Shown piece after piece: positions 1 through 64,000 of a stretch of 64,000 bases of DNA. The position numbers were made by a program, and so were the translations under genes. Position 1 is the first letter of the stretch. Every line of letters begins with the position of its first letter. The notes below the pieces were generated by a model, which saw nothing but the letters and a program-made list of their open reading frames with translations, had not been told where the DNA came from and ran no database searches. Source of the stretch: Spartobacteria bacterium (GTDB lineage Bacteria; Verrucomicrobiota; Verrucomicrobiia; Chthoniobacterales; UBA10450); NCBI GenBank assembly GCA_003169695.1, contig PNAS01000042.1, forward strand, positions 3,419 through 67,418, written 5' to 3'.

Positions 1-878
1 CCGACAATCGTGTGCAGTTCGTCGATAAACAGGATGACATTCTTGGACCGACGGATCTCATCCATGACCGCTTTGATTCGCTCTTCAAACTGGCCGCGAT
101 ATTTTGTTCCGGCGACCATGAGCGCCAGATCGAGGGTGATCACTTTCTTGTCGCGCAATAATTCCGGCACATTTCCGCTCGCGATTTCCTGGGCCAGACC
201 TTCCGCAATCGCGGTTTTTCCGACGCCCGCCTCCCCGAGCAAAACTGGATTGTTCTTCGTGCGCCGGCAGAGCACCTGAATGACACGCTCTATTTCGTTG
301 TGCCGGCCAATGACAGGGTCGAGCTCATTCTTCTTCGCCAATTCCGTCAGATCCCGTCCAAAGGCGCGCAATGCCGGCGTCTTCACATCTTTCTTGGATG
401 ACGGCTCGCCGCCACCTTCCTGCTCCGATTCCGGCGGGGTGAAATTGGGATCGAGCTCTTTAAGGATTTCGTTGCGAGTCCGCTCGATATCTACTTCCAG
501 ACTCTTGAGCACGCGCGCCGCGACGCCTTCACCTTCCCGCAAAAGGCCCAGCAAAATGTGCTCGGTCCCGACGTAGGAATGATTGAGCGCTTTCGCTTCC
601 TTGCCCGCGAGCGCGAGGACTTTTTTCACGCGCGGCGTGTACGGAATGTTGCCGACCATCTTGGTCTCCGGCCCGGAACCGACTTGCTTCTCGACTTCCA
701 TCCGCACGGTTTCGAGGTCGAGACCCATCTTCTGCAGGACGTTGACGGCAACGCCCTGCCCGAGCTTGATCAGACCAAGCAACAGATGCTCGGTCCCGAC
801 GTAATTATGGTTGAAGCGGTCAGCTTCTTTGCGAGCTAGCGCCAAAACCTGCTGGGCTCGCGGCGTAAAATTATTCAT
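1..878 (-). CDS. clpC: ClpC-type AAA+ unfoldase, 5' part only
   Basis: ATP-dependent unfoldase that feeds substrates, including arginine-phosphorylated proteins, to ClpP. I translated this from the minus strand because the ORF track omits it; it runs off the window edge, so only about 292 N-terminal residues are visible. Two Clp-N repeats occupy about residues 1-66 and 79-145, each with a YVGTEH motif. A linker follows, then the first AAA+ domain with Walker [10 protein letters not shown] (about 215-223) and Walker B ILFIDE (about 282-287). Its ATG lies inside the last codons of mcsB (8-bp overlap, ATGAATAA), indicating translational coupling in an mcsA-mcsB-clpC operon. The N-domain and M-region order favours ClpC over ClpA or ClpB; the M-domain itself lies outside the window. 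Confidence 0.95.
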
Positions 879-1995
879 TGTTTTGCGGCTCAGGAATCGA
901 TCCGTTCTCCGACTCTCGTGCCACTTTACTAATATCAGGCTTGGGGAACACTCGCAAACGCTCGCGGATAATTTGGGCGCGCAAATGGTCGCGTTCCTCG
1001 GCATTTAGTTTTTGTTGAGAACTTTTTTGCAGGTGCGCAGGTTGCGTATCGATGAAGAGCTCGTCGATAGGCAGACGGCGATCTTCGGGGAACGCGCCGA
1101 GATCGACGCCAAGTTTAATAATCGAGAGAAGATTAAGAGCTTCTTTTGAGGTCATCGCATGGGCGAAAGTCAGCACCCCATAGGCGCGCCCGATCTGGTC
1201 CCAGAGCGTGTTCGATTTTTTCTGAATCAGCATCTGCCGCGCGTCGTGCTCTTTCTCGATGATCGTCTCGATCACCTTGCTGAGGCGGTTGATAATCTCG
1301 TCCTCCTTCTCGCCCAGCGTGGTCTGATTCGAGATTTGAAAGAGATTCCCCATCGCCTCGGTGCCTTCTCCATATAGACCGCGAACGGCGAGACCAATCT
1401 TGTTTACCGCCTGAATGACCTGGTTGATCATCTCACTCAGAACAAGACCCGGAAGATGCAGCATCGCCGAGGCCCGCATGCCGGTGCCGACGTTGGTCGG
1501 ACACGCAGTCAAGTAACCGAGGCGCGCGTCGTAGGCGAAATCGAGCTTCGCCTCGAGTGTGCTGTCGACTTTATCGACCAGCTTGAACGCGCTTTTTAGT
1601 TGCAGACCGGAGCGGATTGATTGCATCCGCAAATGGTCCTCCTCGTTCACCATGATGCTGAGCGTCTGGCGGCGATTCATGATGACGGCGCTGCCCACGC
1701 TTTTCGCGGCATGCTCGCGACTGATGAGATGCCGCTCAACCAGGACTTGCTTTTCCAGCGCCGAAAGATCCTGCAACAGTTCTGAAAACGAGTCCTGCAT
1801 TTCCGGCAACTCCTCGACGCGCGGTTTGATCAACTCGAGAATTTGAGTGCGCTCGGCTTTCTTAGCCCAGCCAGGAAAGGCGCGTTGCCGAAGATTTCGC
1901 GCGAGGCGGACGCGGCTGCTGATCACGATTTGATGATGCGGCCCTTCGCCGCGTAACCATTCGCCGCCGGTCGCCATGACGTTGGAAAATCTCAT
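871..1995 (-). CDS. mcsB: Protein arginine kinase McsB
   Basis: Phosphorylates arginine side chains on misfolded proteins or repressors, marking them for ClpCP. The 374 aa match the family length. Guanido-kinase hallmarks are visible: SSRVRLARN (26-34) for nucleotide binding, NEEDH (117-121), the catalytic cysteine in CPTNVGTG (C165), and RGLYGEG plus SNQTTLG in the active-site loops. A C-terminal RDHLRA (335-340) matches the RDXXRA phospho-arginine allosteric motif described for Bacillus McsB, which argues for a true arginine kinase rather than a creatine/arginine phosphagen kinase. It sits between mcsA (3 nt upstream) and clpC (overlapping), the Firmicutes arrangement but without a ctsR gene in view. 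M7 is an alternative start. Confidence 0.95.
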
Positions 1996-1998
1996 TCT

Positions 1999-2490
1999 TT
2001 AAATGGCCTTCTCGTGTTCGAGCTGTTTGATCTGATCGCGCAACGCCGCGGCGCTCTCGTAATTTTCTGCCGCGACCGCTTTTTCCAAATCGTCGGTTAG
2101 GGCGCGCATGCGATCGCCCAGCTCGATCTCACGATGAGCGCGCTGGGGAAGTTTGCCCACGTGCTCGGTGCCCTTGTGCATTGCCTTAAGTAAACCTCCC
2201 AGACCTTCCGCAAACGTAACGTAACACACGCTGCAACCGAGCCGGCCGGTTTTCTTGAAATCAGCCTGGGTAAAACCGCAGACCGGACACTTTTGCGAAG
2301 GCGCTCCTTTCTCGATCTCCTCGGCGGCGCCAATGCCGAGAAGTAGATCGGCCAAAGCGAAGCCGGTCGGATCCTGCACGCCTTTTTCCTTCGAGCAGGC
2401 ATCGCAGAGATTAACCTTCTGCATTTTGCCCTCGAGGATTTGCGTCAGAAAAACTGTCGCATCATTGCATTTGCAAACGTCGCACAACAT
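1999..2490 (-). CDS. mcsA: McsB activator McsA (zinc-finger/UVR protein)
   Basis: Adaptor that activates the McsB arginine kinase and links it to ClpC. The 163-aa protein has four Cys-X2-Cys pairs (C3/C6, C29/C32, C68/C71, C86/C89) forming two zinc-finger modules, then a C-terminal UVR domain (about 126-160, DRMRALTDDLEKAVAAENYE). This is the canonical McsA layout. It is the first gene of a tight mcsA-mcsB-clpC run, with only 3 nt to mcsB. In Firmicutes this operon starts with the repressor gene ctsR; none is present upstream, where ilvE follows after 88 bp. Regulation must therefore differ, but no operator is recognisable. Confidence 0.92.
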   Translation of the reverse strand: MLCDVCKCNDATVFLTQILEGKMQKVNLCDACSKEKGVQDPTGFALADLLLGIGAAEEIEKGAPSQKCPVCGFTQADFKKTGRLGCSVCYVTFAEGLGGLLKAMHKGTEHVGKLPQRAHREIELGDRMRALTDDLEKAVAAENYESAAALRDQIKQLEHEKAI

Positions 2491-2578
2491 CTCTCTAGAT
2501 TAGACCTCAAATTGCCGGAAACATTCAACCCCGGACATCTGGGAGCACCTTCTGCGCCGATTGCGCATCCGCTCAGGG

Positions 2579-3589
2579 TTATACAAAAATCGGAGTGCCC
2601 GTTTCGCGTGTTAGTTCACGGAAGCGACCGATCATTTTCAGGGTGATCGAGCCAGGCTTGCCGTTTCCGATCATGCGTCCATCCGCCTTGATCACCGGGA
2701 TCAGTTCGGCGGCCGTGCCGGTGAGAAAGCATTCATCCGCAACAAAGACGTCGTGACGCGTGATGTCCGTCTCACTGATCTTGAGGCCAAGTTCCGCCGC
2801 GATATCAAAAATTACGGAACGTGTGATCCCCCGCAGCGCACCCGCGCTAATCGGCGGAGTGAAGATCTGCCCGCGCTTGATGATGAAGACGTTGTCCGCC
2901 GTGCATTCGGCCACGTTTCCCGCTTCGTTCAACATGAGAGCTTCATCGGCGCCAGCCAGGTTCGCTTCAATGCGTGCCATCACGTTGTTCAGATAATTGA
3001 GCGATTTCACGGCAGGATTGAGCGCGGCGGCTCCCGTGCGCCGGGTGGCGCAGGTCACCACGGTCAAACCAGTTTCACAGACTTCCTTTGAATAGAGCGC
3101 GATCGTTGTTGCAATAATGATCACGCTCGGTCGGTTACATTGCGTCGGGTTCAGGCCCAGGTTGCCTACGCCGCGGGTCACGACGAGGCGGATGTAGCCT
3201 TCGTTCAAACCATTTTGCCGAATCGTTTCCAAGAGAGCTTCCGTCATCTCTCCGCGGCCAATCGGAATCTCGAGACAGATTGAGCGGGCGGAATCCCACA
3301 ACCGCTCAAGATGTTCTTCCAGCCGGAAGACGCGCCCGTTGTAAAAGCGAATTCCTTCAAAGATTCCGTCACCATAAAGCAGGCCGTGATCAAAGACGGA
3401 GATCTTCGCGTCGGCTTCCGGGAAAAATTTCCCATCGATGTAAATTCTCGATTCCTTGGTGTTGGAACTTGATGAGTTCGCCTGCGTTTCAATCGCGGGC
3501 TTGACCGCGGCCTTCGGAGTTGCGCCGCTCTGTTTCGGTTCATCGATGACCATCGCACCAGCGCCAGCTGTCGAAGTTTTTGTAAGCAC
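2579..3589 (-). CDS. ilvE: Branched-chain amino acid aminotransferase
   Basis: PLP-dependent fold-type IV aminotransferase for the last step of Val/Leu/Ile synthesis, using 2-oxoglutarate/glutamate. Motifs: FDHGLLYGDGIFEGIR (66-81), the PLP lysine in AVKSLNYLNN (K195), and EAGNVAECTADNVF for cofactor binding. The C-terminal GTAAELIPV is typical of IlvE rather than D-amino-acid transaminase or aminodeoxychorismate lyase. The ORF is 336 aa, about 45 longer than usual, because of a low-complexity N-terminus rich in Ala, Lys, Thr and Ser before the conserved ESRIYIDG. M13 (position 3553) is an alternative start but still leaves about 34 extra residues. The extension may be real or a start-site artefact. 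Confidence 0.9.
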   Translation of the reverse strand: MLTKTSTAGAGAMVIDEPKQSGATPKAAVKPAIETQANSSSSNTKESRIYIDGKFFPEADAKISVFDHGLLYGDGIFEGIRFYNGRVFRLEEHLERLWDSARSICLEIPIGRGEMTEALLETIRQNGLNEGYIRLVVTRGVGNLGLNPTQCNRPSVIIIATTIALYSKEVCETGLTVVTCATRRTGAAALNPAVKSLNYLNNVMARIEANLAGADEALMLNEAGNVAECTADNVFIIKRGQIFTPPISAGALRGITRSVIFDIAAELGLKISETDITRHDVFVADECFLTGTAAELIPVIKADGRMIGNGKPGSITLKMIGRFRELTRETGTPIFV

Positions 3590-3648
3590 AAAAAAACGTT
3601 CGGCGGTTCGGCAGGCAATTCAAGCAAAAGAGTTAAATCGTTAACTCT

Positions 3649-4314
3649 TCACGCCAGCAATCCATCCACGATCCGCAATTGCCGGTCACCCAGCTCCGCG
3701 AGCCGGGAATCGTGCGTCACGACCAGCAAGGTTTTTTTCCGGCCGCGCGCTAGTTCGAGCAAAAGGTCGATGATGGCATCGCCGGTCTTCGAATCCAGGT
3801 TGCCCGTCGGCTCATCCGCGAAAATGATATCCGGATCATTCGTCAGAGCACGCGCGATGGCCACACGCTGTTGCTCGCCCCCGGAAAGTTCGGCCGGCAG
3901 ATGATGCAATCGTTCAGCCAGACCTACATCGCTCAGGCTGGCTTCTGCCGCCGCTTGCTTTCTTTTTCCGCTGATCATTCCTGGCAGCATGACGTTTTCC
4001 AGCGCGGTTAGCTCTGGCAGCAAAAAATATCCCTGGAAAACGAATCCCATTTTCCGGTTCCGCAACTGGGCTTGGGACGAGGCGCTGCCGCTGTAAAGAC
4101 GACGGCCCTCGAATTCCACCGTGCCTGATTCCGGGCGCTCCAATCCGGCGAGCGTATAAAGCAGTGTCGTCTTGCCCGCACCCGAAGCGCCGCAAAGAAA
4201 CACTGCTTCACCTTGCTTGACCACCAAAGAGATGCCGCGCAGGACCTCGATTCGGCGTGAGCCGATCCGAAAAGATCGGCGCAGATCATTGGCCACGAGT
4301 TGCGGTTGAGTCAT
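3649..4314 (-). CDS. lolD: LolD-type ABC transporter ATP-binding protein
   Basis: ATPase of the MacB/LolD family, which powers lipoprotein release or substrate extrusion by a FtsX-fold permease. The 221 aa contain Walker A GASGAGKTT, Q-loop FQGYFLLPELTALENV, signature LSGGEQQRVAIARAL, Walker B IIFADEPTGNLD (the TGNLD ending is typical of this family) and the H-switch VVTHD. No LolC/LolE-type permease lies next to it; upstream on the same strand is a secreted peptidoglycan-binding protein behind a terminator, and downstream is ilvE. It is therefore an orphan ATPase here, and its partner must be elsewhere. The LolD name rests on family resemblance; an FtsE-like or MacB-like role cannot be excluded. 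Confidence 0.85.
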   Translation of the reverse strand: MTQPQLVANDLRRSFRIGSRRIEVLRGISLVVKQGEAVFLCGASGAGKTTLLYTLAGLERPESGTVEFEGRRLYSGSASSQAQLRNRKMGFVFQGYFLLPELTALENVMLPGMISGKRKQAAAEASLSDVGLAERLHHLPAELSGGEQQRVAIARALTNDPDIIFADEPTGNLDSKTGDAIIDLLLELARGRKKTLLVVTHDSRLAELGDRQLRIVDGLLA

Positions 4315-4365
4315 CGGGCATCAGCATTGGCCGAATCGACGCTGCGCGCAATCCACCTCGTCAGG

Positions 4366-4399
4366 AAAAAGCCGCACGATGGGTGACCCATCGTGCGGC
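4366..4399 (-). terminator. Intrinsic terminator after the peptidoglycan-binding gene
   Basis: A perfect 13-bp stem (GCCGCACGATGGG and its complement) around a 3-nt TGA loop is followed, on the minus strand, by five T residues. It lies 20 bp past the stop codon of the upstream minus-strand gene and before lolD, so it separates the two transcription units. Confidence 0.85.
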
Positions 4400-4419
4400 T
4401 TCTAAAGGGACGTAATTTG

Positions 4420-5232
4420 TTAGCCGAGTCCGAGCGAGTCGAGCGTTGGCTCGTCAATAGCGGAGGTGATCGACAGGCCGTTGTCGCGCTGATAGTTCGC
4501 GATCGCCGCGCGTGTCGCCGGGCCCATCTGGCCGTCCACCGCGTAGCGGTAATAGCCAAGCCGCTGGAGCTGGGTCTGCACACTTGAGATTACCTGCCCG
4601 GGATCCAAATTATTGTAGCCATAGATCGGTTCGTTGTAGGCGTAGGTGTCATAGCCGGAATCGTAACCGTAGGCCGGGTACCAATAACCACCGTCCCAGA
4701 AATAATACCCGCTGCCGAAGAGCGCGAATCTAGTAAAGTGGCTCCTCCACCAATTGCGGTCATGATGTTCGTGATTATGCCGGCCGCGCGCCTGCGCCCA
4801 ACTATTGCTGGTCCGGTTCTGGTTCTGCCAGTTCTTTTTCTGCAGCGTGGTGTTCTGATTATTCTTGTTCTGCCAATTCTTGTTCCGCAGGTTGGCATCC
4901 GCTTGGACAGTCGAAGCCGTCCGCGGCGCATTGGTGTTAGGGATTATTGGCTTCGTGTGAATGCGCGCCGTGGACTGCACTTGCGGATGGTGTTGATTTG
5001 CCTGCACCGTCGTCTGATTGATGTGCGGCACCCGCGAAACGGTGGTTCGCGACGGGCCTACGTGCTGCGGGGCCACATGCTGCGGGGCCACGTGCTGTGG
5101 CGCCACGTGCTGTGAGGCCTGCACATGAGAGCGAGTCTTCGGTGCTGCCTTAACCTTGTCCTGGTCCTCGGCGTTGACGACGTGCGCCAGCGCGATGCTG
5201 AAAGAAAATGCTAAAAGAAGGAATGTTTTCAT
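4420..5232 (-). CDS. Secreted protein with C-terminal peptidoglycan-binding domain
   Basis: A probable cell-wall-associated protein. An N-terminal signal peptide (MKTFLLLAFSFSIALAHVVNA, cut near residue 21) is followed by a low-complexity region with tandem APQHV pentapeptides, then Asn/Gln/Trp-rich sequence (KNWQNKNNQN) and Tyr/Gly-rich sequence. The C-terminal 60 residues form a PG_binding_1 domain: SSVQTQLQRLGYYRYAVDGQMGPATRAAI. No catalytic domain is visible, so it may anchor to peptidoglycan rather than cut it. It is a single-gene unit closed by a strong terminator. The linker composition suggests an extended or disordered surface region. The domain call is secure; the biological role is not known. 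Confidence 0.85.
   Translation of the reverse strand: MKTFLLLAFSFSIALAHVVNAEDQDKVKAAPKTRSHVQASQHVAPQHVAPQHVAPQHVGPSRTTVSRVPHINQTTVQANQHHPQVQSTARIHTKPIIPNTNAPRTASTVQADANLRNKNWQNKNNQNTTLQKKNWQNQNRTSNSWAQARGRHNHEHHDRNWWRSHFTRFALFGSGYYFWDGGYWYPAYGYDSGYDTYAYNEPIYGYNNLDPGQVISSVQTQLQRLGYYRYAVDGQMGPATRAAIANYQRDNGLSITSAIDEPTLDSLGLG
5060..5116 (-). repeat. 15-bp tandem coding repeat (APQHV units)
   Basis: About four near-identical 15-bp units (acgtgctgcggggcc-like on the plus strand) encode consecutive APQHV pentapeptides on the minus strand. The period is a multiple of three, so copy-number changes would keep the frame. This is a coding microsatellite, not a CRISPR. Confidence 0.85.
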
Positions 5233-5386
5233 ATTTTTTGGTCGAAGAGTTAGACCTCTAGTCCCACTGATTTATTCAACCCGGGATAACAACAATACGG
5301 AATTCGCCGTTTATTCGGTTGTAGCCGCGGTCCGGCAGGGCCGTGCTGCACGACCCACTAGTGGGTGGCGAGAGTGCCGGTCGCGA

Positions 5387-5833
5387 TCAACGCTGTTGCC
5401 GCATCGCTTCAAACAAAACAATCGCAACCGCCGTGGCGAGATTCAGGCTGCGCGTCCCGTGCATGGGAATCGTGAGCAATTGTTTTGGATTGGCTGCCAG
5501 CAAAGTCTCGGGCAAGCCCTTCGTCTCGCGTCCAAAGACGAGAAAATCTCCGGGTTGAAAGCAAACGGTGTAGTACGCACGGTCTGATTTTGTCGTGAGT
5601 AGAAACGAGCGTGCGTCGGGTCCGTGCGCGTGCTGCAGGCCCTCGAAAGAATCCCAAAACCGCACGTCCACTTCCTTCCAATAATCGAGTCCGGCCCTTT
5701 TGAGTTCGCGATCGTCGGTCGAGAACCCAAGCGGCTTAACCAGATGCAGCGTGGACCCGGTCGCGAGACAAAGTCGGCCGATGTTGCCGGTATTCGGCGG
5801 AATTTCGGGCTCGATCAGGACGACGTTGAACAC
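5387..5833 (-). CDS. trmL: tRNA (cytidine(34)-2'-O)-methyltransferase
   Basis: SPOUT-family methyltransferase that 2'-O-methylates the wobble base of tRNA-Leu isoacceptors using SAM. The 148 aa are typical of the minimal TrmL without an added RNA-binding domain. Motifs: EPEIPPNTGNIGRLC at the N-terminus, LVFGRETKGLP in the middle, and the trefoil-knot segment IPMHGTRSLNLATAVAI. The start is GTG, immediately after the transaldolase stop (TAG-GTG, no gap), so the two genes are probably translationally coupled. The link between tRNA modification and the pentose-phosphate pathway looks like operon economy rather than function. Confidence 0.92.
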   Translation of the reverse strand: MFNVVLIEPEIPPNTGNIGRLCLATGSTLHLVKPLGFSTDDRELKRAGLDYWKEVDVRFWDSFEGLQHAHGPDARSFLLTTKSDRAYYTVCFQPGDFLVFGRETKGLPETLLAANPKQLLTIPMHGTRSLNLATAVAIVLFEAMRQQR

Positions 5834-6853
5834 CTACCTGATCTTGCCGGCGACGAATTTCTCCAGCTTCACAATGTCGGCGGAAAACTTGCGGATGCCT
5901 TCAGAAGTCTTCTCGGTCGCCATCGCATTGTCGTTGAACAAGTATCGGAATTTTTTCTCGTCCATCTCGAGGCGTTCCACGTTAGCGCCCTTCGCCCTTT
6001 CCGGATCGAGCTTGCGCTCGACCGGCTCGGAGGACGCGGCCAGTTTTTCCAACAGGTCCGGGCTGATTGTGAGCAAGTCGCAACCCGCCAGTTCCAGAAT
6101 CTGGCTCACATTGCGGAAGCTGGCCCCCATCACTTCCGTCTTGTGTCCGAACTTTTTGTAGTAGGTGTAAATCTCCTGCACCGACTGCACGCCCGGGTCT
6201 TCGGCGCCGGTATACTCCCGCTTGTTCGCCGCCTTGTACCAATCGTAAATCCGGCCGACGAAGGGCGAGATGAGTTCGATTCCGCCCTCCGCGCATCGCA
6301 CAGCTTGCGGCAACGAGAACATCAGCGTCAGATTACAGTTAATCCCTTCCTTCTCCAAAACCTCGCCTGCCTTGATCCCTTCCCAGGTCGACGCAATTTT
6401 TATCAGCACCCGCCGCCGGTCAATTCCCCGCTCCTCGTACAATTTAATGAGTTGGCGCCCTTTATTGATCGAGCCTTCGACGTCGAACGAGAGGCGGGCG
6501 TCGGTTTCAGTGGAAACACGGCCGGGCACAATCTTCAAAATCTCGCAGCCAAATTTGACGAGGAGATGATCGATCACGTCCTCGACCTGCGCCGCTCCCG
6601 ACAAACCTGAGTTCTTTCGCTCTGCGAGAACTTCGTCGAGCAGGTGAAAATATTGTTCCTTCTGCGTAGCGGCGTAGATCAGGCTTGGATTGGTGGTCGC
6701 ATCGCGCGGCTTGAACTCCTTGATGCTTTGGAAGTCGCCCGTATCGGCCACGACGATCGTGAATTTCTTCAGTTGCTCGAGCTGGCTCAGCTGGGTTCCG
6801 GTTTTCTGAGGTTCGACGGTGGCGGTGGTCATGTTATTAGCTCCTGAGGTCAA
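5834..6853 (-). CDS. tal: Transaldolase
   Basis: Transfers a dihydroxyacetone unit between sedoheptulose-7-phosphate and glyceraldehyde-3-phosphate in the pentose-phosphate pathway. The 339 aa fit the TalB-type subfamily, not the short MipB/FSA type. Motifs: DATTNPSLI near the N-terminus (51-59) and the Schiff-base lysine in [12 protein letters not shown] (K152), with a preceding [14 protein letters not shown] segment. The start at 6853 gives [11 protein letters not shown]8 is equally plausible and would drop seven residues. It lies directly upstream of trmL. Confidence 0.95.
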
Positions 6854-6960
6854 CCGAAGCGGAGTGGCCTCGGGTTCGCGTAAAGTGTAATCGGCAGCGG
6901 AAAGCTCGACAATAAGAAAGTGGGCGCTCGATCTGCCTCAGTTCGAAATCCTGAGGCAAA

Positions 6961-8379
6961 TCACGCCGACACCGGACGGCTTGATGCCAACGCGCGCTTC
7001 GAGCCGAGCGCGTGGCGGACGAAATTGTTGCCTATCTCCCACATTGGTCCCGGAAATTTGCGGCACTCAGTCAGCACGTCATCGAGCGCGTTGACGAACA
7101 TCTCTACTTCCTTTCCGCCAATAATAAGAGGCGGCAGAATCTTCACGACATCCATCGCATGCCCCGCGACCTGGGTGAGAATGCGATGCTTGCTCAGCAT
7201 CTGGGTCACGACCATTTGCGCGAAGAGGACCTTGTCGACTTTGTGCAGCAGCTTCCAACCCATCTTCAGTTTGAATTCGGTCGGCTCGTGGAACTCGATC
7301 GCAATGATCAGGCCTTTGCCACGCACTTCCTTGATGAAGGAATGCTTCGCGCGAAGCGAATCGATTCGCTCCATCAGGAGCGCACCGACGCGCGCGGAAT
7401 TCTCGACGAGTTTCTCGTCGTCGATCACTTCGAGCGCGGCCAATCCGCATGCCATCGCGAGATTATTTCGGCCGAACGTGGTCGAATGCACCACACATCG
7501 GTCCATGCGGCTAAACGTCTTTTGATAAATCTCCCGCCGCGTTACGATCGCGCCGCATGGGACATAGCCACCGCTCAAACTCTTCGCGAGCGTGATGATA
7601 TCCGGCTCAAGATCCCAATGTTCGAACCCGAACATCTTGCCGGTGCGTCCGAGGCCGGTCTGGATTTCGTCGCAGATAAACATCGTCCCGTGTTTCCGGC
7701 AAAGCTCCTGGGCGCGCTGGAAGAAATCAGTCTTTGGCGATTTGCAGCCCTTGCCTTGCACCGGTTCGATCACGAAGGCCGCGACATCGTCCTTCGACAG
7801 TTCACGCTCGAGCGCTCCGATATCATCGAGCGCCACGCGTGTCTCGAAACCTTCCATGAGCGGCCCGAAACCTTCTGTAAAACTTTCGCAACCCATTAAT
7901 GAGAGCGAACCGAGACTGAGCCCATGAAAAGCGCTCTCGAGCGAAATGACCCGTTTCCGCTGCGTGGCTGCGCGCGCAAATTTCAGCGCGCCTTCTATCG
8001 CCTCGGTGCCGGAGTTGCAGAAAAAAATCGCGTCGAGATGCGGCGGCGTGCGTTTTGTTATCGCTTCCGCTAAGAGGCCGCTCAGGAGCGAACAATCCAT
8101 CTGCACCATGTTCGGCAGATCGATATCGAGCACATCGCGGATCGCTTTGTTCACCGCCGGATGGTTCCGCCCGATGTTGAAAACGCTGTAGCCACTCAGG
8201 AAGTCGAGATACGGCGTGTCATCCATATCATAAAGATAAGCGCCCTCCGCCCGGGCGTACACCTTGTCGAAACCAATCACACGTTGCGCGGCCACGAGGG
8301 TGCGATTGAGGTGGCGTTCGTGCAGCCGGTAGTTTTCCCCGAGCCGCGCGGCCACGATCTCTTTCAAGTCAAAAGCCAT
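6961..8379 (-). CDS. Class III (ornithine/GABA-type) aminotransferase
   Basis: PLP-dependent fold-type I transaminase acting on omega-amino groups. The 472 aa include the phosphate-binding SGTEAIEGALK, the FHGLSLGSLSLMG motif, the PLP-ring aspartate in CDEIQTGLGRTG, and the catalytic lysine in LAKSLSGGYVPCGAI, then HSTTFGRNNLAMA. All key residues are present. The substrate is not clear: acetylornithine, ornithine, 4-aminobutyrate and hopanoid (HpnO-like) aminotransferases share these motifs, and this protein is longer than ArgD (about 400 aa). No arginine or hopanoid gene flanks it, although a squalene/phytoene synthase occurs 31 kb away. It appears to be monocistronic. Confidence 0.85.
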   Translation of the reverse strand: MAFDLKEIVAARLGENYRLHERHLNRTLVAAQRVIGFDKVYARAEGAYLYDMDDTPYLDFLSGYSVFNIGRNHPAVNKAIRDVLDIDLPNMVQMDCSLLSGLLAEAITKRTPPHLDAIFFCNSGTEAIEGALKFARAATQRKRVISLESAFHGLSLGSLSLMGCESFTEGFGPLMEGFETRVALDDIGALERELSKDDVAAFVIEPVQGKGCKSPKTDFFQRAQELCRKHGTMFICDEIQTGLGRTGKMFGFEHWDLEPDIITLAKSLSGGYVPCGAIVTRREIYQKTFSRMDRCVVHSTTFGRNNLAMACGLAALEVIDDEKLVENSARVGALLMERIDSLRAKHSFIKEVRGKGLIIAIEFHEPTEFKLKMGWKLLHKVDKVLFAQMVVTQMLSKHRILTQVAGHAMDVVKILPPLIIGGKEVEMFVNALDDVLTECRKFPGPMWEIGNNFVRHALGSKRALASSRPVSA

Positions 8380-8457
8380 GGAAATCGTGTAGCCGATGTA
8401 GAGGTGAAACGCAACGGCGCGGGCTCTCGGTCAGCGAAACATTTTCACTTGGCACAC

Positions 8458-8491
8458 AAAAAACCGCAGACTCCAACACGGGAATCTGCGG
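8458..8491 (-). terminator. Intrinsic terminator after the Thr-rich exported protein
   Basis: On the minus strand CCGCAGA-TTCC...GGAG-TCTGCGG forms a stem with a short loop followed by six T residues, about 25 bp after the stop of the gene at 8517-8870. Confidence 0.8.
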
Positions 8492-8516
8492 CTTCTTGTT
8501 ATCGTGCTGAACGCGA

Positions 8517-8870
8517 TTATTCGTCGACGATGACTCGATTCACTACGCGGGTCTCGCCCGTGCCGTCATAATAGACATGGACGCGTGTGCCGGGTTTGAT
8601 CATCGAGGCTTCGATGTCCCTCCCGGCCTTGTTTACGTAATGGACGGTCTTGCCCAAAACATAACTGATCGGATCAACCGCAGTCGTTTTCACGACGATC
8701 GTTTTCCCCGGCGTGAACGTCGTGACCGTTCCATCCGTGGTGGTCGTGGTGGTTTCGGTTGTGGTCGTGGCAGGGTTTGTGGTTGTCGTTTCACTCGTGG
8801 TCGTGCTTGTCTGCGCGAAAGCCAACGGGGCCATCAACGCGCAAGCGAGACTTAGGATTGTTCGTTTCAT
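8517..8870 (-). CDS. Small Thr-rich exported protein, function unknown
   Basis: A 117-aa protein with a clear signal peptide (MKRTILSLACALMAPLAFA, cut about residue 19). A strongly biased Thr/Ser/Glu stretch of about 30 residues (TTTSETTTT, TTTETTTTTT) follows, then a compact C-terminal part (GKTIVVKTTAVDPISYVLG; SMIKPGTRVHVYYDGTGE) that looks like a small beta-rich domain. I recognise no named family, though the C-terminal pattern recurs in small exported verrucomicrobial proteins as far as I recall. The gene is bounded downstream by a strong terminator and is divergent from purL. The Thr run could be a flexible or glycosylated linker; that is inference. Confidence 0.75.
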   Translation of the reverse strand: MKRTILSLACALMAPLAFAQTSTTTSETTTTNPATTTTETTTTTTDGTVTTFTPGKTIVVKTTAVDPISYVLGKTVHYVNKAGRDIEASMIKPGTRVHVYYDGTGETRVVNRVIVDE

Positions 8871-9084
8871 AATATTCCCTTTCGTTTGTTTGTTTTGAAT
8901 TAACGCTGCCCAAGTTTCGTATTGCGAGCAGCGTCCGGACGGCTCGTGACGAGTGTCCGTCGTGAAAAGTTGGACTGATCAAGGCAACCCCCTATTCACT
9001 CGCGCGCCAAAAAAAGTTCGCCGATTGACTCCAAAAGCTTTCACGAGTTGAGCGACTGGTCACATCGGCTAACGTGCGCAGCAG

Positions 9085-11409
9085 ATGCCTGCCACTGCCG
9101 ATCCTCCCATCACACCTGAACTCGCTGCGAAACACGGTCTGACGCTGGACGAGTTCGAGCGCATCAAGAAGATTCTCGGCCGCGACCCCAATTTTACCGA
9201 GATCGGCATTTTCTCGGTAATGTGGAGCGAGCACTGCTCTTACAAGAACTCCCGGCGCGAGCTGAAAAAATTTCCCACGAGCGGGCCAAACATTCTCGTC
9301 AAGGCGGGGGAGGAAAACGCGGGCGTCGTCGATATCGGTGACGGCTGGGCGGTGGCATTCAAAATCGAGAGCCACAACCACCCAAGCGCAATCGAGCCTT
9401 TCCAAGGCGCGGCCACCGGCGTTGGCGGCATCATTCGCGATATCTTCACCATGGGCGCGCGGCCGGAGTTTCTTCTCAACTCACTGCGATTCGGCCCGAT
9501 TGTAGCGCGAGCTTCCAGCTTGCGGCCCAATGAAGATCGCAAGCTGGAAGCTCGCGCTACTCTGGCCAACCGACGGCTCTTTACCGGGGTGATCGCAGGC
9601 ATTGCACATTACGGCAACTGCGTCGGTGTTCCGACCATTGGCGGCGAGATCTACTTCGACGAGAGCTTCGAAGGGAATCCGCTCATAAACGTCTTTTGTC
9701 TCGGCGTTTTACGACATGAACAACTCGCCCGCGGCGCCGCGAGCGGTATCGGCAATCCGGTCTTCTATGTCGGCGCTGAAACGGGCCGCGACGGTTTGGC
9801 AGGCGCCGCTTTTGCCTCACGCGAGCTGACGGAAGAATCCCGCGAAGATCGCCCGGCAGTGCAAGTCGGCGACCCCTTTAAGGAGAAATTACTCCTGGAA
9901 GCTTGCCTGGAATTGCTCGCTACAGATGCCGTCGCGGGGATCCAAGACATGGGAGCGGCGGGACTCACCTGCTCAACCTGTGAAACAGCGAGTCGCGGCG
10001 GCACCGGCGTCGAGATCGATCTCGCAAAGGTCCCCAAACGCGAGCCGGGCATGACGCCGTATGAGATTCTTCTCAGCGAATCGCAGGAGCGAATGCTTAT
10101 CATCGCAAAGCGCGGTCGCGAAGACGTAGTGCGCGAAGTCTTTGAAAAATGGGACGTGCCCTGCGCGGAAATCGGTCGCGTAACCGATGACGGCATGATG
10201 CGCGTGCGCAACAACGGAACACTCGCTGCGGAAATCCCCGCGAAGCCGCTGGCAGATGAAGCGCCACTTTATTCCCGCGAAGCGGTTGCGCCGCCGCCCA
10301 CACCGCCGATCGATTTGGCGAGCATTCCCGTGATCGATAATCATGAAGCGCTGCGGCGGTTGCTGCGTGATCCAACGATTGCTTCAAAAAACTGGGTCTA
10401 CCGCCAATACGATCACATGGTCCGCACTGGCACGGTCGTGTTGCCCGGTTCAGACGCCGCCGTCTTTCGCGTCCGCGACGCGAACAAGATTTTGGCGGCG
10501 ACTACGGACTGCAACTCGCTTTATTGCCGGCTCGATCCTCGTGAAGGCGGCCGCATCGCGGTCGCGGAAGCCGCGCGGAATTTGACCTGCTCTGGCGCGA
10601 GGCCCCTCGCCGTGACGGACAATTTGAACTTCGGCAATCCCTACAAGCCAGAGAATTTCTGGCAGTTGCGCGAGGCGGTGGAGGGTTTGTCCGAAACATG
10701 CCGCGCCTTCGGCACTCCGGTCGTCGGCGGAAATGTTTCTCTATATAATGAAAGCCCCGCCGGAGTCGTCGATCCGACTCCGACGGTGGCGATGGTCGGC
10801 CTGATCGAAAACGAACTGCACATCACAACGCAGTTTTTCAAGAGTGCCGGCGATGTGATCATCCTCGTCGGCGAAATCGGAGATGAAATGGGTGCGACCC
10901 ATTTTCTGAAAGTCTGCCATGGCCGCAAGGAAGGCATGCCGCCCCGGCTCGACATTGCGCGCGAACTGGCCGTGCAAGATTCCGTGCGCGATCTGATCCG
11001 TGCGGGCCTCGTCAGAAGCGCCCATGATTGTTCTGAAGGCGGGCTCGCCGTCGCGCTCGCCGAGTCATGTTTTAATCCGCAAGGCCTTCTCGGGGCCGAA
11101 ATCGATGTAGCGCACGCTTCCAGCTTGCGAAACAACGGTCACAAGCTGGAAGCTTGTGCGACTTTATTTAACGAATCGCAATCGCGCATTGTAATTTCGT
11201 GCGCGCCGAACAACGCGGAAAAAATTCTGTCCATCCTGCGGTCAGAAAATGTTCCCTCCAGTTTGCTCGGCCGCGTTGCGACGAAAACGCTTCAGATAAG
11301 GACGGCCGGATCCGAGCTATCGTGGTCGATCGTCGATCTTTATGACGATTGGTTTAACGCCATTCGCCGCGCCGTTGAGACCGAGACGGAACCGGTGCCG
11401 AGTTTGTAG
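9085..11409 (+). CDS. purL: Phosphoribosylformylglycinamidine synthase subunit II
   Basis: ATP-dependent amidation of FGAR in purine synthesis. This is the small, Bacillus-type PurL, which needs PurS and PurQ; neither is in the window. Conserved pieces: [80 protein letters not shown] and [15 protein letters not shown]. At 774 aa it is about 30 longer than usual, because two copies of one palindromic repeat are translated in frame: [20 protein letters not shown] (about 140-160) and [19 protein letters not shown] (about 675-693). Neither breaks a conserved motif. It is followed 49 bp later by purF and then purM. Confidence 0.95.
9502..9560. repeat. Palindromic repeat A, copy 1 (in frame in purL)
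   Basis: A 23-bp perfect inverted repeat (arm begins GTAGCGCGAGCTTCCAGC) around a 13-bp spacer. It is translated in frame inside purL and falls between LRFGPI and the conserved [11 protein letters not shown] block, where Bacillus-type PurL has no such segment. Confidence 0.95.
11107..11162. repeat. Palindromic repeat A, copy 2 (in frame in purL)
   Basis: A diverged copy of repeat A (arm begins GTAGCGCACGCTTCCAGC; the other arm ends in GAAGCTTGTGCGAC). It is read in the same frame as copy 1, giving [18 protein letters not shown] before the conserved [10 protein letters not shown] of PurL. Confidence 0.93.
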
Positions 11410-11458
11410 ACAATTGTCGCGATTGATTCGCGATTCGATTAGCGGATGCTTGCTCACG

Positions 11459-12952
11459 ATGTCGTTTGAATCGGCGGTGGATACCGAACACCCAGCACTC
11501 GCGTTTCCCCAGCATGAGTGCGGGATCTTCGCGGTCTTCGGCCATCCGAATGCCGCGGTGCTGACTTACTATGGCCTCTTCGCCCTGCAGCACCGCGGGC
11601 AGGAGAGTGCGGGAATCGTGACGAGCAACGGGCCTGGCTCCACCTTCCAACTTCATCGAGACATGGGGTTGGTCTCACAGGTTTTCGGCGCCGACGAGCT
11701 TGAGCGGTTGAGGGGCACCCGTGCGGTCGGGCACGCTCGTTATTCCACCACCGGCTCGAGCACACTAAAAAACGCGCAGCCATTCGTGGTCGATTGTTTC
11801 CGCGGCCAGATCGCGGTGGCGCACAATGGCAATCTGATTAATGCCGCCGTGCTGCGCGATGAGTTGGAGAGCAAAGGTTCCATTTTCCAGACGACAGCCG
11901 ACAGCGAAATCATTCCGCACCTCCTCGCGCAACCGTCGAAAAATGGCGGGAGCCCGCTGAGCGTGCTGCGGCGCCTGGAGGGCGCCTTCAGCCTCATCAT
12001 CATGAGCGAGAGTGAGATTATCGGAGTGCGCGACCCGTTCGGCTTCCGGCCGCTTGTTCTTGGCAAACTCGACGGCGCTTACATCCTTGCCTCTGAAACC
12101 TGCGCGTTCGATCTCGTGCACGCGGAATTCATTCGCGAAGTGGAGCCGGGCGAGGTGGTCATCATCAGCGAAGCCGGAATCAGATCCGAACGGCCGTTCC
12201 CACCCGAAGAGCAGGCTTTTTGCATGTTCGAGTACGTTTATTTTTCCCGGCCGGACAGCATCATGGGTGGTATCAACGTCGCGAAGGTCCGCACCGAAAT
12301 GGGACGCGAACTGGCGAGAAAGTTTCCCGTCGAAGCGGATATCGTCGTGCCGGTTCCGGATTCAGGAAACTATGCGGCGCTTGGATTCGCGCATGAGCTA
12401 AACATTCCTTACGAACACGCCTTCGTGCGCAATCACTACATCGGACGCACGTTTCTCCAACCGAGCCAGCTCATTCGCGATTTCGATGTGCGGGTAAAGT
12501 TGAATTTGATCAAGGAAGCGGTGGAAGGGAAGCGAGTCGTGGTCGTGGACGATTCGATCGTGCGCGGGACGACGGCGCGCGCGCGCGTCGTGAATTTGCG
12601 TGAAGCGGGCGCGAAGGAGGTGCACATGCGGGTGAGCTGCCCGCCGCATCGTTTTGCCTGCCACTACGGAATCGATTTTCCCGATCCGGAAAAATTGATC
12701 GCCAACCAGATGCCGATGGATGAAATCTGCAAATATCTCGGGGTGGACAGCCTTGGTTATCTTGACGTGGAAGGGATGGTGCGCGCGACTGGGAAGCCGG
12801 TAAATCAGTTTTGCCTCGCGTGTTTCACCGGCAACTATCCCCTCCCTGTCGATCCTGAACTCGACAAATACATCATGGAAAAACGCGAAGGCCGTTCGAA
12901 AGCTCTCGCGGCCGAGGGAGCGCACCCGACATTGTTTGCGGATTTGAAATAG
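11459..12952 (+). CDS. purF: Amidophosphoribosyltransferase
   Basis: First committed step of purine synthesis: PRPP plus glutamine to phosphoribosylamine. The ORF opens at 11342 inside purL, but the start is placed at ATG 11459, which leaves a propeptide of about 20 residues before the N-terminal nucleophile cysteine in HECGIFAVFGH. Glutaminase motifs: LQHRGQESAG and VGHARYSTTG. The PRPP-binding loop is VVVVDDSIVRGTTA. Cysteines in SCPPHRFACHYG and NQFCLACFTG match the oxygen-sensitive 4Fe-4S Bacillus-type enzyme. The gene lies 49 bp after purL and 48 bp before purM, probably one operon. Confidence 0.95.
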   Translation: MSFESAVDTEHPALAFPQHECGIFAVFGHPNAAVLTYYGLFALQHRGQESAGIVTSNGPGSTFQLHRDMGLVSQVFGADELERLRGTRAVGHARYSTTGSSTLKNAQPFVVDCFRGQIAVAHNGNLINAAVLRDELESKGSIFQTTADSEIIPHLLAQPSKNGGSPLSVLRRLEGAFSLIIMSESEIIGVRDPFGFRPLVLGKLDGAYILASETCAFDLVHAEFIREVEPGEVVIISEAGIRSERPFPPEEQAFCMFEYVYFSRPDSIMGGINVAKVRTEMGRELARKFPVEADIVVPVPDSGNYAALGFAHELNIPYEHAFVRNHYIGRTFLQPSQLIRDFDVRVKLNLIKEAVEGKRVVVVDDSIVRGTTARARVVNLREAGAKEVHMRVSCPPHRFACHYGIDFPDPEKLIANQMPMDEICKYLGVDSLGYLDVEGMVRATGKPVNQFCLACFTGNYPLPVDPELDKYIMEKREGRSKALAAEGAHPTLFADLK

Positions 12953-13000
12953 GCGTCTGCTCTCTTTGTCATTCGTCGACATGAGAAGACTTTCATCGAC

Positions 13001-14023
13001 ATGACAAAACGGAAGAAGGCGTACGCACTCGCCGGCGTCGACGTCGAACTGGGTAATTTCGTGAAGCGCCGAATTCAATTCCGTGTAAAAAGCACCCACG
13101 GTCCCGAAGTTCTTGGGAAAATCGGTGGCTTCGGTGGACTCTTCGCGCCGGACTTTTCCGGCTTGCGCGAGCCTGTGCTGGTTGCGAGCGTTGATGGCGT
13201 CGGAACAAAATTGAAGGTCGCGTTTGCTTTGAATCGGCACGACACCGTCGGCGCCGACCTCGTGAACCATTGCGTAAATGACATCGCCGTTCTTGGCGCG
13301 CGTCCGCTCTTTTTTCTCGACTACATCGGAGCGGAAAAGCTGGAGCCGGGCGTCTTCGGCCAGTTGCTTTCCGGCTTTACCAAGGCGTGCCGCCTAGCGG
13401 GTTGCGCTCTCATTGGCGGTGAAACCGCGCAGATGCCTGGCATCTATCGCAAAGGTGAGTACGACCTCGCCGGCTGCATCGTCGGCGTGGTCGATCGCGC
13501 GAAGATGATAGATGGCAGCAGGATAAAACAGGGCGACGTCATCCTCGGGCTTCCCTCAAACGGGTTGCACACGAACGGATACTCCCTCGCGCGCAAGATT
13601 CTTTTTGAGAAGATGCGGCTCGAGCCGGCATCAACAATCGAAGGCATTAAGCATTCGTTAGGCGCGGAGCTCCTGCGCGTGCACAAAAACTATCAACCGC
13701 TGCTCGCGAAGATTCCCGCAGGGATGATTCGTGGGCTTGCTCATATCACAGGCGGCGGACTGGTCGATAACCTGCCGCGTGTGTTGCCGAAAAATTGCGA
13801 CGCGGCAATCAATACCAAGAGCTGGCGCGTGCCGCCCATCTTCGGGGTGTTGCAACGGAAGGGCAAAGTTGATCGCAGGGAAATGTATCAGGTCTTCAAC
13901 ATGGGCATCGGCATGGTGGCGATTGTTTCAGCCGCGAACGCAGAGGCGGTGTCGCGAAAACTAAGAGCGCAGCCGATCGGTCGGATCGTCGCGGGTTGCG
14001 GGACCACCCGTCTCATTTTTTGA
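13001..14023 (+). CDS. purM: Phosphoribosylformylglycinamidine cyclo-ligase (AIR synthetase)
   Basis: ATP-dependent ring closure of FGAM to AIR, the step after PurL. The 340 aa are full length. Motifs: the Gly-rich loop GGFGGLF, SVDGVGTKLK, HCVNDIAVLGARPLFFLDY, GGETAQMPG, LPSNGLHTNGYSLAR and AHITGGGLVDNLPRVLP. ATG at 13001 gives MTKRKKAYALAGVD, consistent with the usual YKDAGVD N-terminus of the family. It is third in purL-purF-purM. The next gene, an aldo/keto reductase, is 59 bp further on and may or may not be co-transcribed. Confidence 0.95.
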   Translation: MTKRKKAYALAGVDVELGNFVKRRIQFRVKSTHGPEVLGKIGGFGGLFAPDFSGLREPVLVASVDGVGTKLKVAFALNRHDTVGADLVNHCVNDIAVLGARPLFFLDYIGAEKLEPGVFGQLLSGFTKACRLAGCALIGGETAQMPGIYRKGEYDLAGCIVGVVDRAKMIDGSRIKQGDVILGLPSNGLHTNGYSLARKILFEKMRLEPASTIEGIKHSLGAELLRVHKNYQPLLAKIPAGMIRGLAHITGGGLVDNLPRVLPKNCDAAINTKSWRVPPIFGVLQRKGKVDRREMYQVFNMGIGMVAIVSAANAEAVSRKLRAQPIGRIVAGCGTTRLIF

Positions 14024-14082
14024 TGGAGAGTTGTCGGTTTCAGACGATGACATCCTGATAAGGTGGTTCTAACTTTATCGCG

Positions 14083-14982
14083 GTGGAAAGACGGCAGCTC
14101 GGCAAAACGGACATGCAGGTTTCTGTCCTCGGCTTTGGGGGCTCCGAAATCGGCTACGAACACGCATCCGAAGAGACCGTCGCGAGATTGCTGAACAGCG
14201 CGCTCGATGCCGGTCTGAATGTCATCGACACTGCCGAGTGCTACGAAGGCAGTGAAGAACTAATCGGCAAAACGGTCAGCAATCGCCGCAAAGACTTTTA
14301 CCTTTTCACGAAATGCGGTCACCCTCGCGGGATCGGCAGCGAGGATTGGTCGACTCCTTCTCTCCTTGAAAGCATTGAGCGCAGCTTGCGGCGTCTAAAA
14401 ACCGATTGCCTTGATTTGATTCAACTGCACAGCTGCTCGGAATCTGTTCTGCGAAAAGGCGATGCGATCACAGCCCTGCAATCCGCGCGAGAGAAGGGCT
14501 TCTCGCGCTACATAGGATACAGCGGAGATAGTCTCGCGGCGAAATTCGCGGTGGAATCTGGGGCGTTCGATACCCTGCAAACCTCAATCAACATCGCGGA
14601 CCAGGAGTCGATCGAACTCACTCTCCCGCTGGCGCGCGAAAAACAGATGGGCGTTATCGCAAAGCGCCCGATCGCGAATGCCGCCTGGAAGGAACAGCAC
14701 AAGCCAATCGATTCTTATCATCACGCTTATTGGGACCGGCTGAGCAAACTCCATTACGATTTCATTCGACAACGTCCGCTGGAAGAATCGATCGCACGGG
14801 CCTTGCGCTTCACGCTCAGCGTTCCTGGTGTCCATACCGCTATTGTCGGCACAACCAAACCTGAGCGCTGGCTCCAGAACGCGAAAATGATCGAGGCCGG
14901 CCTGCTAAACGAGAGCGAATTCGAAGCGATCCGCGAGCGCTGGGACGACATACGGCCGAGGACTTGGATTGGCCAGATATGA
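14083..14982 (+). CDS. Aldo/keto reductase
   Basis: NAD(P)H-dependent oxidoreductase of the AKR superfamily (TIM barrel), probably cytosolic as no signal is present. The 299 aa show the N-terminal RQLGKTDMQVSVLGFGG, catalytic Asp and Tyr in NVIDTAECYEGSEELIG, the catalytic lysine region FTKCGH, DLIQLHSC, and the C-terminal cofactor segment PGVHTAIVGTTKPERWLQN. The start is GTG at 14083; no stronger start lies closer to the conserved sequence. The substrate cannot be inferred. It follows purM by 59 bp on the same strand. Confidence 0.9.
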   Translation: MERRQLGKTDMQVSVLGFGGSEIGYEHASEETVARLLNSALDAGLNVIDTAECYEGSEELIGKTVSNRRKDFYLFTKCGHPRGIGSEDWSTPSLLESIERSLRRLKTDCLDLIQLHSCSESVLRKGDAITALQSAREKGFSRYIGYSGDSLAAKFAVESGAFDTLQTSINIADQESIELTLPLAREKQMGVIAKRPIANAAWKEQHKPIDSYHHAYWDRLSKLHYDFIRQRPLEESIARALRFTLSVPGVHTAIVGTTKPERWLQNAKMIEAGLLNESEFEAIRERWDDIRPRTWIGQI

Positions 14983-15052
14983 GACAATGCAAGCACAGAG
15001 CCGCGGCTACAGCCAGCATCTAGCCGGACCGTTGATCCCTATAAAGCAATCA

Positions 15053-15081
15053 ACGCGAGCCCTCGCATAGGAAGGCTCGCG
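15053..15081. repeat. Short inverted repeat between converging genes
   Basis: ACGCGAGCC and its complement flank an 11-bp spacer in the gap between the aldo/keto reductase (plus) and the basic protein gene (minus). It could act as a bidirectional terminator, but no T-tract follows on either strand, so it is only listed as a hairpin. Confidence 0.5.
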
Positions 15082-15123
15082 TCAATGCAAAGCGGAATTA
15101 GAAGACTGAGTGTCCGCGTCCGA

Positions 15124-15462
15124 CTATTTCTTGGCAGCCCTGCGTCTCGCCGCCCATCTCGCCTTCATCGCGTCAGAAAGTTTCTTTCTGCCCGCCGCAG
15201 TAAGGCCGCCCTTTTTCTTGGCCGGCGCTTTGGCTGGCGCGGTTCCCTTTCGTTGAGCCCACCGTGCCCGTGCTGCGGCCGCGAGCTTTGCGCGGGTCGC
15301 GGCCGACATCGGCTTGCGCCTGCGGGATCCTTTGCTTGAGGTAGGAGCGCTCGAAGCGCTTGAGCCACCACCCGCGAAGAGTGAGGACAACCGGCGTTCG
15401 AGCGAGTTGATCTGTTGCCTTATTGAAAGAGCTTCCGTTAGTTTTGTAAGAGACAAGTCCAT
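15124..15462 (-). CDS. Lys/Ala/Arg-rich histone-H1-like basic protein
   Basis: A 112-aa, very basic protein likely to bind nucleic acid. An N-terminal helix (LTKLTEALSIRQQINSLERRLSSLF, about 5-29) could mediate dimerisation. A Ser/Gly linker follows, then two copies of a helical motif: MSAATRAKLAAAARARWAQ (about 52-70) and LTAAGRKKLSDAMKARWAA (about 86-104). They are separated by a Pro/Ala/Lys linker (KAPAKKK), and the tail is RRRAAKK. The composition resembles bacterial H1-like proteins, and the repeats resemble NUMOD3-like DNA-binding helices, but no family assignment is certain. It is a single gene with an AT-richer upstream region (15463-15600), between an aldo/keto reductase and tRNA-Val. 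Confidence 0.8.
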   Translation of the reverse strand: MDLSLTKLTEALSIRQQINSLERRLSSLFAGGGSSASSAPTSSKGSRRRKPMSAATRAKLAAAARARWAQRKGTAPAKAPAKKKGGLTAAGRKKLSDAMKARWAARRRAAKK

Positions 15463-15614
15463 GGGCTCCTAGATAGCTCAGCCAAAAATAACTGCAAGCA
15501 AAATACTACAGTAACTTAAAGGCGACCATATGAAGTTACTTGATCGACGTAGAAGAAGCGTTCAAATAAACATAGGCACGACTTGTTTGCCTTGGATATA
15601 GTGGCGCCAGACTC

Positions 15615-15686
15615 GGGCGGTTAGCTCAGTGGTAGAGCGGCTGGTTTACACCCAGTAGGTCGGGGGTTCGAAACCCTCACCGCCCA
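15615..15686 (+). tRNA. tRNA-Val (TAC)
   Basis: A 72-nt cloverleaf by eye: acceptor stem GGGCGGT/ACCGCCC, D-arm GCTC-AGTGGTA-GAGC, anticodon stem GCTGG/CCAGT with loop TTTACAC giving anticodon TAC, and T-arm with TTCGAAA loop. The discriminator base is A and CCA is not encoded. A short T run follows directly. The opposite-strand ORFs at 15646-15859 are shadows of it. Confidence 0.95.
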
Positions 15687-15794
15687 TTTTTCGCCAACCG
15701 AGGCGGGCCATCGCGGAAGTTCCGGTTGTGGATCGAAGGCCCCAGAAGATAGGGCTCAACCAGGAGTTTCTTCGCGACTTGAGCGCCCAGCGAT

Positions 15795-16202
15795 CTACGG
15801 CGAAGCAGTTTGGATTTCCGGCGGCTCCCACAGTTCGATACGATTTCCCTCCGGATCAATTGCCCAACCGAAGTAACCGAACTCCGATTTCTCTGTCCGC
15901 TCGTCCACCTTCACTCCTTCGCGTCGAAGTTGCGCGAGTAAGGTGTCAAGGTCGGCGACCCGAAAATTGATCATGAATGGCTTTTCGCTTGGCGCGAAAT
16001 AATCGCTGTTGGCAGCGAAAGGCGACCCAACCGTATGAGCCTGTCGCTTGGGTGACAGCTCGGCAGGGGCCCCACCCTCCCGAAATGTGACGCCACCATA
16101 TTCTTCCACATCGAGGCCAAGATGTTTCCGTTACCAGTCGCCGAGCTTTTCGGGATCGTTCGCCTCGAAGAAAATTCCGCCAATGCCGGTGATGTGTTTC
16201 AT
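15795..16202 (-). pseudogene. VOC/glyoxalase-family protein with an in-frame stop
   Basis: Reading from ATG 16202 gives MKHITGIGGIFFEANDPEKLGDW, then TAA (16133-16131), then RKHLGLDVEEYGGVTFREGG in the same frame to a stop at 15795. The total would be 135 codons, normal for a single-domain VOC protein. The family has Tyr after the Trp (WYRKHLGL), so one base change from TAC/TAT to TAA explains the stop. The downstream part keeps MINFRVADLDTLLAQLRREGVKV and DPEGNRIELWEPPE, the second beta-alpha-beta-beta-beta module with its metal-ligand glutamate. It is either a recent pseudogene or a base error; initiation downstream would give a non-functional half-domain. Confidence 0.85.
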
Positions 16203-16360
16203 ACATTACGACCTTAAGTCATTTCGTCGGCAGGTGCGCCGGTCATGGCCCTTTCTACCTGCGGTAACAATTGTTGACTCACCATTCGAATTACCTCATT
16301 CGCATCAGGCATGGAATCAGATTCGAAGTGACTGTTCTTCCACCTCGGGGTCGATCACGT

Positions 16361-17321
16361 CTAAACGGCTTGCCCCTCACGCTCGCGTGTCAGCGCACCT
16401 TGTTTTCGACTGAGCCACAAACTAAGGCCGCACCACAGCGCCGCGAGTGGCACCGCGACAAAAGAAATACCCGTCAGGCCGAGGCTCAACCACGTGAGCA
16501 AAGGACAAGACCACACCGATCTGGTCGCCGGCGCGATAGACAAACGTGTCGATGAAGCTCTTGGCTTTGTATTTGTCCTCGAGCCGCAGGACGGTGGAAG
16601 GACTTCGCGCACGGCCGGGACACGGCGAAGTTGCTTGCGCGACGCAGCGTCTGGAAGACTACGAGCAGCGAGAGCAAGGGCATCCAACCCATCGTCAAAA
16701 ACCCGATCACGTTGACGGCCGGGAGAAGGGCGATGGTTATGCCAACTCCAAGCCATTTCAGCAGCCGGACGGTGAGGAAAATCTGCACTAAAATTGTGAG
16801 CGTGTTTACGGAAAGATCTCACCTCCGCCAATCGGAACAGGGGTCGCATCGGGCCTGATGAACTGAGCCGGAAAAATCGAACGCAACACGCGGCCAGTTT
16901 CAGCAAGACCGCGGAAACAAAGAGCAGATTGAGCCGCCCGATTTTCTTGACCACCAACGCCGCGGCCGCCCCGCCGACGATTCCGCCCAGCGTTCCACCC
17001 ACGGCGATGAAAGCAAAGAGCCACTTGTCCTGATCCGTATTGAAAATGTCGGTCATGAATGCCCAGAAGATGGCGACGATAAAAAGATTGAAGACACTTA
17101 CCCAAACAAAAAAAGACCGGCCCACCCAGATTTGTTGCGCCGCCAGAGCCATCTTTCATCAGGAAATAAAAAAGAATAAAGTTCGCGATGAAGAAGCGAT
17201 AGGTGATGGGGATGAACCGACGGCGCGAAGATTTTGCGAAGAGCGCGGAGAAGAGCGCGTTGGCGAGCAGCATCACTACCAATGGTGCCGGTATACATCT
17301 AGGAAAGGTTGTCGAGCCCAC
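16361..17321 (-). pseudogene. Frameshifted MFS-type membrane transporter remnant
   Basis: Conserved transporter sequence is spread over several minus-strand frames. One carries RRRFIPITYRFFIANFILFYF (about 17150-17250). A second carries FFVWVSVFNLFIVAIFWAFM, then FIAVGGTLGGIVGGAAAALVVKKIGRLNLLFVSAVLLKLAA (about 16900-17120). A third carries LKWLGVGITIALLPAVNVIGFLTMGWMPLLSLLVVFQTLRRASNFAVSRP (about 16620-16780), and the second frame resumes with a final membrane segment LTWLSLGLTGISFVAVPLAALW. Together they make one MFS/ATP-ADP-translocase-like protein lacking part of its N-terminus. At least three frame changes are needed, so it is not expressed as a functional protein. The substrate is unknown. 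Confidence 0.8.
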
Positions 17322-17400
17322 CGGCGGACATCAACGGCCCTTTTGAAGACTTATCTCAGCAACTTTTTCATTTTGTCGTCTACAATCGCGCGCCTGGTTG

Positions 17401-17422
17401 GGGCGGTTCACCTGAACCGCCC
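17401..17422. repeat. Palindromic repeat C, GGGCGGTTCA hairpin
   Basis: A perfect 10-bp inverted repeat, GGGCGGTTCA with a 2-nt spacer, sits in the 148-bp gap between the transporter remnant and the epimerase. A related GGCGGT...ACCGCC core occurs in frame inside the SSP411-type gene near 54341. Confidence 0.85.
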
Positions 17423-17469
17423 GAGAGCGATTGGGTCAATTGCCCCTATCTGAATTCGTCCCACGTCGG

Positions 17470-18627
17470 CTAAGATGTCTTCGTGTGCCACGCGGCCAGC
17501 ACTTCCGCCTCACGTTCAGATGATAAGCCGGCCTTTAGCTTTGCCTGCCGCTCGGCCGGTTGCGACTTGAACCATGCCAGCGTGTCGCGCGCAGTCTCAG
17601 CCAATGGGCGAAACGAAAGACCTTTAGCCAGCGCACGCTGGATGCTGATGCGCCCCATCCCGCCTTCCTCGCCGCGTGGCGGGACCCACACCGGCATGTC
17701 CGACCAAGGCGCCACTTTCTGCGCTTCGAGAAAATCGGTGTTCACCCAGATAAAGTTCGCCGTGGATTTGTTCGCGGCCTTGATTCCTTCGAGCATCGCG
17801 CCGACGCCGAGCGTCTTGTCCGGTCCAGTCGCGTTGTAGATGCCGGTCTGGCGTTGCTCCGCCATGCGAATGACCCATTCGGCCAAATCGCGCCCATCGA
17901 TGAATTGCACCGGATCGCTCGGGTCGCCCGGCGCCAATACCTCGCCGCCGCGGTCGATGCGAACCGGCCAGTACGTGAAGCGGTCAGTCTCATCGCGCGG
18001 CCCCACGATCAAACCAGGCCGGACGATCAGCGCCTGTTTTGGAAACCATTTTTCGGCCTCCTGTTCGGAGAGTGCTTTGAGCGGTCCGTAGAGCGCGTAT
18101 TTCGACGCGATGATGCTCTCGCGCGATTCTTTCATGGCGTCCGGGCCATTGTATTTCGCGAGTGGCGCGGTCTCGTCCGTGCCCGGCTTGCTGGTATCCG
18201 CGTAAACCGAAATCGTGGAGATGAAAACGTAACGATCAATGTTGCCTTTGAGAATCTGCGCCGCGCCGCGCACCCACGCGGGCGCCGAAGTGGGATTGTC
18301 AATCACGACCTCCCATTGCCGATTTTTCAGTGCGTCGAGTTGGCCGTTGCGATCACCGATCAGTTGTTCAACCTCCTTGGGCAGTTCGCCCGGGTGCGTC
18401 TTGCCCCGGTTGAAAACCGTGATCTTATGTCCGCGATCAAGCGCATAGCGGACTTGAAACGGCCCGGTAAATCCCGTGCCGCCGAGAATCAAGATGCGCA
18501 ATGGCTTTGTCGCTTTCTCTTCCGCGCTGACATTCGGTCGAAGTCCCAACCCTATTGCTCCCCCGGCGACAGCCGAGAGCTTGATGAACTTTCTTCTAGT
18601 GGTTGCTATCATTAGAAGTTGAAGCAT
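17470..18627 (-). CDS. Tat-exported NAD(P)-dependent epimerase/dehydratase-family protein
   Basis: An extended-SDR (NAD-dependent epimerase/dehydratase) oxidoreductase. The Rossmann motif is ILILGGTGFTGPFQVRYALDRGH, near residue 45. The active-site Ser/Tyr region includes FISTISVYADTS, but the classical YxxxK is replaced by ASKYALYGPLKAL, which still holds Tyr-X3-Lys (YGPLK). The N-terminus has a twin-arginine signal, TTRRKFIKLSAVAGGAIGLGL, so export in folded form is likely; this is unusual for SDRs but common for this subgroup. The ORF track starts at TTG 18651; I prefer ATG 18627, which has GAGAAA about 10 nt upstream. M14 (18612) is also possible. The substrate is probably a sugar derivative. 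Confidence 0.85.
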   Translation of the reverse strand: MLQLLMIATTRRKFIKLSAVAGGAIGLGLRPNVSAEEKATKPLRILILGGTGFTGPFQVRYALDRGHKITVFNRGKTHPGELPKEVEQLIGDRNGQLDALKNRQWEVVIDNPTSAPAWVRGAAQILKGNIDRYVFISTISVYADTSKPGTDETAPLAKYNGPDAMKESRESIIASKYALYGPLKALSEQEAEKWFPKQALIVRPGLIVGPRDETDRFTYWPVRIDRGGEVLAPGDPSDPVQFIDGRDLAEWVIRMAEQRQTGIYNATGPDKTLGVGAMLEGIKAANKSTANFIWVNTDFLEAQKVAPWSDMPVWVPPRGEEGGMGRISIQRALAKGLSFRPLAETARDTLAWFKSQPAERQAKLKAGLSSEREAEVLAAWHTKTS

Positions 18628-18727
18628 GATCGCCGTTTTCTCGTAGCGCAACCGAACTGTTCCGCGCCAGACATATCCTCCCCTTTGTGATTGACGCAGC
18701 CACGTTCAACGCGCTGGAATCATCGCC

Positions 18728-19033
18728 ATGGCAAATCTAGCTGGTGGATTGATCAGCGGTTTGATTTTCGGGGCGGTCGTTGTGGGAATGATGCTCCCCA
18801 TGCAATTTCCGGACAAAACGACGGCGTTGATCGCAGCTTTCATCGCCCGATTTGGATTGGGCCTTGTTATCGGTTGCGTGCAATTGCCTTGGCCGGGGTG
18901 GCTGATCGGACTGGTTTTCGGACTCCTCTTGAGCGTTCCTGACGCTTTGATTACCAAGGCTTACGCCCCGATTATCATTGTCGGCGCTGTGGGCGGTCTA
19001 GTCATTGGGGGGGTCCTCCACGGCTGGAAATAG
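18728..19033 (+). CDS. Small integral membrane protein, unknown function
   Basis: A 101-aa hydrophobic protein with three to four predicted transmembrane segments: GGLISGLIFGAVVVGMMLP, ALIAAFIARFGLGLVIGCV, GWLIGLVFGLLLSVPDAL and IIIVGAVGGLVIGGVLHGW. Gly-rich helices suggest close packing. The protein is short and ends directly in Lys. No family is recognised. The downstream lipoprotein gene begins 8 bp after its stop, so the two may be co-expressed. Confidence 0.75.
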   Translation: MANLAGGLISGLIFGAVVVGMMLPMQFPDKTTALIAAFIARFGLGLVIGCVQLPWPGWLIGLVFGLLLSVPDALITKAYAPIIIVGAVGGLVIGGVLHGWK

Positions 19034-19040
19034 ACCGTTG

Positions 19041-19418
19041 ATGGCGATGCGCGCGGTTTCAGGTTTGGTCGTCGGACTGCTCCTTGCATCTTGCGGCGGG
19101 AGCCATCATTTCCGCGCTACCAACCCGGCCGAGACGTCGTCCACGCCGCCTTACCTCGAACTGCGGTCTGAGCGTTCCGTCGCAACGCTCCACTTTCCTC
19201 GAGGTGTCTATGTCTTGGATGCTGTCGACGATAAAGGATACTACTACCGGGCACCGCGAAAAATCGTTCAACATTCATTTTCTGGCGGCCTGCAGCATGA
19301 TGGCGGCATTTTCGTCGCAAGACGCGATCAAAAAAAACTGCGGGGCTACGTGATTCTGCCAAGTGGATTAACTCACGTTGGGAATTTGTCCCGGACCGAC
19401 CACGTGTTTCGATACTGA
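19041..19418 (+). CDS. Putative lipoprotein, unknown function
   Basis: A 125-aa protein starting at ATG 19041, 8 bp after the membrane-protein gene. MAMRAVSGLVVGLLLASCGGS contains a lipobox (LLASC), so it should be lipidated and face the periplasm. The mature part (PPYLELRSERSVATLHFPRGVYVLDAVDDKGYYYRAP) looks beta-rich; no named domain is recognised. The in-frame ORF extends to 19005, but that start overlaps the previous gene and puts extra residues before the signal. Its stop lies 12 bp from the stop of the convergent membrane-protein gene. Confidence 0.75.
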   Translation: MAMRAVSGLVVGLLLASCGGSHHFRATNPAETSSTPPYLELRSERSVATLHFPRGVYVLDAVDDKGYYYRAPRKIVQHSFSGGLQHDGGIFVARRDQKKLRGYVILPSGLTHVGNLSRTDHVFRY

Positions 19419-19430
19419 GCGTTCCGGCAT

Positions 19431-20045
19431 TTACCCGGCCTTTCTTGAAACCGGCGGCGATTTTAGCCTGGCGGCGCGGAAGAAAATCAGGACGTGAGAC
19501 ACGATAATCAGCGGCACGAGGAAAGTCGGCAGGAGACTGAGAGGAAATTCACGCAACACATGCATCGATCGCCAGTCCTCGAGTCCAAAGCGGAGCGCCG
19601 TCATGACGACAAAGAGGATATCGGTAAGGCCGATCGTGTTCCAAATGATGAGCATGCTCCAGTTTCGAGCATCCGATAGCGCGAGCAGGAGAACCGCCAG
19701 GGCGGCGACGATGATATCACCCCAGCCGACTGGCGCGGCAAAAGCGAACGGCAATTCGCCTCGGCTGGAAAGAAGGAAGAAGTAAAACCCGACGAATCGT
19801 GTCAGATGCAGAAGCACGAGCCAGCGAAGCTCGACTTTCACCGTCCATCGCTTCAATGTTGGAACTTTCCAACACGCAAGAAGAGCCAGGGCTGTCAATA
19901 TCCAAACGATAGCTGCGACGACGGGGGCGTTGGCCCGTTCCAACCAGCCAGCTATTCCTGCCCCCGCCGCGATGCAGATCCACGCGCCTAGAATCAATGC
20001 GACGCTCTTGCTACCGGATCCTTCCGCTGGTGCGTTGGGGGACAT
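19431..20045 (-). CDS. Multi-spanning membrane protein, unknown function
   Basis: A 204-aa protein with about six hydrophobic segments: ALILGAWICIAAGAGIAGWL, PVVAAIVWILTALALLACW, LRWLVLLHLTRFVGFYFFLL, WGDIIVAALAVLLLAL, LIIWNTIGLTDILFVVMTAL and LLPTFLVPLIIVSHVLIFF. The acidic/polar triplet RFVGFYFFLLSSRGELP between helices recurs in uncharacterised bacterial membrane proteins. There is no transport or enzyme motif. It is divergent from the Tat-exported aldo/keto reductase at 20180 and converges with the lipoprotein gene. Confidence 0.75.
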   Translation of the reverse strand: MSPNAPAEGSGSKSVALILGAWICIAAGAGIAGWLERANAPVVAAIVWILTALALLACWKVPTLKRWTVKVELRWLVLLHLTRFVGFYFFLLSSRGELPFAFAAPVGWGDIIVAALAVLLLALSDARNWSMLIIWNTIGLTDILFVVMTALRFGLEDWRSMHVLREFPLSLLPTFLVPLIIVSHVLIFFRAARLKSPPVSRKAG

Positions 20046-20179
20046 TGTTTACGTTGTAATCATCTGACCGTGGCATCGCAAGGTCGACGGGCTGGTCCGA
20101 AGCCATAATTTTCTTCGCTTCAACTTAGCGCCTCTCTCTTCTATCGTGCGGTTGCATGCTCGGAGAGAAGCACGAGAAC

Positions 20180-21112
20180 ATGTCGAGACGGCACGCCATG
20201 CGCGTGATCGCCCAGAGCGCGGCCGGTTTGCTCCTTGCCCGAGCCGTGTCCGGTGCAGAGACAACAGAGCAGAAGACGAAGCTCACTCTGCTGCAACGCA
20301 CGATCCCGTCATCCGGCGAATCTCTTCCCGTCATCGGGCTTGGAACGTGGCAGGCCTTTGATGTCGGCTCGACTCCCGTGGAACGCCAGCCACTCGAAGA
20401 AGTGCTCGCCCTTTTCACAAAACTCGGCGGCCGGGTTGTGGATTCCTCGCCAATGTATGGGCGCGCCGAGCAAGTGATCGGCGAGATCGCAACGAAACTC
20501 AATCTGCACCAGGCGCTTTTCCTTGCCACGAAAGTTTGGACGACCGGCAAGCAACAAGGTATCGACTCGATGGAGAAATCGTTAGCGAAACTCCAGGTCA
20601 AGCGCATCGACCTGATGCAGGTGCACAACCTAGTCGACGCGCAGACGCACCTCGCCACCTTGCGCGATTGGAAACAACAGGGCCACGTTCGTTATGTCGG
20701 CATCACCCACTATGCTTCCAGTGCGTACCGTGAAGTAGGGAAGCTCCTTCGCTCTGAGAAGCTCGATTTCGTGCAGATCAATTATTCATTGCTCGAGCGC
20801 GAAGCCGAGGAACAAATCCTGCCACTCGCCCGAGATCGCGGCGTGGCTGTCATTGTGAATCGCCCGTTTGGCGGCGGCGATCTTTTCGCGCGCGTGCGTC
20901 GGAAGCCGCTGCCAGAGTGGGCCGCGGAATTCGATTGTCATTCCTGGGCGCAGTTCCTCCTTAAATGGATCATCGCGCATCCCGCCATAACGTGCGCAAT
21001 CCCGGCCACGAGTAATGCTCGTCATCTGGAAGACAATATGCAGTCAGGCGTTGGCCGGCTTCCCGATGAGAAGCTGCGGCAGCGCATGATAGACGCCGCC
21101 TCTGCGCTGTAG
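20180..21112 (+). CDS. Tat-exported aldo/keto reductase
   Basis: AKR-family oxidoreductase with a twin-arginine leader (MSRRHAMRVIAQSAAGLLLARAVSG), so it probably acts in the periplasm. The barrel shows LPVIGLGTWQAFDVG, DSSPMYGRAEQVIGE with the catalytic Asp and Tyr, the lysine in FLATKVWTTGK, LMQVHNLVD, and the C-terminal AITCAIPATSNARHLEDN. ATG 20180 was chosen over 20156 because it places the RR motif directly after the start; the upstream ATG adds eight residues. It is unrelated in sequence detail to the cytosolic AKR at 14083 and appears monocistronic. Confidence 0.88.
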   Translation: MSRRHAMRVIAQSAAGLLLARAVSGAETTEQKTKLTLLQRTIPSSGESLPVIGLGTWQAFDVGSTPVERQPLEEVLALFTKLGGRVVDSSPMYGRAEQVIGEIATKLNLHQALFLATKVWTTGKQQGIDSMEKSLAKLQVKRIDLMQVHNLVDAQTHLATLRDWKQQGHVRYVGITHYASSAYREVGKLLRSEKLDFVQINYSLLEREAEEQILPLARDRGVAVIVNRPFGGGDLFARVRRKPLPEWAAEFDCHSWAQFLLKWIIAHPAITCAIPATSNARHLEDNMQSGVGRLPDEKLRQRMIDAASAL

Positions 21113-21131
21113 AATGGCCGAAAAAACGCCC

Positions 21132-22394
21132 TTACGCCGGCACAACCCGCCCGGCTACTTCGCCGAAGCCGATCCGATATCCGTCGCCCTGCGCCCAGCC
21201 AGTGATCGTTAGGCTGTCGCCATCTTCGAGCCACTTCCGCGTTTCGCCATTCGGCAGCGTCAACGGATTCGCGCCCCGCCAAGTCAGTTCGAGCATGCAG
21301 CCACGCGCCTCCTCCGTTGGTCCGCTAATTGTCCCGCTCGCCAGCAAATCGCCGGGCTGAAGATTGCAGCCGTTGACAGTGTGATGTGCGAGTTGTTGCG
21401 CGATGCTCCAGTAAAGATTTTGAAAATTCGTGCGCGTGATGACGTGCGGCGCATCCATGGACGCCGTCTGCAAACGCGCTTCCAATTGGATGTCGTAGGT
21501 GAAATCGTTCGCGGCCCGCAAATATGGCAACGGCTCAGGATCCTGCGGGGGAAGCGGCTTCCGAAATGATTCGAGCGCTTCCAGCATCACGACCCACGGT
21601 GAGATGCTCGTGCAAAAGTTTTTCGCCAGAAACGGACCGAGCGGCTGATATTCCCAAGCCTGCACATCGCGCGCGCTCCAATCATTCATCAAGACCAGAC
21701 CGAAGATGTGGTCCGTCGCGCGACTGATCGGCACCGGCTCGCCCAGCGCGTTTCCCGGTCCGATAAAGAATGCCGCTTCCAATTCGTAATCGAAACTGCG
21801 GCTCGGACCAAAAATCGGCGCAGGGGCGTCGGGCGGCTTGATTTGTCCATGCGGACGCCGCACTTCCGCGCCGCTCGCGACGATGGAGCTGGCGCGACCG
21901 TGATACGCGACCGGGAGCCACTTCCAGTTTGGCATGAGTGCGTTTTCGGGGCCGCGCAACATGGTGCCGACGTTGTGGGCATGGTGATAGGACGAATAGA
22001 AATCCGTGTAATCGCCAATGCGCGCTGGAAGCTGCATCGCGACATCTTTCTGCGCGTGGAAGACCCGGTCACGCAGCGGCCCGTCATCACGCAAAGCGGT
22101 TGTGTCGGCGGCGAGCAAATGTTGTATCACTTCCCGCGCTTTGCGCCAGGCTGGCCGGCCAAGAGCAAGAAATCCGTTCAAAGCACTTTCGGAGAAAACA
22201 GGCCGATCCTGAAACTCCGGTATTCGGAAATGACCGAGCTCCTCGAGAACCGACAGATCGAGCACGAACTCGCCGATTGCGACCCCAACGCGCGGGCTAT
22301 CCTGCGCCAGCTTGAAAATTCCAAAAGGAAGGTTCTGGATCGGAAAATGCGAATCGGGTGCAACCGCGATGAAAGATTTGAGCGCAGTTGGCAT
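21132..22394 (-). CDS. fahA: Fumarylacetoacetase
   Basis: Last step of tyrosine/homogentisate catabolism: hydrolysis of fumarylacetoacetate to fumarate and acetoacetate. The 420 aa match the two-domain eukaryote-like FAH with an N-terminal SH3-like domain (NLPFGIFKLAQDSPRVGVAIG) and a catalytic FAH domain. Hallmarks: the histidine segment YHHAHNVGTMLRG, then LPVAYHGRASSIV, DYELEAAFFIGPGN, LMNDWSARDVQAWEYQPLGPFL and the C-terminal DLLASGTISGP. It is the last gene of a possible minus-strand unit after a GFA protein and an unknown 304-aa protein. Homogentisate dioxygenase and HPPD are not in the window. Confidence 0.93.
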   Translation of the reverse strand: MPTALKSFIAVAPDSHFPIQNLPFGIFKLAQDSPRVGVAIGEFVLDLSVLEELGHFRIPEFQDRPVFSESALNGFLALGRPAWRKAREVIQHLLAADTTALRDDGPLRDRVFHAQKDVAMQLPARIGDYTDFYSSYHHAHNVGTMLRGPENALMPNWKWLPVAYHGRASSIVASGAEVRRPHGQIKPPDAPAPIFGPSRSFDYELEAAFFIGPGNALGEPVPISRATDHIFGLVLMNDWSARDVQAWEYQPLGPFLAKNFCTSISPWVVMLEALESFRKPLPPQDPEPLPYLRAANDFTYDIQLEARLQTASMDAPHVITRTNFQNLYWSIAQQLAHHTVNGCNLQPGDLLASGTISGPTEEARGCMLELTWRGANPLTLPNGETRKWLEDGDSLTITGWAQGDGYRIGFGEVAGRVVPA

Positions 22395-22446
22395 GGTCTA
22401 GAGCCATCGCACAAATAATGCACTGCGTTCAAACTAAAACGATATG

Positions 22447-22501
22447 GCAGGGCGACGCTCTGCAGAGCCGTCGACGTTCGGCTCGACGGGGTCTTGCCCT
22501 A
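22447..22501. repeat. Palindromic repeat F, copy in the FAH upstream gap
   Basis: The 131-bp gap between the unknown 304-aa gene and fahA is mostly a repeat with AGGGC...GCCCT ends and internal CTCTGCAGAG and TCGACG hairpins. GTAGGGCGAG-type relatives occur at 38301 and 30602. Confidence 0.6.
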
Positions 22502-22525
22502 TCGGAAATCCGCGGTAGCTCGTTA

Positions 22526-23440
22526 CTAAAAAAGTTTCAGTGCGCGCAAATCATCGAGCGGTTCATCGAAGCTACAACTTCCGAATGTCGTCACGAACCT
22601 CCGCCGGTCTCTTAGCCGCTGGATGTCGATCTTCCAATCGCGCCAGGCAAAGAATTCGTTATCGAACTTGAATGAGCTCACGCCTTCGTCTTCGAGCATC
22701 GCCGCTGTCTGCGCGGCATCCCACCTGTGTTCCGCCGCCAGCACGGCCGCGCCGAGCACATTCAGAAAGCCGTGCATTTTCGTTTGCACTTCCTCGCGAT
22801 ACTGTCGAAGCGGGTGATGCAGACCGGCCGTGAATTTAATCGGCACCTGGTGCGTCACCGGCACGACCAGCGCCGCAGCGATCTGCGCCGACTTGGGAAA
22901 CGCATCCGTTGTTACTCCGCCTGAGCGCATTTTGTAACCGAAGGTGGGATCGTCGGCGTTGGAATTGTACTCCGCGAGCAATGCAATTGTTCGTTCCGCC
23001 CTCTCCGCTGGTGCTTCCCAGAACGCCGGTAAACTTCCCATGATCGACCGCGCCTCTTTCAATAAGCTAGAATCGACATCCTCGGGCAAAAACATTTCGA
23101 GCTGGCTGATCGAGATAAGATCGACATTGTGCGCCGATAACGAACGAATGGCCTCATCCGTCTCTACGAGCGCTTCACGAAACGCAGTCGCATTCTCCGT
23201 CTTTGGCCCGAGCGCGGAAATACAAAGGGGATGCATTGGGTCGAACTGCGGAAGGAACTGTTTCGCTGCGTCGAACTGCCCAACCGGCAGAACGAACGCA
23301 TTGAGCATCCACCTGTCGTGCAAGCGAACGTAGCGCGCGTGATTTGTTAACGCCGGCTCCAGTTCGAGACTGCACGGCGGAAACATTCCGGCGTAATCGA
23401 TCGAGTGCTCAAGCAGAGCGCGAAGAGAAGCGGCGGCCAT
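22526..23440 (-). CDS. Uncharacterised 304-aa protein next to fumarylacetoacetase
   Basis: A soluble protein with no signal peptide or membrane segment. The N-terminus LRALLEHSIDYAGMFPPCSL resembles a widely distributed but, as far as I know, unnamed bacterial family (IDYAGLFPPA-type). Other blocks that look conserved are GYKMRSGGVTTDAFP (about 180-195), VPIKFTAGLHHPLR (about 210-223) and FLNVLGAAVLA. The His-His-Pro and Lys-Phe-Thr pieces could be catalytic or ligand-binding, and the alternating VDLISISQLEMF / ERTIALLAEYN pattern is compatible with a TIM barrel; both points are speculative. It lies between a GFA-domain gene (44 bp upstream) and fahA on the same strand, suggesting a role in or near aromatic amino acid breakdown. 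Confidence 0.8.
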   Translation of the reverse strand: MAAASLRALLEHSIDYAGMFPPCSLELEPALTNHARYVRLHDRWMLNAFVLPVGQFDAAKQFLPQFDPMHPLCISALGPKTENATAFREALVETDEAIRSLSAHNVDLISISQLEMFLPEDVDSSLLKEARSIMGSLPAFWEAPAERAERTIALLAEYNSNADDPTFGYKMRSGGVTTDAFPKSAQIAAALVVPVTHQVPIKFTAGLHHPLRQYREEVQTKMHGFLNVLGAAVLAAEHRWDAAQTAAMLEDEGVSSFKFDNEFFAWRDWKIDIQRLRDRRRFVTTFGSCSFDEPLDDLRALKLF

Positions 23441-23484
23441 ATTCTGAATTCAACGTTGCGATCCCGGCTTTCGTCAACCGCTCT

Positions 23485-23895
23485 TCATGGGCTCCAGGCC
23501 TCGGTGTGTTGGGGAAGATCGTCCGTAATCGTGTCCCACGACGCACGCGAATCGACGTACGTGTGAAATTGCGGGCGGATCCCGGGATCATCGTCGAATG
23601 CACCCATGCGAATGGACACTTGCGGACCATCCGGCCATTCGCCACCAAACAAACTCGAGCCGCATTTGACGCAGAAGGCCTTCACAGCCCCCTCGCCTTT
23701 CCCGTAAACGCGGATTAATTCCTCCCCTGCGAGCAGGTGGAATTGCTCCTTCCACACACGTGCCTGCGTGCAAACAGCGGTTCCCGAATGCTTGCGACAA
23801 CGGTCGCAGTGGCAGTGGCTCGCCCGAATAAAGGGCGGTTTGACTTCGAAACGCACTCCGCCGCAAAGACAACTGCCTCGCAACATCTTGGCCAT
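23485..23895 (-). CDS. GFA/CENP-V family zinc protein
   Basis: A 136-aa Mss4-like fold protein with two zinc sites: GSCLCGGVRFEV (CxC), HCHCDRCRKHSG (CxxC), and FCVKCGSSLFG (CxxC). The family was named for glutathione-dependent formaldehyde-activating enzyme, but most members, like this stand-alone one, have no proven reaction; some act as S-(hydroxymethyl)glutathione synthases. It has no signal peptide. It is first in the minus-strand cluster GFA - unknown 304 aa - fahA, with a gap of 44 bp to the next gene. In glutathione-dependent aromatic pathways maleylacetoacetate isomerase precedes FAH; this is not that enzyme. Confidence 0.88.
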   Translation of the reverse strand: MAKMLRGSCLCGGVRFEVKPPFIRASHCHCDRCRKHSGTAVCTQARVWKEQFHLLAGEELIRVYGKGEGAVKAFCVKCGSSLFGGEWPDGPQVSIRMGAFDDDPGIRPQFHTYVDSRASWDTITDDLPQHTEAWSP

Positions 23896-24103
23896 GTCAC
23901 ATTCTTCGCACGGCGCTGATAGAATGGGAATTCAGAAGCTTCGCTAGGGACGTCCTGGGCAGCGCAAAAAGCGCCCTTCCCATGCCATCACTCCTCCGGA
24001 CAAGATTTAGCTTGTCGTTCGTGGTGCGCCAAGGCTAACTCCGGCCCGCGATGGTGATTCCAATGAATGGATTTGCCAATCGCTCAACTGCAAAACTTCA
24101 TCC

Positions 24104-24562
24104 ATGAAAACCAAATTCCTCTTGGCTGCTCTTCTCATCGCGCCGTTGTCCGCAACCTCTCTCCGCGCAGGCAACCCGGCGCAGGACAAAGACTTTGTCG
24201 ATAAATACAAAGCCGCCTTCGAAAAGGGCGACAAGGCCACGCTCGAATCGTTTCTTTACACTAAAGGCGCGAACCCGATGGCGCTCGAGTTCTACAAAAT
24301 GATGCAGTCGGAAGGAGCGGGTACCGCAAAAATCTCCAAAATCGAACTGGTCGATCTCACTCCGGAAGACGTGAAGAAAGCATCGGAGGTCCAAACTGGG
24401 CCTGACGGAAGCAAAGCGCAGCTCTCGCTCAAGCCAACCAAAAAATTAAAAATTACGGTCGAGACCAAAGACGCCAATGGCAGCTCGTCCAGTTCGAGCG
24501 AGAACTTCGTCGCGGAGAAAGACGGCAATTACGTCATTCCGGTGCCCGCTACGGTTAAGTAG
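24104..24562 (+). CDS. Exported protein of unknown function
   Basis: A 152-aa protein with a cleavable signal peptide (MKTKFLLAALLIAPLSATSLRAG). The mature part begins NPAQDKDFVDKYKAAFEKGDKATLESFLYTKGANPMALEF, a helical segment reminiscent of NTF2/SnoaL-like or calycin-like scaffolds that measure out one alpha-helical layer. A Lys/Ser-rich region (TKKLKITVETKDANGSSSSSSENF) follows. No catalytic motif is recognised. The following gene (24618, same strand) also encodes a membrane-anchored or exported protein; the gap is 55 bp. Confidence 0.75.
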   Translation: MKTKFLLAALLIAPLSATSLRAGNPAQDKDFVDKYKAAFEKGDKATLESFLYTKGANPMALEFYKMMQSEGAGTAKISKIELVDLTPEDVKKASEVQTGPDGSKAQLSLKPTKKLKITVETKDANGSSSSSSENFVAEKDGNYVIPVPATVK

Positions 24563-24617
24563 TCCGCTCTGGAACGGTTGCTAGTTTGCGCTGTCGGGCC
24601 TCGCCCGCTGGACACCA

Positions 24618-25238
24618 ATGCGGCGGGTTCTTCTCAGAGCTATCCTGATCGCCATTTGCCTTGGAGCGGTCGGCCTCGCCTGGATCTTTGGCGGCAGGCG
24701 CCTTACCCTCTTTGTTGATCGATTCGGGACCGCGGAGATCGAGCGGATACCCGTGACCCAGCTCGGCTACAATGGCGCGGAGATGGGAGGACTTATCCTC
24801 CTTGCAACCGGAATGCTCGACACGACAGGACCGGACGACCATCCGTTCCCGTTACGCATTGCACCCGACGCGAACAACAAGCTGGTGCTGACCACGTCAG
24901 GCATATCTTTCCCCCTCGGAGAACTAGTGCCTGCTTCGTCTCAAGAACCCGCCTCTACCTTTACGGTCCGCCCGAATAAGGAAGACGAAGTCTCACTCAC
25001 TGTGCGCCGAAGCTTTGTCAGCTGGCCGACACCGTTCGAGTTCAATTTCATGACAGGGCATTCACCATCCTGGAAACGGCATCGCTACTATGAGCTCATC
25101 TGGAAGAAACGTTCAGGCGCTCAGTTGCAAATGGTCTGGCGTTTTGAGCAATATTTCTATTCGACCGATGGTTGGACGGGAGGCGACATGACCCGCGAGG
25201 GGTCCACCGGCTTGATCAAAGCGGAGATAAAACCGTGA
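24618..25238 (+). CDS. Membrane-anchored protein of unknown function
   Basis: A 206-aa protein with one N-terminal hydrophobic segment (VLLRAILIAICLGAVGLAWIFGG) that acts as anchor or signal, followed by a beta-rich periplasmic part (FVDRFGTAEIERIPVTQLGYNG; LRIAPDANNKLVLTTSGISFPLG; WKKRSGAQLQMVWRFEQYFY). I recognise no domain. It is 55 bp after the exported 152-aa protein, and downstream converges on the remains of a DUF1697 gene whose 3' end lies 34 bp beyond its stop. Confidence 0.72.
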   Translation: MRRVLLRAILIAICLGAVGLAWIFGGRRLTLFVDRFGTAEIERIPVTQLGYNGAEMGGLILLATGMLDTTGPDDHPFPLRIAPDANNKLVLTTSGISFPLGELVPASSQEPASTFTVRPNKEDEVSLTVRRSFVSWPTPFEFNFMTGHSPSWKRHRYYELIWKKRSGAQLQMVWRFEQYFYSTDGWTGGDMTREGSTGLIKAEIKP

Positions 25239-25271
25239 AGACTGGATCTATGGTGCTTCATTCCCCATCGG

Positions 25272-25816
25272 TCATCCTTCGTCCGGCGATCGCGAGTATC
25301 TAGCGGCCAGTCTCACGACGGTATTTATGTTACGCCAGGTCGCGCGGCCGTTGAGGATCTTCTCGAAACGCGCGTTAGAAAACGTCGAGTCGCTTTGCAC
25401 AGCCAATAGACTTCGCGGCCATGTACGTGGAAGTCGTCTATCTCGGTCTGGAAAGTCACCAGTTACTTCTCGGCTTCGGCGCCCAAGGGATCGGCTAGAA
25501 ATGCTACGTTGAGCGCCGCTGCGGACCTTAGCTGCGATTCATTAAACGGTTTGTATCGAGCGGTCGCTGCCACTTCGGGAACAGTTCGGAGGAACGCTTT
25601 GACCTCATAGCCCAAGGACCGCAGAAGCTGGCTTTCAATCTTATGCTGGAGCGCCCTGATGTCGCTGGAACGTGAAGTGAAAATCACGTTGCCGCTCGCA
25701 ATGAAGGTTTCGACTTCCTTGAGGGAAAAACGGTCAAAGAGTCCGCACAGTTCCGCCATGGCCACGTTGTGGCCGCCGACATTGATGGCCCGGAGGAAGG
25801 CAATTAGTCTGAGCAT
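25272..25816 (-). pseudogene. DUF1697 protein, broken by a stop and a frameshift
   Basis: DUF1697 proteins are about 180 aa and of unknown function. From ATG 25816, MLRLIAFLRAINVGGHNVAMAELC and VETFIASGNVIF are typical. The track ORF ends at a TAA (25463) after DPLGAEAEK, but the same frame continues with LVTFQTEIDDFHVHGREVYWLCKA. The adjacent frame then resumes with SDSTFSNARFEKILNGRATW, NINTVVRL to TGA at 25272. One nonsense and one single-base shift therefore separate it from a full-length family member. A gene caller will report a 117-125-aa fragment; it should be treated as a pseudogene unless reads show an assembly error. Confidence 0.88.
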
Positions 25817-25924
25817 AGGATGGTTAGAGGATCCGGCCAAAATCGGTCATTTAGTCGGATGCTGGCGACAGCCTTCGATCCATACTGCTCCATCCGATAG
25901 CGCAGCTTTCTCGCGGTCGCGATC

Positions 25925-26365
25925 TTACACAGCAGGAAGCCGTTTCATTCGTGCGCCCAAAAGCACGCCCACTGCGCCGAGGACTGGGTTGAGCAAGTGC
26001 ATCCATATGGGCATCTGCGTCAGCCGCATCGCATCCATACTTGAGACTTCGCCGGCGCGAACATGAGGTGTTGGATCACGCATCTTCGGGATGCAAAAGA
26101 GTATGAGGACAATCAGGACGATCCCTGCGAACACCTGGCAGGTTCGCTTGCTTTTGCTAACCGCAGCGCAGACGTAGCCACCCAGAATCGAGCCGCAAAG
26201 ACTAAGGGCGGCAGAGAGCACAAGCCAAAGAGTGGATACCTCGTAACTGTCGGGTTGAAAGATACGTTCGACGCCAAGCGCAAGGTAGGCGCCGGTGAAG
26301 ATGGCGAAGAAAAAGACGAATATGACAGCAAATCCGACGATCACTCCAACGATAGATCTTAACAT
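25925..26365 (-). CDS. Integral membrane protein, unknown function
   Basis: A 146-aa protein with about four transmembrane segments: SIVGVIVGFAVIFVFFFAIFTGAYLAL, TLWLVLSAALSLCGSILGGYVCAAV, CQVFAGIVLIVLILFCIP and WMHLLNPVLGAVGVLLGARM. The pattern (helix, GGYVCA helix, short helix, terminal Gly-rich helix) recurs in small uncharacterised bacterial membrane proteins. No catalytic or transport signature is present. It lies between the broken DUF1697 gene and a small basic protein gene on the other strand. Confidence 0.75.
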   Translation of the reverse strand: MLRSIVGVIVGFAVIFVFFFAIFTGAYLALGVERIFQPDSYEVSTLWLVLSAALSLCGSILGGYVCAAVSKSKRTCQVFAGIVLIVLILFCIPKMRDPTPHVRAGEVSSMDAMRLTQMPIWMHLLNPVLGAVGVLLGARMKRLPAV

Positions 26366-26483
26366 TCAGGCTCCCTGTTTTGAAAGGGCGCGATGTTATC
26401 GAGCCGAAATGGCCAAAGCTACGAAAATCTTGAACAACTCTGCATTCGCCAAATCGCTAAATCGCCAGATCGTTAACTGAAAA

Positions 26484-26690
26484 ATGGATCCGTACGCAAA
26501 GCCTAACGAGCGAAAGATCGGCGCCAAGCGGCCGAAGATTTCTCATTTGCCCCGCGCCGCCGAAACCCGGACGCGCAGCGAACGGCAGGCGGAGAAGCAA
26601 GCAGTCGCGGCGGAGCGACGGGCGATCAAGAAGTCAGCCCGCCGGCACCTCAAGAAAGACCTGCTGGCTGATCTGGAGGAAACCGTTTGA
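26484..26690 (+). CDS. Small basic protein, unknown function
   Basis: A 68-aa, highly charged protein (KPNERKIGAKRPKISHLPRAAETRTRSERQAEKQAVAAERRAIKKSA). The C-terminal half is a predicted amphipathic helix. A nucleic-acid or ribosome-associated role is conceivable, but there is no recognised domain. ATG 26484 is the only good start; the ORF ends before a 140-bp region that holds a palindromic repeat. Codon use looks like that of its neighbours, which supports coding. Confidence 0.6.
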   Translation: MDPYAKPNERKIGAKRPKISHLPRAAETRTRSERQAEKQAVAAERRAIKKSARRHLKKDLLADLEETV

Positions 26691-26752
26691 GGTCGGCGGC
26701 GCAAAGATCAGTTCGGCTTGGCGCGCCGATACAGAGGCGTCTGTTCTCCGGT

Positions 26753-26782
26753 TAGGCGCTCGCCGCGGCGAGCGCCGCTACA
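26753..26782. repeat. Palindromic repeat B, copy 1
   Basis: AGGCGCTCGCCGCGGCGAGC is nearly self-complementary and is followed by GCCGCTACATCGG. The same palindrome followed by CTCTACTACA is found at 51717-51748, and a GAGCGC...CTTCTACATCGG relative lies at 61870-61895. Confidence 0.85.
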
Positions 26783-26833
26783 TCGGCCTTGGCTCCGGCC
26801 GCAGGGCGCAATACCTGCTTTTCAAGACTCGCT

Positions 26834-27143
26834 ATGAACGACGTGGAGACCCATGACGCCGACAACCGCAGATTGATCGATGGGCTGAGGCAGGCGCTCG
26901 ATATGAACTACGCGCGACTACTCGAAACCGCGAAGAAGGAATGCGAACGCAACTTCGCCAGGAAAGATCCGAGCGATGCTTGCGTGAGCGTGCGCGTTGG
27001 TTCAGGCGATTCGCAAAGGCTTTCCCTACCCTGTGCCGGAATTCTTCGAAAACGGGGTCGATCGCTTCTTAACAGCAACGGACGCCCTTCGCTGGCGTAA
27101 GTCGCCGCAATCCAGAGTCACCGCAGTCGGTTATATTTCTTGA
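26834..27143 (+). pseudogene. Small unknown protein with a probable frameshift
   Basis: The first frame gives MNDVETHDADNRRLIDGLRQALDMNYARLLETAKKECERNF up to about 26985, then turns into Ser/Gly/Arg-rich nonsense. The next frame supplies VQAIRKGFPYPVPEFFENGVDRFLTATDALRWRKS, ending in GYIS and TGA at 27143. Both halves look like genuine coding sequence and join near CTTGCGTGAGCG with a one-base shift, giving about 100 aa. No family is known. The 3' end overlaps the convergent P1-peptidase gene by 26 bp. Either a pseudogene or a sequencing/assembly indel. Confidence 0.6.
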
Positions 27144-28314
27144 GCAAATCACGCACGCGGTCGTGTGGGAGGGCGTCGACGTGATGGTTGTCGCGGCCGG
27201 TCATACTTTGATTGGCGACCAAAGCATTCGCGACCGCTTCCTCGGTTGCTTGCACGACGGCAGTGAAGATCGGATCGAGGCGATCGTTCGGAATGGTTTC
27301 AACCGAATGCGTAACCTGGTCGGCGTCGGCCGCGTTCGGATTAGCCGTTGAGAATGCGATAAACAAATCGCCAGAGCCGTTTCCGGAAACAGTGCCCGTG
27401 CACGCGAGCCCGAGCGTGACGCGGCGCGCGAGCCGTTTCAACTGGTGCGGCAAGAGCGGCGCGTCAGTGGCAACGACAGCGATGCATGAGCCGGCCTCTT
27501 TCTTGTAAACCTCGCCTGGGATTTCCTTGCCAATCGGCACACCCGCGATGATGAGCTGCGGGCGGCGCCCAAAATTCGCCTGTAGAAATACGCCGACTGT
27601 GAACGTACGGACAATTCCCGCCTTTCCTTTCATGTCGACCTTACGCGAGGCCGTCCCGTTCCCGCCTTTGAATTCGTAACAAATCATTCCCGTCCCGCCG
27701 CCGACGCTCCCCTCTTCGATCGCGCCGCCATGCGCGGTGTCGAGCGCATGCGCGACGTGCTCCGGTTTCACGTGGAAACCATTGATGTCGTTGAGCCAGC
27801 CGTCCCATGTCTCAGCCACAACCGGTAGACTCCAAGAGAAGCCTTCCGAATCAGCGCCGCCGTGCGCGTTGCGCCATGCGATGACCGCGTCCCGTGCAAC
27901 GCCGACGCTGTGGGTATTGGTCAGAATGATCGGCCCTTCCAGAAATCCGCCTTCCTCAATCCACGCCGTGCCAGTCATTTCTCCGTTGCCGTTGAGCGAA
28001 AAGACGCTGGCGTAAACGGGATCGTTCGACTCGCGGCCACGCGGCACAATCGCCGTCACTCCGGTGCGCACCGGCCCCTTGCCAACTTCAAGTTTCCCTT
28101 CGCCGCTAATCAACGTCGTGTAACCAACTTCAACGCCAGCGACATCTGTGATGGCGTTCAGCGCCCCGGGCGTGCCGTCGAATGGAATGCCGAGAGCGCG
28201 GGCGCGGATGGATTGCGAGTCAGGCGGCGGGGAGGTTTGCGGTTCACGGGCCTGGAGGAGCGGGAGGAAGGGGAGGAGGGCAAGCGCGATTAGGCACGGT
28301 GAGGTTGCATTCAT
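27118..28314 (-). CDS. Exported P1-family (DmpA/BapA-type) aminopeptidase
   Basis: N-terminal-nucleophile peptidase of the DmpA/BapF family (MEROPS P1), which removes N-terminal residues, in some members beta- or D-amino acids. A signal peptide starts at M28314 (MNATSPCLIALALLPFLPLLQA). Conserved pieces: RARALGIPFDGTPGALNAITDVAGVEVGY, TNTHSVGVARDAV, VAETWDGWLNDINGFHV, EGSVGGGTGMICYEFKGGNGTASRKV and the C-terminal GNGSGDLFIAFSTAN. Self-cleavage occurs in the GTAS region in this family; which residue is the nucleophile here (Ser of TASR) is inferred. The longer ORF from 28380 reads through a DNA repeat and would disrupt the signal peptide. Confidence 0.88.
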   Translation of the reverse strand: MNATSPCLIALALLPFLPLLQAREPQTSPPPDSQSIRARALGIPFDGTPGALNAITDVAGVEVGYTTLISGEGKLEVGKGPVRTGVTAIVPRGRESNDPVYASVFSLNGNGEMTGTAWIEEGGFLEGPIILTNTHSVGVARDAVIAWRNAHGGADSEGFSWSLPVVAETWDGWLNDINGFHVKPEHVAHALDTAHGGAIEEGSVGGGTGMICYEFKGGNGTASRKVDMKGKAGIVRTFTVGVFLQANFGRRPQLIIAGVPIGKEIPGEVYKKEAGSCIAVVATDAPLLPHQLKRLARRVTLGLACTGTVSGNGSGDLFIAFSTANPNAADADQVTHSVETIPNDRLDPIFTAVVQATEEAVANALVANQSMTGRDNHHVDALPHDRVRDLLKKYNRLR

Positions 28315-28328
28315 GGCGAAGAAAAGAA

Positions 28329-28393
28329 ACGTCCAACGTCCAACCCTCCTCCGCAAGGCTACCGCGGGCAGGCCGTTCAACGTCCAACGCTCA
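28329..28393. repeat. Repeat E (AACGTCCAACG), copy 1
   Basis: Two clusters, ACGTCCAACGTCCAACC and TTCAACGTCCAACGCTCAATG, are separated by about 30 bp. The same tandem 8-bp CCAACGTT-type unit is inside ubiD at 37202. In translation it reads NVQRPT, as often seen in verrucomicrobial proteins. Confidence 0.8.
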
Positions 28394-28421
28394 ATGAAGA
28401 AGCGGCGGCGCCACTGACCAA

Positions 28422-28490
28422 GGAGGGGCGGTCTTCAAACCGTCTAGTGTTTGGCCATGCGACGCCCGGCGGTTTGGAAACCACCGCTCC
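28422..28490. repeat. Palindromic repeat K upstream of dnaX
   Basis: GGAGGGGCGGTCTTCAAACC and, 30 bp on, GGCGGTTTGGAAACCACCGC form an imperfect long inverted repeat in the 227-bp gap between the P1 peptidase and dnaX. It ends about 50 bp before the dnaX start. Confidence 0.8.
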
Positions 28491-28541
28491 ATGTTTCTGA
28501 TTTCTGTTTTCGCAGGCGATTGGCCGGATTAGATTCGGAAC

Positions 28542-30263
28542 GTGAGCTATCAGGTCTTTGCCCGAAAATATCGCCCACAGACCTTTGACGACCTGGTCGG
28601 TCAGGCGCATGTCACGCGCACGCTCAAAAATGCCGTTGAGCAGAATCGGCTTGCGCATGCCTATCTGTTTGTGGGGCCGCGCGGGATCGGGAAAACATCG
28701 ACGGCGCGCATCCTGGCGAAGGCGCTCAATTGCGTGAACGGGCCGACCATCACGCCGTGCGGCGTTTGTGATAGCTGCAAGGAAATCACGGCGGGGAACA
28801 GCCTCGATGTGCTGGAGATCGATGGCGCGAGCAACAACGGCGTCGAGCAGGTGCGAGAGCTGCGCGACAACGTGCGTTACGCGCCGAGCAAAGGGCATTT
28901 CAAGATCTACATCATCGACGAAGTGCATATGCTCACTTCCGCCGCGTTCAACGCACTCCTGAAGACGCTCGAGGAACCGCCGCCGCACGTGAAGTTCATA
29001 TTTGCGACGACCGAGCCGCAAAAGGTTTTGCCGACAATCCTGAGTCGCTGCCAGCGCTTTGATCTTCATCGCATCCCGGCAAACCTGATCGCGAAACACC
29101 TGCAATTCATCGCGGACAAGGAAAAGATCACGCTCGACCCGACCGCAGCGCACGCCATTGCGAAGGGCGCAGATGGCGGGCTGCGCGACGCGGAATCGAT
29201 GCTCGATCAACTCGTGGCATTCTGCGGGGAAAAAATCGCGGAGCCGGATGTCTTGAACGTGTTCGGATTCACTAGTGAACAAACGGTCGCCAATTTCACC
29301 GACAAGATTTTGCGCGGCGAAACGCCAGAAGCGCTCGAGCTGCTCCATGCCGAAGCGGAGAGCGGCAAGGACATGATGAAGCTAATGTCCGATCTGATCT
29401 CTTATCTGCGCGATTTGCTCGTTGGCAAAGTGAAACCGGACGCGCTCGCGGATGACTTGAATCCGGAGTTGCAGAAATCGCTCGAAGCACAGGCCGCGAT
29501 GATTGAAACCGACCGCCTTCTGGAGTTGATCGATCAATTCGCCGCGGCGGAAAAGCGGATGAAATGGGCGCCGAATAAACGGCTGCATTTCGAGGTCGCT
29601 GTGATCAAAGCAATCCAAACACTGAGCCAGGTAACGCTCAACGAGGTGATCGAGAATCTGGCCGCTCTCCGCGACGGAAAATCAGAGTCGCAAGCACCCT
29701 CGCCAAAGAGCGCGGCGAGGCCTCCGGACAAGAGGGCTGCGCCAGTCACGCCGTCGGCTCCAAAAGCCGCAGCTCCACGGGTCGCGGAGCAGGCGCAGCC
29801 CTATGAGACGAAGGCGCCCCGTGACGACCAACCGGTTTCGCCGGCAGTCGAATCCAAAACTGTAGATCATGAAGCAGTTTGGAATAAAGCTGTCGATCAA
29901 ATCCGGACGCGCCGGCCGTTGATTCGGGGTTGGGTGGAATCCGCGAAAGCGTTGGGAACAGAAGGACGTTTCTTTCTGCTCGGGTTTCCACCAGAACAAA
30001 AAACGGCGATGGAATCGGTGGCCAGTCCGCGCACTCGTGATTTTCTCGAGGCGCTCATTAAGGAAATCAGCGGGCAGGATTTGAAAATCAAATTCACTCT
30101 GAAAGAAGGTTTGCCCGTAGTGGTTGTCGCAGATCCGCCGGCGGCGCTGGATGAGTTGCCGGCAAAGAAGAAGGGGGACTCGCAAGCGATGTTCAAGGAT
30201 GATCCGCTCATCCGGGAGGCGTTGGAGATTTTCAAAGGCGAAATTAAAACCGTGAGCGATTGA
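28542..30263 (+). CDS. dnaX: DNA polymerase III subunit gamma/tau
   Basis: Clamp-loader ATPase. Residues 1-350 form the AAA+ and lid domains: YRPQTFDDLVGQAHVTRTL, Walker A GPRGIGKTS, the zinc module LNCVNGPTITPCGVCDSC, DEVHMLTSAAFNALLKTLEEPP, sensor-1 FATTEPQKVLPTILSRCQRFDL, and sensor-2 GLRDAESMLDQL. An Ala/Pro/Lys-rich linker (about 385-440) leads to a C-terminal tau-like region. At 573 aa it is tau-length; I see no obvious A-rich slippery site to make a short gamma. The start is GTG (28542; GTG AGC TAT CAG). ybaB follows 6 bp later; the usual third gene recR is absent. Confidence 0.95.
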   Translation: MSYQVFARKYRPQTFDDLVGQAHVTRTLKNAVEQNRLAHAYLFVGPRGIGKTSTARILAKALNCVNGPTITPCGVCDSCKEITAGNSLDVLEIDGASNNGVEQVRELRDNVRYAPSKGHFKIYIIDEVHMLTSAAFNALLKTLEEPPPHVKFIFATTEPQKVLPTILSRCQRFDLHRIPANLIAKHLQFIADKEKITLDPTAAHAIAKGADGGLRDAESMLDQLVAFCGEKIAEPDVLNVFGFTSEQTVANFTDKILRGETPEALELLHAEAESGKDMMKLMSDLISYLRDLLVGKVKPDALADDLNPELQKSLEAQAAMIETDRLLELIDQFAAAEKRMKWAPNKRLHFEVAVIKAIQTLSQVTLNEVIENLAALRDGKSESQAPSPKSAARPPDKRAAPVTPSAPKAAAPRVAEQAQPYETKAPRDDQPVSPAVESKTVDHEAVWNKAVDQIRTRRPLIRGWVESAKALGTEGRFFLLGFPPEQKTAMESVASPRTRDFLEALIKEISGQDLKIKFTLKEGLPVVVVADPPAALDELPAKKKGDSQAMFKDDPLIREALEIFKGEIKTVSD

Positions 30264-30268
30264 CCGTT

Positions 30269-30580
30269 ATGAATCTCAACAAGCTAATGAAGCAGGCCCA
30301 GAAGATGCAGGACCAGATGGCGAAGACGCAAGCCGAGCTCGAAGGTAAAACGGTCGAAGTGCAAGCGGCCGGTGGAAAGGTCACTGTCGTCGCGAATGGG
30401 TCGGGCGATGTGATCTCAATCAAGATTGCGAAGGAGGTCGTCGATCCCGAAGATGTGGAGTTTCTTGAAGAAGCTGTCCTAAGCGGCGTGAAGCAGGCGA
30501 TCGCGCAAGGCAAGGAGCTCGCCCAATCGGAGATGACAAAGATCACCGGTGGGCTTGGTGTCGCAGGCCTCGGCTTGTAG
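30269..30580 (+). CDS. ybaB: YbaB/EbfC nucleoid-associated protein
   Basis: Small DNA-binding protein that forms a tweezer-like dimer, usually co-transcribed with dnaX. 103 aa from ATG 30269 (MNLNKLMKQAQKMQDQMAKTQAEL), with the conserved core VQAAGGKVTVVANGSGDVISIKI and the tail GGLGVAGLGL. The track ORF adds three residues from a GTG-like start inside the dnaX stop region; ATG is favoured because the family begins MNLNKLMKQAQKMQ. It lies 5 bp after dnaX, and a repeat plus the convergent hisJ-type gene follow. Confidence 0.93.
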   Translation: MNLNKLMKQAQKMQDQMAKTQAELEGKTVEVQAAGGKVTVVANGSGDVISIKIAKEVVDPEDVEFLEEAVLSGVKQAIAQGKELAQSEMTKITGGLGVAGLGL

Positions 30581-30601
30581 GACCATCGCATCGGTTGCCG
30601 A

Positions 30602-30637
30602 TCCGAACAATAGCAGGCGGAACGCCGCTCGCCCTAC
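30602..30637. repeat. Repeat F-like element supplying a stop codon
   Basis: On the minus strand it reads GTAGGGCGAGCGGCGTTCCG; the TAG inside GTAGGG is the stop codon of the adjoining PHP phosphatase gene. The same GTAGGGCGAG head occurs at 38301. Confidence 0.65.
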
Positions 30638-31425
30638 AACGTGCAAATCACGCGCGTTTGGCGTTTGTGTTTTTCGTAAACGGAAACTTCACGCACACCC
30701 AAGATCGCCATCTTTTCGGCCAGCCGATCATAATTCTCGCCGAGCTGCGCGTGCGAATGCGCATCGGACGCGGTCGTGAATCGAATTCCTTTCGCAATCG
30801 CGAGCTGAATGATTTCATCGGACGGATAGAGCTCGTTCACTGGTTTGCGCCAGCCGGCGGTCGAGAGCTCGATGCAGAGGCCTCGGGCGGCGATAAAATC
30901 GAGCGTCCCTCCGACCAGCGTTTCGATTTTCGACCTCGGACGATGTCCGTGAATCTTGATGAGATCGACATGCGAGAGGCAATCGACCAGGCCAGTCGCC
31001 GCGACCTCGCGGACGCGCCGGAAATAATCGGTGTAGATCTGATCGATGTCGCGATCGGCAAACTGGTCTGCGCCGGCCGGCACGCTGTCGAACATCTGAT
31101 CCGGTCGCTCGAGAAAGTGAACCGATCCGAGCACGAAATCGAGTCGGTCCCAATTCTTCTCGACCCAACGCCTTCCCATGATTGATTGGGCCGGATCGTT
31201 GTCCAATTCCACCCCGGCGCGAATTTTGATGTCGGAATTTGCCGCGCGCAGGTTTTCGATTTCGGCAAAGTCGATCCCTTCGTGATAGCGATCGTGATCG
31301 GTAAAAGCGATGTCGGTAAGCCCGCTTTCTCGAGCATGATCGACCCAGGGTTGGAGGAGCTTCTGGCTGTAAGGTTGGATCCGATGGCCTTGCGGGTGCG
31401 AATGATAATCGGAAAAGAGTTTCAT
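30634..31425 (-). CDS. PHP-family histidinol-phosphatase-like phosphoesterase
   Basis: Metal-dependent phosphatase of the HisJ/HisK PHP group, which in some bacteria makes histidinol from histidinol phosphate. The 263 aa contain the PHP metal motifs: DYHSHPQGH, AFTDHDRYHEG, the ELDN glutamate, DFVLGSVHFLE, CLSHVDLIKIHGH, and TTASDAHS. The length and the motif GSVHFL fit HisJ. No his operon surrounds it, so the substrate could be another small phosphate ester. Its TAG stop is part of a GTAGGGCGAG repeat, and repeat A lies just upstream of its start. Confidence 0.85.
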   Translation of the reverse strand: MKLFSDYHSHPQGHRIQPYSQKLLQPWVDHARESGLTDIAFTDHDRYHEGIDFAEIENLRAANSDIKIRAGVELDNDPAQSIMGRRWVEKNWDRLDFVLGSVHFLERPDQMFDSVPAGADQFADRDIDQIYTDYFRRVREVAATGLVDCLSHVDLIKIHGHRPRSKIETLVGGTLDFIAARGLCIELSTAGWRKPVNELYPSDEIIQLAIAKGIRFTTASDAHSHAQLGENYDRLAEKMAILGVREVSVYEKHKRQTRVICTL

Positions 31426-31431
31426 TGGGAA

Positions 31432-31486
31432 GTAGCACAGCTTCCAGCTTGCGAACCAAAAAACGCAAGCTGGAAGCTCGTGCTAC
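31432..31486. repeat. Palindromic repeat A, copy 3 (intergenic)
   Basis: GTAGCACAGCTTCCAGC... and its inverted partner ending in GAAGCTCGTGCTAC flank a 10-bp spacer. It fills the 62-bp gap between two minus-strand genes and matches the two copies in purL. Confidence 0.93.
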
Positions 31487-31487
31487 T

Positions 31488-32021
31488 CTATGGCGCGGTC
31501 AGAAATTTTTGCCCGATGCGCAGCTCGGGATATTGCGGAAAGAAAACTTCGACGATGAAAACTTTGTTCGGTGTCAGTTCGCGCGTGGCGATCGTTTCCG
31601 GATAGTAGATATGCTCTCCCGGATTGACCAAGACGGCACCGGCGTTCGCGTCAAAGGCATGGTTGTCCGACCAGGTAGTCAGCACCACGTCGGATGAGTT
31701 CTTCAGGTATATTTCAATTCGCTGATCGGTGGGGAAATCGAGCGCGATGGCACGCTTTGAGAAGTTGGTGAGTGTTATTTTGACCTCAAGCTGCCGGACC
31801 TCGGACAACTTCACCGGCTGCGGTGAGAGCTTCAAATCGAGGACCAAACCGCGAAGCCGCGCGTCCTTGTAATTCGGCGCCGGGCTGGACTGAAATGGAT
31901 GGAGCATCCGAGTGAACCAGCCACCGCGCTTCTGAGGTGTCGGCTGCGGCGTCGGGTCCTCGGCCATGAGGTGGCCGGCGATCGCGAGCGAAAGCAGGGC
32001 CAATGCGACGGAGCGGCTCAT
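31488..32021 (-). CDS. Exported BsuPI-domain-like protein
   Basis: A 177-aa protein with a signal peptide (MSRSVALALLSLAIAGHLMAE) and a Pro/Gln linker (DPTPQPTPQKRGGW). The C-terminal domain pattern LEVKITLTNFSKRAIALDFPTDQRIEIYL, then VVLTTWSDNHAFDAN and FIVEVFFP, resembles the BsuPI (intracellular proteinase inhibitor) beta-sandwich, in which the FPT-x-Q and W-S-D elements recur. Many such secreted proteins in soil bacteria are of unknown role. The stop lies 2 bp from repeat A. Confidence 0.72.
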   Translation of the reverse strand: MSRSVALALLSLAIAGHLMAEDPTPQPTPQKRGGWFTRMLHPFQSSPAPNYKDARLRGLVLDLKLSPQPVKLSEVRQLEVKITLTNFSKRAIALDFPTDQRIEIYLKNSSDVVLTTWSDNHAFDANAGAVLVNPGEHIYYPETIATRELTPNKVFIVEVFFPQYPELRIGQKFLTAP

Positions 32022-32172
32022 GAGCGGCTAATCAGCAAACGTTGCAAATCCTGTCAAACCCTTTATCGCTTCTCTGATGGCAATATCTACATCGCATCCG
32101 GCCTGATCTCCAATGACATCGAGCTGATGAAAAAGGACTGCGACGAATCGGGCCGGCGGAAAAGATAAGGCA

Positions 32173-33213
32173 ATGCGACGTCTTGTAGCGCGTTGCGCGC
32201 TTGTTTTGCTCGCCAGTTTGCTGTCTATGGTGCAAAGCCAATCTGAGCCATTGAACCTCGCGCTCCCAACGGACAACGATGCGATTCTTCGCGGTGGCGG
32301 CCCCGAGTTTTATCAATACATCGAGCGCGACTACAAAGGGGTAAAATCGACGCCGTGGGAAGGCGGTCAGTATGGATTCGTCCGCGATCCGATCGAGACG
32401 CCCGCGGGAATTGTTTACACTCGCTTTCATGAAGGCATCGACATCCGCCCGCTGCAGCGCGATGAGCGAGGCGAACCGATCGATCCGGTGCGCGCGATTG
32501 CCGCAGGCGTGGTCGTTCACACGAACCTGGTGCCAGGATTTTCCAACTACGGCAAGTATGTCGTAGTGGAACACCGCTGGGACGGCTGCAGCTATTACAG
32601 CCTTTACGGGCATCTGAGCTCAATCCAGGTCCACGTCGGGCAGCTCGTGCAGCAGCGCGATCAGCTTGGCGTGATGGGGCATACCGGCGAAGGCTTGAAT
32701 CAGGCGCGCGCCCATTTGCATCTCGAACTGAACCTGATGCTGAGCCGGCAGTTCGAATCGTGGCACGACAACTTGTTCAAGACAGATCCGAATCATCACG
32801 GCATTTACAATGGGATCAATTTGATGGGGATCGATATCGCGCGCCTTTATCTCGCGTTGCGGAAACAGCCTGCGCTCACCATTCCGGAATTTCTTTCCGA
32901 AGAGGAGACGCTTTATCGCCTCTTGCTTCCGGACTCGGGACACTTCGATCTTCCGAAATTTTACCCGTGGATGCTCGCGCAGAAAAACGCTGAAAGGCCT
33001 GTTTCGTGGGAGGTTTCATTCAATCGCGCGGGGGTGCCGCTGAAGATCGCGCCCAGCGGGAAACATGTCCGGGAACCGGAACTCTCCTACCTGAAACCAA
33101 CCGGAATCGAGTCGTCGTATCTCACGCGAGACCAGGTCGCCGGTCGCGGACAAGGCGCCCATCTCACCGACAAAGGAAAGCGGTTCGCCCGGCTTCTGAT
33201 TTATCCAGATTAG
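32173..33213 (+). CDS. M23-family (LytM/gamma-type) peptidase
   Basis: Exported zinc endopeptidase that probably cuts peptidoglycan cross-links. The 346 aa begin with a signal peptide (MRRLVARCALVLLASLLSMVQSQS). Metal ligands: the histidine and aspartate of RFHEGIDIRP (HxxxD) and the HLHLEL pair (HxH) after GHTGEGLNQARA, with YSLYGHLSSIQVHVGQ in between. The C-terminal 120 residues after the domain are unassigned. The start is ATG 32173. Next gene: a Tat metallophosphoesterase, 72 bp downstream. Confidence 0.92.
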   Translation: MRRLVARCALVLLASLLSMVQSQSEPLNLALPTDNDAILRGGGPEFYQYIERDYKGVKSTPWEGGQYGFVRDPIETPAGIVYTRFHEGIDIRPLQRDERGEPIDPVRAIAAGVVVHTNLVPGFSNYGKYVVVEHRWDGCSYYSLYGHLSSIQVHVGQLVQQRDQLGVMGHTGEGLNQARAHLHLELNLMLSRQFESWHDNLFKTDPNHHGIYNGINLMGIDIARLYLALRKQPALTIPEFLSEEETLYRLLLPDSGHFDLPKFYPWMLAQKNAERPVSWEVSFNRAGVPLKIAPSGKHVREPELSYLKPTGIESSYLTRDQVAGRGQGAHLTDKGKRFARLLIYPD

Positions 33214-33285
33214 GGAAGCAGCCTCCAAATCTCGCAGAGAAGCCGGATGGCAAGAATGCTATATGCTCCTTGAAGCCCCGTTAAA

Positions 33286-34053
33286 ATGAGCAAGATCACA
33301 CGGCGAAAATTTCTCGGCCTGACCGCGCTGACGCTGCCAGCGGCGCTCGGGGCCAATGCGCGGTTCATCGAGCCGACATCGCTGCGCGTCACGAAGTTCA
33401 ATTTGAGCGGAGGCGTGGGGGATTGCCGCTTCGTCCATTTCACTGACTTCCATCACAAAGGCGATGTGAGTTACGCGGCCGACGTGGTGCGCACGATCAA
33501 TGAGCTTGCGCCCGAGTTCGTTTGTTTCACGGGCGATCTTGTCGAAGAAGCGCGGTTTGCGCCGGAAGCGCTTGGTTTCATTCAGCAAATTCGAGCGCCC
33601 GTTTACGGCTCGCCGGGAAATCACGATTACTGGAGCCACGTTTCTTTTCCGGAGTTTGAGCGCGCGTTCGCGGCGACTGGCGGCGCCTGGCTGGTTGATC
33701 GTTCCGTGGTGCTTCCTGAACATGATCTCGAACTCGTCGGGATGGCAGTACAGGGCATCAATGCTCTCACGTCGCCCAACGCCAGCCGGCGGTTGTTGTT
33801 GATGCATTACCCGGGGATGGCGAGTCAATTGCATGGGCAGCGGTTCGATCTCATTCTCGCGGGACACTCGCATGGCGGACAAGTGCGGCTGCCGTTCCTG
33901 GGCGCACTAATCGTCCCCCATGGCGTCGGACCGTATGATCTCGGTTATTACGATACGCCTGGAGGTCCGCTTTATGTGAACGCCGGCATTGGAACGTATC
34001 GCATTCCCGTGCGCTTGAATTGCCGGCCTGAAATCACGGTCGTGACCATTTAA
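33286..34053 (+). CDS. Tat-exported metallophosphoesterase (YaeI-like)
   Basis: Calcineurin-like phosphoesterase with a twin-arginine leader (MSKITRRKFLGLTALTLPAALG). Metal-binding motifs: FTDFHHKG (family DxH replaced by DFHH), FTGDLVEEA (GD), GSPGNHDYW (GNH), LLMHYPG (H) and AGHSHGGQVRLP (GHxH). The 255 aa match the YkuE/YaeI type, some of which act on phospholipid or UDP-diacylglucosamine substrates; the substrate here is not deducible. It follows the M23 peptidase by 72 bp, so the two envelope proteins may be co-expressed. Confidence 0.88.
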   Translation: MSKITRRKFLGLTALTLPAALGANARFIEPTSLRVTKFNLSGGVGDCRFVHFTDFHHKGDVSYAADVVRTINELAPEFVCFTGDLVEEARFAPEALGFIQQIRAPVYGSPGNHDYWSHVSFPEFERAFAATGGAWLVDRSVVLPEHDLELVGMAVQGINALTSPNASRRLLLMHYPGMASQLHGQRFDLILAGHSHGGQVRLPFLGALIVPHGVGPYDLGYYDTPGGPLYVNAGIGTYRIPVRLNCRPEITVVTI

Positions 34054-34131
34054 CTTCCTGCCGGCAGGTGAGGCGAGACTGGGTCCGAGCCCGGTCAATG
34101 ATCAGCTCCGCAGAGCGTCGCATTACCAATT

Positions 34132-34614
34132 TCAGCATGACGTCGGCACGCGTTGCGCAAGGGCGACCGCGTGCGGAATGGCGCCGGCCACAAACTCAAG
34201 ACACTCCACCGCGCCGGATGGTTTGCCGGGAAGCGCGAGAACGAGCGAGCGATCCACCACGGCGCCGAGGCTGCGGGATAGAATTGCGTTGGGCGTGATC
34301 TTCATCGATTCGCGGCGCATCGTTTCGCCAAAACCCGGCAGCTCAACGCGCATCACCCCACGAATTGCTTCCGGTGTGACGTCACGTTCGGCAATGCCAG
34401 TGCCACCTGTGGCGAGGATGAGGCCACAGCCTTGGTCGGAGAACGAGCGGAGTGTTTCCCTGATACGTGAAATTTCGTCCGGAACGACGGCTTCGGAGAG
34501 GACCTGCCAGCCATATTTTTGCGCCGCGCCTTTCAGCGCGGGTCCGCCAAGATCGCTGTATTCGCCGGCCGCCGCGCGATCAGAAATGGCAATGATGCCT
34601 ACCGTGATTTGCAT
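34132..34614 (-). CDS. mog: Molybdopterin adenylyltransferase (MogA/MoaB)
   Basis: Activates molybdopterin by adenylation before Mo insertion. The 160 aa contain the family's GGTGIAERDVTPEA motif, AISDRAAAGEYSDLGGP, SLVLALPGKPSGAVECLEFV and the MRRESMKITPNAILSR segment. Stand-alone MoaB-like or Mog: the length and the final PSGAVE fit Mog. It is third in the minus-strand set moaA-moaC-mog, 59 bp after moaC. moaD, moaE and moeA are not in the window. Confidence 0.9.
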   Translation of the reverse strand: MQITVGIIAISDRAAAGEYSDLGGPALKGAAQKYGWQVLSEAVVPDEISRIRETLRSFSDQGCGLILATGGTGIAERDVTPEAIRGVMRVELPGFGETMRRESMKITPNAILSRSLGAVVDRSLVLALPGKPSGAVECLEFVAGAIPHAVALAQRVPTSC

Positions 34615-34673
34615 ATGTTCGTCTGTGTCTTAGATGGCGCGCGGCAGTTTGTTATCCCGAACTCGCTCGCCCT

Positions 34674-35126
34674 TCAGACATCGCGCTTGGTTTTCTTGAG
34701 CAAGCGAATATCTGTGATCCGCATCTCCTTATCCACGGCTTTGCACATGTCGTAGATGGTCAGCAATGCGACCGCCACGCCGGTCAACGCTTCCATTTCC
34801 ACTCCCGTTTGCGCAACGGTGCGCGCAGTGCATTTCACCTCCAGCCCCGATCCAGAAGTTGCGATCTCGATTTCGGCATGGCTCAAGTTCAGATTGTGAC
34901 AGAGCGGAATGAGCTGCGAAGTTTGCTTGGCCGCTTGAATTCCCGCGATCCGCGCGACTGTGAAGACGTTCCCCTTCCCGATCTGGTTTTTCGCGATCAG
35001 ATCGAGCGTTTCCTGCCCCAAATGAATTTTGCCGGCGGCGACCGCCTCTCTCGCGCTGCGTTCCTTTGCCGAAATATCGACCATTTGTGCATTTCCGTCG
35101 TGGGCCAGGTGTGTCAATCGATTCAC
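34674..35126 (-). CDS. moaC: Cyclic pyranopterin monophosphate synthase
   Basis: Second step of Mo-cofactor synthesis, converting the MoaA product to cPMP. Motifs: GNAQMVDISAKERSAREAVAAGKI, GNVFTVARIAGIQAAKQTSQLIPLCHNL and the C-terminal VEMEALTGVAVALLTIYDMCKAVDK. The track begins at TTG 35132, but that codon sits in the moaA stop (GGTTGA). GTG 35126, with GGAGG six bases upstream, is the better start and gives 150 aa (VNRLTHL). The start and stop regions of moaA and moaC overlap, implying coupled translation. Confidence 0.93.
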   Translation of the reverse strand: MNRLTHLAHDGNAQMVDISAKERSAREAVAAGKIHLGQETLDLIAKNQIGKGNVFTVARIAGIQAAKQTSQLIPLCHNLNLSHAEIEIATSGSGLEVKCTARTVAQTGVEMEALTGVAVALLTIYDMCKAVDKEMRITDIRLLKKTKRDV

Positions 35127-35128
35127 CT

Positions 35129-36130
35129 TCAACCTCCGATCGCCACCATCATTCGCCCCGGCTGGTAGTTCTCCCGAAAATCATGCTGCTCAGGCTTGCG
35201 CTCCACGACATCCAGGAAAAACCGCTTTAATTCTGCGTCCGTCGCCCCGGCTCGCAGCACCTTCATAATGTCGAACTCCAGATAACTTCCGAGACAAGGC
35301 CTGAGCTTGCCGTCGCAGGTCAACCGCAATTTGTTGCAGCTCTCGCAGAAATGCAGATTGGTCATCGCGCCGATAAACCCAATGCGCTGGTCACGTCCCG
35401 GAATCTTGTAGTAACTGGACGGACCGTTCGTGCGGAACGTCGGCTCCGAAATCAACGGGCCATAGCGCGATTCGAGTGCACGCCGCGCTTCTGCGACCGG
35501 CAGAAAATTGTCATCATGGAGAACGTCGCCAGTGCTCACCGGCATCAGCTCAATAAACCGCAGCATCAGGTTTCGCGCCGCGGCGTATTCGACGAGAGGA
35601 ACGAACTGGTCCTCGTTCCGTCCCCGCATCAGAACGCAATTTAATTTTATCTGTTCAAATCCCGCCGCGATGGCGGCCTCGATGCCAGCGAGTGCTTGGG
35701 GCAGGAAATCGCGACCGGTTGTTTGCGCGTAGACCTCAGGGTCAAGCGTATCGAGTGAGACGTTGACGGAATTCACTCCGGCCCCGCGCAACGCCGCAGC
35801 CATCGTGAGGCCCCCCGCGCTCTGGCGCGGGAGCAATGTTCCATTTGTGGAAATGCCGATGTCGTCGATGCCAGGGATCGAGGGCAGCGCCTGGAATAAT
35901 GAAAGGACATCCCGGCGCGTGAGTGGTTCGCCACCAGTGATCCGCACTTTGGAAACGCCCAACTCTGCCGCGACCCGAATGAGCCGCAACGTTTCTTCGT
36001 AAGTAAGAACGTCCTCGCGCGGGAGCCATTCCTGCAGTTCGCGCGGCATGCAATAGGTACAGCGCTCGTTGCAGCGATCCGTGATCGAGACCCGGAGATA
36101 GGAAATGCGATGTCGAAACCGATCCTCCAT
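35129..36130 (-). CDS. moaA: GTP 3',8-cyclase (radical SAM)
   Basis: First step of molybdenum-cofactor synthesis, a 4Fe-4S SAM enzyme. The 333 aa have the radical-SAM CxxxCxxC as CNERCTYC after YLRVSITDR, then ITGGEPLTRRDV, GISTNGTLL, and NVSLDTLDPEVY. The second cluster site is visible at HFCESCNKLRLTCDGKLRPCL (C-x2-C...C). The C-terminus ends HDFRENYQPGRMMVAIGG, close to the RxM...IGG tail of MoaA. It heads moaA-moaC-mog. It is divergent from the lipoprotein gene at 36206 and may share an intergenic promoter region of about 75 bp. Confidence 0.95.
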   Translation of the reverse strand: MEDRFRHRISYLRVSITDRCNERCTYCMPRELQEWLPREDVLTYEETLRLIRVAAELGVSKVRITGGEPLTRRDVLSLFQALPSIPGIDDIGISTNGTLLPRQSAGGLTMAAALRGAGVNSVNVSLDTLDPEVYAQTTGRDFLPQALAGIEAAIAAGFEQIKLNCVLMRGRNEDQFVPLVEYAAARNLMLRFIELMPVSTGDVLHDDNFLPVAEARRALESRYGPLISEPTFRTNGPSSYYKIPGRDQRIGFIGAMTNLHFCESCNKLRLTCDGKLRPCLGSYLEFDIMKVLRAGATDAELKRFFLDVVERKPEQHDFRENYQPGRMMVAIGG

Positions 36131-36205
36131 TGAAGCGCAACGTTACGGTAGCGGCGGTGTTGAATCAAGAAAGTGGGACGATTGACTCGATATAAGGGGG
36201 CCTGT

Positions 36206-36733
36206 ATGATTTTCGGCATGAAGCGTCAAATTCTTCTTCGGGCACTGGCGTTCGGCATTTCAGCGAGCGCATTGATTCTTACGAGCTGTTCGACAACCCA
36301 AACTCGGATTTCCAATCATCCTGACATTTTCCAAACGCTTTCTCCGCGGGATCAAGCGTTGGTTCGTGAGGGAAAGATTCGCGAAGGCATGTCGCAAGAT
36401 GCGGTCTGGCTGGCTTGGGGCACGCCGGATCAAAAGGCAACGGGTAGCGCGCGCGGCCGACCAGTAGAGACATGGATATACGACGATTACACTTACGCGA
36501 ACGCGCCTTATCCCTATCCTTACGGCCCGTATGGATACGGTGGGTACTTCGGCGGCGGCGTTGTCTTTCACAGTCATCATCACCATCGCTTCGCCATTAT
36601 TGGAGATCCCTTCTTCGATCCCTTTTACTACTCCTATATTCCGCCACGGGTGGCTTACCCGGCTAAGACGGTGTCTTTTGTTAATGGCCGCGTCGTTTCG
36701 ATTCAGGTTCTGACTCCGCCGCGGACTTATTAA
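36206..36733 (+). CDS. BamE-like lipoprotein with Tyr/His-rich tail
   Basis: A 175-aa outer-envelope lipoprotein. MIFGMKRQILLRALAFGISASALILTSCST carries a lipobox (LILTSC). A short SmpA/OmlA (BamE)-like module follows: TLSPRDQALVREGKIREGMSQDAVWLAWGTPDQ, then a low-complexity Tyr/Pro/Gly/His region (YPYPYGPYGYGGYFGGG, SHHHHRF). ATG 36206 is preferred over M16 because AAGGGGG lies 7 bases upstream. The module likely packs against an assembly partner, but binding is inferred. The next gene on the strand is ubiD. Confidence 0.8.
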   Translation: MIFGMKRQILLRALAFGISASALILTSCSTTQTRISNHPDIFQTLSPRDQALVREGKIREGMSQDAVWLAWGTPDQKATGSARGRPVETWIYDDYTYANAPYPYPYGPYGYGGYFGGGVVFHSHHHHRFAIIGDPFFDPFYYSYIPPRVAYPAKTVSFVNGRVVSIQVLTPPRTY

Positions 36734-36780
36734 TCGCTGCGAACCCGACGGCGGTCTTGTCGTTCGATTGCGGAAGCGCG

Positions 36781-38298
36781 ATGCTCCGGCCGATGGCCTA
36801 CAGCTCATTTCGGCAATTCGTCGACGCGTTGGAAGAAGCGGGTGAGCTGACCCGTATCGCCACTCCGGTCGATACTGATCTGCTCATCGCGGAATGGGCG
36901 AATCGCGAAATGAAATCGCCTAACGGCGGGAAGGCACTCCTTTTCGAAAAGCCCACCATCGACGGCAAAGCATCGCCGTTCCCGCTCGCTATCAACACCA
37001 TGGGATCGCGCCGTCGCATGGCGCTCGCATTGCAGGTCCACAGCGTGGAAGATCTCGCGCAGGAGATCCAACTCATCCTCAAGGCGAAACCGCCGACGGA
37101 TCTGCGAGAAGGCTGGAGTCTCCTCAAGCAGGGCCTTCACCTGCTCCATGCGCGTCCGCGGCATTCGAAGGAGGGCGCTTGCCAGGAAGTGGTACACCGC
37201 TTCGCGGAACATCCAACGTCCAACGTCCAACGTTCAGCGTCCAACTCCACGGGGTTGACGCTGTCCGATCTCCCCATCCTGAAATGCTGGCCGAAAGATG
37301 GCGGTCGTTTCATCACCCTGCCGAATGTGCACACCCGCGATCCTGACACGGGGGCACGTAATCTCGGCATGTATCGCATGCAGGTTTACGATGAACGAAC
37401 GACGGGAATGCATTGGCAGGTGCACAAGGTCGGGGCGCGCCATGGCCAGCGTTATTACCAACGCGGTGAGCGCATGCCGGTGGCCGTTTGTCTGGGCGGC
37501 GATCCGGCTTACACGTTCGCCGCGACCGCGCCGTTGCCCGACGGCTTGGACGAAATTCTCTTCGCCGGGTTCATTCGCAAGAAATCAGTCGATCTTGTGC
37601 CGTGCAAAACTGTTGAGCTGGAAGTTCCGAGCGACGTCGATTTCGTGCTCGAAGGCTACGTTCAGCCGGGCGAAACGCGGCCCGAAGGCCCATTTGGCGA
37701 TCACACCGGTTTCTATACCGCGATCGAGGATTACCCCGTCTTCCATTTGACCGCGATCACGCATCGCCGCGATGCGATTTATCCGACCACGATCGTCGGA
37801 ATTCCGCCGATGGAAGACTTCTACATGGGCGACGCCAGCGTTCGGATTTTCTTGCCCGTCTTTAAGATGAACTTTCCGGAACTGGTCGACATGACTCTCC
37901 CGCCCGAAGGAGTTTTCCATAACCTGGTCTTCGTCAGCATCAGGAAGCAGTACCCGTATCAGGCATTCAAGGTGATGCACGGACTCTGGGGCATGGGGCA
38001 AATGATGTTCAGCAAGTACATCGTGGTCGTAGACGAAGATTGCGATGTCCACAATACGAGCGAAGTCCTTTTCCGCTTGTGCGCGAATACCGATCCCGAG
38101 CGCGATAGCACGATCATCCGCAACCCCAGCGATTCGCTCGATCACGCGCCTACTTCGCAGAACATCGGGTCACACATGGGATTCGACGCCACCCGCAAAC
38201 TCCCCGGCGAAAACTATCATCGCTCCTGGCCCGAGCTCCTGAAAATGACCGACGAAGCGCAGGCGCTCGTCGACGCGCTGCAAAAAAAGATCGGCTGA
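36781..38298 (+). CDS. UbiD-family prenyl-FMN decarboxylase
   Basis: Decarboxylase of the UbiD/FDC family, which uses prenylated FMN made by UbiX; roles include ubiquinone/menaquinone synthesis and aromatic acid breakdown. Family blocks: LTLSDLPILKCWPKDGGRFITLPNVHTRDPDTG, MYRMQVYDERTTGMHWQ, GGDPAYTFAATAPLPDG, EGYVQPGETRPEGPFGDHTGFY and the C-terminal MMFSKYIVVVDEDCDVHN. Residues 141-155 or so (HPTSNVQRSASN) are encoded by a DNA repeat, placed in frame before the conserved LTLSDLP. ATG 36781 has GGAAG 8 bases upstream; 36793 is also possible. ubiX is absent here. Confidence 0.9.
   Translation: MLRPMAYSSFRQFVDALEEAGELTRIATPVDTDLLIAEWANREMKSPNGGKALLFEKPTIDGKASPFPLAINTMGSRRRMALALQVHSVEDLAQEIQLILKAKPPTDLREGWSLLKQGLHLLHARPRHSKEGACQEVVHRFAEHPTSNVQRSASNSTGLTLSDLPILKCWPKDGGRFITLPNVHTRDPDTGARNLGMYRMQVYDERTTGMHWQVHKVGARHGQRYYQRGERMPVAVCLGGDPAYTFAATAPLPDGLDEILFAGFIRKKSVDLVPCKTVELEVPSDVDFVLEGYVQPGETRPEGPFGDHTGFYTAIEDYPVFHLTAITHRRDAIYPTTIVGIPPMEDFYMGDASVRIFLPVFKMNFPELVDMTLPPEGVFHNLVFVSIRKQYPYQAFKVMHGLWGMGQMMFSKYIVVVDEDCDVHNTSEVLFRLCANTDPERDSTIIRNPSDSLDHAPTSQNIGSHMGFDATRKLPGENYHRSWPELLKMTDEAQALVDALQKKIG
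37202..37246. repeat. Repeat E (CCAACGTT tandem), copy in ubiD
   Basis: CATCCAACGTCCAACGTCCA followed by ACGTTCAGCGTCCAACTCC. It is in frame inside ubiD and codes for HPTSNVQRSASN; homologues run directly from the preceding helix to the LSDLP block. It matches the intergenic copy at 28329. Confidence 0.93.
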
Positions 38299-38300
38299 CG

Positions 38301-38324
38301 GTAGGGCGAGACTCTGTCGAGTCG
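38301..38324. repeat. Repeat F copy 2, downstream of ubiD
   Basis: GTAGGGCGAGACTCTGTCGA, with a GACTC-TGTC-GAGTC hairpin, starts 2 bp after the ubiD stop. No T run follows, so I do not call it a terminator. The GTAGGGCGAG head is shared with 30602. Confidence 0.7.
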
Positions 38325-38432
38325 CAGGCGCACGATCTGATTCTGGCCCTGTGTTCCGCGACCGAGGCAGAAAAGGGCTTGACGCAAGTAAGAGGGGTGG
38401 TCTTCGACGGCGCCGCAACTGCTTTGGAATGC

Positions 38433-38603
38433 ATGAGTATCATGAGGCGACGGATCAGCATGATAATTGCCCTCGCGGGCTTAGCACTTTGCTCCTGTGA
38501 GGACCGAAATACGCATTCCACCGAGTCCACCAGCCGACAGCAGCAAAGCTCCGAGAAATCGACAAACGGACGATGGATCAGTTGTGCTTTATGCCCAGCT
38601 TGA
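38433..38603 (+). CDS. Putative small lipoprotein (56 aa)
   Basis: The track ORF from 38379 is longer; ATG 38433 gives MSIMRRRISMIIALAGLALCSCED, a signal with a lipobox (LALCSC), followed by a Ser/Thr/Gln-rich tail ending in RWISCALCPA. It would be a very short surface lipoprotein. No homologue is recognised. It is the only coding candidate in the 490-bp gap between ubiD and the glycine-zipper gene; the rest (38604-38790) shows nothing identifiable. Confidence 0.45.
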   Translation: MSIMRRRISMIIALAGLALCSCEDRNTHSTESTSRQQQSSEKSTNGRWISCALCPA

Positions 38604-38790
38604 GTTCCAGCGTCCCGCAACTGAGCAACTCCCATAATTTATCGGTGTTACTGGAAGGCCCCAAATCTCTTTAACCTATTTATTCTGGGGTCTCGTCCGG
38701 CACCAACCCAACACCGATCCCGGCGACATCGTAATCGGTCTTCCTTCTGACCGCCATCGCGCACCGGCACGATGCGATTTATTTCTGAAG

Positions 38791-39180
38791 CTACGGCTTA
38801 CGAAAGTACCCGCCGCCTACGCTGTCTTCCACGAGAGCGCCATGCGGGACTCTGCGCAGGTTGTAGATTTGGTGTGGCGGATACGGGCTCTGATAAAACC
38901 CGGGCGTTTCCGTTCTGCGGCCGAACGGAAAACCACTTCGCGGCCGTGGCCCGTACCGCACGGCCTCAGCTTCATCGATGGACGAACCGATGAGAGCGCC
39001 GGTGTCTGCGCCAATAACCGCGCCCACGACGGCCCCGCGCACATTACCGGTTGCGGCGGCGCCGAGAATCGCGCCCGTGGCTGCTCCCCAGCCGGCGCCT
39101 TGCCCGGTGGCTGTGTCGCAGGAGCTGACCGCGAAGGAAACCAAGAGCAGAGCGGACCCAATCAGGAAGACGTTCTTCAT
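38791..39180 (-). CDS. Glycine-zipper lipoprotein
   Basis: A 129-aa protein starting MKNVFLIGSALLLVSFAVSSCDT, with lipobox VSSC. A glycine-zipper region follows (GWGAATGAILGAAATGNVRGAVVGAVIGADTGALIG), whose regular Gly/Ala spacing packs helices, as in SlyB-, PcP- and OmpA-linked proteins. The C-terminal third (RYGPRPRSGFPFG...YPPHQIYNLRRVPHGA) is Pro/Tyr-rich. The structural role is inferred. It is the minus-strand neighbour of the terpenoid synthase but is not part of its operon; 42 bp separate the stop of the latter and this gene's start. Confidence 0.82.
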   Translation of the reverse strand: MKNVFLIGSALLLVSFAVSSCDTATGQGAGWGAATGAILGAAATGNVRGAVVGAVIGADTGALIGSSIDEAEAVRYGPRPRSGFPFGRRTETPGFYQSPYPPHQIYNLRRVPHGALVEDSVGGGYFRKP

Positions 39181-39222
39181 AATCTAGCGGACAAATAGGA
39201 TGAGATGAGGTCAGACGGGCCA

Positions 39223-40080
39223 TCACTGTCTCCTGTTCAAAAAAACTCGCAGAAGTTGCGCGGCGACCCGGCCACCCTTCTCGAGCCGAGTCAGTCGATA
39301 TTCCTTTTCGAAAACACGAAAGCCGTCCGCTTTCATTCGCTGCAATAAGGCCTGATAAATCGAACGCATTATTTCCGCCGCCACCATCGAGCGGCGATCC
39401 TCCCGCGGCAGCAGGTCTGCGGCGTGCACGAAGAATTCGTCGGCCCGCGCGGCTTCAAATTCCATCAGGCGGAAAAACGGCTCATTGTATTTTTTGAGGC
39501 GAAGATCTTCCTCGGGGTAATCGAAACGGGCGAGATCCTGTCGCGGCAGATAGATACGTCCGTTGCTCAGATCTTTGCCGACGTCGCGGATGATGTTGGT
39601 CATCTGCAGTGCCAGGCCAAGCTGGATCGCGTATTGGCGGCAGGCCGGATTGCGGTATCCGAAAATTTCAATACTGACAAGACCGACGACGCTCGCGACG
39701 CGATAGCAATACACCCGCAATTCTTCAAAGGAATTGTATCGGACGTTCTCCAAGTCCATCTCAACGCCATCGATAATTTCCTCCAGCATTGCCGGCGTAA
39801 GAGAATATTTCGCGATCAAATCACGCACGTTGCGCGCGAGCTTGGGCTCATCAGGCGTGCCTTTCCGGAGCCATCGGCGCCATGCGGTCAGATCGTGGGC
39901 TTTTTCCCGAACGGTAAGGTCGGTCGAGTCCGCGATGTCGTCGATCACCCGGCAGAACGCATAAAAGATGGTGATGTCCTCACGGCGTTCACGCCCGAGT
40001 GAGACGAAGGCCAAAGCCAGGTTCGATTTGCTTTCGCGGGTGATTTTGGCTGCATTCACCTTCTCTAATACCGGATCCAC
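39223..40080 (-). CDS. Squalene/phytoene synthase-family enzyme (HpnD-like)
   Basis: Head-to-head prenyl synthase making presqualene/squalene or phytoene. 285 aa from GTG 40080 (VDPVLEKVNAAKIT); the 339-aa track ORF overlaps the upstream gene's frame and adds 54 residues unlike the family. Both Mg-binding aspartate motifs are present: FCRVIDDIAD and NIIRDVGKDLSNGRIYLP. The second is closer to HpnD (presqualene-PP synthase) than to CrtB, but this is not decisive. The start codon overlaps the upstream membrane-protein stop by 16 bp. Gene order lepA-lepB-membrane protein-synthase may indicate hopanoid or carotenoid membrane lipids. Confidence 0.88.
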   Translation of the reverse strand: MDPVLEKVNAAKITRESKSNLALAFVSLGRERREDITIFYAFCRVIDDIADSTDLTVREKAHDLTAWRRWLRKGTPDEPKLARNVRDLIAKYSLTPAMLEEIIDGVEMDLENVRYNSFEELRVYCYRVASVVGLVSIEIFGYRNPACRQYAIQLGLALQMTNIIRDVGKDLSNGRIYLPRQDLARFDYPEEDLRLKKYNEPFFRLMEFEAARADEFFVHAADLLPREDRRSMVAAEIMRSIYQALLQRMKADGFRVFEKEYRLTRLEKGGRVAAQLLRVFLNRRQ

Positions 40081-41243
40081 GTTTCCTGATTCGCGCGCGC
40101 GGTCTCGCACTGGCGGAACAGACAAACCCATGAGGCCAGGAGCCAGCCTGTAATAAGTCCGCGCACACAAACGTAAATTACCTTCCACACGATCACGGCC
40201 CCCACGCGATCCGCCACCGCACCGCGGACGATGGCATCGCACGCCGTCAGAAAGAAAAAATGCAGCGCCGCGATGAGCAAAAACCAGCCGAAGCGATAGA
40301 AGTTGCGTCGAATAAATTCGCGATGAGCGCGAAAGGCAGCTCCCAAACTTTCGTTATGGAGTGCGAGCGAAATCTGGACTGAGCAAAACGCTATGATTAA
40401 TCCGCTCATCACGAGGCGCTCGAGCGGCAGAAAATCGAGGACACCAGGAACGTTCCGGAAATACGCCAGCAAGAGCGGCGCTCGCACGATCAAGGTGCTC
40501 ACGATGACGACGATGCCGGCCCATTCCAGGACATAGCTGAAGCGGCGCATCGCGAACCGGAACAGATCTCCTTCACCGAAGCTCAAGCCCTTGACCCACG
40601 CCAGACAAACGGTGATCAGGTAAACCTGAATGTAGACGCCAAACAGGTATTCGAAGATGAATGCCACCGCGTCGATCGTCGCCGAGATTTGCAGTAATCC
40701 GGCGGTGGGCCCCACCCCACCCCACTCCGGCAATCGCCAAAAAGCGATCGGCTTCAGGAGGGTGGCGAAAACGCTAATGAGCAAAACGAGGTAGATCGCA
40801 TAGCCCCAAAGTTGATAGCGTTTCCGCAGCGCGCGAAACAGGGCGCCGTGCAGTCCGCGCCAGTTGAGGATCAAGAGAACGGCCGCGAGAACCGACAATG
40901 GATAGGTGGTCGTCGCGTTGTCGAAAATTCCCGCGACCCCTTCCAGCGCCGGCAGCGGGACTTCACGCCAGATTTCCACGAAGCGCGGCCACTCCCAGCT
41001 GTTCGGCGCAAGAATCTGGCTGAAATCGAGATCCGAAGGCTGTTGCAGCGGAGTGAAGGTTGCGAATTGGAAGACCGAATAGACGCAGCCCAACAACGTG
41101 AACGTGAGCCAGATTCGTTTGAAACGCGTGATGCAGCGAAAGCCGTCGCGCAACGCGAGACGGATCGGATTAAAGAGCATCACGGTGGCATAGCCGCTGC
41201 AAAGTCCCAGCAGCGGATAGACTCGCGGCACGCTCGAAAGCAT
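40065..41243 (-). CDS. Polytopic membrane protein, unknown function
   Basis: A 392-aa protein with about eight transmembrane segments, e.g. FKRIWLTFTLLGCVYSVFQFA, YPLSVLAAVLLILNW, LWGYAIYLVLLISVFATLLKP, FEYLFGVYIQVYLITVCLAW, FSYVLEWAGIVVIVSTLIV and FGWFLLIAALHFFFLTA. There is no catalytic motif or transporter signature; I do not recognise the family. It follows lepB by 10 bp, and the squalene/phytoene-synthase start overlaps its 3' end, so the three are a tight unit. A role in lipid or envelope processing is plausible from context only. Confidence 0.78.
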   Translation of the reverse strand: MLSSVPRVYPLLGLCSGYATVMLFNPIRLALRDGFRCITRFKRIWLTFTLLGCVYSVFQFATFTPLQQPSDLDFSQILAPNSWEWPRFVEIWREVPLPALEGVAGIFDNATTTYPLSVLAAVLLILNWRGLHGALFRALRKRYQLWGYAIYLVLLISVFATLLKPIAFWRLPEWGGVGPTAGLLQISATIDAVAFIFEYLFGVYIQVYLITVCLAWVKGLSFGEGDLFRFAMRRFSYVLEWAGIVVIVSTLIVRAPLLLAYFRNVPGVLDFLPLERLVMSGLIIAFCSVQISLALHNESLGAAFRAHREFIRRNFYRFGWFLLIAALHFFFLTACDAIVRGAVADRVGAVIVWKVIYVCVRGLITGWLLASWVCLFRQCETARANQETWIRY

Positions 41244-41253
41244 TTGGCCTTGC

Positions 41254-42351
41254 CTAACGAATCAAGCCCCAGTGGCGATTGAAGGGCCAATAAACAAACA
41301 ACCCGCGTCCGACCAGGTTTTCCTCGGGCACGGGCCCCCACCAGCGGCTGTCGTAGCTGTTGTAACTGTTGTCGCCCATCGCGAAGAAATGGCGCTCCGG
41401 CACCGTGTAAATTTTGGTCGGATCGGATAGATAATCACGCCCCGGCGCGTAACCACGGTAACCATCTTTTGCCGCCATGACGCGGCCGAATCCAAAGTCT
41501 TCCGCGACCTTGCCATTCACATGGAGAAGCGGCGGATCGATCCGCAAGGTATCGCCCGGCACGCCGCCGAGGCGCTTGATAAAAAATGGCGCGCCAGTTT
41601 CCGGATCGCCCGGAATTCCAAAAATGTTATCCGTGCGAAAGACAAAGACGTCGCCGCGATGCGGCTTCACAAAATTATAAGTGCACTTATCCACGAAGAC
41701 CTGATCGCCGGTGTCGACCGCTCCCTTCGCGATCGTCTCTCCCTTTCCGTAGTGGTTTCCGGGAAGGACTTTGAAGTCCTGGCGGAGCGTGTCGGGCGGT
41801 GCATAGACGAGAAAGTTTTGCCGTTCACAAACGATCCGGGAAAAGGTAAAAAAGAAGGCAAACTTTTTCGGAAGGACCTGGGTGACCTGATCGTCTTGGG
41901 CGGAAACGACGTTGATGTAGTTGCGCCCCAAAATAACGAACTCGCCGATCTGGCGGAGGATGTTCGGCGCCGGCTGGGTCGCCGGCGTGGGATGGCCGAT
42001 GATGCCGTTCAACGTCGGTTGCATGGAACCGGTCGGAATTTTGAACGGCTGCAAAAAATACGACCGGATCCCGATCGCCACGACAATCGCGACCAAAATC
42101 ACTTCAATGTTTTCACGCCACGCCGCGTCTTTCGGCGTTGGCATGTGCTGCATATAGAAAGTGTGCAGACGCTCGGACTCGTCTTTCACCGCCTTCTTGT
42201 CGCGCGCGTCTAATGCCTTCCGCAATTTCTCGATCTGCGCCTTCAAATCCGAAATCGTCGCTTGGCTCAGAACATCTTTGCGATAGCAAAGCAATTTCTC
42301 GGCGTGGCGAATGAGGAGGCGACCGTGTTGGATGTAGCTAGGTGTGAACAT
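41254..42351 (-). CDS. lepB: Signal peptidase I
   Basis: Membrane serine peptidase that removes signal peptides. The 365 aa include a long cytoplasmic N-terminus with a charged helix (SQATISDLKAQIEKLRKALDARDKK), one transmembrane segment (IEVILVAIVVAIGIRSYFL, about 82-100), the catalytic Ser in IPTGSMQPTL (S109), the catalytic Lys in FFIKRLGGVPGD (K259), and the family box GDNSYNSYDSRWWGPVP. An insert of about 80 residues between the Ser and Lys boxes makes it longer than E. coli-like forms. It sits 20 bp after lepA in the classic lepA-lepB pairing. Confidence 0.93.
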   Translation of the reverse strand: MFTPSYIQHGRLLIRHAEKLLCYRKDVLSQATISDLKAQIEKLRKALDARDKKAVKDESERLHTFYMQHMPTPKDAAWRENIEVILVAIVVAIGIRSYFLQPFKIPTGSMQPTLNGIIGHPTPATQPAPNILRQIGEFVILGRNYINVVSAQDDQVTQVLPKKFAFFFTFSRIVCERQNFLVYAPPDTLRQDFKVLPGNHYGKGETIAKGAVDTGDQVFVDKCTYNFVKPHRGDVFVFRTDNIFGIPGDPETGAPFFIKRLGGVPGDTLRIDPPLLHVNGKVAEDFGFGRVMAAKDGYRGYAPGRDYLSDPTKIYTVPERHFFAMGDNSYNSYDSRWWGPVPEENLVGRGLFVYWPFNRHWGLIR

Positions 42352-42371
42352 GTAAATTGCGGCCTAACGAG

Positions 42372-44168
42372 TTATTGCGCTCGCAGGACTTTGATGAATG
42401 CCTCTTGTGGAATGTGAATCTTGCCGATGCTTTTCATGCGTTTCTTGCCCTCTTTCTGCTTCTCGAGCAACTTTCGCTTTCGAGTGATATCGCCACCGTA
42501 GCATTTCGCCGTCACGTCTTTTCGCAATGCGGAAACACTTTCGCGAGCAATGATCTTCCCGCCGATCGCCGCCTGGATCGCCACTTGATAAAGTTGCCGC
42601 GGGATGACTTCCTTCAATTTCGCGGCCAGCATTCGGCCGCGGCTCTCGGCGCGATCCCGATGCACGATCATGGAAAACGCGTCAACGGGCTCGCCGTTGA
42701 CCAGCAGATCGAGTTTCACTAGGTTCGCGGCGCGATAGCCCATGTGCTCGTAATCCATCGAGCCATAGCCACGAGTGATACTCTTAATCTTGTCATTGAA
42801 ATCGACGAGGATTTCGTTGAGCGGAAGTTCGCAGTGAAGCATGACACGCCGCGTGTCGAGCGACTCCGTGTGGTCCATCAAACCGCGCTTCTCCATGATG
42901 AGCTGAAGCAGATCACCGATGTATTCGTTGGGACAAAGCACGTAGGCTTTCACGATTGGTTCGCGAATCTCGTCAATCACGCTGGGGTCGGGCAGGTGCG
43001 CCGGATTATCGACGAGCAACGTTTCGCCCCGCGTCGTGAGGATTTCATAAATGACGCTCGGAGACGTGGCGATAATGTCCATGTCGTATTCGCGCCGGAG
43101 ACGTTCCTGGATGATTTCCATGTGGAGCAAACCAAGAAAGCCGCAGCGAAATCCGAAACCGAGCGCCACGGAGCTTTCCGGTTGATAAACGAACGCCGAA
43201 TCGTTGAGCCGCAGTTTTCCGATCGCCGTTTTCAAGTGTTCGAAGTCGCCGGTATTGATCGGATAGATCCCGCTGAAAACCATCGGATGAATTTCCTGAA
43301 AACCGGGCAACGGTTCCCTGGCCGGATTGCGTAAATCGGTCACGGTGTCGCCGATCTTGATGTCGGCCGTGCTCTTGATGTTCGCGATGAAATAGCCCAC
43401 GTCCCCGGCCTGGAGCCTTTTCTGCGGGAACATCTTCGGCGTAAAGACGCCGACCTCCTTAACCTCGTAGCGCGCGTCGTTGTTGATCAATTTGATCGCC
43501 TGATCGGCTTCGAGTTTGCCGGAAAAAACGCGGACATAGGCCACGACGCCGCGGTAGATATCGAAAACACAATCAAAGACGAGCCCGCGCAAAGTTTCGT
43601 CGGCGGGTTTTGGGGGCGGAGGGATTCGATGCACGATGGCCTCGAGAATTTCTTCGATGCCAATCCCCATCTTCGCGCTCGCGTCGATCGCTTCTTCGGC
43701 GGGAATGGCGAGGATTTCCTCGAGCTGCTTGTGCACAGCGGGAATGTCGGCGTTGGGCAAATCGATCTTGTTGATCACCGGTATGATGGTGAGGCCCTGT
43801 TTGTGCGCGAGATGCACATTTGCGACCGTTTGTGCCTCCACACCCTGCGCGGCATCGACGATGAGCAACGCGCCTTCGCACGCCGCCAGCGAGCGCGAAA
43901 CTTCATACGCGAAATCGACGTGCCCCGGTGTGTCGAGCAGGTTGAGCCGATATTTTTCTCCCGACCTCGCGGTGTAACGCATCGCAACCGGGTGCGCCTT
44001 GATCGTGATTCCACGCTCGCGTTCGAGATCCATCGAATCGAGCAATTGATCTTGCTTGTCGCGCTCGTGAATCGTGCCAGTGCGATCGAGCAATCGATCC
44101 GAGAGCGTGGTCTTGCCGTGATCGATATGCGCGATGATACAGAAATTCCGGGTGAGCTCGATCGACAT
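42372..44168 (-). CDS. lepA: Elongation factor 4 (LepA)
   Basis: Ribosome-dependent GTPase implicated in back-translocation or initiation. 598 aa from ATG 44168 (MSIELTRNFCIIAHIDHGKTTL); the track ORF from 44270 adds 34 unlike residues. G motifs: AHIDHGKTT, the switch region RERGITIKAH, DTPGHVDFAYEV, INKIDLPNAD, SAKMGIGIEE. The C-terminal EF4-specific domain ends RKRKLLEKQKEGKKRMKSIGKIHIPQEAFIKVL, typical of LepA. It heads the lepA-lepB run. The next upstream gene, gluQ, is separated by 213 bp with a repeat-like stem. Confidence 0.95.
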   Translation of the reverse strand: MSIELTRNFCIIAHIDHGKTTLSDRLLDRTGTIHERDKQDQLLDSMDLERERGITIKAHPVAMRYTARSGEKYRLNLLDTPGHVDFAYEVSRSLAACEGALLIVDAAQGVEAQTVANVHLAHKQGLTIIPVINKIDLPNADIPAVHKQLEEILAIPAEEAIDASAKMGIGIEEILEAIVHRIPPPPKPADETLRGLVFDCVFDIYRGVVAYVRVFSGKLEADQAIKLINNDARYEVKEVGVFTPKMFPQKRLQAGDVGYFIANIKSTADIKIGDTVTDLRNPAREPLPGFQEIHPMVFSGIYPINTGDFEHLKTAIGKLRLNDSAFVYQPESSVALGFGFRCGFLGLLHMEIIQERLRREYDMDIIATSPSVIYEILTTRGETLLVDNPAHLPDPSVIDEIREPIVKAYVLCPNEYIGDLLQLIMEKRGLMDHTESLDTRRVMLHCELPLNEILVDFNDKIKSITRGYGSMDYEHMGYRAANLVKLDLLVNGEPVDAFSMIVHRDRAESRGRMLAAKLKEVIPRQLYQVAIQAAIGGKIIARESVSALRKDVTAKCYGGDITRKRKLLEKQKEGKKRMKSIGKIHIPQEAFIKVLRAQ

Positions 44169-44363
44169 AAAGCGCTGCACTATGCGGGCGCGTCCAGTGT
44201 GGGTCAATCGGGTGGCCGATGCCTTAACCAGTGCCATCCCGAGCCGCGCAGATGGCCAGGGACCTCGCAATTATTCAAGCGCTGCCGCGATACATTCGGC
44301 GCAGACTGCGGATCGGGCGTGCTTGTCATTTGAGTAACACAAACTGCGCTAGCCAGGTTCTTC

Positions 44364-44381
44364 GTCCGGCAGCCGCCGGAC
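44364..44381. repeat. GTCCGGC hairpin upstream of lepA
   Basis: GTCCGGC-AGCC-GCCGGAC, followed by TCAGGATGACC. The TCAGGATGAC tail is like a common bacterial interspersed repeat and may be related to the D element at 45219. It lies in the 213-bp gap between gluQ and lepA. Confidence 0.55.
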
Positions 44382-45224
44382 TCAGGATGACCGGTATCGA
44401 GCTCGCAACTCCTCGGGATCGGCGCCGGATTCGCGCAGCTCTCTTAAACTGAGCGAATCGTGCCGTTTAGCGAGTCGCCGGCCTAACGAGTCCGTGATCA
44501 GTTTGGTGTGATAGAATCGCGGCGCACGCAAACCCAGCGCGCGGTAAATCAGCGATTGCCGAAACGTAGAGAGAAGCAAATCCGCCCCGCGAACTACTTC
44601 ACTGATTTGCATCGCTGCGTCATCCGCAACCACCGCCAGTTGATAAGCAGGCACATCGTCTTTTCTCCAGATGATGAAATCGCCGAAATCCACCCCGGCG
44701 ATCGCGAGTTGCGTTCCAAGGCGCTGATCGACGAACTGCAACGTTTCCGCATCCGGCACGCGAAAGCGCCAGTTATGCCCCGAGGGCGAATCAAGGTCGC
44801 TAATAGTTCCGCTCTCTGGCCAGCACGTTCCCGGATAAACAGGTTCTTCGTTCTCATGGTGCGGCGCGCTCGCGGATTGAAGCACGTCGCGCCGCGAACA
44901 GGTGCAGGGATAAATCAACGCCGCGTCGCGCAATTTCTTCCAGGCGAGGAGATAGATTTCGCGCCGTTCGCTTTGGACGTAAGCCGCAAACGCTCCGCTG
45001 ATGTCCGGTCCTTCATCCCACCGCAATCCAAACCAGTGAAGGTCTTCGACGATGGCGTCGCGAAATTCTGCCGCACACCGATCGCGGTCGAGATCTTCAA
45101 TCCGCAGAACCAATCGTCCACCGTTCTGATCCGCACGTTCCTGCGCGCGCCAGAATGTCATCGCATGCCCGATATGAAGATAACCCGTCGGCGATGGGGC
45201 GATACGGCCGCGGTATCCTGTCAT
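44382..45224 (-). CDS. gluQ: Glutamyl-Q tRNA(Asp) synthetase
   Basis: Attaches glutamate to queuosine in tRNA(Asp), a tRNA-free class I synthetase paralog. 280 aa. ATG 45224 gives MTGYRGRIAPSPTGYLHIGHAM with the HIGH motif; the GTG at 45251 adds nine residues (MRDSSASLG) encoded by a repeat. Zinc ligands: YPCTCSRRDV and EEPVYPGTC. The KMSKS box is degenerate (RRLAKRHDSLS), as usual for GluQ. It lacks the anticodon-binding domain, again as expected. Its start codon lies in a palindromic repeat that also gives the divergent HAD gene its start. Confidence 0.93.
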   Translation of the reverse strand: MTGYRGRIAPSPTGYLHIGHAMTFWRAQERADQNGGRLVLRIEDLDRDRCAAEFRDAIVEDLHWFGLRWDEGPDISGAFAAYVQSERREIYLLAWKKLRDAALIYPCTCSRRDVLQSASAPHHENEEPVYPGTCWPESGTISDLDSPSGHNWRFRVPDAETLQFVDQRLGTQLAIAGVDFGDFIIWRKDDVPAYQLAVVADDAAMQISEVVRGADLLLSTFRQSLIYRALGLRAPRFYHTKLITDSLGRRLAKRHDSLSLRELRESGADPEELRARYRSS

Positions 45225-45325
45225 TCCGAGCGAAGCCGAGGAATCTCTCACTGCCCGCGAATTTGCATGAATCGAGCGATTCCTCGACTACGTTTCGCGT
45301 TCGCGAAACTCCGCTCGGAATGACA
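45219..45325. repeat. Palindromic element D between gluQ and the HAD gene
   Basis: A 107-bp element with TGTCATTCCGAGCG at one end and CGCTCGGAATGACA at the other; inner arms share GAGGAATC / GATTCCTC, and a second inner hairpin CGTTTCGCG...CGCGAAAC is present. It fills the whole gap between the two divergent genes, and both ATG codons come from the GGAATGACA ends. Confidence 0.93.
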
Positions 45326-46012
45326 AAGGTACAAAAGCGTCTCTTGCTTTGGGATATTGACGGCACTCTCATCAGCACGGGTGCGGCTGGACAGCGGGCC
45401 ATCGTGCTGGCGACGGCCCAACGATTTGGAGGCAGCGGAGATTTGGAGGGAGTGGAGATCGCCGGGCGGACAGATTCCGGCATCGCGCATCAGATTCTCG
45501 TGAAACATGGAGAGCCGATCACAGAGGAAAGTATGAGGACATTCCTCGACGTGTATCTGGAATTGCTCGCTCACGAGTTGCCACGCAGCAAAGGGCAGGT
45601 GCTGCCCGGAGTACTGAAGCTGCTGCAGCGAGCTGAATCCCGACCGGACACCATCCTGGGGCTTTTGACCGGCAATCTGCGGCGGGGAGCTAAACTAAAA
45701 CTCCAGCATTACCAATTGTGGCATTTCTTCGCCTTCGGTGCATTCGCGGATGACCATCACGATCGCAACGAGCTCGGCGCTTTTGCCCTGACGCGTGCGC
45801 AGGAGACCACTGGGGCAAAATTCCTGCCGGCGCAGGTCGACGTCATTGGCGACACAGGTCACGACATAACCTGCGGAAAAGCGTTTGGCGCGCGCACGAT
45901 CGCGATCGCGACGGGGTCGTGGCCGCGGGAAAGATTGGCCGAATACGCCCCCGATTTTCTCTTCAACGATCTCTCGAACGTGGACGACGTGAGCGCGACT
46001 TTAGGCTGGTGA
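45320..46012 (+). CDS. HAD-superfamily hydrolase
   Basis: Phosphatase of the haloacid dehalogenase family, phosphoglycolate-phosphatase-like; 230 aa from ATG 45320 (MTKVQKRLLLWDIDGTLIST). Motif I is DIDGTL with the nucleophile Asp, motif II LTGNL, motif III region GAKLKLQHY and motif IV VIGDTGHDITCGKAFG (GDTxxD). The track ORF from 45155 reads through a repeat and the opposing gene. The start codon sits at the end of a palindromic repeat, 96 bp from the gluQ start. The substrate is not deducible. Confidence 0.88.
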   Translation: MTKVQKRLLLWDIDGTLISTGAAGQRAIVLATAQRFGGSGDLEGVEIAGRTDSGIAHQILVKHGEPITEESMRTFLDVYLELLAHELPRSKGQVLPGVLKLLQRAESRPDTILGLLTGNLRRGAKLKLQHYQLWHFFAFGAFADDHHDRNELGAFALTRAQETTGAKFLPAQVDVIGDTGHDITCGKAFGARTIAIATGSWPRERLAEYAPDFLFNDLSNVDDVSATLGW

Positions 46013-46061
46013 TCGATTGACGCGCGCCCGGAGAGTGACATCTTCCCCCACCTTGACCGCT

Positions 46062-46382
46062 ATGCCTCTGCCCGATGTTCCCAACGTTCTTCCGCTCGAA
46101 GGCGAAATCGACCTTCACGTCTCGCCACGCGTCGCTGCGTCCCTTGGTGCGATGATCGAGCAAAAACCCGCACGCCTGGTGGTCGATCTCTCGCGCGTCA
46201 CTTACATCGATAGTTCCGGACTCGCCGTCCTGATCGAAGGGATGCAGAACGTGGAAGCTTACGGCGGGAAATTTCTTCTGGCTGGTTTGCAGGAGAAGGT
46301 GCGACCGATTTTTGAAATCGCCCGGCTCGATCAGGTTTTCATCATTTTCCCTCACGTGGATGCGGCGCTGGCCGCGCTCTGA
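46062..46382 (+). CDS. STAS-domain anti-sigma factor antagonist-like protein
   Basis: A 106-aa single STAS domain, SpoIIAA/RsbV type. The phosphorylatable serine is in VTYIDSSGLAVLIEG; LVVDLSRVTYIDSSG and the final IARLDQVFIIFP are family traits. These proteins are released by dephosphorylation and bind an anti-sigma factor; no anti-sigma kinase or phosphatase is encoded nearby. The track start is 46017; ATG 46062 (MPLPDVPNVLPLEG) fits the domain start. It is 49 bp after the HAD gene on the same strand; its 3' end overlaps the convergent GT4 gene by 31 bp. Confidence 0.82.
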   Translation: MPLPDVPNVLPLEGEIDLHVSPRVAASLGAMIEQKPARLVVDLSRVTYIDSSGLAVLIEGMQNVEAYGGKFLLAGLQEKVRPIFEIARLDQVFIIFPHVDAALAAL

Positions 46383-47464
46383 AGCAGAATCTCGAGAGTT
46401 CGAGCGACGTTTGCGGAGATGTCGAATCGATCCGCGAGTTCGCGGATTCCATCACGAGCCTGCTCGCGCCGAGCCGCGTCAGACCAAAACAGAAGCGCTT
46501 CGCAAATCGCATCGGTGTTCCGTGGATCGTCCAAGATGGTGCCATGAGCGCCCGTCTCCATGATTTCGGAGAAACCGTTCGCGCGCGTGGTCACAACGGG
46601 AAGGCCGGCTGCAAGGGCTTCGAGGCAGGCGTTGGAAAACGGATCGTAAATTGTGGGGAGCAAAAAAATATCCGCCGCTCCATAAAGCGCTGACATATCC
46701 TCAACCACGCCCAGAAACCGGACGCGAGCTGACTTAAATTTTCTTTCATTACCGCGTCCTGCGACAAGGAGCCGCATCGGCTTCCCGCTCTTTTCAATCG
46801 CTTCGATCGCGAAGCGCAAACCTTTTCGTTCCCACCCGGAACCAGCAAAGAGGACAGCGACGTCTTCAATCCCGAGACCGAGCGATTCGCGACTTCTCGC
46901 GCGATTTTTCTCGTCCCGCCTAAGCGCGCCAAGAGGAACGCCATTGTAAACAACATCAATTTTCTCGAGCGGAAATCCGTAGAATCGCGCGACTTCCTCC
47001 TTCACCATGCGCGAGTTCGCGATCACACGACTCGCTCCCCCATCCGCAAAAAGCGATTTCTCAAGGGCCAGGGTGGTTGAATGCTTGCGATTCAAGACGC
47101 GGCTGAGCCTTTGGAACGGCCCCCCAATCTCCGCGCGCCGTTGCAGCCACGCGCGATGCACGCCGTCGCCGGCACGATAAACATCACATCGCCGGATGCG
47201 CTCAAGGCTCATCAACACATCGCAATTCGCGCGCGGCGCCAGCTTTTCGATTTCATCCGCAAACGCAGTCGCTGATCTCCCGTCGAGGCGGGTAATCGGG
47301 CCGAAGCTCCACTCGTCAGGCGGCCAGTCGGCAGAAGTGTAAAGGCGGAGCTGATGACCCTTCTCCACCACCCCGGCGGCGAGCCGTTTCAAATACGACT
47401 CGGCGCCGCCACCGGAAGAAAATCCGCGCCGGACAAATCCTATGGTAAGATGATTAGATCGCAT
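46352..47464 (-). CDS. Family 4 glycosyltransferase (LPS-type)
   Basis: A retaining GT-B glycosyltransferase, of the type that adds hexoses to lipopolysaccharide or other envelope glycans. The 370 aa open with IGFVRRGFSSGGGAESYLKRLAAG (acceptor side). The donor-side motifs are NSRMVKEEVARFYGFPLEKIDVVYNGV, VLFAGSGWERKGL, YDPFSNACLEALAAGLPVV and FSEIMETGAHG. Sequence style is close to the WaaG group. It is divergent (60-bp gap) from the second GT4 and the GT9-MsbA set, and its 3' end overlaps the STAS gene. Confidence 0.88.
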   Translation of the reverse strand: MRSNHLTIGFVRRGFSSGGGAESYLKRLAAGVVEKGHQLRLYTSADWPPDEWSFGPITRLDGRSATAFADEIEKLAPRANCDVLMSLERIRRCDVYRAGDGVHRAWLQRRAEIGGPFQRLSRVLNRKHSTTLALEKSLFADGGASRVIANSRMVKEEVARFYGFPLEKIDVVYNGVPLGALRRDEKNRARSRESLGLGIEDVAVLFAGSGWERKGLRFAIEAIEKSGKPMRLLVAGRGNERKFKSARVRFLGVVEDMSALYGAADIFLLPTIYDPFSNACLEALAAGLPVVTTRANGFSEIMETGAHGTILDDPRNTDAICEALLFWSDAARREQARDGIRELADRFDISANVARTLEILLQSAASAAST

Positions 47465-47524
47465 TTACGTCATCACGGAACGAGGACTTTACTTGCCCGC
47501 AATCACCACAATACTTGTTAGCCG

Positions 47525-48745
47525 ATGGTGGGTGAAACTCTAAACGCCCCTTCGCCGTCGCGCCCTGCGACCCACAGGTCAGGCGTCCTTCCCAAGCATT
47601 TGCTCTATTCGATCTTCGCGCGGATCGGAGGCTCGGGGCTGGACACGGACGCCTTCGAGACGTTGCGAGCCTCGCATCGAGGAGGATTTCTCGGGCGCGC
47701 CATCGCTTACGATAATCGTCAGGAAGAGATACCGGCGCACTTGATTCAATCGCTCCGCTGGCATCCTGTGCGTCTAATCTCTTTTCTCGATCGCCCGTAT
47801 TATTATGGCGCGAAGAAAAAGTATCTCGACTGGATCGCCTCGCGACATCTCGCGACCGGACGTTACGATCTTTTCCACAGTTGGTCGGGCGACTGCCTGC
47901 AATCCCTGCGCGTGACGCACAAGCTCGGCATTCCCTCGATCGTGGAAATTCCCACCTGGCACCGGGATCGCGGCAAAGTGCTGGGCGATCGTACATCCGC
48001 CACGCCAACGGCGGATCTTTCGGGACATCGGCGTTGGAAAGAAAACTTGCTCCAAACGCGCGAACGTTTTCTGGAGGAGTACGAACTTGCAGACATGCTC
48101 TTTGTCCTCTCCGAAAAGGCGGCGCAGACTTTCCGCGTCCAGGGATTTTCCGAGGAAAAGTTGTTTTATCTCCCTCGAGGAGTCGATGCGGAGCGCTTCA
48201 AACCTGGCCCGCGCCCGCCGATCTTTCGCGCGATCTTTTCCGGCGCCTTGATCGAGCGCAAGGGAATCCATCATCTCCTCGAGGCGTGGCATCGGCTCGA
48301 CCTCAAAGACGCGGAACTGTGGCTGGTGGGCTCCGTGCATGAGGAGGCGCGGCCGCACCTGAAGAAATACTGGCGAAACAATATCAAGATTGTCGGCTTT
48401 GTCCGCGATGTGGAAAATTACTTGAGTCAGGGGACGGTGCATGTTTTTCCCTCGCAATGCGAAGGGAGCGCAAAGGTCACCTACGAGGCGGCGGCGTGCG
48501 GGCTGCCGCAAATCACAACGCGGGAAGCGGGTGACGTTGTCACCGACGGCGTCGAAGGGATTCTTATCTCTCCGGGAAACGTGGGTGAATTGGCGTCGGC
48601 AATTCTCGAGCTTTATCGGCATCCGGAAATGGTCGAGCGTATGGGCGTGGCCGCGCGCCGGCGCGTCGTCGAAAATTTCACATGGGACCATTTTCGCGCA
48701 CGGCTGCTCGGCGCTTACGAGCTCGCAATGCAAATGGCCCCTTAG
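47525..48745 (+). CDS. Family 4 glycosyltransferase
   Basis: GT-B glycosyltransferase, 406 aa. Recognisable blocks: FSGALIERKGIHHLLEAW, DAELWLVGSV, DVENYLSQGTVHVFPSQCEGSAKVTYEAAACGLPQITT (donor-sugar site; the E-x7-E is in EGSAKVTYE). The acceptor-side N-terminus is less typical (FHSWSGDCLQSL). The chosen start is ATG 47525; the first 20 residues are Pro/Ser-rich and a later GTG could be real. It begins the plus-strand series GT4 - GT9 - ABC exporter, consistent with LPS-core or O-antigen assembly. Sugar specificity is unknown. Confidence 0.88.
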   Translation: MVGETLNAPSPSRPATHRSGVLPKHLLYSIFARIGGSGLDTDAFETLRASHRGGFLGRAIAYDNRQEEIPAHLIQSLRWHPVRLISFLDRPYYYGAKKKYLDWIASRHLATGRYDLFHSWSGDCLQSLRVTHKLGIPSIVEIPTWHRDRGKVLGDRTSATPTADLSGHRRWKENLLQTRERFLEEYELADMLFVLSEKAAQTFRVQGFSEEKLFYLPRGVDAERFKPGPRPPIFRAIFSGALIERKGIHHLLEAWHRLDLKDAELWLVGSVHEEARPHLKKYWRNNIKIVGFVRDVENYLSQGTVHVFPSQCEGSAKVTYEAAACGLPQITTREAGDVVTDGVEGILISPGNVGELASAILELYRHPEMVERMGVAARRRVVENFTWDHFRARLLGAYELAMQMAP

Positions 48746-48789
48746 CGCCATATGCGCGACCCGTTCGTCGCATCGGGCGACTCCATCTC

Positions 48790-49809
48790 GTGAACATCCT
48801 TCTCATTCAACTAAAGCGAATCGGCGATCTGATTCTCACGACGCCTGCGATCGCCGCCCTGCGGGAAAAATTCCCGGAAGCAACACTCTCCTTGGTGGTG
48901 TCTCCAGCGGTCGAGGGTTTGCTCCCGGCGATCTCGGGAGTCGACAAAGTTTTCGTGGTGAGGGGAAAAGCGGACGATGCGCTCGACTGGATCGCGATCG
49001 CGTGGGGCACCTTTGCTTACTGCCTCGATTTCACGCGCAACGATCGCTCTTCATTCTTGACGCTGCTTTCGCAAGCGGGAAAACGCATTACCTCGGACCA
49101 CCCGAACCTCCGCTCGAAGATTCGGGCACGCAGCTACAACGAATTCGTGGAATCTCCGGTGCGCTTCTTGCACACTGTCGATTACCATCTCGCCTTGCTG
49201 AAACCGTTGGGAATTCACGACGCATCCCGTGCCATCCGGCTCGACTTACCGGACTCCACCGTGGAAAGAGCGGAGCAACTCCTGACGGCGGCGCAGACCG
49301 GCGACGAATTCTTGATTCTTCACCCGGGGTCGGCCCGGGCCGAAAAATTCTGGGAAGTGGACCGCTGGGCACAGTTAATCGATCACTGCGTGGAAGAGCG
49401 TCAGATGAAGTGCGTCCTCACGGGAGGCCGCTCTCCTCTGGAACAGGCGCAGATCGCCACTATTAAGTCTTCGACCCGTTCGGACGTGATCGACCTCTCT
49501 GGAAAAACTGATTTGCTCACGCTCGCGGCACTCGTGCGCAAGGCCCGCTTGCTCATCACGGTTGATTCCGCGCCGATGCACTTCGCCGCAGCGTGGGGGA
49601 CTCCACAAGTTGTCCTGTTTGGTCCCACCAATCCATTTCACTGGCACCCGCGTTCCGAATTCGCCGTGGTTCTTTTGGGTGAATTCGAGGGCCCGGTGAG
49701 CGAATTTCATCCCGAGCGGCCACCCGTACCGATGAACCAAATCTCGACGCAATCGGTGATCGATGCTATGGAATCGCTGCTGTCGGCTCCGGCGGCACCC
49801 GCACTATGA
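48790..49809 (+). CDS. Family 9 glycosyltransferase (heptosyltransferase-like)
   Basis: ADP-heptose:LPS heptosyltransferase family. The 339 aa start with the GT9 hallmark MNILLIQLKRIGDLILTTPAIAAL (GTG start at 48790; the track's 48682 start overlaps the GT4). Donor-site motif ILHPGSARAEKFW and the terminal DSAPMHFAAAWGTPQ are typical. Stop TGA overlaps the ABC exporter ATG by 4 bp (ATGA), so the two are coupled. Whether the sugar is a heptose or another hexose cannot be decided from sequence. Confidence 0.9.
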   Translation: MNILLIQLKRIGDLILTTPAIAALREKFPEATLSLVVSPAVEGLLPAISGVDKVFVVRGKADDALDWIAIAWGTFAYCLDFTRNDRSSFLTLLSQAGKRITSDHPNLRSKIRARSYNEFVESPVRFLHTVDYHLALLKPLGIHDASRAIRLDLPDSTVERAEQLLTAAQTGDEFLILHPGSARAEKFWEVDRWAQLIDHCVEERQMKCVLTGGRSPLEQAQIATIKSSTRSDVIDLSGKTDLLTLAALVRKARLLITVDSAPMHFAAAWGTPQVVLFGPTNPFHWHPRSEFAVVLLGEFEGPVSEFHPERPPVPMNQISTQSVIDAMESLLSAPAAPAL

Positions 49810-51704
49810 GTGAATCGCAAGCCGTAGAAGCCAAGCCGTCGTTCTGGCAGACGGTCCGCGTCGGCTGGCGCCCCTATCGCCGGCTTTATTCCTACGTAAA
49901 ACCGTATCGTGTCCGGTTCGTTCTCGGCATCGCTTTGGGTATCGCTTCCGGCCTCATCAGCTCGGCCCTGCCGCTGGTTCTCGCGAAAGTAACCAGCATC
50001 GTCTTCCACGGCGGCGGTCCCACTGATCCCAAGCAATTTGTCGCCAACCCATCAATGCTTAACACGGGCGCGAAAGTTACCAGCTCCATCCTCTGGTGGT
50101 GCCTCGCCATTCCAGCCATCATGAGCGTACGTAGCCTGTTCGCTTACGGAAATGTCTTCTGCATGAGTTGGGTGAGCAACCGCGTCGTCACCGATATCCG
50201 CGACAAGCTCTTCACCAAAATGCTCTACCATTCGATGGATTTTTTTAATCGAATGCACTCGGGCTTCCTGATGTCGCGCATCACCAACGACACGCGCGGC
50301 ATGCAGGCTGCCCTTTCCTCAGTGAGCAGCGATTTGTTCAGGCAACCGGTCACGATTATCAGCGGCATTGGCGTTCTGCTCTACATGGATTGGAAATTCA
50401 CGCTCGTGGCGATGGTCTTGTTTCCGAGCTGTCTCGTGCCGATCGCTTATTATGGAAAGCGCGCGCGCAAAGCCGTGCAGCACGAGCAGGAAGACATGGG
50501 GCAAATGGTCGTGACGATGCAGGAAACGTTCGCCGGCATCCGCGTGATCAAGTCCTTCGCGCGCGAGAAGCACCAGGAGGATCTATTTCGCAACAGCAAC
50601 AGGCTCCAATTCGAAAACATGATGCGCATGACCATGTCGATGGAAGCGGTCGGCCCGCTCGTGGAGATTATCGCCGCATTCGGCGTCGGTTTGACCTTGC
50701 TTTACATTTATTTCGCGAACCTAAGCGCGGCACGTTTCATCGCACTCAACGCCGGCATTGTTCTGCTCTACGAGCCGATCAAAACACTGAGCAAGATGCA
50801 CGTAATCATGCAGCGATCGATCCAGGCGACGACGGAAGTTTTCGCGATCATGGATTCGAAGCGGAGCGTGCAGGACGCGGCGGATGCCAAGGAATTACGG
50901 CACTGCGCTGGATTGATCGAGTTCGACGATCTGACGTTCCGCTACGCCGGCGGCGTCTCCGACGCGGTCACGAATCTGAATCTGCGCATTGAGCCGGGCA
51001 AGAGCTACGCCCTGGTCGGCGCGAGCGGCGCGGGCAAGAGCACCATCCTGTCGCTCATCCTGCGGCTGTATGACCCGACCACGGGTAGCGTGCGGGTCGA
51101 TGGCCAGGATTTGCGAACGCTCACACAAAAATCGTTGCGCGAACAAATCGGTCTCGTCACACAGGAAACATTCTTATTTCACGACACGATTTTCAAAAAC
51201 ATCCAGTTCGGCCATCTCGAAGCGACCGTCGAAGAAGTTTATGCGGCGGCACGCACGGCCTTTGCCCACGATTTCATCATCGCCCAGCCGCAGGGCTACG
51301 AAACGGTCATCGGCGACAAGGGCTGCCTTCTCTCCGGCGGACAACAACAGCGTCTGGCCATCGCGCGCGCACTTTTGAAAAACGCGCCGATCCTGCTGTT
51401 GGATGAAGCGACATCATCGCTCGATTCCGAATCGGAAAAGCAAATCCAGCAAGCGCTCGAAACCCTCGCGGCCGGACGGACGGTGATCGCGATTGCGCAC
51501 CGGCTTTCGACGATTTTGTCGGCCGATCAAATCGTCGTGATGGATCAAGGCCACATCAAAGAAATAGGCACACACTCCGAATTACTCGAGAAATCCGGGT
51601 ATTATCGGCGTCTTTACGACATGCAATTCAATCGGGACGGCGAAGATGCTCTCGCCGAGACGCCAGTGCTAGAAGATGTAGAGGCGCTTGTCCCAAGCGC
51701 CTGA
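49806..51704 (+). CDS. MsbA-type ABC exporter (lipid A/oligosaccharide flippase)
   Basis: A half-transporter with an N-terminal six-helix domain (about 30-340) and a C-terminal ATPase. ATPase motifs: Walker A GASGAGKST, Q-loop TQETFLFHD, signature LLSGGQQQRLAIARAL, Walker B PILLLDEATSSLD, and the H-loop IAIAHRLSTI. The 632 aa fit MsbA, which flips core-lipid A across the inner membrane. It overlaps the GT9 gene by 4 bp, supporting an LPS role. The last residues DVEALVPSA and the stop are encoded by a repeat (TGTAGAGGCGCTTG), so the C-terminal tail has been changed by insertion. Confidence 0.9.
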   Translation: MSESQAVEAKPSFWQTVRVGWRPYRRLYSYVKPYRVRFVLGIALGIASGLISSALPLVLAKVTSIVFHGGGPTDPKQFVANPSMLNTGAKVTSSILWWCLAIPAIMSVRSLFAYGNVFCMSWVSNRVVTDIRDKLFTKMLYHSMDFFNRMHSGFLMSRITNDTRGMQAALSSVSSDLFRQPVTIISGIGVLLYMDWKFTLVAMVLFPSCLVPIAYYGKRARKAVQHEQEDMGQMVVTMQETFAGIRVIKSFAREKHQEDLFRNSNRLQFENMMRMTMSMEAVGPLVEIIAAFGVGLTLLYIYFANLSAARFIALNAGIVLLYEPIKTLSKMHVIMQRSIQATTEVFAIMDSKRSVQDAADAKELRHCAGLIEFDDLTFRYAGGVSDAVTNLNLRIEPGKSYALVGASGAGKSTILSLILRLYDPTTGSVRVDGQDLRTLTQKSLREQIGLVTQETFLFHDTIFKNIQFGHLEATVEEVYAAARTAFAHDFIIAQPQGYETVIGDKGCLLSGGQQQRLAIARALLKNAPILLLDEATSSLDSESEKQIQQALETLAAGRTVIAIAHRLSTILSADQIVVMDQGHIKEIGTHSELLEKSGYYRRLYDMQFNRDGEDALAETPVLEDVEALVPSA

Positions 51705-51748
51705 CCACCAAAAAACAGGCGCTCGCCGCGGCGAGCGCCTCTACTACA
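51677..51748. repeat. Palindromic repeat B, copy 2 (paired)
   Basis: TGTAGAGGCGCTTGTCCCAA is followed about 20 bp on by AGGCGCTCGCCGCGGCGAGC ending CTCTACTACA, i.e. two repeat units in inverted orientation. The first unit is the last part of the msbA-like gene and provides its stop; the second lies in the gap to the DUF1802 gene. Confidence 0.88.
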
Positions 51749-52292
51749 TTGGCGTTGTGAGCGCGCGAAACCTCTCGACCAGCTCCTCGTGCTCTCGATC
51801 TCTCAACACCGGTTCGAATTTCGTCTCTCCCGGACATTCGGACAACGACACCCAAGATCGACAACCTCCGTATCGAGGGGCATCAGGAAAAATCCAGCTC
51901 GGCGCCAAACGAAAAACGCGGACCAGCGCCACGTGCAGACCGGGTCTTTCATCGTACTCGAAGCGCTCCCGCACGACCGGCTCCCGCAAAATGTGCAGCG
52001 GCTCCAAGGCAGCGGCCGCTCTCCACGAGGCAATGCGTGTGGCAGCAATCAGCTTCGCAAAAAAACGAATCTCAATTTCGCTTTCCCGCGCCTTCGAAAT
52101 TTCTGCGCCGCTGTTTCGGACCTTCTCGATCTGTTCGTGAAAGAAGGTCGGGAAAAGAAAGAACTCAGAATGCCGGAAGGCAAACCCCGCACTGCCCTCC
52201 GCAATTCCTCCTTTTCGCAGGATGACGCTCTGTTCCCCGCGACCCATCGCCTCGCAAACGATGGCCCACTCCTTTAAACCGGCGCTTTTCAT
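51744..52292 (-). CDS. DUF1802 family protein
   Basis: A 182-aa protein of the DUF1802 family. The start, LKEWAIVCEAMGRGEQSVILRKGGIAEG, and GFAFRHSEFFLFPTFFHEQ are the signature of the family; the rest (REPVVRERFEYDERPGLHVALVRVFRL) is the second half. Function is unknown; conserved Glu, Arg, Lys and His residues suggest nucleotide or phosphate binding, but this is a guess. It diverges from the PHP gene with a 29-bp gap between the starts, so the promoters must overlap. Confidence 0.85.
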   Translation of the reverse strand: MKSAGLKEWAIVCEAMGRGEQSVILRKGGIAEGSAGFAFRHSEFFLFPTFFHEQIEKVRNSGAEISKARESEIEIRFFAKLIAATRIASWRAAAALEPLHILREPVVRERFEYDERPGLHVALVRVFRLAPSWIFPDAPRYGGCRSWVSLSECPGETKFEPVLRDREHEELVERFRALTTPM

Positions 52293-52321
52293 TTCGAGCG
52301 CTGCAAACTAGCCTCCCCGCA

Positions 52322-53056
52322 ATGCCGTTCAACATCGACCTCCACTCACACACGTTCTTTTCGGGCGACGGCGTGTCGAGCCCAGAGGAGAACATCGCCG
52401 CGGCGCGCGAAAAAGGGCTTCATGGTATTGCGATCACCGACCACAACACCTGCGATGCGGTCGCCTACCTCCTCGAGAAGGGCTTGATGCGTGAAGACGG
52501 CGTGCCAGTCGACAACTTTCTCATCATCCCCGGCGTCGAAGTCACCACGGCGGAGGGACACCTCCTCTGCATCGGCGCGACTCTTCCCTATCTGAAAGGC
52601 AAACCGGCACGCGAAGTCTGCGAGATCATTCACGAACGCGGGGGGCTCGCGATTCCACCGCACCCGTACGATCTATTTCGCGCCGGGATTCGATTTCCTG
52701 TCCTGGAAACGTTGCCGATCGATGCACTGGAAGTGTTCAATGCGGCCACGACGCTGCGCCGTTACAATCATTATGCTTTCAAATACGCGCAGCTGCGCGG
52801 CCTTCCGATGACCGCCTCGAGTGACGCGCACCACGCGGAGGCGATCGGCACGGCCTACACGATCTTGAATACTGACGATTTCTCCGTCCAAGGCATCATC
52901 GCGCAGCTTATCAAGAGTAACGAATTGAACCAAAACTATCTGACACCGCGAGATAGCATGCGCAAAACCTGGAACAACTGGCTCCGGTTGCGTCGTCGCA
53001 AACAGCTCCCTATGTCGACGGCGAAATTCGAAAACGGCGACGAAAAGCCAGGGTAG
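52322..53056 (+). CDS. PHP-domain phosphoesterase
   Basis: A 244-aa PHP metal-dependent phosphoesterase. Motifs: DLHSHTFFSGDG, AITDHNTCDA, PGVEVTTAEGHLL, GGLAIPPHPYDLFR, LEVFNAATTL and TASSDAHHAEAIG. The short, stand-alone PHP type resembles YciV/RNase AM and trehalose-phosphate-like phosphatases; the substrate is not deducible. The C-terminal Arg/Lys-rich tail (WLRLRRRKQLP) is unusual and may be a DNA- or membrane-binding tail. Its start is 29 bp from the DUF1802 start; the SSP411-type gene converges with it 100 bp downstream. Confidence 0.85.
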   Translation: MPFNIDLHSHTFFSGDGVSSPEENIAAAREKGLHGIAITDHNTCDAVAYLLEKGLMREDGVPVDNFLIIPGVEVTTAEGHLLCIGATLPYLKGKPAREVCEIIHERGGLAIPPHPYDLFRAGIRFPVLETLPIDALEVFNAATTLRRYNHYAFKYAQLRGLPMTASSDAHHAEAIGTAYTILNTDDFSVQGIIAQLIKSNELNQNYLTPRDSMRKTWNNWLRLRRRKQLPMSTAKFENGDEKPG

Positions 53057-53156
53057 CTTCCTGTTGGGATCGAGCGCTTCGCCTCTCGATGTCAAACTGG
53101 CAGCGAAGCGGCATTATGAAACTCGCGCTATCCGCCTCTTCTTTCCGCGCCTCACC

Positions 53157-55388
<2,232 letters not shown>

Positions 55389-55468
55389 CCGGTCAACGTA
55401 TCGTTTTGCTCGCCAAAGCCAAGGTGGGGGTTCTTGTAAACGCCCGGCTGCTTCTCTAATACAGATCG

Positions 55469-56212
55469 ATGAGCCTGGATAATACGCATCTGATTCTGCT
55501 CCTCGCCGGGGTCACGATCGTTGCTTTCCTTTACTCGTCGGTCGGCCATGCCGGCGCTTCCGGTTACATCGCAGTAATGACACTGTGCGGCCTCTCCGCG
55601 AATTTCATCAGGCCAACGGCCCTCGTCCTCAACATTCTGGTCGCGTGCATTGGCGCGTTTCAATTCTGGCGGGCCGGATATTTTTCGTGGCGGCTCTTCT
55701 GGCCGTTCGCGCTGCTTTCTGTTCCCGCGGCTTATCTCGGAGGTTACCTGCCTCTGCCGGTTGCCATTCTCAAAACGCTGATTGGCGCGGTGCTCCTGTT
55801 TTCGGCCGCGCGTTTGTTTTTTCGTCAGGGCGATCCACCAGACGCCACGCCACCGCCAGTCCCGGCCTCGATCGGGATGGGAGCAGGCATCGGGTTCCTC
55901 TCCGGTCTGACGGGAACAGGAGGCGGCATTTTCCTGACACCGCTGCTCCTGTTTTGCCGCTGGGCATCGATTCGCAAGGCGGCGGCGGTCTCAGCCTTGT
56001 TTATCCTGGTCAATTCGGTCGCAGGTCTGGTGGGTTATGTGGCCAGCGGCCGGCCGGTTCCAACCTTCGCGTGGATACTCGCGGTTGCGGCGGTGATCGC
56101 AGGAACGCTTGGTTCGCAACTGGGAAGCCGGCATTTTCCGGTGCGGACGATTTCCGTAATCCTCGCGACGGTACTCGTTCTCGCAGGCTGCAAATTGATT
56201 TTTACGAGCTGA
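55469..56212 (+). CDS. TauE/SafE-type sulfite/anion permease
   Basis: A 247-aa integral membrane protein of the TauE/SafE/TSUP family. It has about eight hydrophobic segments, the family's inverted-repeat motifs in [12 protein letters not shown] (first half) and [17 protein letters not shown] (second half), and [19 protein letters not shown]. Members export sulfite, sulfoacetate, or organosulfur and organic anions; the substrate here is unknown. The start is ATG 55469. It is divergent from the SSP411-type gene (80-bp gap between starts). Confidence 0.88.
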
Positions 56213-56271
56213 CGGACGAACTCTGCGAGCATGGAGCGGAGGCGTTGGGGGATCGGCTAATCCGCCGCGCG

Positions 56272-56338
56272 ATGTCTATTCCACGCGGCTTCGCCGCCAC
56301 TTCTTGGCATCGCGCGGCGGAGCACGCGATCCACCCCT
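56272..56338. repeat. CGCGATCCACC-type repeat after the TauE gene
   Basis: The segment with GGCTTCGCCGCC and GCGCGGCGGAGCACGCGATC followed by CACC resembles the end of the inverted element at 61812-61922 (GCGCGATCCACC). It lies in the 157-bp gap between the convergent TauE and DUF309 genes. Confidence 0.6.
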
Positions 56339-56369
56339 ATTGAAGTGGTCTGCCTAATTTTTGCCCGTA

Positions 56370-56849
56370 CTATTTCAAGAGCGACAGATGCGGGGCGGCT
56401 TCCGGCGACCATGGGTTGGTCTGATGATCGGACTCCACAATCACCCGCGCATGGCGACGGAGCATTTCCCGGAATGTCGCCAGATCGAACGCGTGCCGCT
56501 CCACACCCAACGGCTCCAGATTCCTTTCCGCCAGGCGGAACAACCGAACGGCCGGAGCCAGACGACGTCCATGCTTGGGATGGGTCGGATGTTCGAATTG
56601 CTTTTGCAAATGGACGAAAGCGCCGGCGGCCTGGATCAAGCCTTTGAAATATTGCGCATCGTCGGAGGTCGCGGTCCGCTGGAGCCAGACTTGCTCGAGA
56701 ACATCGTGCGCTTCGTAGTATCGCTGCTCGTTCCAGCAATGAAAAAATGCGCGGTAATACGGATGGTCGGCGATCGCGTTGCTACCGGCCTTTGCCTCGC
56801 GGCCTTCCAGCGCTTCGACGAATTGGGAAATTCTCTCGCCTTTGCTCAT
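56370..56849 (-). CDS. DUF309 family protein
   Basis: A 159-aa protein of the DUF309 family. The conserved block is YYRAFFHCWNEQRYYEAHDVLEQVWLQ, followed by AQYFKGLIQAAGAFVHLQ, which form the helical core (EAHDVLE...KGLIQ). Function is unknown; the family is widespread and some members have structures of helical bundles. ATG 56849 (MSKGERISQF) is chosen; the track's GTG at 56927 adds 26 basic residues not typical of the family. It is divergent from the first CNNM gene. Confidence 0.85.
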   Translation of the reverse strand: MSKGERISQFVEALEGREAKAGSNAIADHPYYRAFFHCWNEQRYYEAHDVLEQVWLQRTATSDDAQYFKGLIQAAGAFVHLQKQFEHPTHPKHGRRLAPAVRLFRLAERNLEPLGVERHAFDLATFREMLRRHARVIVESDHQTNPWSPEAAPHLSLLK

Positions 56850-56947
56850 GGAGGCCGTAACTTGGTGGTGCCTGCGATGATGGGCAAACGAGTACGCTTT
56901 AGTCTTCGGGAGGGCGAACGGTTGCACGACCGCCGCCGCAGCGAAAA

Positions 56948-58240
56948 ATGACGCTGGCGGCTCTTACCACTCTCCTCTTTGCCATCGCGATCCTGATCTT
57001 CTGGTCGGGCCTTTTCTCCGGACTCGAGACCGCGCTCTTCTCCCTCAAGCCCCATCAGCTCCGGCGGCTCGAGGAAAAGCATCCGTCGCTCAAACAGTTC
57101 ATCCAGGTCTTTCGCGAAAATCCGAGGCGCGTACTCAACGTTCTCCTCCTCGGCGATGCGCTCGTGAACGTTCCGCTTGTCGTCCTCTGTCTCTTCTTGC
57201 TCTGGGAAGGCCCGCTCGCGGCGCGCATCCCGCAGTGGGTCGCAGCCACGGTGATCTTCGCGATCGTCGTTTTGCTTTGCGATCTGATTCCGAAACTGCT
57301 CGCGCTCTCTGCTCCCTATCGGCTTTCCGCGCTTGGTGTTTTCACCCTCAAGGCATTGATGCCTCTGCTCGACCGGGTCGGGCATCTGCTCGAGCAGGTC
57401 AGCACCGGCATCGTCAATCGCCTCACGCCGCTTCATCTGCAAAAGCGGGCGCGCTTGAGTGACGAAGAACTCGAGACGCTCGTCGAGATGGGCGAAGAGC
57501 AAGGCACACTGCAGGAAGCGGAAGGCGAAATGATCCAGGAGATCATCAAGCTGGGAGACAAGACGGCAAAGGATTGCATGACGCCCCGAGTGGATACGTT
57601 CACGCTCCCGGATGACCTGACGAATGAAGAAGCGATCGCGCAGCTAAAGCAAAGGCGCCATCGACGCGTCCCTGTATATGTAGAGACGCCCGACCAGATC
57701 GTGGGTGTGCTGGACGTGAAGCTTTTTCTCCTGGCACCCACTGAGCACTACACGGAGGCATTGATCGCGCCGTCCTTCGTCCCGGAGACGATGAAAGCGA
57801 TGGACTTGCTCCGCGGTTTTTTAACGCGCCCACAGGGCCTCGCGATCGTCGTCGATGAGTTCGGTGGAACGGAAGGCATCGTCACGCTTTCCGACATCAC
57901 CGAGGAAATTATGAGCGACGCGGCGCCGTTGGGAGATGCCGATCTCTACATCGAACCGATGGAGAACGGGCGATTTCTCGTGAATGGAAATGCCCGTCTC
58001 GATGATCTGAGCGAGCACCTCGGATTCGAACTGGAGGCCGAAGGAATCGATACGATCGGCGGCTTCGTTTTTAACCGGCTCGGCTACCTGCCTCCTTCGG
58101 GCACGCGGTTCGAAATGCCACGCCTCGCGATCACGATTCGGCGCACCGGTCGAAAGCGCATCGAGGAAATTCTGTTGGAAAAAACCTCCTGCTTTTCGGA
58201 CGGCGACGAAAGAACCGATAACGGCGCTATGGAATCATGA
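56948..58240 (+). CDS. CNNM/CorC-type membrane protein (DUF21-CBS-CorC_HlyC)
   Basis: 430 aa with the layout DUF21 membrane domain (about 1-170, with ILIFWSGLFSGLETALFSLKPHQL), a pair of CBS domains (about 185-325, e.g. MTPRVDTFTLPDDLTNEEAI), and a C-terminal CorC_HlyC domain (about 340-420, FLVNGNARLDDLSEHLGFE). Such proteins (YrkA, MpfA, TlyC) act in Mg2+/Co2+ efflux or ion homeostasis; earlier annotations as hemolysin are misleading. Its stop overlaps the next CNNM gene by 4 bp (ATGA), so both are co-translated. Confidence 0.9.
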   Translation: MTLAALTTLLFAIAILIFWSGLFSGLETALFSLKPHQLRRLEEKHPSLKQFIQVFRENPRRVLNVLLLGDALVNVPLVVLCLFLLWEGPLAARIPQWVAATVIFAIVVLLCDLIPKLLALSAPYRLSALGVFTLKALMPLLDRVGHLLEQVSTGIVNRLTPLHLQKRARLSDEELETLVEMGEEQGTLQEAEGEMIQEIIKLGDKTAKDCMTPRVDTFTLPDDLTNEEAIAQLKQRRHRRVPVYVETPDQIVGVLDVKLFLLAPTEHYTEALIAPSFVPETMKAMDLLRGFLTRPQGLAIVVDEFGGTEGIVTLSDITEEIMSDAAPLGDADLYIEPMENGRFLVNGNARLDDLSEHLGFELEAEGIDTIGGFVFNRLGYLPPSGTRFEMPRLAITIRRTGRKRIEEILLEKTSCFSDGDERTDNGAMES

Positions 58241-59193
58241 TCTACGGTTTCCTCATTCTTTGTTTGTGGACGGTCTCGTTTTTTTTCGCAGGAATCGAGG
58301 CCGGGCTGCTCTCGATCGACCCGGTGCGGCTCCGCCATCACGTCAAGCAAAGGAAACCGTCCGCCTTGCGTCTGGGACGGCTCATGAGACGGCCGGAACG
58401 ATTGCTGATCACCGTCCTGCTCGTCACAAATATGGCCGACATTCTCGGATTGCTCTTGCTCACCAAACTGCTCGTTGCGTCATTCGGATACGCAGGATTT
58501 CTCGCCTCGATCCTGATCGCGCTCCCGATTTATCTTCTCGTGCTCGCAGTCCTCCCAAAGTCCCTTTTCCGGCGATTTCCCTTTCGCGCCCTGGCGGCCC
58601 TGGCTGGCGTGCTCGATTTTGTGTCGATTGCTCTTTGGCCGGTCCTGGAAATCGGTGAGCGGCTTGGGCGCCTCCTCATTCCGCGCCGCGGCAGCGAGGG
58701 TGCTCGTCTTTTTGTCGCGCGCGAAGAGTTGAAGCAGATCGCCGTGCAAAGCGAGCGCGAAGGCTCGCTCACTTCGACCGAGCGCGCCATGATCCACAAC
58801 GTCGTCGACTTTCGGAACGTCAAGGCGTCCGACGTGATGGTGCCGCTCGGAAAAGCAACGTCTATTCGACCGGATACTCCGATCGATGAAATCTTGGAGC
58901 TCACTGCGGCGACCGGCATCGATCGGCTGCCGGTAATTTCGCCCGAAGGACAGGCCGTCGGAATCGTGAATGTTCTCGATATCCTGCTCGACCAAACGCG
59001 GCGCGAATCTCTCGCCAGTTACACGCGGCGAATCGTCACCGCGAATGACAACGAGCCTGCCTATCGCATCATTCAGCGACTCCGCGCGGCGCGTCTTGGC
59101 TTGGCCGCCGTCATCGATTCACAGAGAAGATTAATCGGCATCGTCACCGGCGAAGACATCATCAAGCGCCTGATGCAGATCGGCGCGCTCTAA
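58237..59193 (+). CDS. Second CNNM-type protein (DUF21-CBS, no CorC domain)
   Basis: 318 aa: a DUF21 membrane domain (about 1-165, with FFFAGIEAGLLSIDPVRLRHH) and two CBS domains (KASDVMVPLGKATSIRPDTPI and AVIDSQRRLIGIVTGEDIIK), but lacking the C-terminal CorC_HlyC module. It is probably the partner of the preceding protein in a heterodimer, in the manner of paired CNNM genes. The ATG overlaps the previous stop (ATGA). Its last 32 bp overlap the convergent GH15 gene. Confidence 0.88.
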   Translation: MIYGFLILCLWTVSFFFAGIEAGLLSIDPVRLRHHVKQRKPSALRLGRLMRRPERLLITVLLVTNMADILGLLLLTKLLVASFGYAGFLASILIALPIYLLVLAVLPKSLFRRFPFRALAALAGVLDFVSIALWPVLEIGERLGRLLIPRRGSEGARLFVAREELKQIAVQSEREGSLTSTERAMIHNVVDFRNVKASDVMVPLGKATSIRPDTPIDEILELTAATGIDRLPVISPEGQAVGIVNVLDILLDQTRRESLASYTRRIVTANDNEPAYRIIQRLRAARLGLAAVIDSQRRLIGIVTGEDIIKRLMQIGAL

Positions 59194-60985
59194 GAGGCGT
59201 CGTTGCGATGGGCGGCGGCCCAGCGTTCGGACTCAATCGTCGCGCCGTGTTCACAAGCGCGACATGCGAAAACGCCTGCGGAAAATTTCCGAGCTGCCGC
59301 TTGGCGCGCGGATCGTACTCTTCCGAGAGCAGGCCGAGGTCGTTGCGTAAATCGAGAAGGCGCTCAAACATTTCCCTGGCCTCTCCTGTTCGGCCAATGA
59401 GGTGCAAACAATCAACGAGCCAGAACGAGCACGGCAAGAAGACGCCTTCCGATCCGGGCAAGCCATCGACATTTTCTTTCTCTGTGCGATAACGATGGAT
59501 CAAGCCGTCTTGCATGAGCTCGCGCTGGATCGCTTCGACCGTGCTAATGACCCGCTCATCGCTTGGCGGAAGGAAACCGGCGAGCGGCATCATGAGCAGG
59601 CTCGCATCGAGTTGTTCCGATCCGTAGATTTGCGTGAACGCTTTCTTCTTCGCGTTATAACCCAGGTCGCAGACTTGCCGGTGGATTTGGTCACGAATTT
59701 TTCGCCAGCGGTCCACGTGTTCCGGCGCGGCGCAGTCACAATGCTCCACCAGCTTCACCGCTCGATCGAACGCCAACCACGCCATTATCTTCGAATGCGT
59801 GAATTGCTGCGGCCCTCCCCGCACTTCCCAGATCCCTTCGTCCGGTTCCTCCCACTTTGATTCCAGAAAATCCATGAGCCCCACCTGCATTCGCCAATCC
59901 GGTTCACTCGTCGTGATACCCGCCCGATGTGCGACATACATCACGGCCATGACTTCGCCGTAAACATCGAGCTGAAACTGATTCGACGCGGCATTTCCGA
60001 CTCGCACCGGCCCTGAGTTCTCGTAACCTGGAAGCCAGCCGATCTCGTATTCATTGAGCCGGCGCTCCCCGTGTACGCCGTACATGATCTGCATTTGCGC
60101 TGCGCTTCCTGCGATCGCGCGCAGCAGCCATTCGCGCCAGGCGCGCGCCTCATCGAGGTAGCCCGCGTTCATAAACGCATAAAGCGTGAAGGTCGCATCG
60201 CGCAGCCAGCAATACCGGTAATCCCAGTTCCGCACCCCACCAATTTTTTCTGGCAACGAAGTCGTCGCCGCTGCGACAATGCCGCCCGTCGGCGCGTAGG
60301 TGAGCCCCTTCAGCGTGATAAGCGAACGCGTCACAGCATCGCGCCACGGGCCCTGATCAAGACATCGCTTCGACCACGACGTCCAATAATCTTCCGTCTG
60401 TTGCAGGGCATGGTCCGGATGAATTGCGCGCGGCGGTTCGTTATGGGAGGCAAACCAGGTCAGCACAAACGGGACGCGATCGCCTTGCGCTACGGTGAAT
60501 TCGGCCACTGTCGTTAGGTCTTCACCGCGCGTCTCGATAGGCGTGCGCAGAATAAGCGCATCGGGTCCGGCGATCGCTTCGAGTCCGCCGTGTTCTTTGC
60601 GCACCCAAGGAATGATGTGGCCGTAATCGAAGCGGATGATCAGATCCATTTTCATCCGCACATTGCCGCGCAGACCCTCGATGATTCGGACGATGTCCGG
60701 ATTTTTCCCACGAGGCGGCATGAAATCGATCAGGCGAACGGCGCCGTCCGCCGTTTCGATTTCCGTTTCAAGGATCAGCGTGTCACCGCGATAACGCCGG
60801 CGCGTCGCCTTGATCTCTCCATCTGGCGTGAATTTCCACCGGCCATTTTTTCGGTCGCCCAATAGCGCCGCAAAACAGGCGCCCGAATCAAAGCGCGGAA
60901 AGCAGAGCCAATCGACAGATCCGTCGCGGCTGACAAGCGCGCCCGTCTGCGTGTCGCTCAGAAATGCGTAATCCTCGATTTTCAT
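59162..60985 (-). CDS. GH15 glucoamylase/trehalase-like hydrolase
   Basis: Glycoside hydrolase family 15, 607 aa. It lacks a signal peptide and starts with the family's MKIEDYAFLSDTQTGALVSRDGSVDWLCFPRFDSGACFA. The (alpha/alpha)6 barrel has the block NWDYRYCWLRDATFTLYAFMNAGYLDEA and the general-base region SEEYDPRAKRQLGNFPQAFSHVALVNTA with the glutamate. Intracellular GH15 proteins of this type act on trehalose, maltose or short alpha-glucans; the substrate cannot be chosen. The start ATG is adjacent to the palindrome G; the 3' end overlaps the CNNM gene by 32 bp. Confidence 0.9.
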   Translation of the reverse strand: MKIEDYAFLSDTQTGALVSRDGSVDWLCFPRFDSGACFAALLGDRKNGRWKFTPDGEIKATRRRYRGDTLILETEIETADGAVRLIDFMPPRGKNPDIVRIIEGLRGNVRMKMDLIIRFDYGHIIPWVRKEHGGLEAIAGPDALILRTPIETRGEDLTTVAEFTVAQGDRVPFVLTWFASHNEPPRAIHPDHALQQTEDYWTSWSKRCLDQGPWRDAVTRSLITLKGLTYAPTGGIVAAATTSLPEKIGGVRNWDYRYCWLRDATFTLYAFMNAGYLDEARAWREWLLRAIAGSAAQMQIMYGVHGERRLNEYEIGWLPGYENSGPVRVGNAASNQFQLDVYGEVMAVMYVAHRAGITTSEPDWRMQVGLMDFLESKWEEPDEGIWEVRGGPQQFTHSKIMAWLAFDRAVKLVEHCDCAAPEHVDRWRKIRDQIHRQVCDLGYNAKKKAFTQIYGSEQLDASLLMMPLAGFLPPSDERVISTVEAIQRELMQDGLIHRYRTEKENVDGLPGSEGVFLPCSFWLVDCLHLIGRTGEAREMFERLLDLRNDLGLLSEEYDPRAKRQLGNFPQAFSHVALVNTARRLSPNAGPPPIATTPLRARRSASGA

Positions 60986-61082
60986 CAGGTAGGGATGCCT
61001 TTCCGATGCGTCCGACTTTGATCCTCGTAGCGCGCGGCAGAACAGACAAGTCGGACGTCTCGGAGAGCCGTCCCTACCTGAT
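60984..61082. repeat. Long imperfect palindrome G between GH15 and the cyclase
   Basis: ATCAGGTAGGGATGCC... on one side and ...CCGTCCCTACCTGAT on the other, with inner arms GTCCGACTT and AAGTCGGAC. It spans 99 bp and fills the whole space between the divergent genes. Confidence 0.88.
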
Positions 61083-61137
61083 TACGCTGTCTCGTGCGAA
61101 CTCGCCAGAGTCCGTTCCCAATGCGACGCTTCCGGAC

Positions 61138-61812
61138 GTGTCAGCTTCGTCCGCCACCGCACGCCTCATCGACGTGAGCCACACCGTCGAGCACGGCATG
61201 ATCACGTACAAAGGTCTGCCCGCGCCGATCATCTGCGATTATCTGAGCCGCGAAGCATCTCGCGCGCGTTACGCCGAGGGGACAGAATTCCAAATCGGCA
61301 AGATCGAGATGATCGCGAACACAGGAACGTACATCGACAGTCCGTTCCATCGCTACGCACATGGCAGGGACCTCTCCGAGCTTGCGTTGGAATCGCTGGC
61401 CAATCTCGATTGTGTCGTCATCCGCGCAACCGATCGGAGCAAGCGTGCAATCGATCAGCTCCCGATCGATCTCGCGACCTTGAAGGGCAAGGCGCTCCTC
61501 GTGCACACCGGATGGGACGCGCACTGGCGCACCGATTGCTATTTCGAAGGCCACCCGTACCTGACTGGCGACCTCGCGCATCGGCTCGTCGACGCGGGCG
61601 TCACGCTCGTCGGGATCGACTCCTTCAACATCGATTGCACCGACGATGGAAATCGCCCCGTGCATTCCGCACTGCTCGGCGCGGAGATCCCAATCGTCGA
61701 ACATCTCTGCGGACTTGCTGCCCTTCCGGATCGAGGCGCGCGTTTCTTTGCGGTACCGGTCAAAGTCAAGGGAATGGGCACGTTCCCCGTTCGCGCCTTC
61801 GCGCGCGTTTAG
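61138..61812 (+). CDS. Cyclase-family metal-dependent hydrolase (KynB-like)
   Basis: A 224-aa protein of the cyclase/arylformamidase family; members open formamide, lactam or lactone bonds. The metal site is NTGTYIDSPFHRYAHGRDL (HxGTHxDxPxH with Asn/Tyr in place of two His), followed by LLVHTGWDAHW and LVGIDSFNID, with C-terminal AALPDRGARFFAVPVKVKG. The track starts at 60964, but that reads through palindrome G and gives unlike sequence; GTG 61138 (VSASSATARLIDVSHTVEHGM) fits. Its TAG stop touches the repeat at 61812. It is monocistronic. Confidence 0.82.
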   Translation: MSASSATARLIDVSHTVEHGMITYKGLPAPIICDYLSREASRARYAEGTEFQIGKIEMIANTGTYIDSPFHRYAHGRDLSELALESLANLDCVVIRATDRSKRAIDQLPIDLATLKGKALLVHTGWDAHWRTDCYFEGHPYLTGDLAHRLVDAGVTLVGIDSFNIDCTDDGNRPVHSALLGAEIPIVEHLCGLAALPDRGARFFAVPVKVKGMGTFPVRAFARV

Positions 61813-61922
61813 GTGGATCGCCCGCTCCGCGCGCGATGACAAACCAATCGCGCCTTCGGCGCGCACTCATGAGCGCGGAGCGCTTCTACATCGGCATCGC
61901 GCGGTGGAACGCGCGATCCACC
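61812..61922. repeat. Paired GGTGGATCGC / GCGATCCACC repeat
   Basis: GGTGGATCGCCCGCTCCGCG at the left and CGGTGGAACGCGCGATCCAC at the right form an inverted pair, with a repeat-B-like GAGCGC...CTTCTACATCGG unit and CGCGCCTTCGGCGCG hairpin between. It fills the gap between the cyclase and the GNAT gene and supplies the cyclase's stop. Confidence 0.85.
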
Positions 61923-61936
61923 AGGCGCTTGTCTCG

Positions 61937-62431
61937 TTAGGCCGATTTCGATTCGGCGAGTCTGGCGATGCCATCCCGCGTGAGACGAAACACGGTCCAT
62001 TCCGCCATCGGCTCCGCGCCAAGTTTCTTGTAGAACTGGATCGCTGGATCATTCCAATTGAGTACCGCCCACTCCATTCGTCCGCACCCGCGCTCCTGCG
62101 CGATCTGCGCCAGGCGTTCCAGCAGCGCGCGTCCATAACCCTTGCCTCGAACAGTCGGTCGAACGAAAAGATCTTCGAGGTAAAGTCCCGGCTGACCGAG
62201 CCACGTGGAGAAATTGTAGAAGTAAACGGCGAATCCAGCGGGCTCCCCTTCTTCGAACGCGAGCAGGACTTCGGCAGAACGCTGCGGACCGAAGAGCACT
62301 TCGCGCAGCCCAGCTTCGTTTGTCACGACAGCGTCCGGCGCGCGTTCGTAGTCGGCGAGCTCTCGAATCAAACTGAGAATTACCGGCACGTCGGCTTCAG
62401 TCGTTGTCCGGATTTCGAAGGAAGGTATCAT
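61937..62431 (-). CDS. GNAT-family N-acetyltransferase
   Basis: Acetyl-CoA-dependent N-acetyltransferase, 164 aa. The N-terminus FEIRTTTEADVPVILSLIRELADYE is like the diamine/spermidine acetyltransferase type, and the acetyl-CoA loop is VRPTVRGKGYGRALLERLA (Q/RxxGxG/A). The tail has GAEPMAEWTVFRLT. The substrate is not deducible, though diamine or polyamine acetylation is possible. Its ATG overlaps the stop of the upstream membrane glycosyltransferase by 4 bp (TGA in ATGA), so they are coupled. Confidence 0.87.
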   Translation of the reverse strand: MIPSFEIRTTTEADVPVILSLIRELADYERAPDAVVTNEAGLREVLFGPQRSAEVLLAFEEGEPAGFAVYFYNFSTWLGQPGLYLEDLFVRPTVRGKGYGRALLERLAQIAQERGCGRMEWAVLNWNDPAIQFYKKLGAEPMAEWTVFRLTRDGIARLAESKSA

Positions 62432-63984
62432 GGCGGCGTTTGAGCTGCGGTGGGCTGGAGTCGAAAGATCGTAAACTCAGGTGTCTCCTCCACCAGCGTT
62501 GCGCTCGTGGCAAGCCGTTCCGCAAACTCGCGATAATACTTCAGCCACCAATTCGTTCCGGCATAAAAAACGAGATGGGTCGCGCCTCGATTCCGCAACT
62601 TTTCGAGATTGGCGATCACCTCCGCGTTGTCGAGCGGATTTCCCTGGTAAATGCCGTCCTCAAGAAAATGCCACCCTTTGCGGTGTGCGTAATAAAAGAC
62701 GGTCGGATCGCCATCATCCGCCGCGATGATCAACGCATTTGGAGTGGTCGCTTCCTTTAATTCGAGTCCGAGATTTCGACGTGCCGCGGCTGCTGGCCGG
62801 TAAAACGGTAGTGCGCAATGATAGGATGAAAATCCAAACGCCGTCGCCAATAGAACGGAGGCCAACGCCTGCGCCACGCGATGAGATCGAAGCCGCGACG
62901 TCACCCATTGGCAGGCGCACCCGGCGAAGACCGCGGCGATCGGAACGAGCGGAAGCTGGTACCATTGATGGCGGTTCCCCCAGCCCACGAAAAAAATGAA
63001 CGCGACCATCGCCGCGAGCCACCAATGGAAAGTCCAGGTGTATTTTCCGCGCGGCGTAACGAACGCCCCGAGGGCCGCAAGCGCGAAAAGCATTGGGGTG
63101 AGGCTCGAGCGCACGGTTTGCTCTGCGATTTTCCAATACCACGCGGCATTCATGATCCGAAAACCGCCGCCGCCGAAAAAGTGATACGGATAAAAAGTCT
63201 CGGCGATCCGATGTGCGTGCCAATACCAGATCGCGGACGGCACGAGCGTGACGAGGGCAAAAAGCCAAAGTCCCCAACTCCTAAGAAGGCGCTTCAGCAG
63301 ATCCTGTAGCGGCGGTCGGCGCCTGCCCTGAGTCTGGCCGAAGGGATCGCCGGCGCTTTTTCCTTCGGCGCCGAAAGCGTTCGGGGCCGCTACCGCCAGA
63401 TAGAGAAGCGGCACACCAATCAGGGCGGTCGGCAGTTTGATCAGGAATGCAATCGAGATAAGAACTGCCGAGGCGACCAAAAAACGCCCATCGCTCTTCT
63501 CGATCCACACGAGAAAAAAATACATACCGACGAGCGCCAGGCATAACGACGGGACATCCGGCATGAACGCGCGGCTGGCGACAACGCTTAACGGTGCGAA
63601 CGCGTAAAAAAATGTCGCCCATACACCTGCGGTCCCGCCGAAGAGCCGCCGAACCAGCAGAAAGAAAAACGGCAGCGCCGCCGCGAAGAAAAGTACGCCT
63701 TGAATCCGCCCAATCCATTCCTGAACGCCCGTGATCCGATAACAAAGCGCCGCGACGAATGGCAGCATTGGAAATTCCGTGCCCACATATCCTGGTGCGT
63801 TGCCTGCCCAATCGATTTGCGGATGACTAAAGTGAAAACCGTTTTCGAGAAAGTTCCGAGCGATCGCCGCCACGTCGCTTTGCCGCCAGCTCCACGGGTC
63901 GATAAACGGCTGTTCGATCTCGATCAACCGCACCACCACCGCGATCAGCACGATGATGATTATCGTCCATTTGCTTCGCCACAC
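62428..63984 (-). CDS. PMT/ArnT-type membrane glycosyltransferase
   Basis: A polyprenyl-phosphate sugar-dependent glycosyltransferase of the PMT/ArnT (GT-C) superfamily, 518 aa with about ten membrane segments. The N-terminus shows IEQPFIDPWSWRQSDVAAIARNFLENG, with the catalytic acid D in the first periplasmic loop; GTEFPMLPFVAALCYRITG and SRAFMPDVPSLCLALVGMYF follow. Between LLYLAVAAPNAFG and LKRLLRSWGLWLFAL an extra block (SAGDPFGQTQGRRRPP) is encoded by a repeat. The frame is open to the window edge upstream; GTG 63984 is only the first available start. Sugar and acceptor are unknown. Confidence 0.85.
   Translation of the reverse strand: MWRSKWTIIIIVLIAVVVRLIEIEQPFIDPWSWRQSDVAAIARNFLENGFHFSHPQIDWAGNAPGYVGTEFPMLPFVAALCYRITGVQEWIGRIQGVLFFAAALPFFFLLVRRLFGGTAGVWATFFYAFAPLSVVASRAFMPDVPSLCLALVGMYFFLVWIEKSDGRFLVASAVLISIAFLIKLPTALIGVPLLYLAVAAPNAFGAEGKSAGDPFGQTQGRRRPPLQDLLKRLLRSWGLWLFALVTLVPSAIWYWHAHRIAETFYPYHFFGGGGFRIMNAAWYWKIAEQTVRSSLTPMLFALAALGAFVTPRGKYTWTFHWWLAAMVAFIFFVGWGNRHQWYQLPLVPIAAVFAGCACQWVTSRLRSHRVAQALASVLLATAFGFSSYHCALPFYRPAAAARRNLGLELKEATTPNALIIAADDGDPTVFYYAHRKGWHFLEDGIYQGNPLDNAEVIANLEKLRNRGATHLVFYAGTNWWLKYYREFAERLATSATLVEETPEFTIFRLQPTAAQTPP
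63328..63352. repeat. Repeat H (CCCTGAG...GAAGGG) inside the membrane glycosyltransferase
   Basis: CCCTGAGTCTGGCCGAAGGG is a version of the common interspersed repeat with a CCCTGAG/GAAGGG core. It is translated on the minus strand in frame as DPFGQTQG and lies in a loop between membrane segments. Confidence 0.82.
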
Positions 63985-64000
63985 GGATCGCGTCTTGACA

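Follow-up and report, generated by a model that had tools for sequence, protein, structure and literature searches.

A dispersed REP-like palindrome probably supplies the start codons of the divergent gluQ and HAD phosphatase genes

REP, BIME and REPIN sequences are short, dispersed, intergenic palindromic units that often occur as inverted pairs of about 60-110 bp (Bertels and Rainey 2011, PMC3116915; Di Nocera 2013, PMC3733652). They are mostly located between tandem or convergent genes, and many of the REPs found at the 5' ends of ORFs may be extragenic, with translation beginning downstream (PMC3733652). Rickettsia palindromic elements (RPE) and the in-frame fusions of ERIC/NEMIS are also small palindromic repeats that add translated residues, but they insert within or extend ORFs (PMC2229807, PMC10969869). 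Correia elements, again small repeats upstream of genes, are able to influence expression and supply promoters (PMC10969869). Here we describe an element in a 64,000-nucleotide stretch of DNA from a Spartobacteria bacterium (the window) that resembles the REP group in its build, but lies between divergent genes and has ends that coincide with their predicted start codons. Unlike RPE and ERIC/NEMIS, it appears to provide the initiation codon itself at both ends, with an addition of just Met-Thr and at most about three codons, and unlike in Correia elements no promoter was detected in it. A literature search for the repeat sequence returned chance matches only, as judged by titles, and no description of repeat-supplied start codons was found. 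Likewise, an Rfam search of the element gave no match at E values up to 1.

According to the original prediction, a single 107-bp palindromic element fills the gap between gluQ and a HAD phosphatase gene and provides the ATG of both. Direct reading of the sequence confirmed that an inverted-repeat element at 45219-45325 makes up the whole gap, in agreement with its arms and fold. The features of the locus are as follows.

44382..45224, minus strand: gluQ, glutamyl-Q tRNA(Asp) synthetase (Pfam tRNA-synt_1c; NCBIfam GluQRS)
45219..45325, no strand: whole element, a pair of REP-like hairpin units in inverted orientation, separated by a short spacer (from sequence, fold and family copies)
45219..45246, plus strand: left REP unit TGTCATTCCGAGCGAAGCCGAGGAATCT, whose outer end on the minus strand is GGAATGACA and holds the predicted gluQ start codon
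45222..45224, minus strand: predicted gluQ start codon ATG (MTGYRGRIAPSPTG), from sequence and comparison of gluQ across relatives
45278..45325, plus strand: right REP unit GATTCCTCGACT...CTCCGCTCGGAATGACA, with the predicted HAD start codon in its outer end
45292..45309, plus strand: extra tip hairpin GTTTCGCG-TT-CGCGAAAC, which makes the loop of the right unit larger than in relatives such as G007
45320..46012, plus strand: HAD-superfamily phosphatase of the Gph/PpaX type (Pfam HAD_2; NCBIfam matches below cut-offs)
45320..45322, plus strand: predicted HAD start codon ATG (MTKVQKRLLLWDIDGTL), from sequence and comparison of HAD upstream regions
45329..45331, plus strand: GTA codon, where G087 and G029 have ATG and G099 has GTG; probable former HAD start, lost here

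The terminal arms of 17 nt (45219-45235 and 45309-45325) differ by one mismatch, and a second, nested pair of arms joins 45231-45249 with 45274-45292. Folded as single-stranded DNA, the 107 nt reach -32.3 kcal/mol (z = -6.8), a value that none of 200 shuffles matched. Both ATGs lie within the terminal GGAATGACA of the element, at 45224 on the minus and 45320 on the plus strand, which leaves 95 bp between the start codons. The gluQ product scored 262 bits against the NCBIfam GluQRS cut-off of 250. The statement that no other good starts exist nearby was too strong in its wording: in-frame alternatives are present for gluQ (GTG 45251, inside the element) and for HAD (ATG 45155 upstream, and a TTG 8 codons into the gene), but from their sequence none of them looks as good as the two ATGs. 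Inspection of the sequence revealed no Shine-Dalgarno motif ahead of either ATG.

The palindrome is real but not unique, and belongs to a dispersed repeat family. Allowing up to 3 mismatches, its outer 26 bases have nine occurrences in the window's genome, this locus among them. Of the 83 genomes of the family, 80 contained the arm pattern with the ATGACA end, which occurs 0-163 times per genome across the set, while a reversed-pattern control gave 0-1 matches per genome. Most arms, when read outward, end in NNATGAC(A), and copies often form inverted pairs with a spacing of about 60 bp, or about 55-75 bp between the opposing arms of G007 and G094. Dispersed copies, hairpin units that are imperfect palindromes, and inverted pairs are all REP or REPIN characteristics, and the anatomy of the element is that of a REP doublet (REPIN or BIME). 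However, the outer tag is TGTC in the window and most relatives, not GTAG or CGTC. Y1 transposases were found in all genomes tested, and RAYT (Y1) was considered as the gene flanked by this repeat. This candidate was rejected as the Y1 genes lack flanking copies: only one arm was found in 95 kb around 33 Y1_Tnp hits, compared with 0.10 per kb at the lepA and dnaJ loci. Because of the TGTC tag and the Y1 genes that are not flanked by the repeat, we refer to the element as REP-like. Terminal inverted repeats, as expected of a MITE, are present, and among the relatives compared no clean empty site was seen at which a target-site duplication could be checked. One of the Y1_Tnp-domain proteins (L019:862-1863, minus strand; 333 aa) has a long C-terminal extension that is DnaA-like by eye.

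To compare the HAD junction across relatives, we used 75 upstream regions of HAD orthologues, which are present in 73 of the 83 family genomes. An arm (no more than 3 mismatches to TCGACTNCGCTCGNNATGACA, and no further than 36 nt from the HAD core RLLL(F/W)D) was found in 18 of these regions and was in frame in 17, from six genera, while 0 of 15,000 shuffles of the same regions reached 3 mismatches. In 13 of the 17 in-frame cases, from genera g1, g3, g5, g7 and g12, the arm ends at the identical codon, with a junction that reads ATG ACA, three codons, then Lys-Arg; the repeat ATG is mutated in two of these (ATT in G081, CTG in G089). In g13 and in additional g5 species the arm at this codon is more decayed, and in relatives with another repeat or none the gene mostly starts elsewhere. 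A REP unit was present within 200 nt upstream of HAD in 30 of 75 regions, as against 2 of 29 for lepA and 9 of 30 for dnaJ, a control that was picked because the window's genome has a REP unit there; none of the lepA or dnaJ units is located at the start codon. The repeat is found at HAD even where gluQ does not lie next to that gene. Relatives with the same ATGs but no repeat had been named as evidence that would speak against the claim, and this was encountered in part, as several g5 species have ATGACA beside a different repeat family (CGTCATTCG type). We infer that the latter reflects a later replacement upstream of the captured codon.

On the gluQ side, G000, G007 and G013 all start with ATG-ACA-NNN-TAC, and neither the gluQ nor the HAD junction differs by a single base among these three; in G009 the sequence is ATG-ACA-ATG-CCT-TAC, which contains a second ATG. 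The relatives that bear the repeat would start both genes at its ATGAC(A), which supports the prediction that one palindrome supplies both ATGs. At this site G002 and G003, which are sisters to the window's genome, carry another repeat, a point against the takeover described below. From the upstream stop to the conserved core, their gluQ genes (L023, L024) lack an in-frame ATG, GTG or TTG and offer only CTG, ATC and ATT as near-start codons. The pN/pS ratio of gluQ between the two genomes is 0.26, and together these observations suggest a non-standard start or a gene that is still constrained.

The states seen among HAD genes can be placed in an order. In outgroups from other Verrucomicrobia, HAD mostly starts 1-3 codons before the core with M-K-K-LILW-type N-termini, and relatives without this repeat also start 1-3 codons before the core (ATG AAA AAG in G002 and G003, ATG CAG AAA in g14). 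Within g5, both the repeat and the inner ATG are present in G087 (ATG ACA AAA ATG CAA AAG CGG) and in G029, where the in-frame ATG follows three codons after that of the repeat; G099 has GTG at the inner position, and in G081 the inner ATG persists but that of the repeat has become ATT. In the window genome the inner position is GTA, and the native ATG is gone. Such an order of dual-start and lost-start states is expected if the repeat took over the start. The best reading, to which we assign a probability of about 0.68, is therefore an old insertion whose ends would have taken over the start codons of both genes. Specifically, an ancestor of several genera of the family would long ago have acquired a REP doublet between its divergent gluQ and HAD genes. 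On the outward strand the outer ends of the units read GGAATGACA or GACATGACA, and each end would have offered an in-frame ATG a few codons upstream of the native start. Selection may then have tolerated the loss of the native starts, with the result that both genes would begin inside the repeat with an added Met-Thr. The comparisons establish the element, its family, the identical in-frame junction in several genera, the older start three codons further in and the covarying hairpin; from them we infer the direction of change, the real use of these ATGs and any effect on translation.

The most serious rival to this ancestral takeover is a hot spot, in which repeats have inserted repeatedly upstream of HAD and gluQ and only those survived that restored an in-frame ATG; the shared codon would then be due to target choice and selection instead of one ancestral insertion. 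Repeats of at least four families are present at this site, in 53 of the 75 HAD regions, a count that is biased as the three other motifs were written from these same regions. Moreover, parsimony on the HAD tree needs about 22 state changes, which means that the site turns over fast and makes repeated insertion a serious rival, and Opitutaceae outgroups have another repeat-like run, TTCGTGTCCATTCGTGTTCATTCGTGG, before the same HAD gene. Two junctions that match base for base in three genomes and a HAD junction shared by five genera speak against recurrent insertion, and the stem type unique to this locus in G094 (see below) points to long residence. On balance we consider a hot spot unlikely.

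The element might also be an ordinary intergenic REP, with true starts elsewhere (GTG 45251, the TTG inside HAD, or a non-ATG codon) and the ATG coincidence an effect of annotation. This would fit with the extragenic nature proposed for many REPs at ORF 5' ends (PMC3733652) and with the missing Shine-Dalgarno motifs. Yet no better start exists, the repeat ATG is in frame in 17 of the 18 close matches, and the inner native ATG has become GTA in the window genome, which renders this explanation improbable. Least credible by far is a dedicated bidirectional operator or promoter that serves both genes and is not a repeat: the symmetric sequence and its position between divergent genes are as such a site would have them, but the number of dispersed copies contradicts it, as do its occurrence at HAD without a neighbouring gluQ and the lack of a promoter-like site.

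The same scan bears on the proposal that the element must contain the promoters of both genes. No sigma-70-like promoter sites, the only type covered, were detected in 45000-45550, and a terminator scan yielded nothing. As transcripts could begin inside the opposite gene and no promoter was found, the proposal does not follow. The alternative proposal, that the original control region was replaced, is plausible in so far as both start regions consist of repeat sequence and sister lineages have other repeats there.

We also considered the hairpin that encloses the HAD start, which, under the takeover scenario, would have been retained in at least several lineages. In 16 distinct HAD-side arms, which were chosen for likeness to the REP pattern in a way that favours structure, 92% of hairpin cells pair, compared with at most 40% in slid controls, and double changes occur in 11 cells where shuffles average 3.6. 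The stem includes the A and U of the start codon. REP hairpins covary throughout the family anyway, and the repeat population rather than this locus could be the source of most of this covariation, as ATTCC, ATGTC and ATCCC stems are each a common type. The HAD-side stem of G094 is different: it is ATCGC/GCGAT, and among the 78 further arms matched in the G094 genome not one has the GCGAT end. In this one case, compensation took place at the locus itself.

In mRNA the hairpin would probably limit access to the start codon. With leaders of at least 100 nt both AUGs are predicted to be fully paired, and a transcript starting in the opposite gene would hold both AUGs in a stem of about -53 kcal/mol; with shorter leaders, the HAD AUG is predicted to be partly open and the gluQ AUG mostly paired. 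Transcription across the whole element may therefore sequester both starts fully, and transcription from inside it may do so partially for HAD. A single-arm mRNA hairpin acting as a strong thermodynamic switch found no support, as it folds no better than shuffles (z about +0.7 to +1.1). The fuller scenario, in which a mobile palindrome captured both starts, a compensated hairpin gates the translation of both genes and later repeat families inherit this role by replacement, is possible but tentative, and we hold it more likely to be wrong than right.

Several observations were made at other loci. In G007 an OsmC-like start (L157) follows the outward ATGAC of the repeat in frame after 16 codons, and a SufE-like start (L180) does so after 5 codons, so that the supply of starts may not be limited to the gluQ/HAD pair. 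About 800 bp past the end of the window, a single REP unit (L002:1501-1537; G000:C21) lies about 10 bp upstream of an ATG, and the gene that follows is threonyl-tRNA synthetase-like by eye. Outside the family, TTCGTGTCCATTCGTGTTCATTCGTGG-type runs precede HAD at L197, L199, L203, L211, L218 and L238 (Opitutaceae and relatives). Upstream of lepA (L295-L324), a conserved TTGAC(C) ... GCATAGTG block stops about 10 nt short of the ATG and resembles a promoter whose leader is very short.

REP-like repeats are usually seen as intergenic passengers, and here one appears to have replaced the starts of two conserved genes. In related species this end of the repeat falls on the identical codon, and a selfish repeat appears to have been incorporated into the gene starts. 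A repeat held at one codon across genera, together with natural intermediates in which old and new starts are both in frame, would provide a testable case of a repeat joining the translation start.
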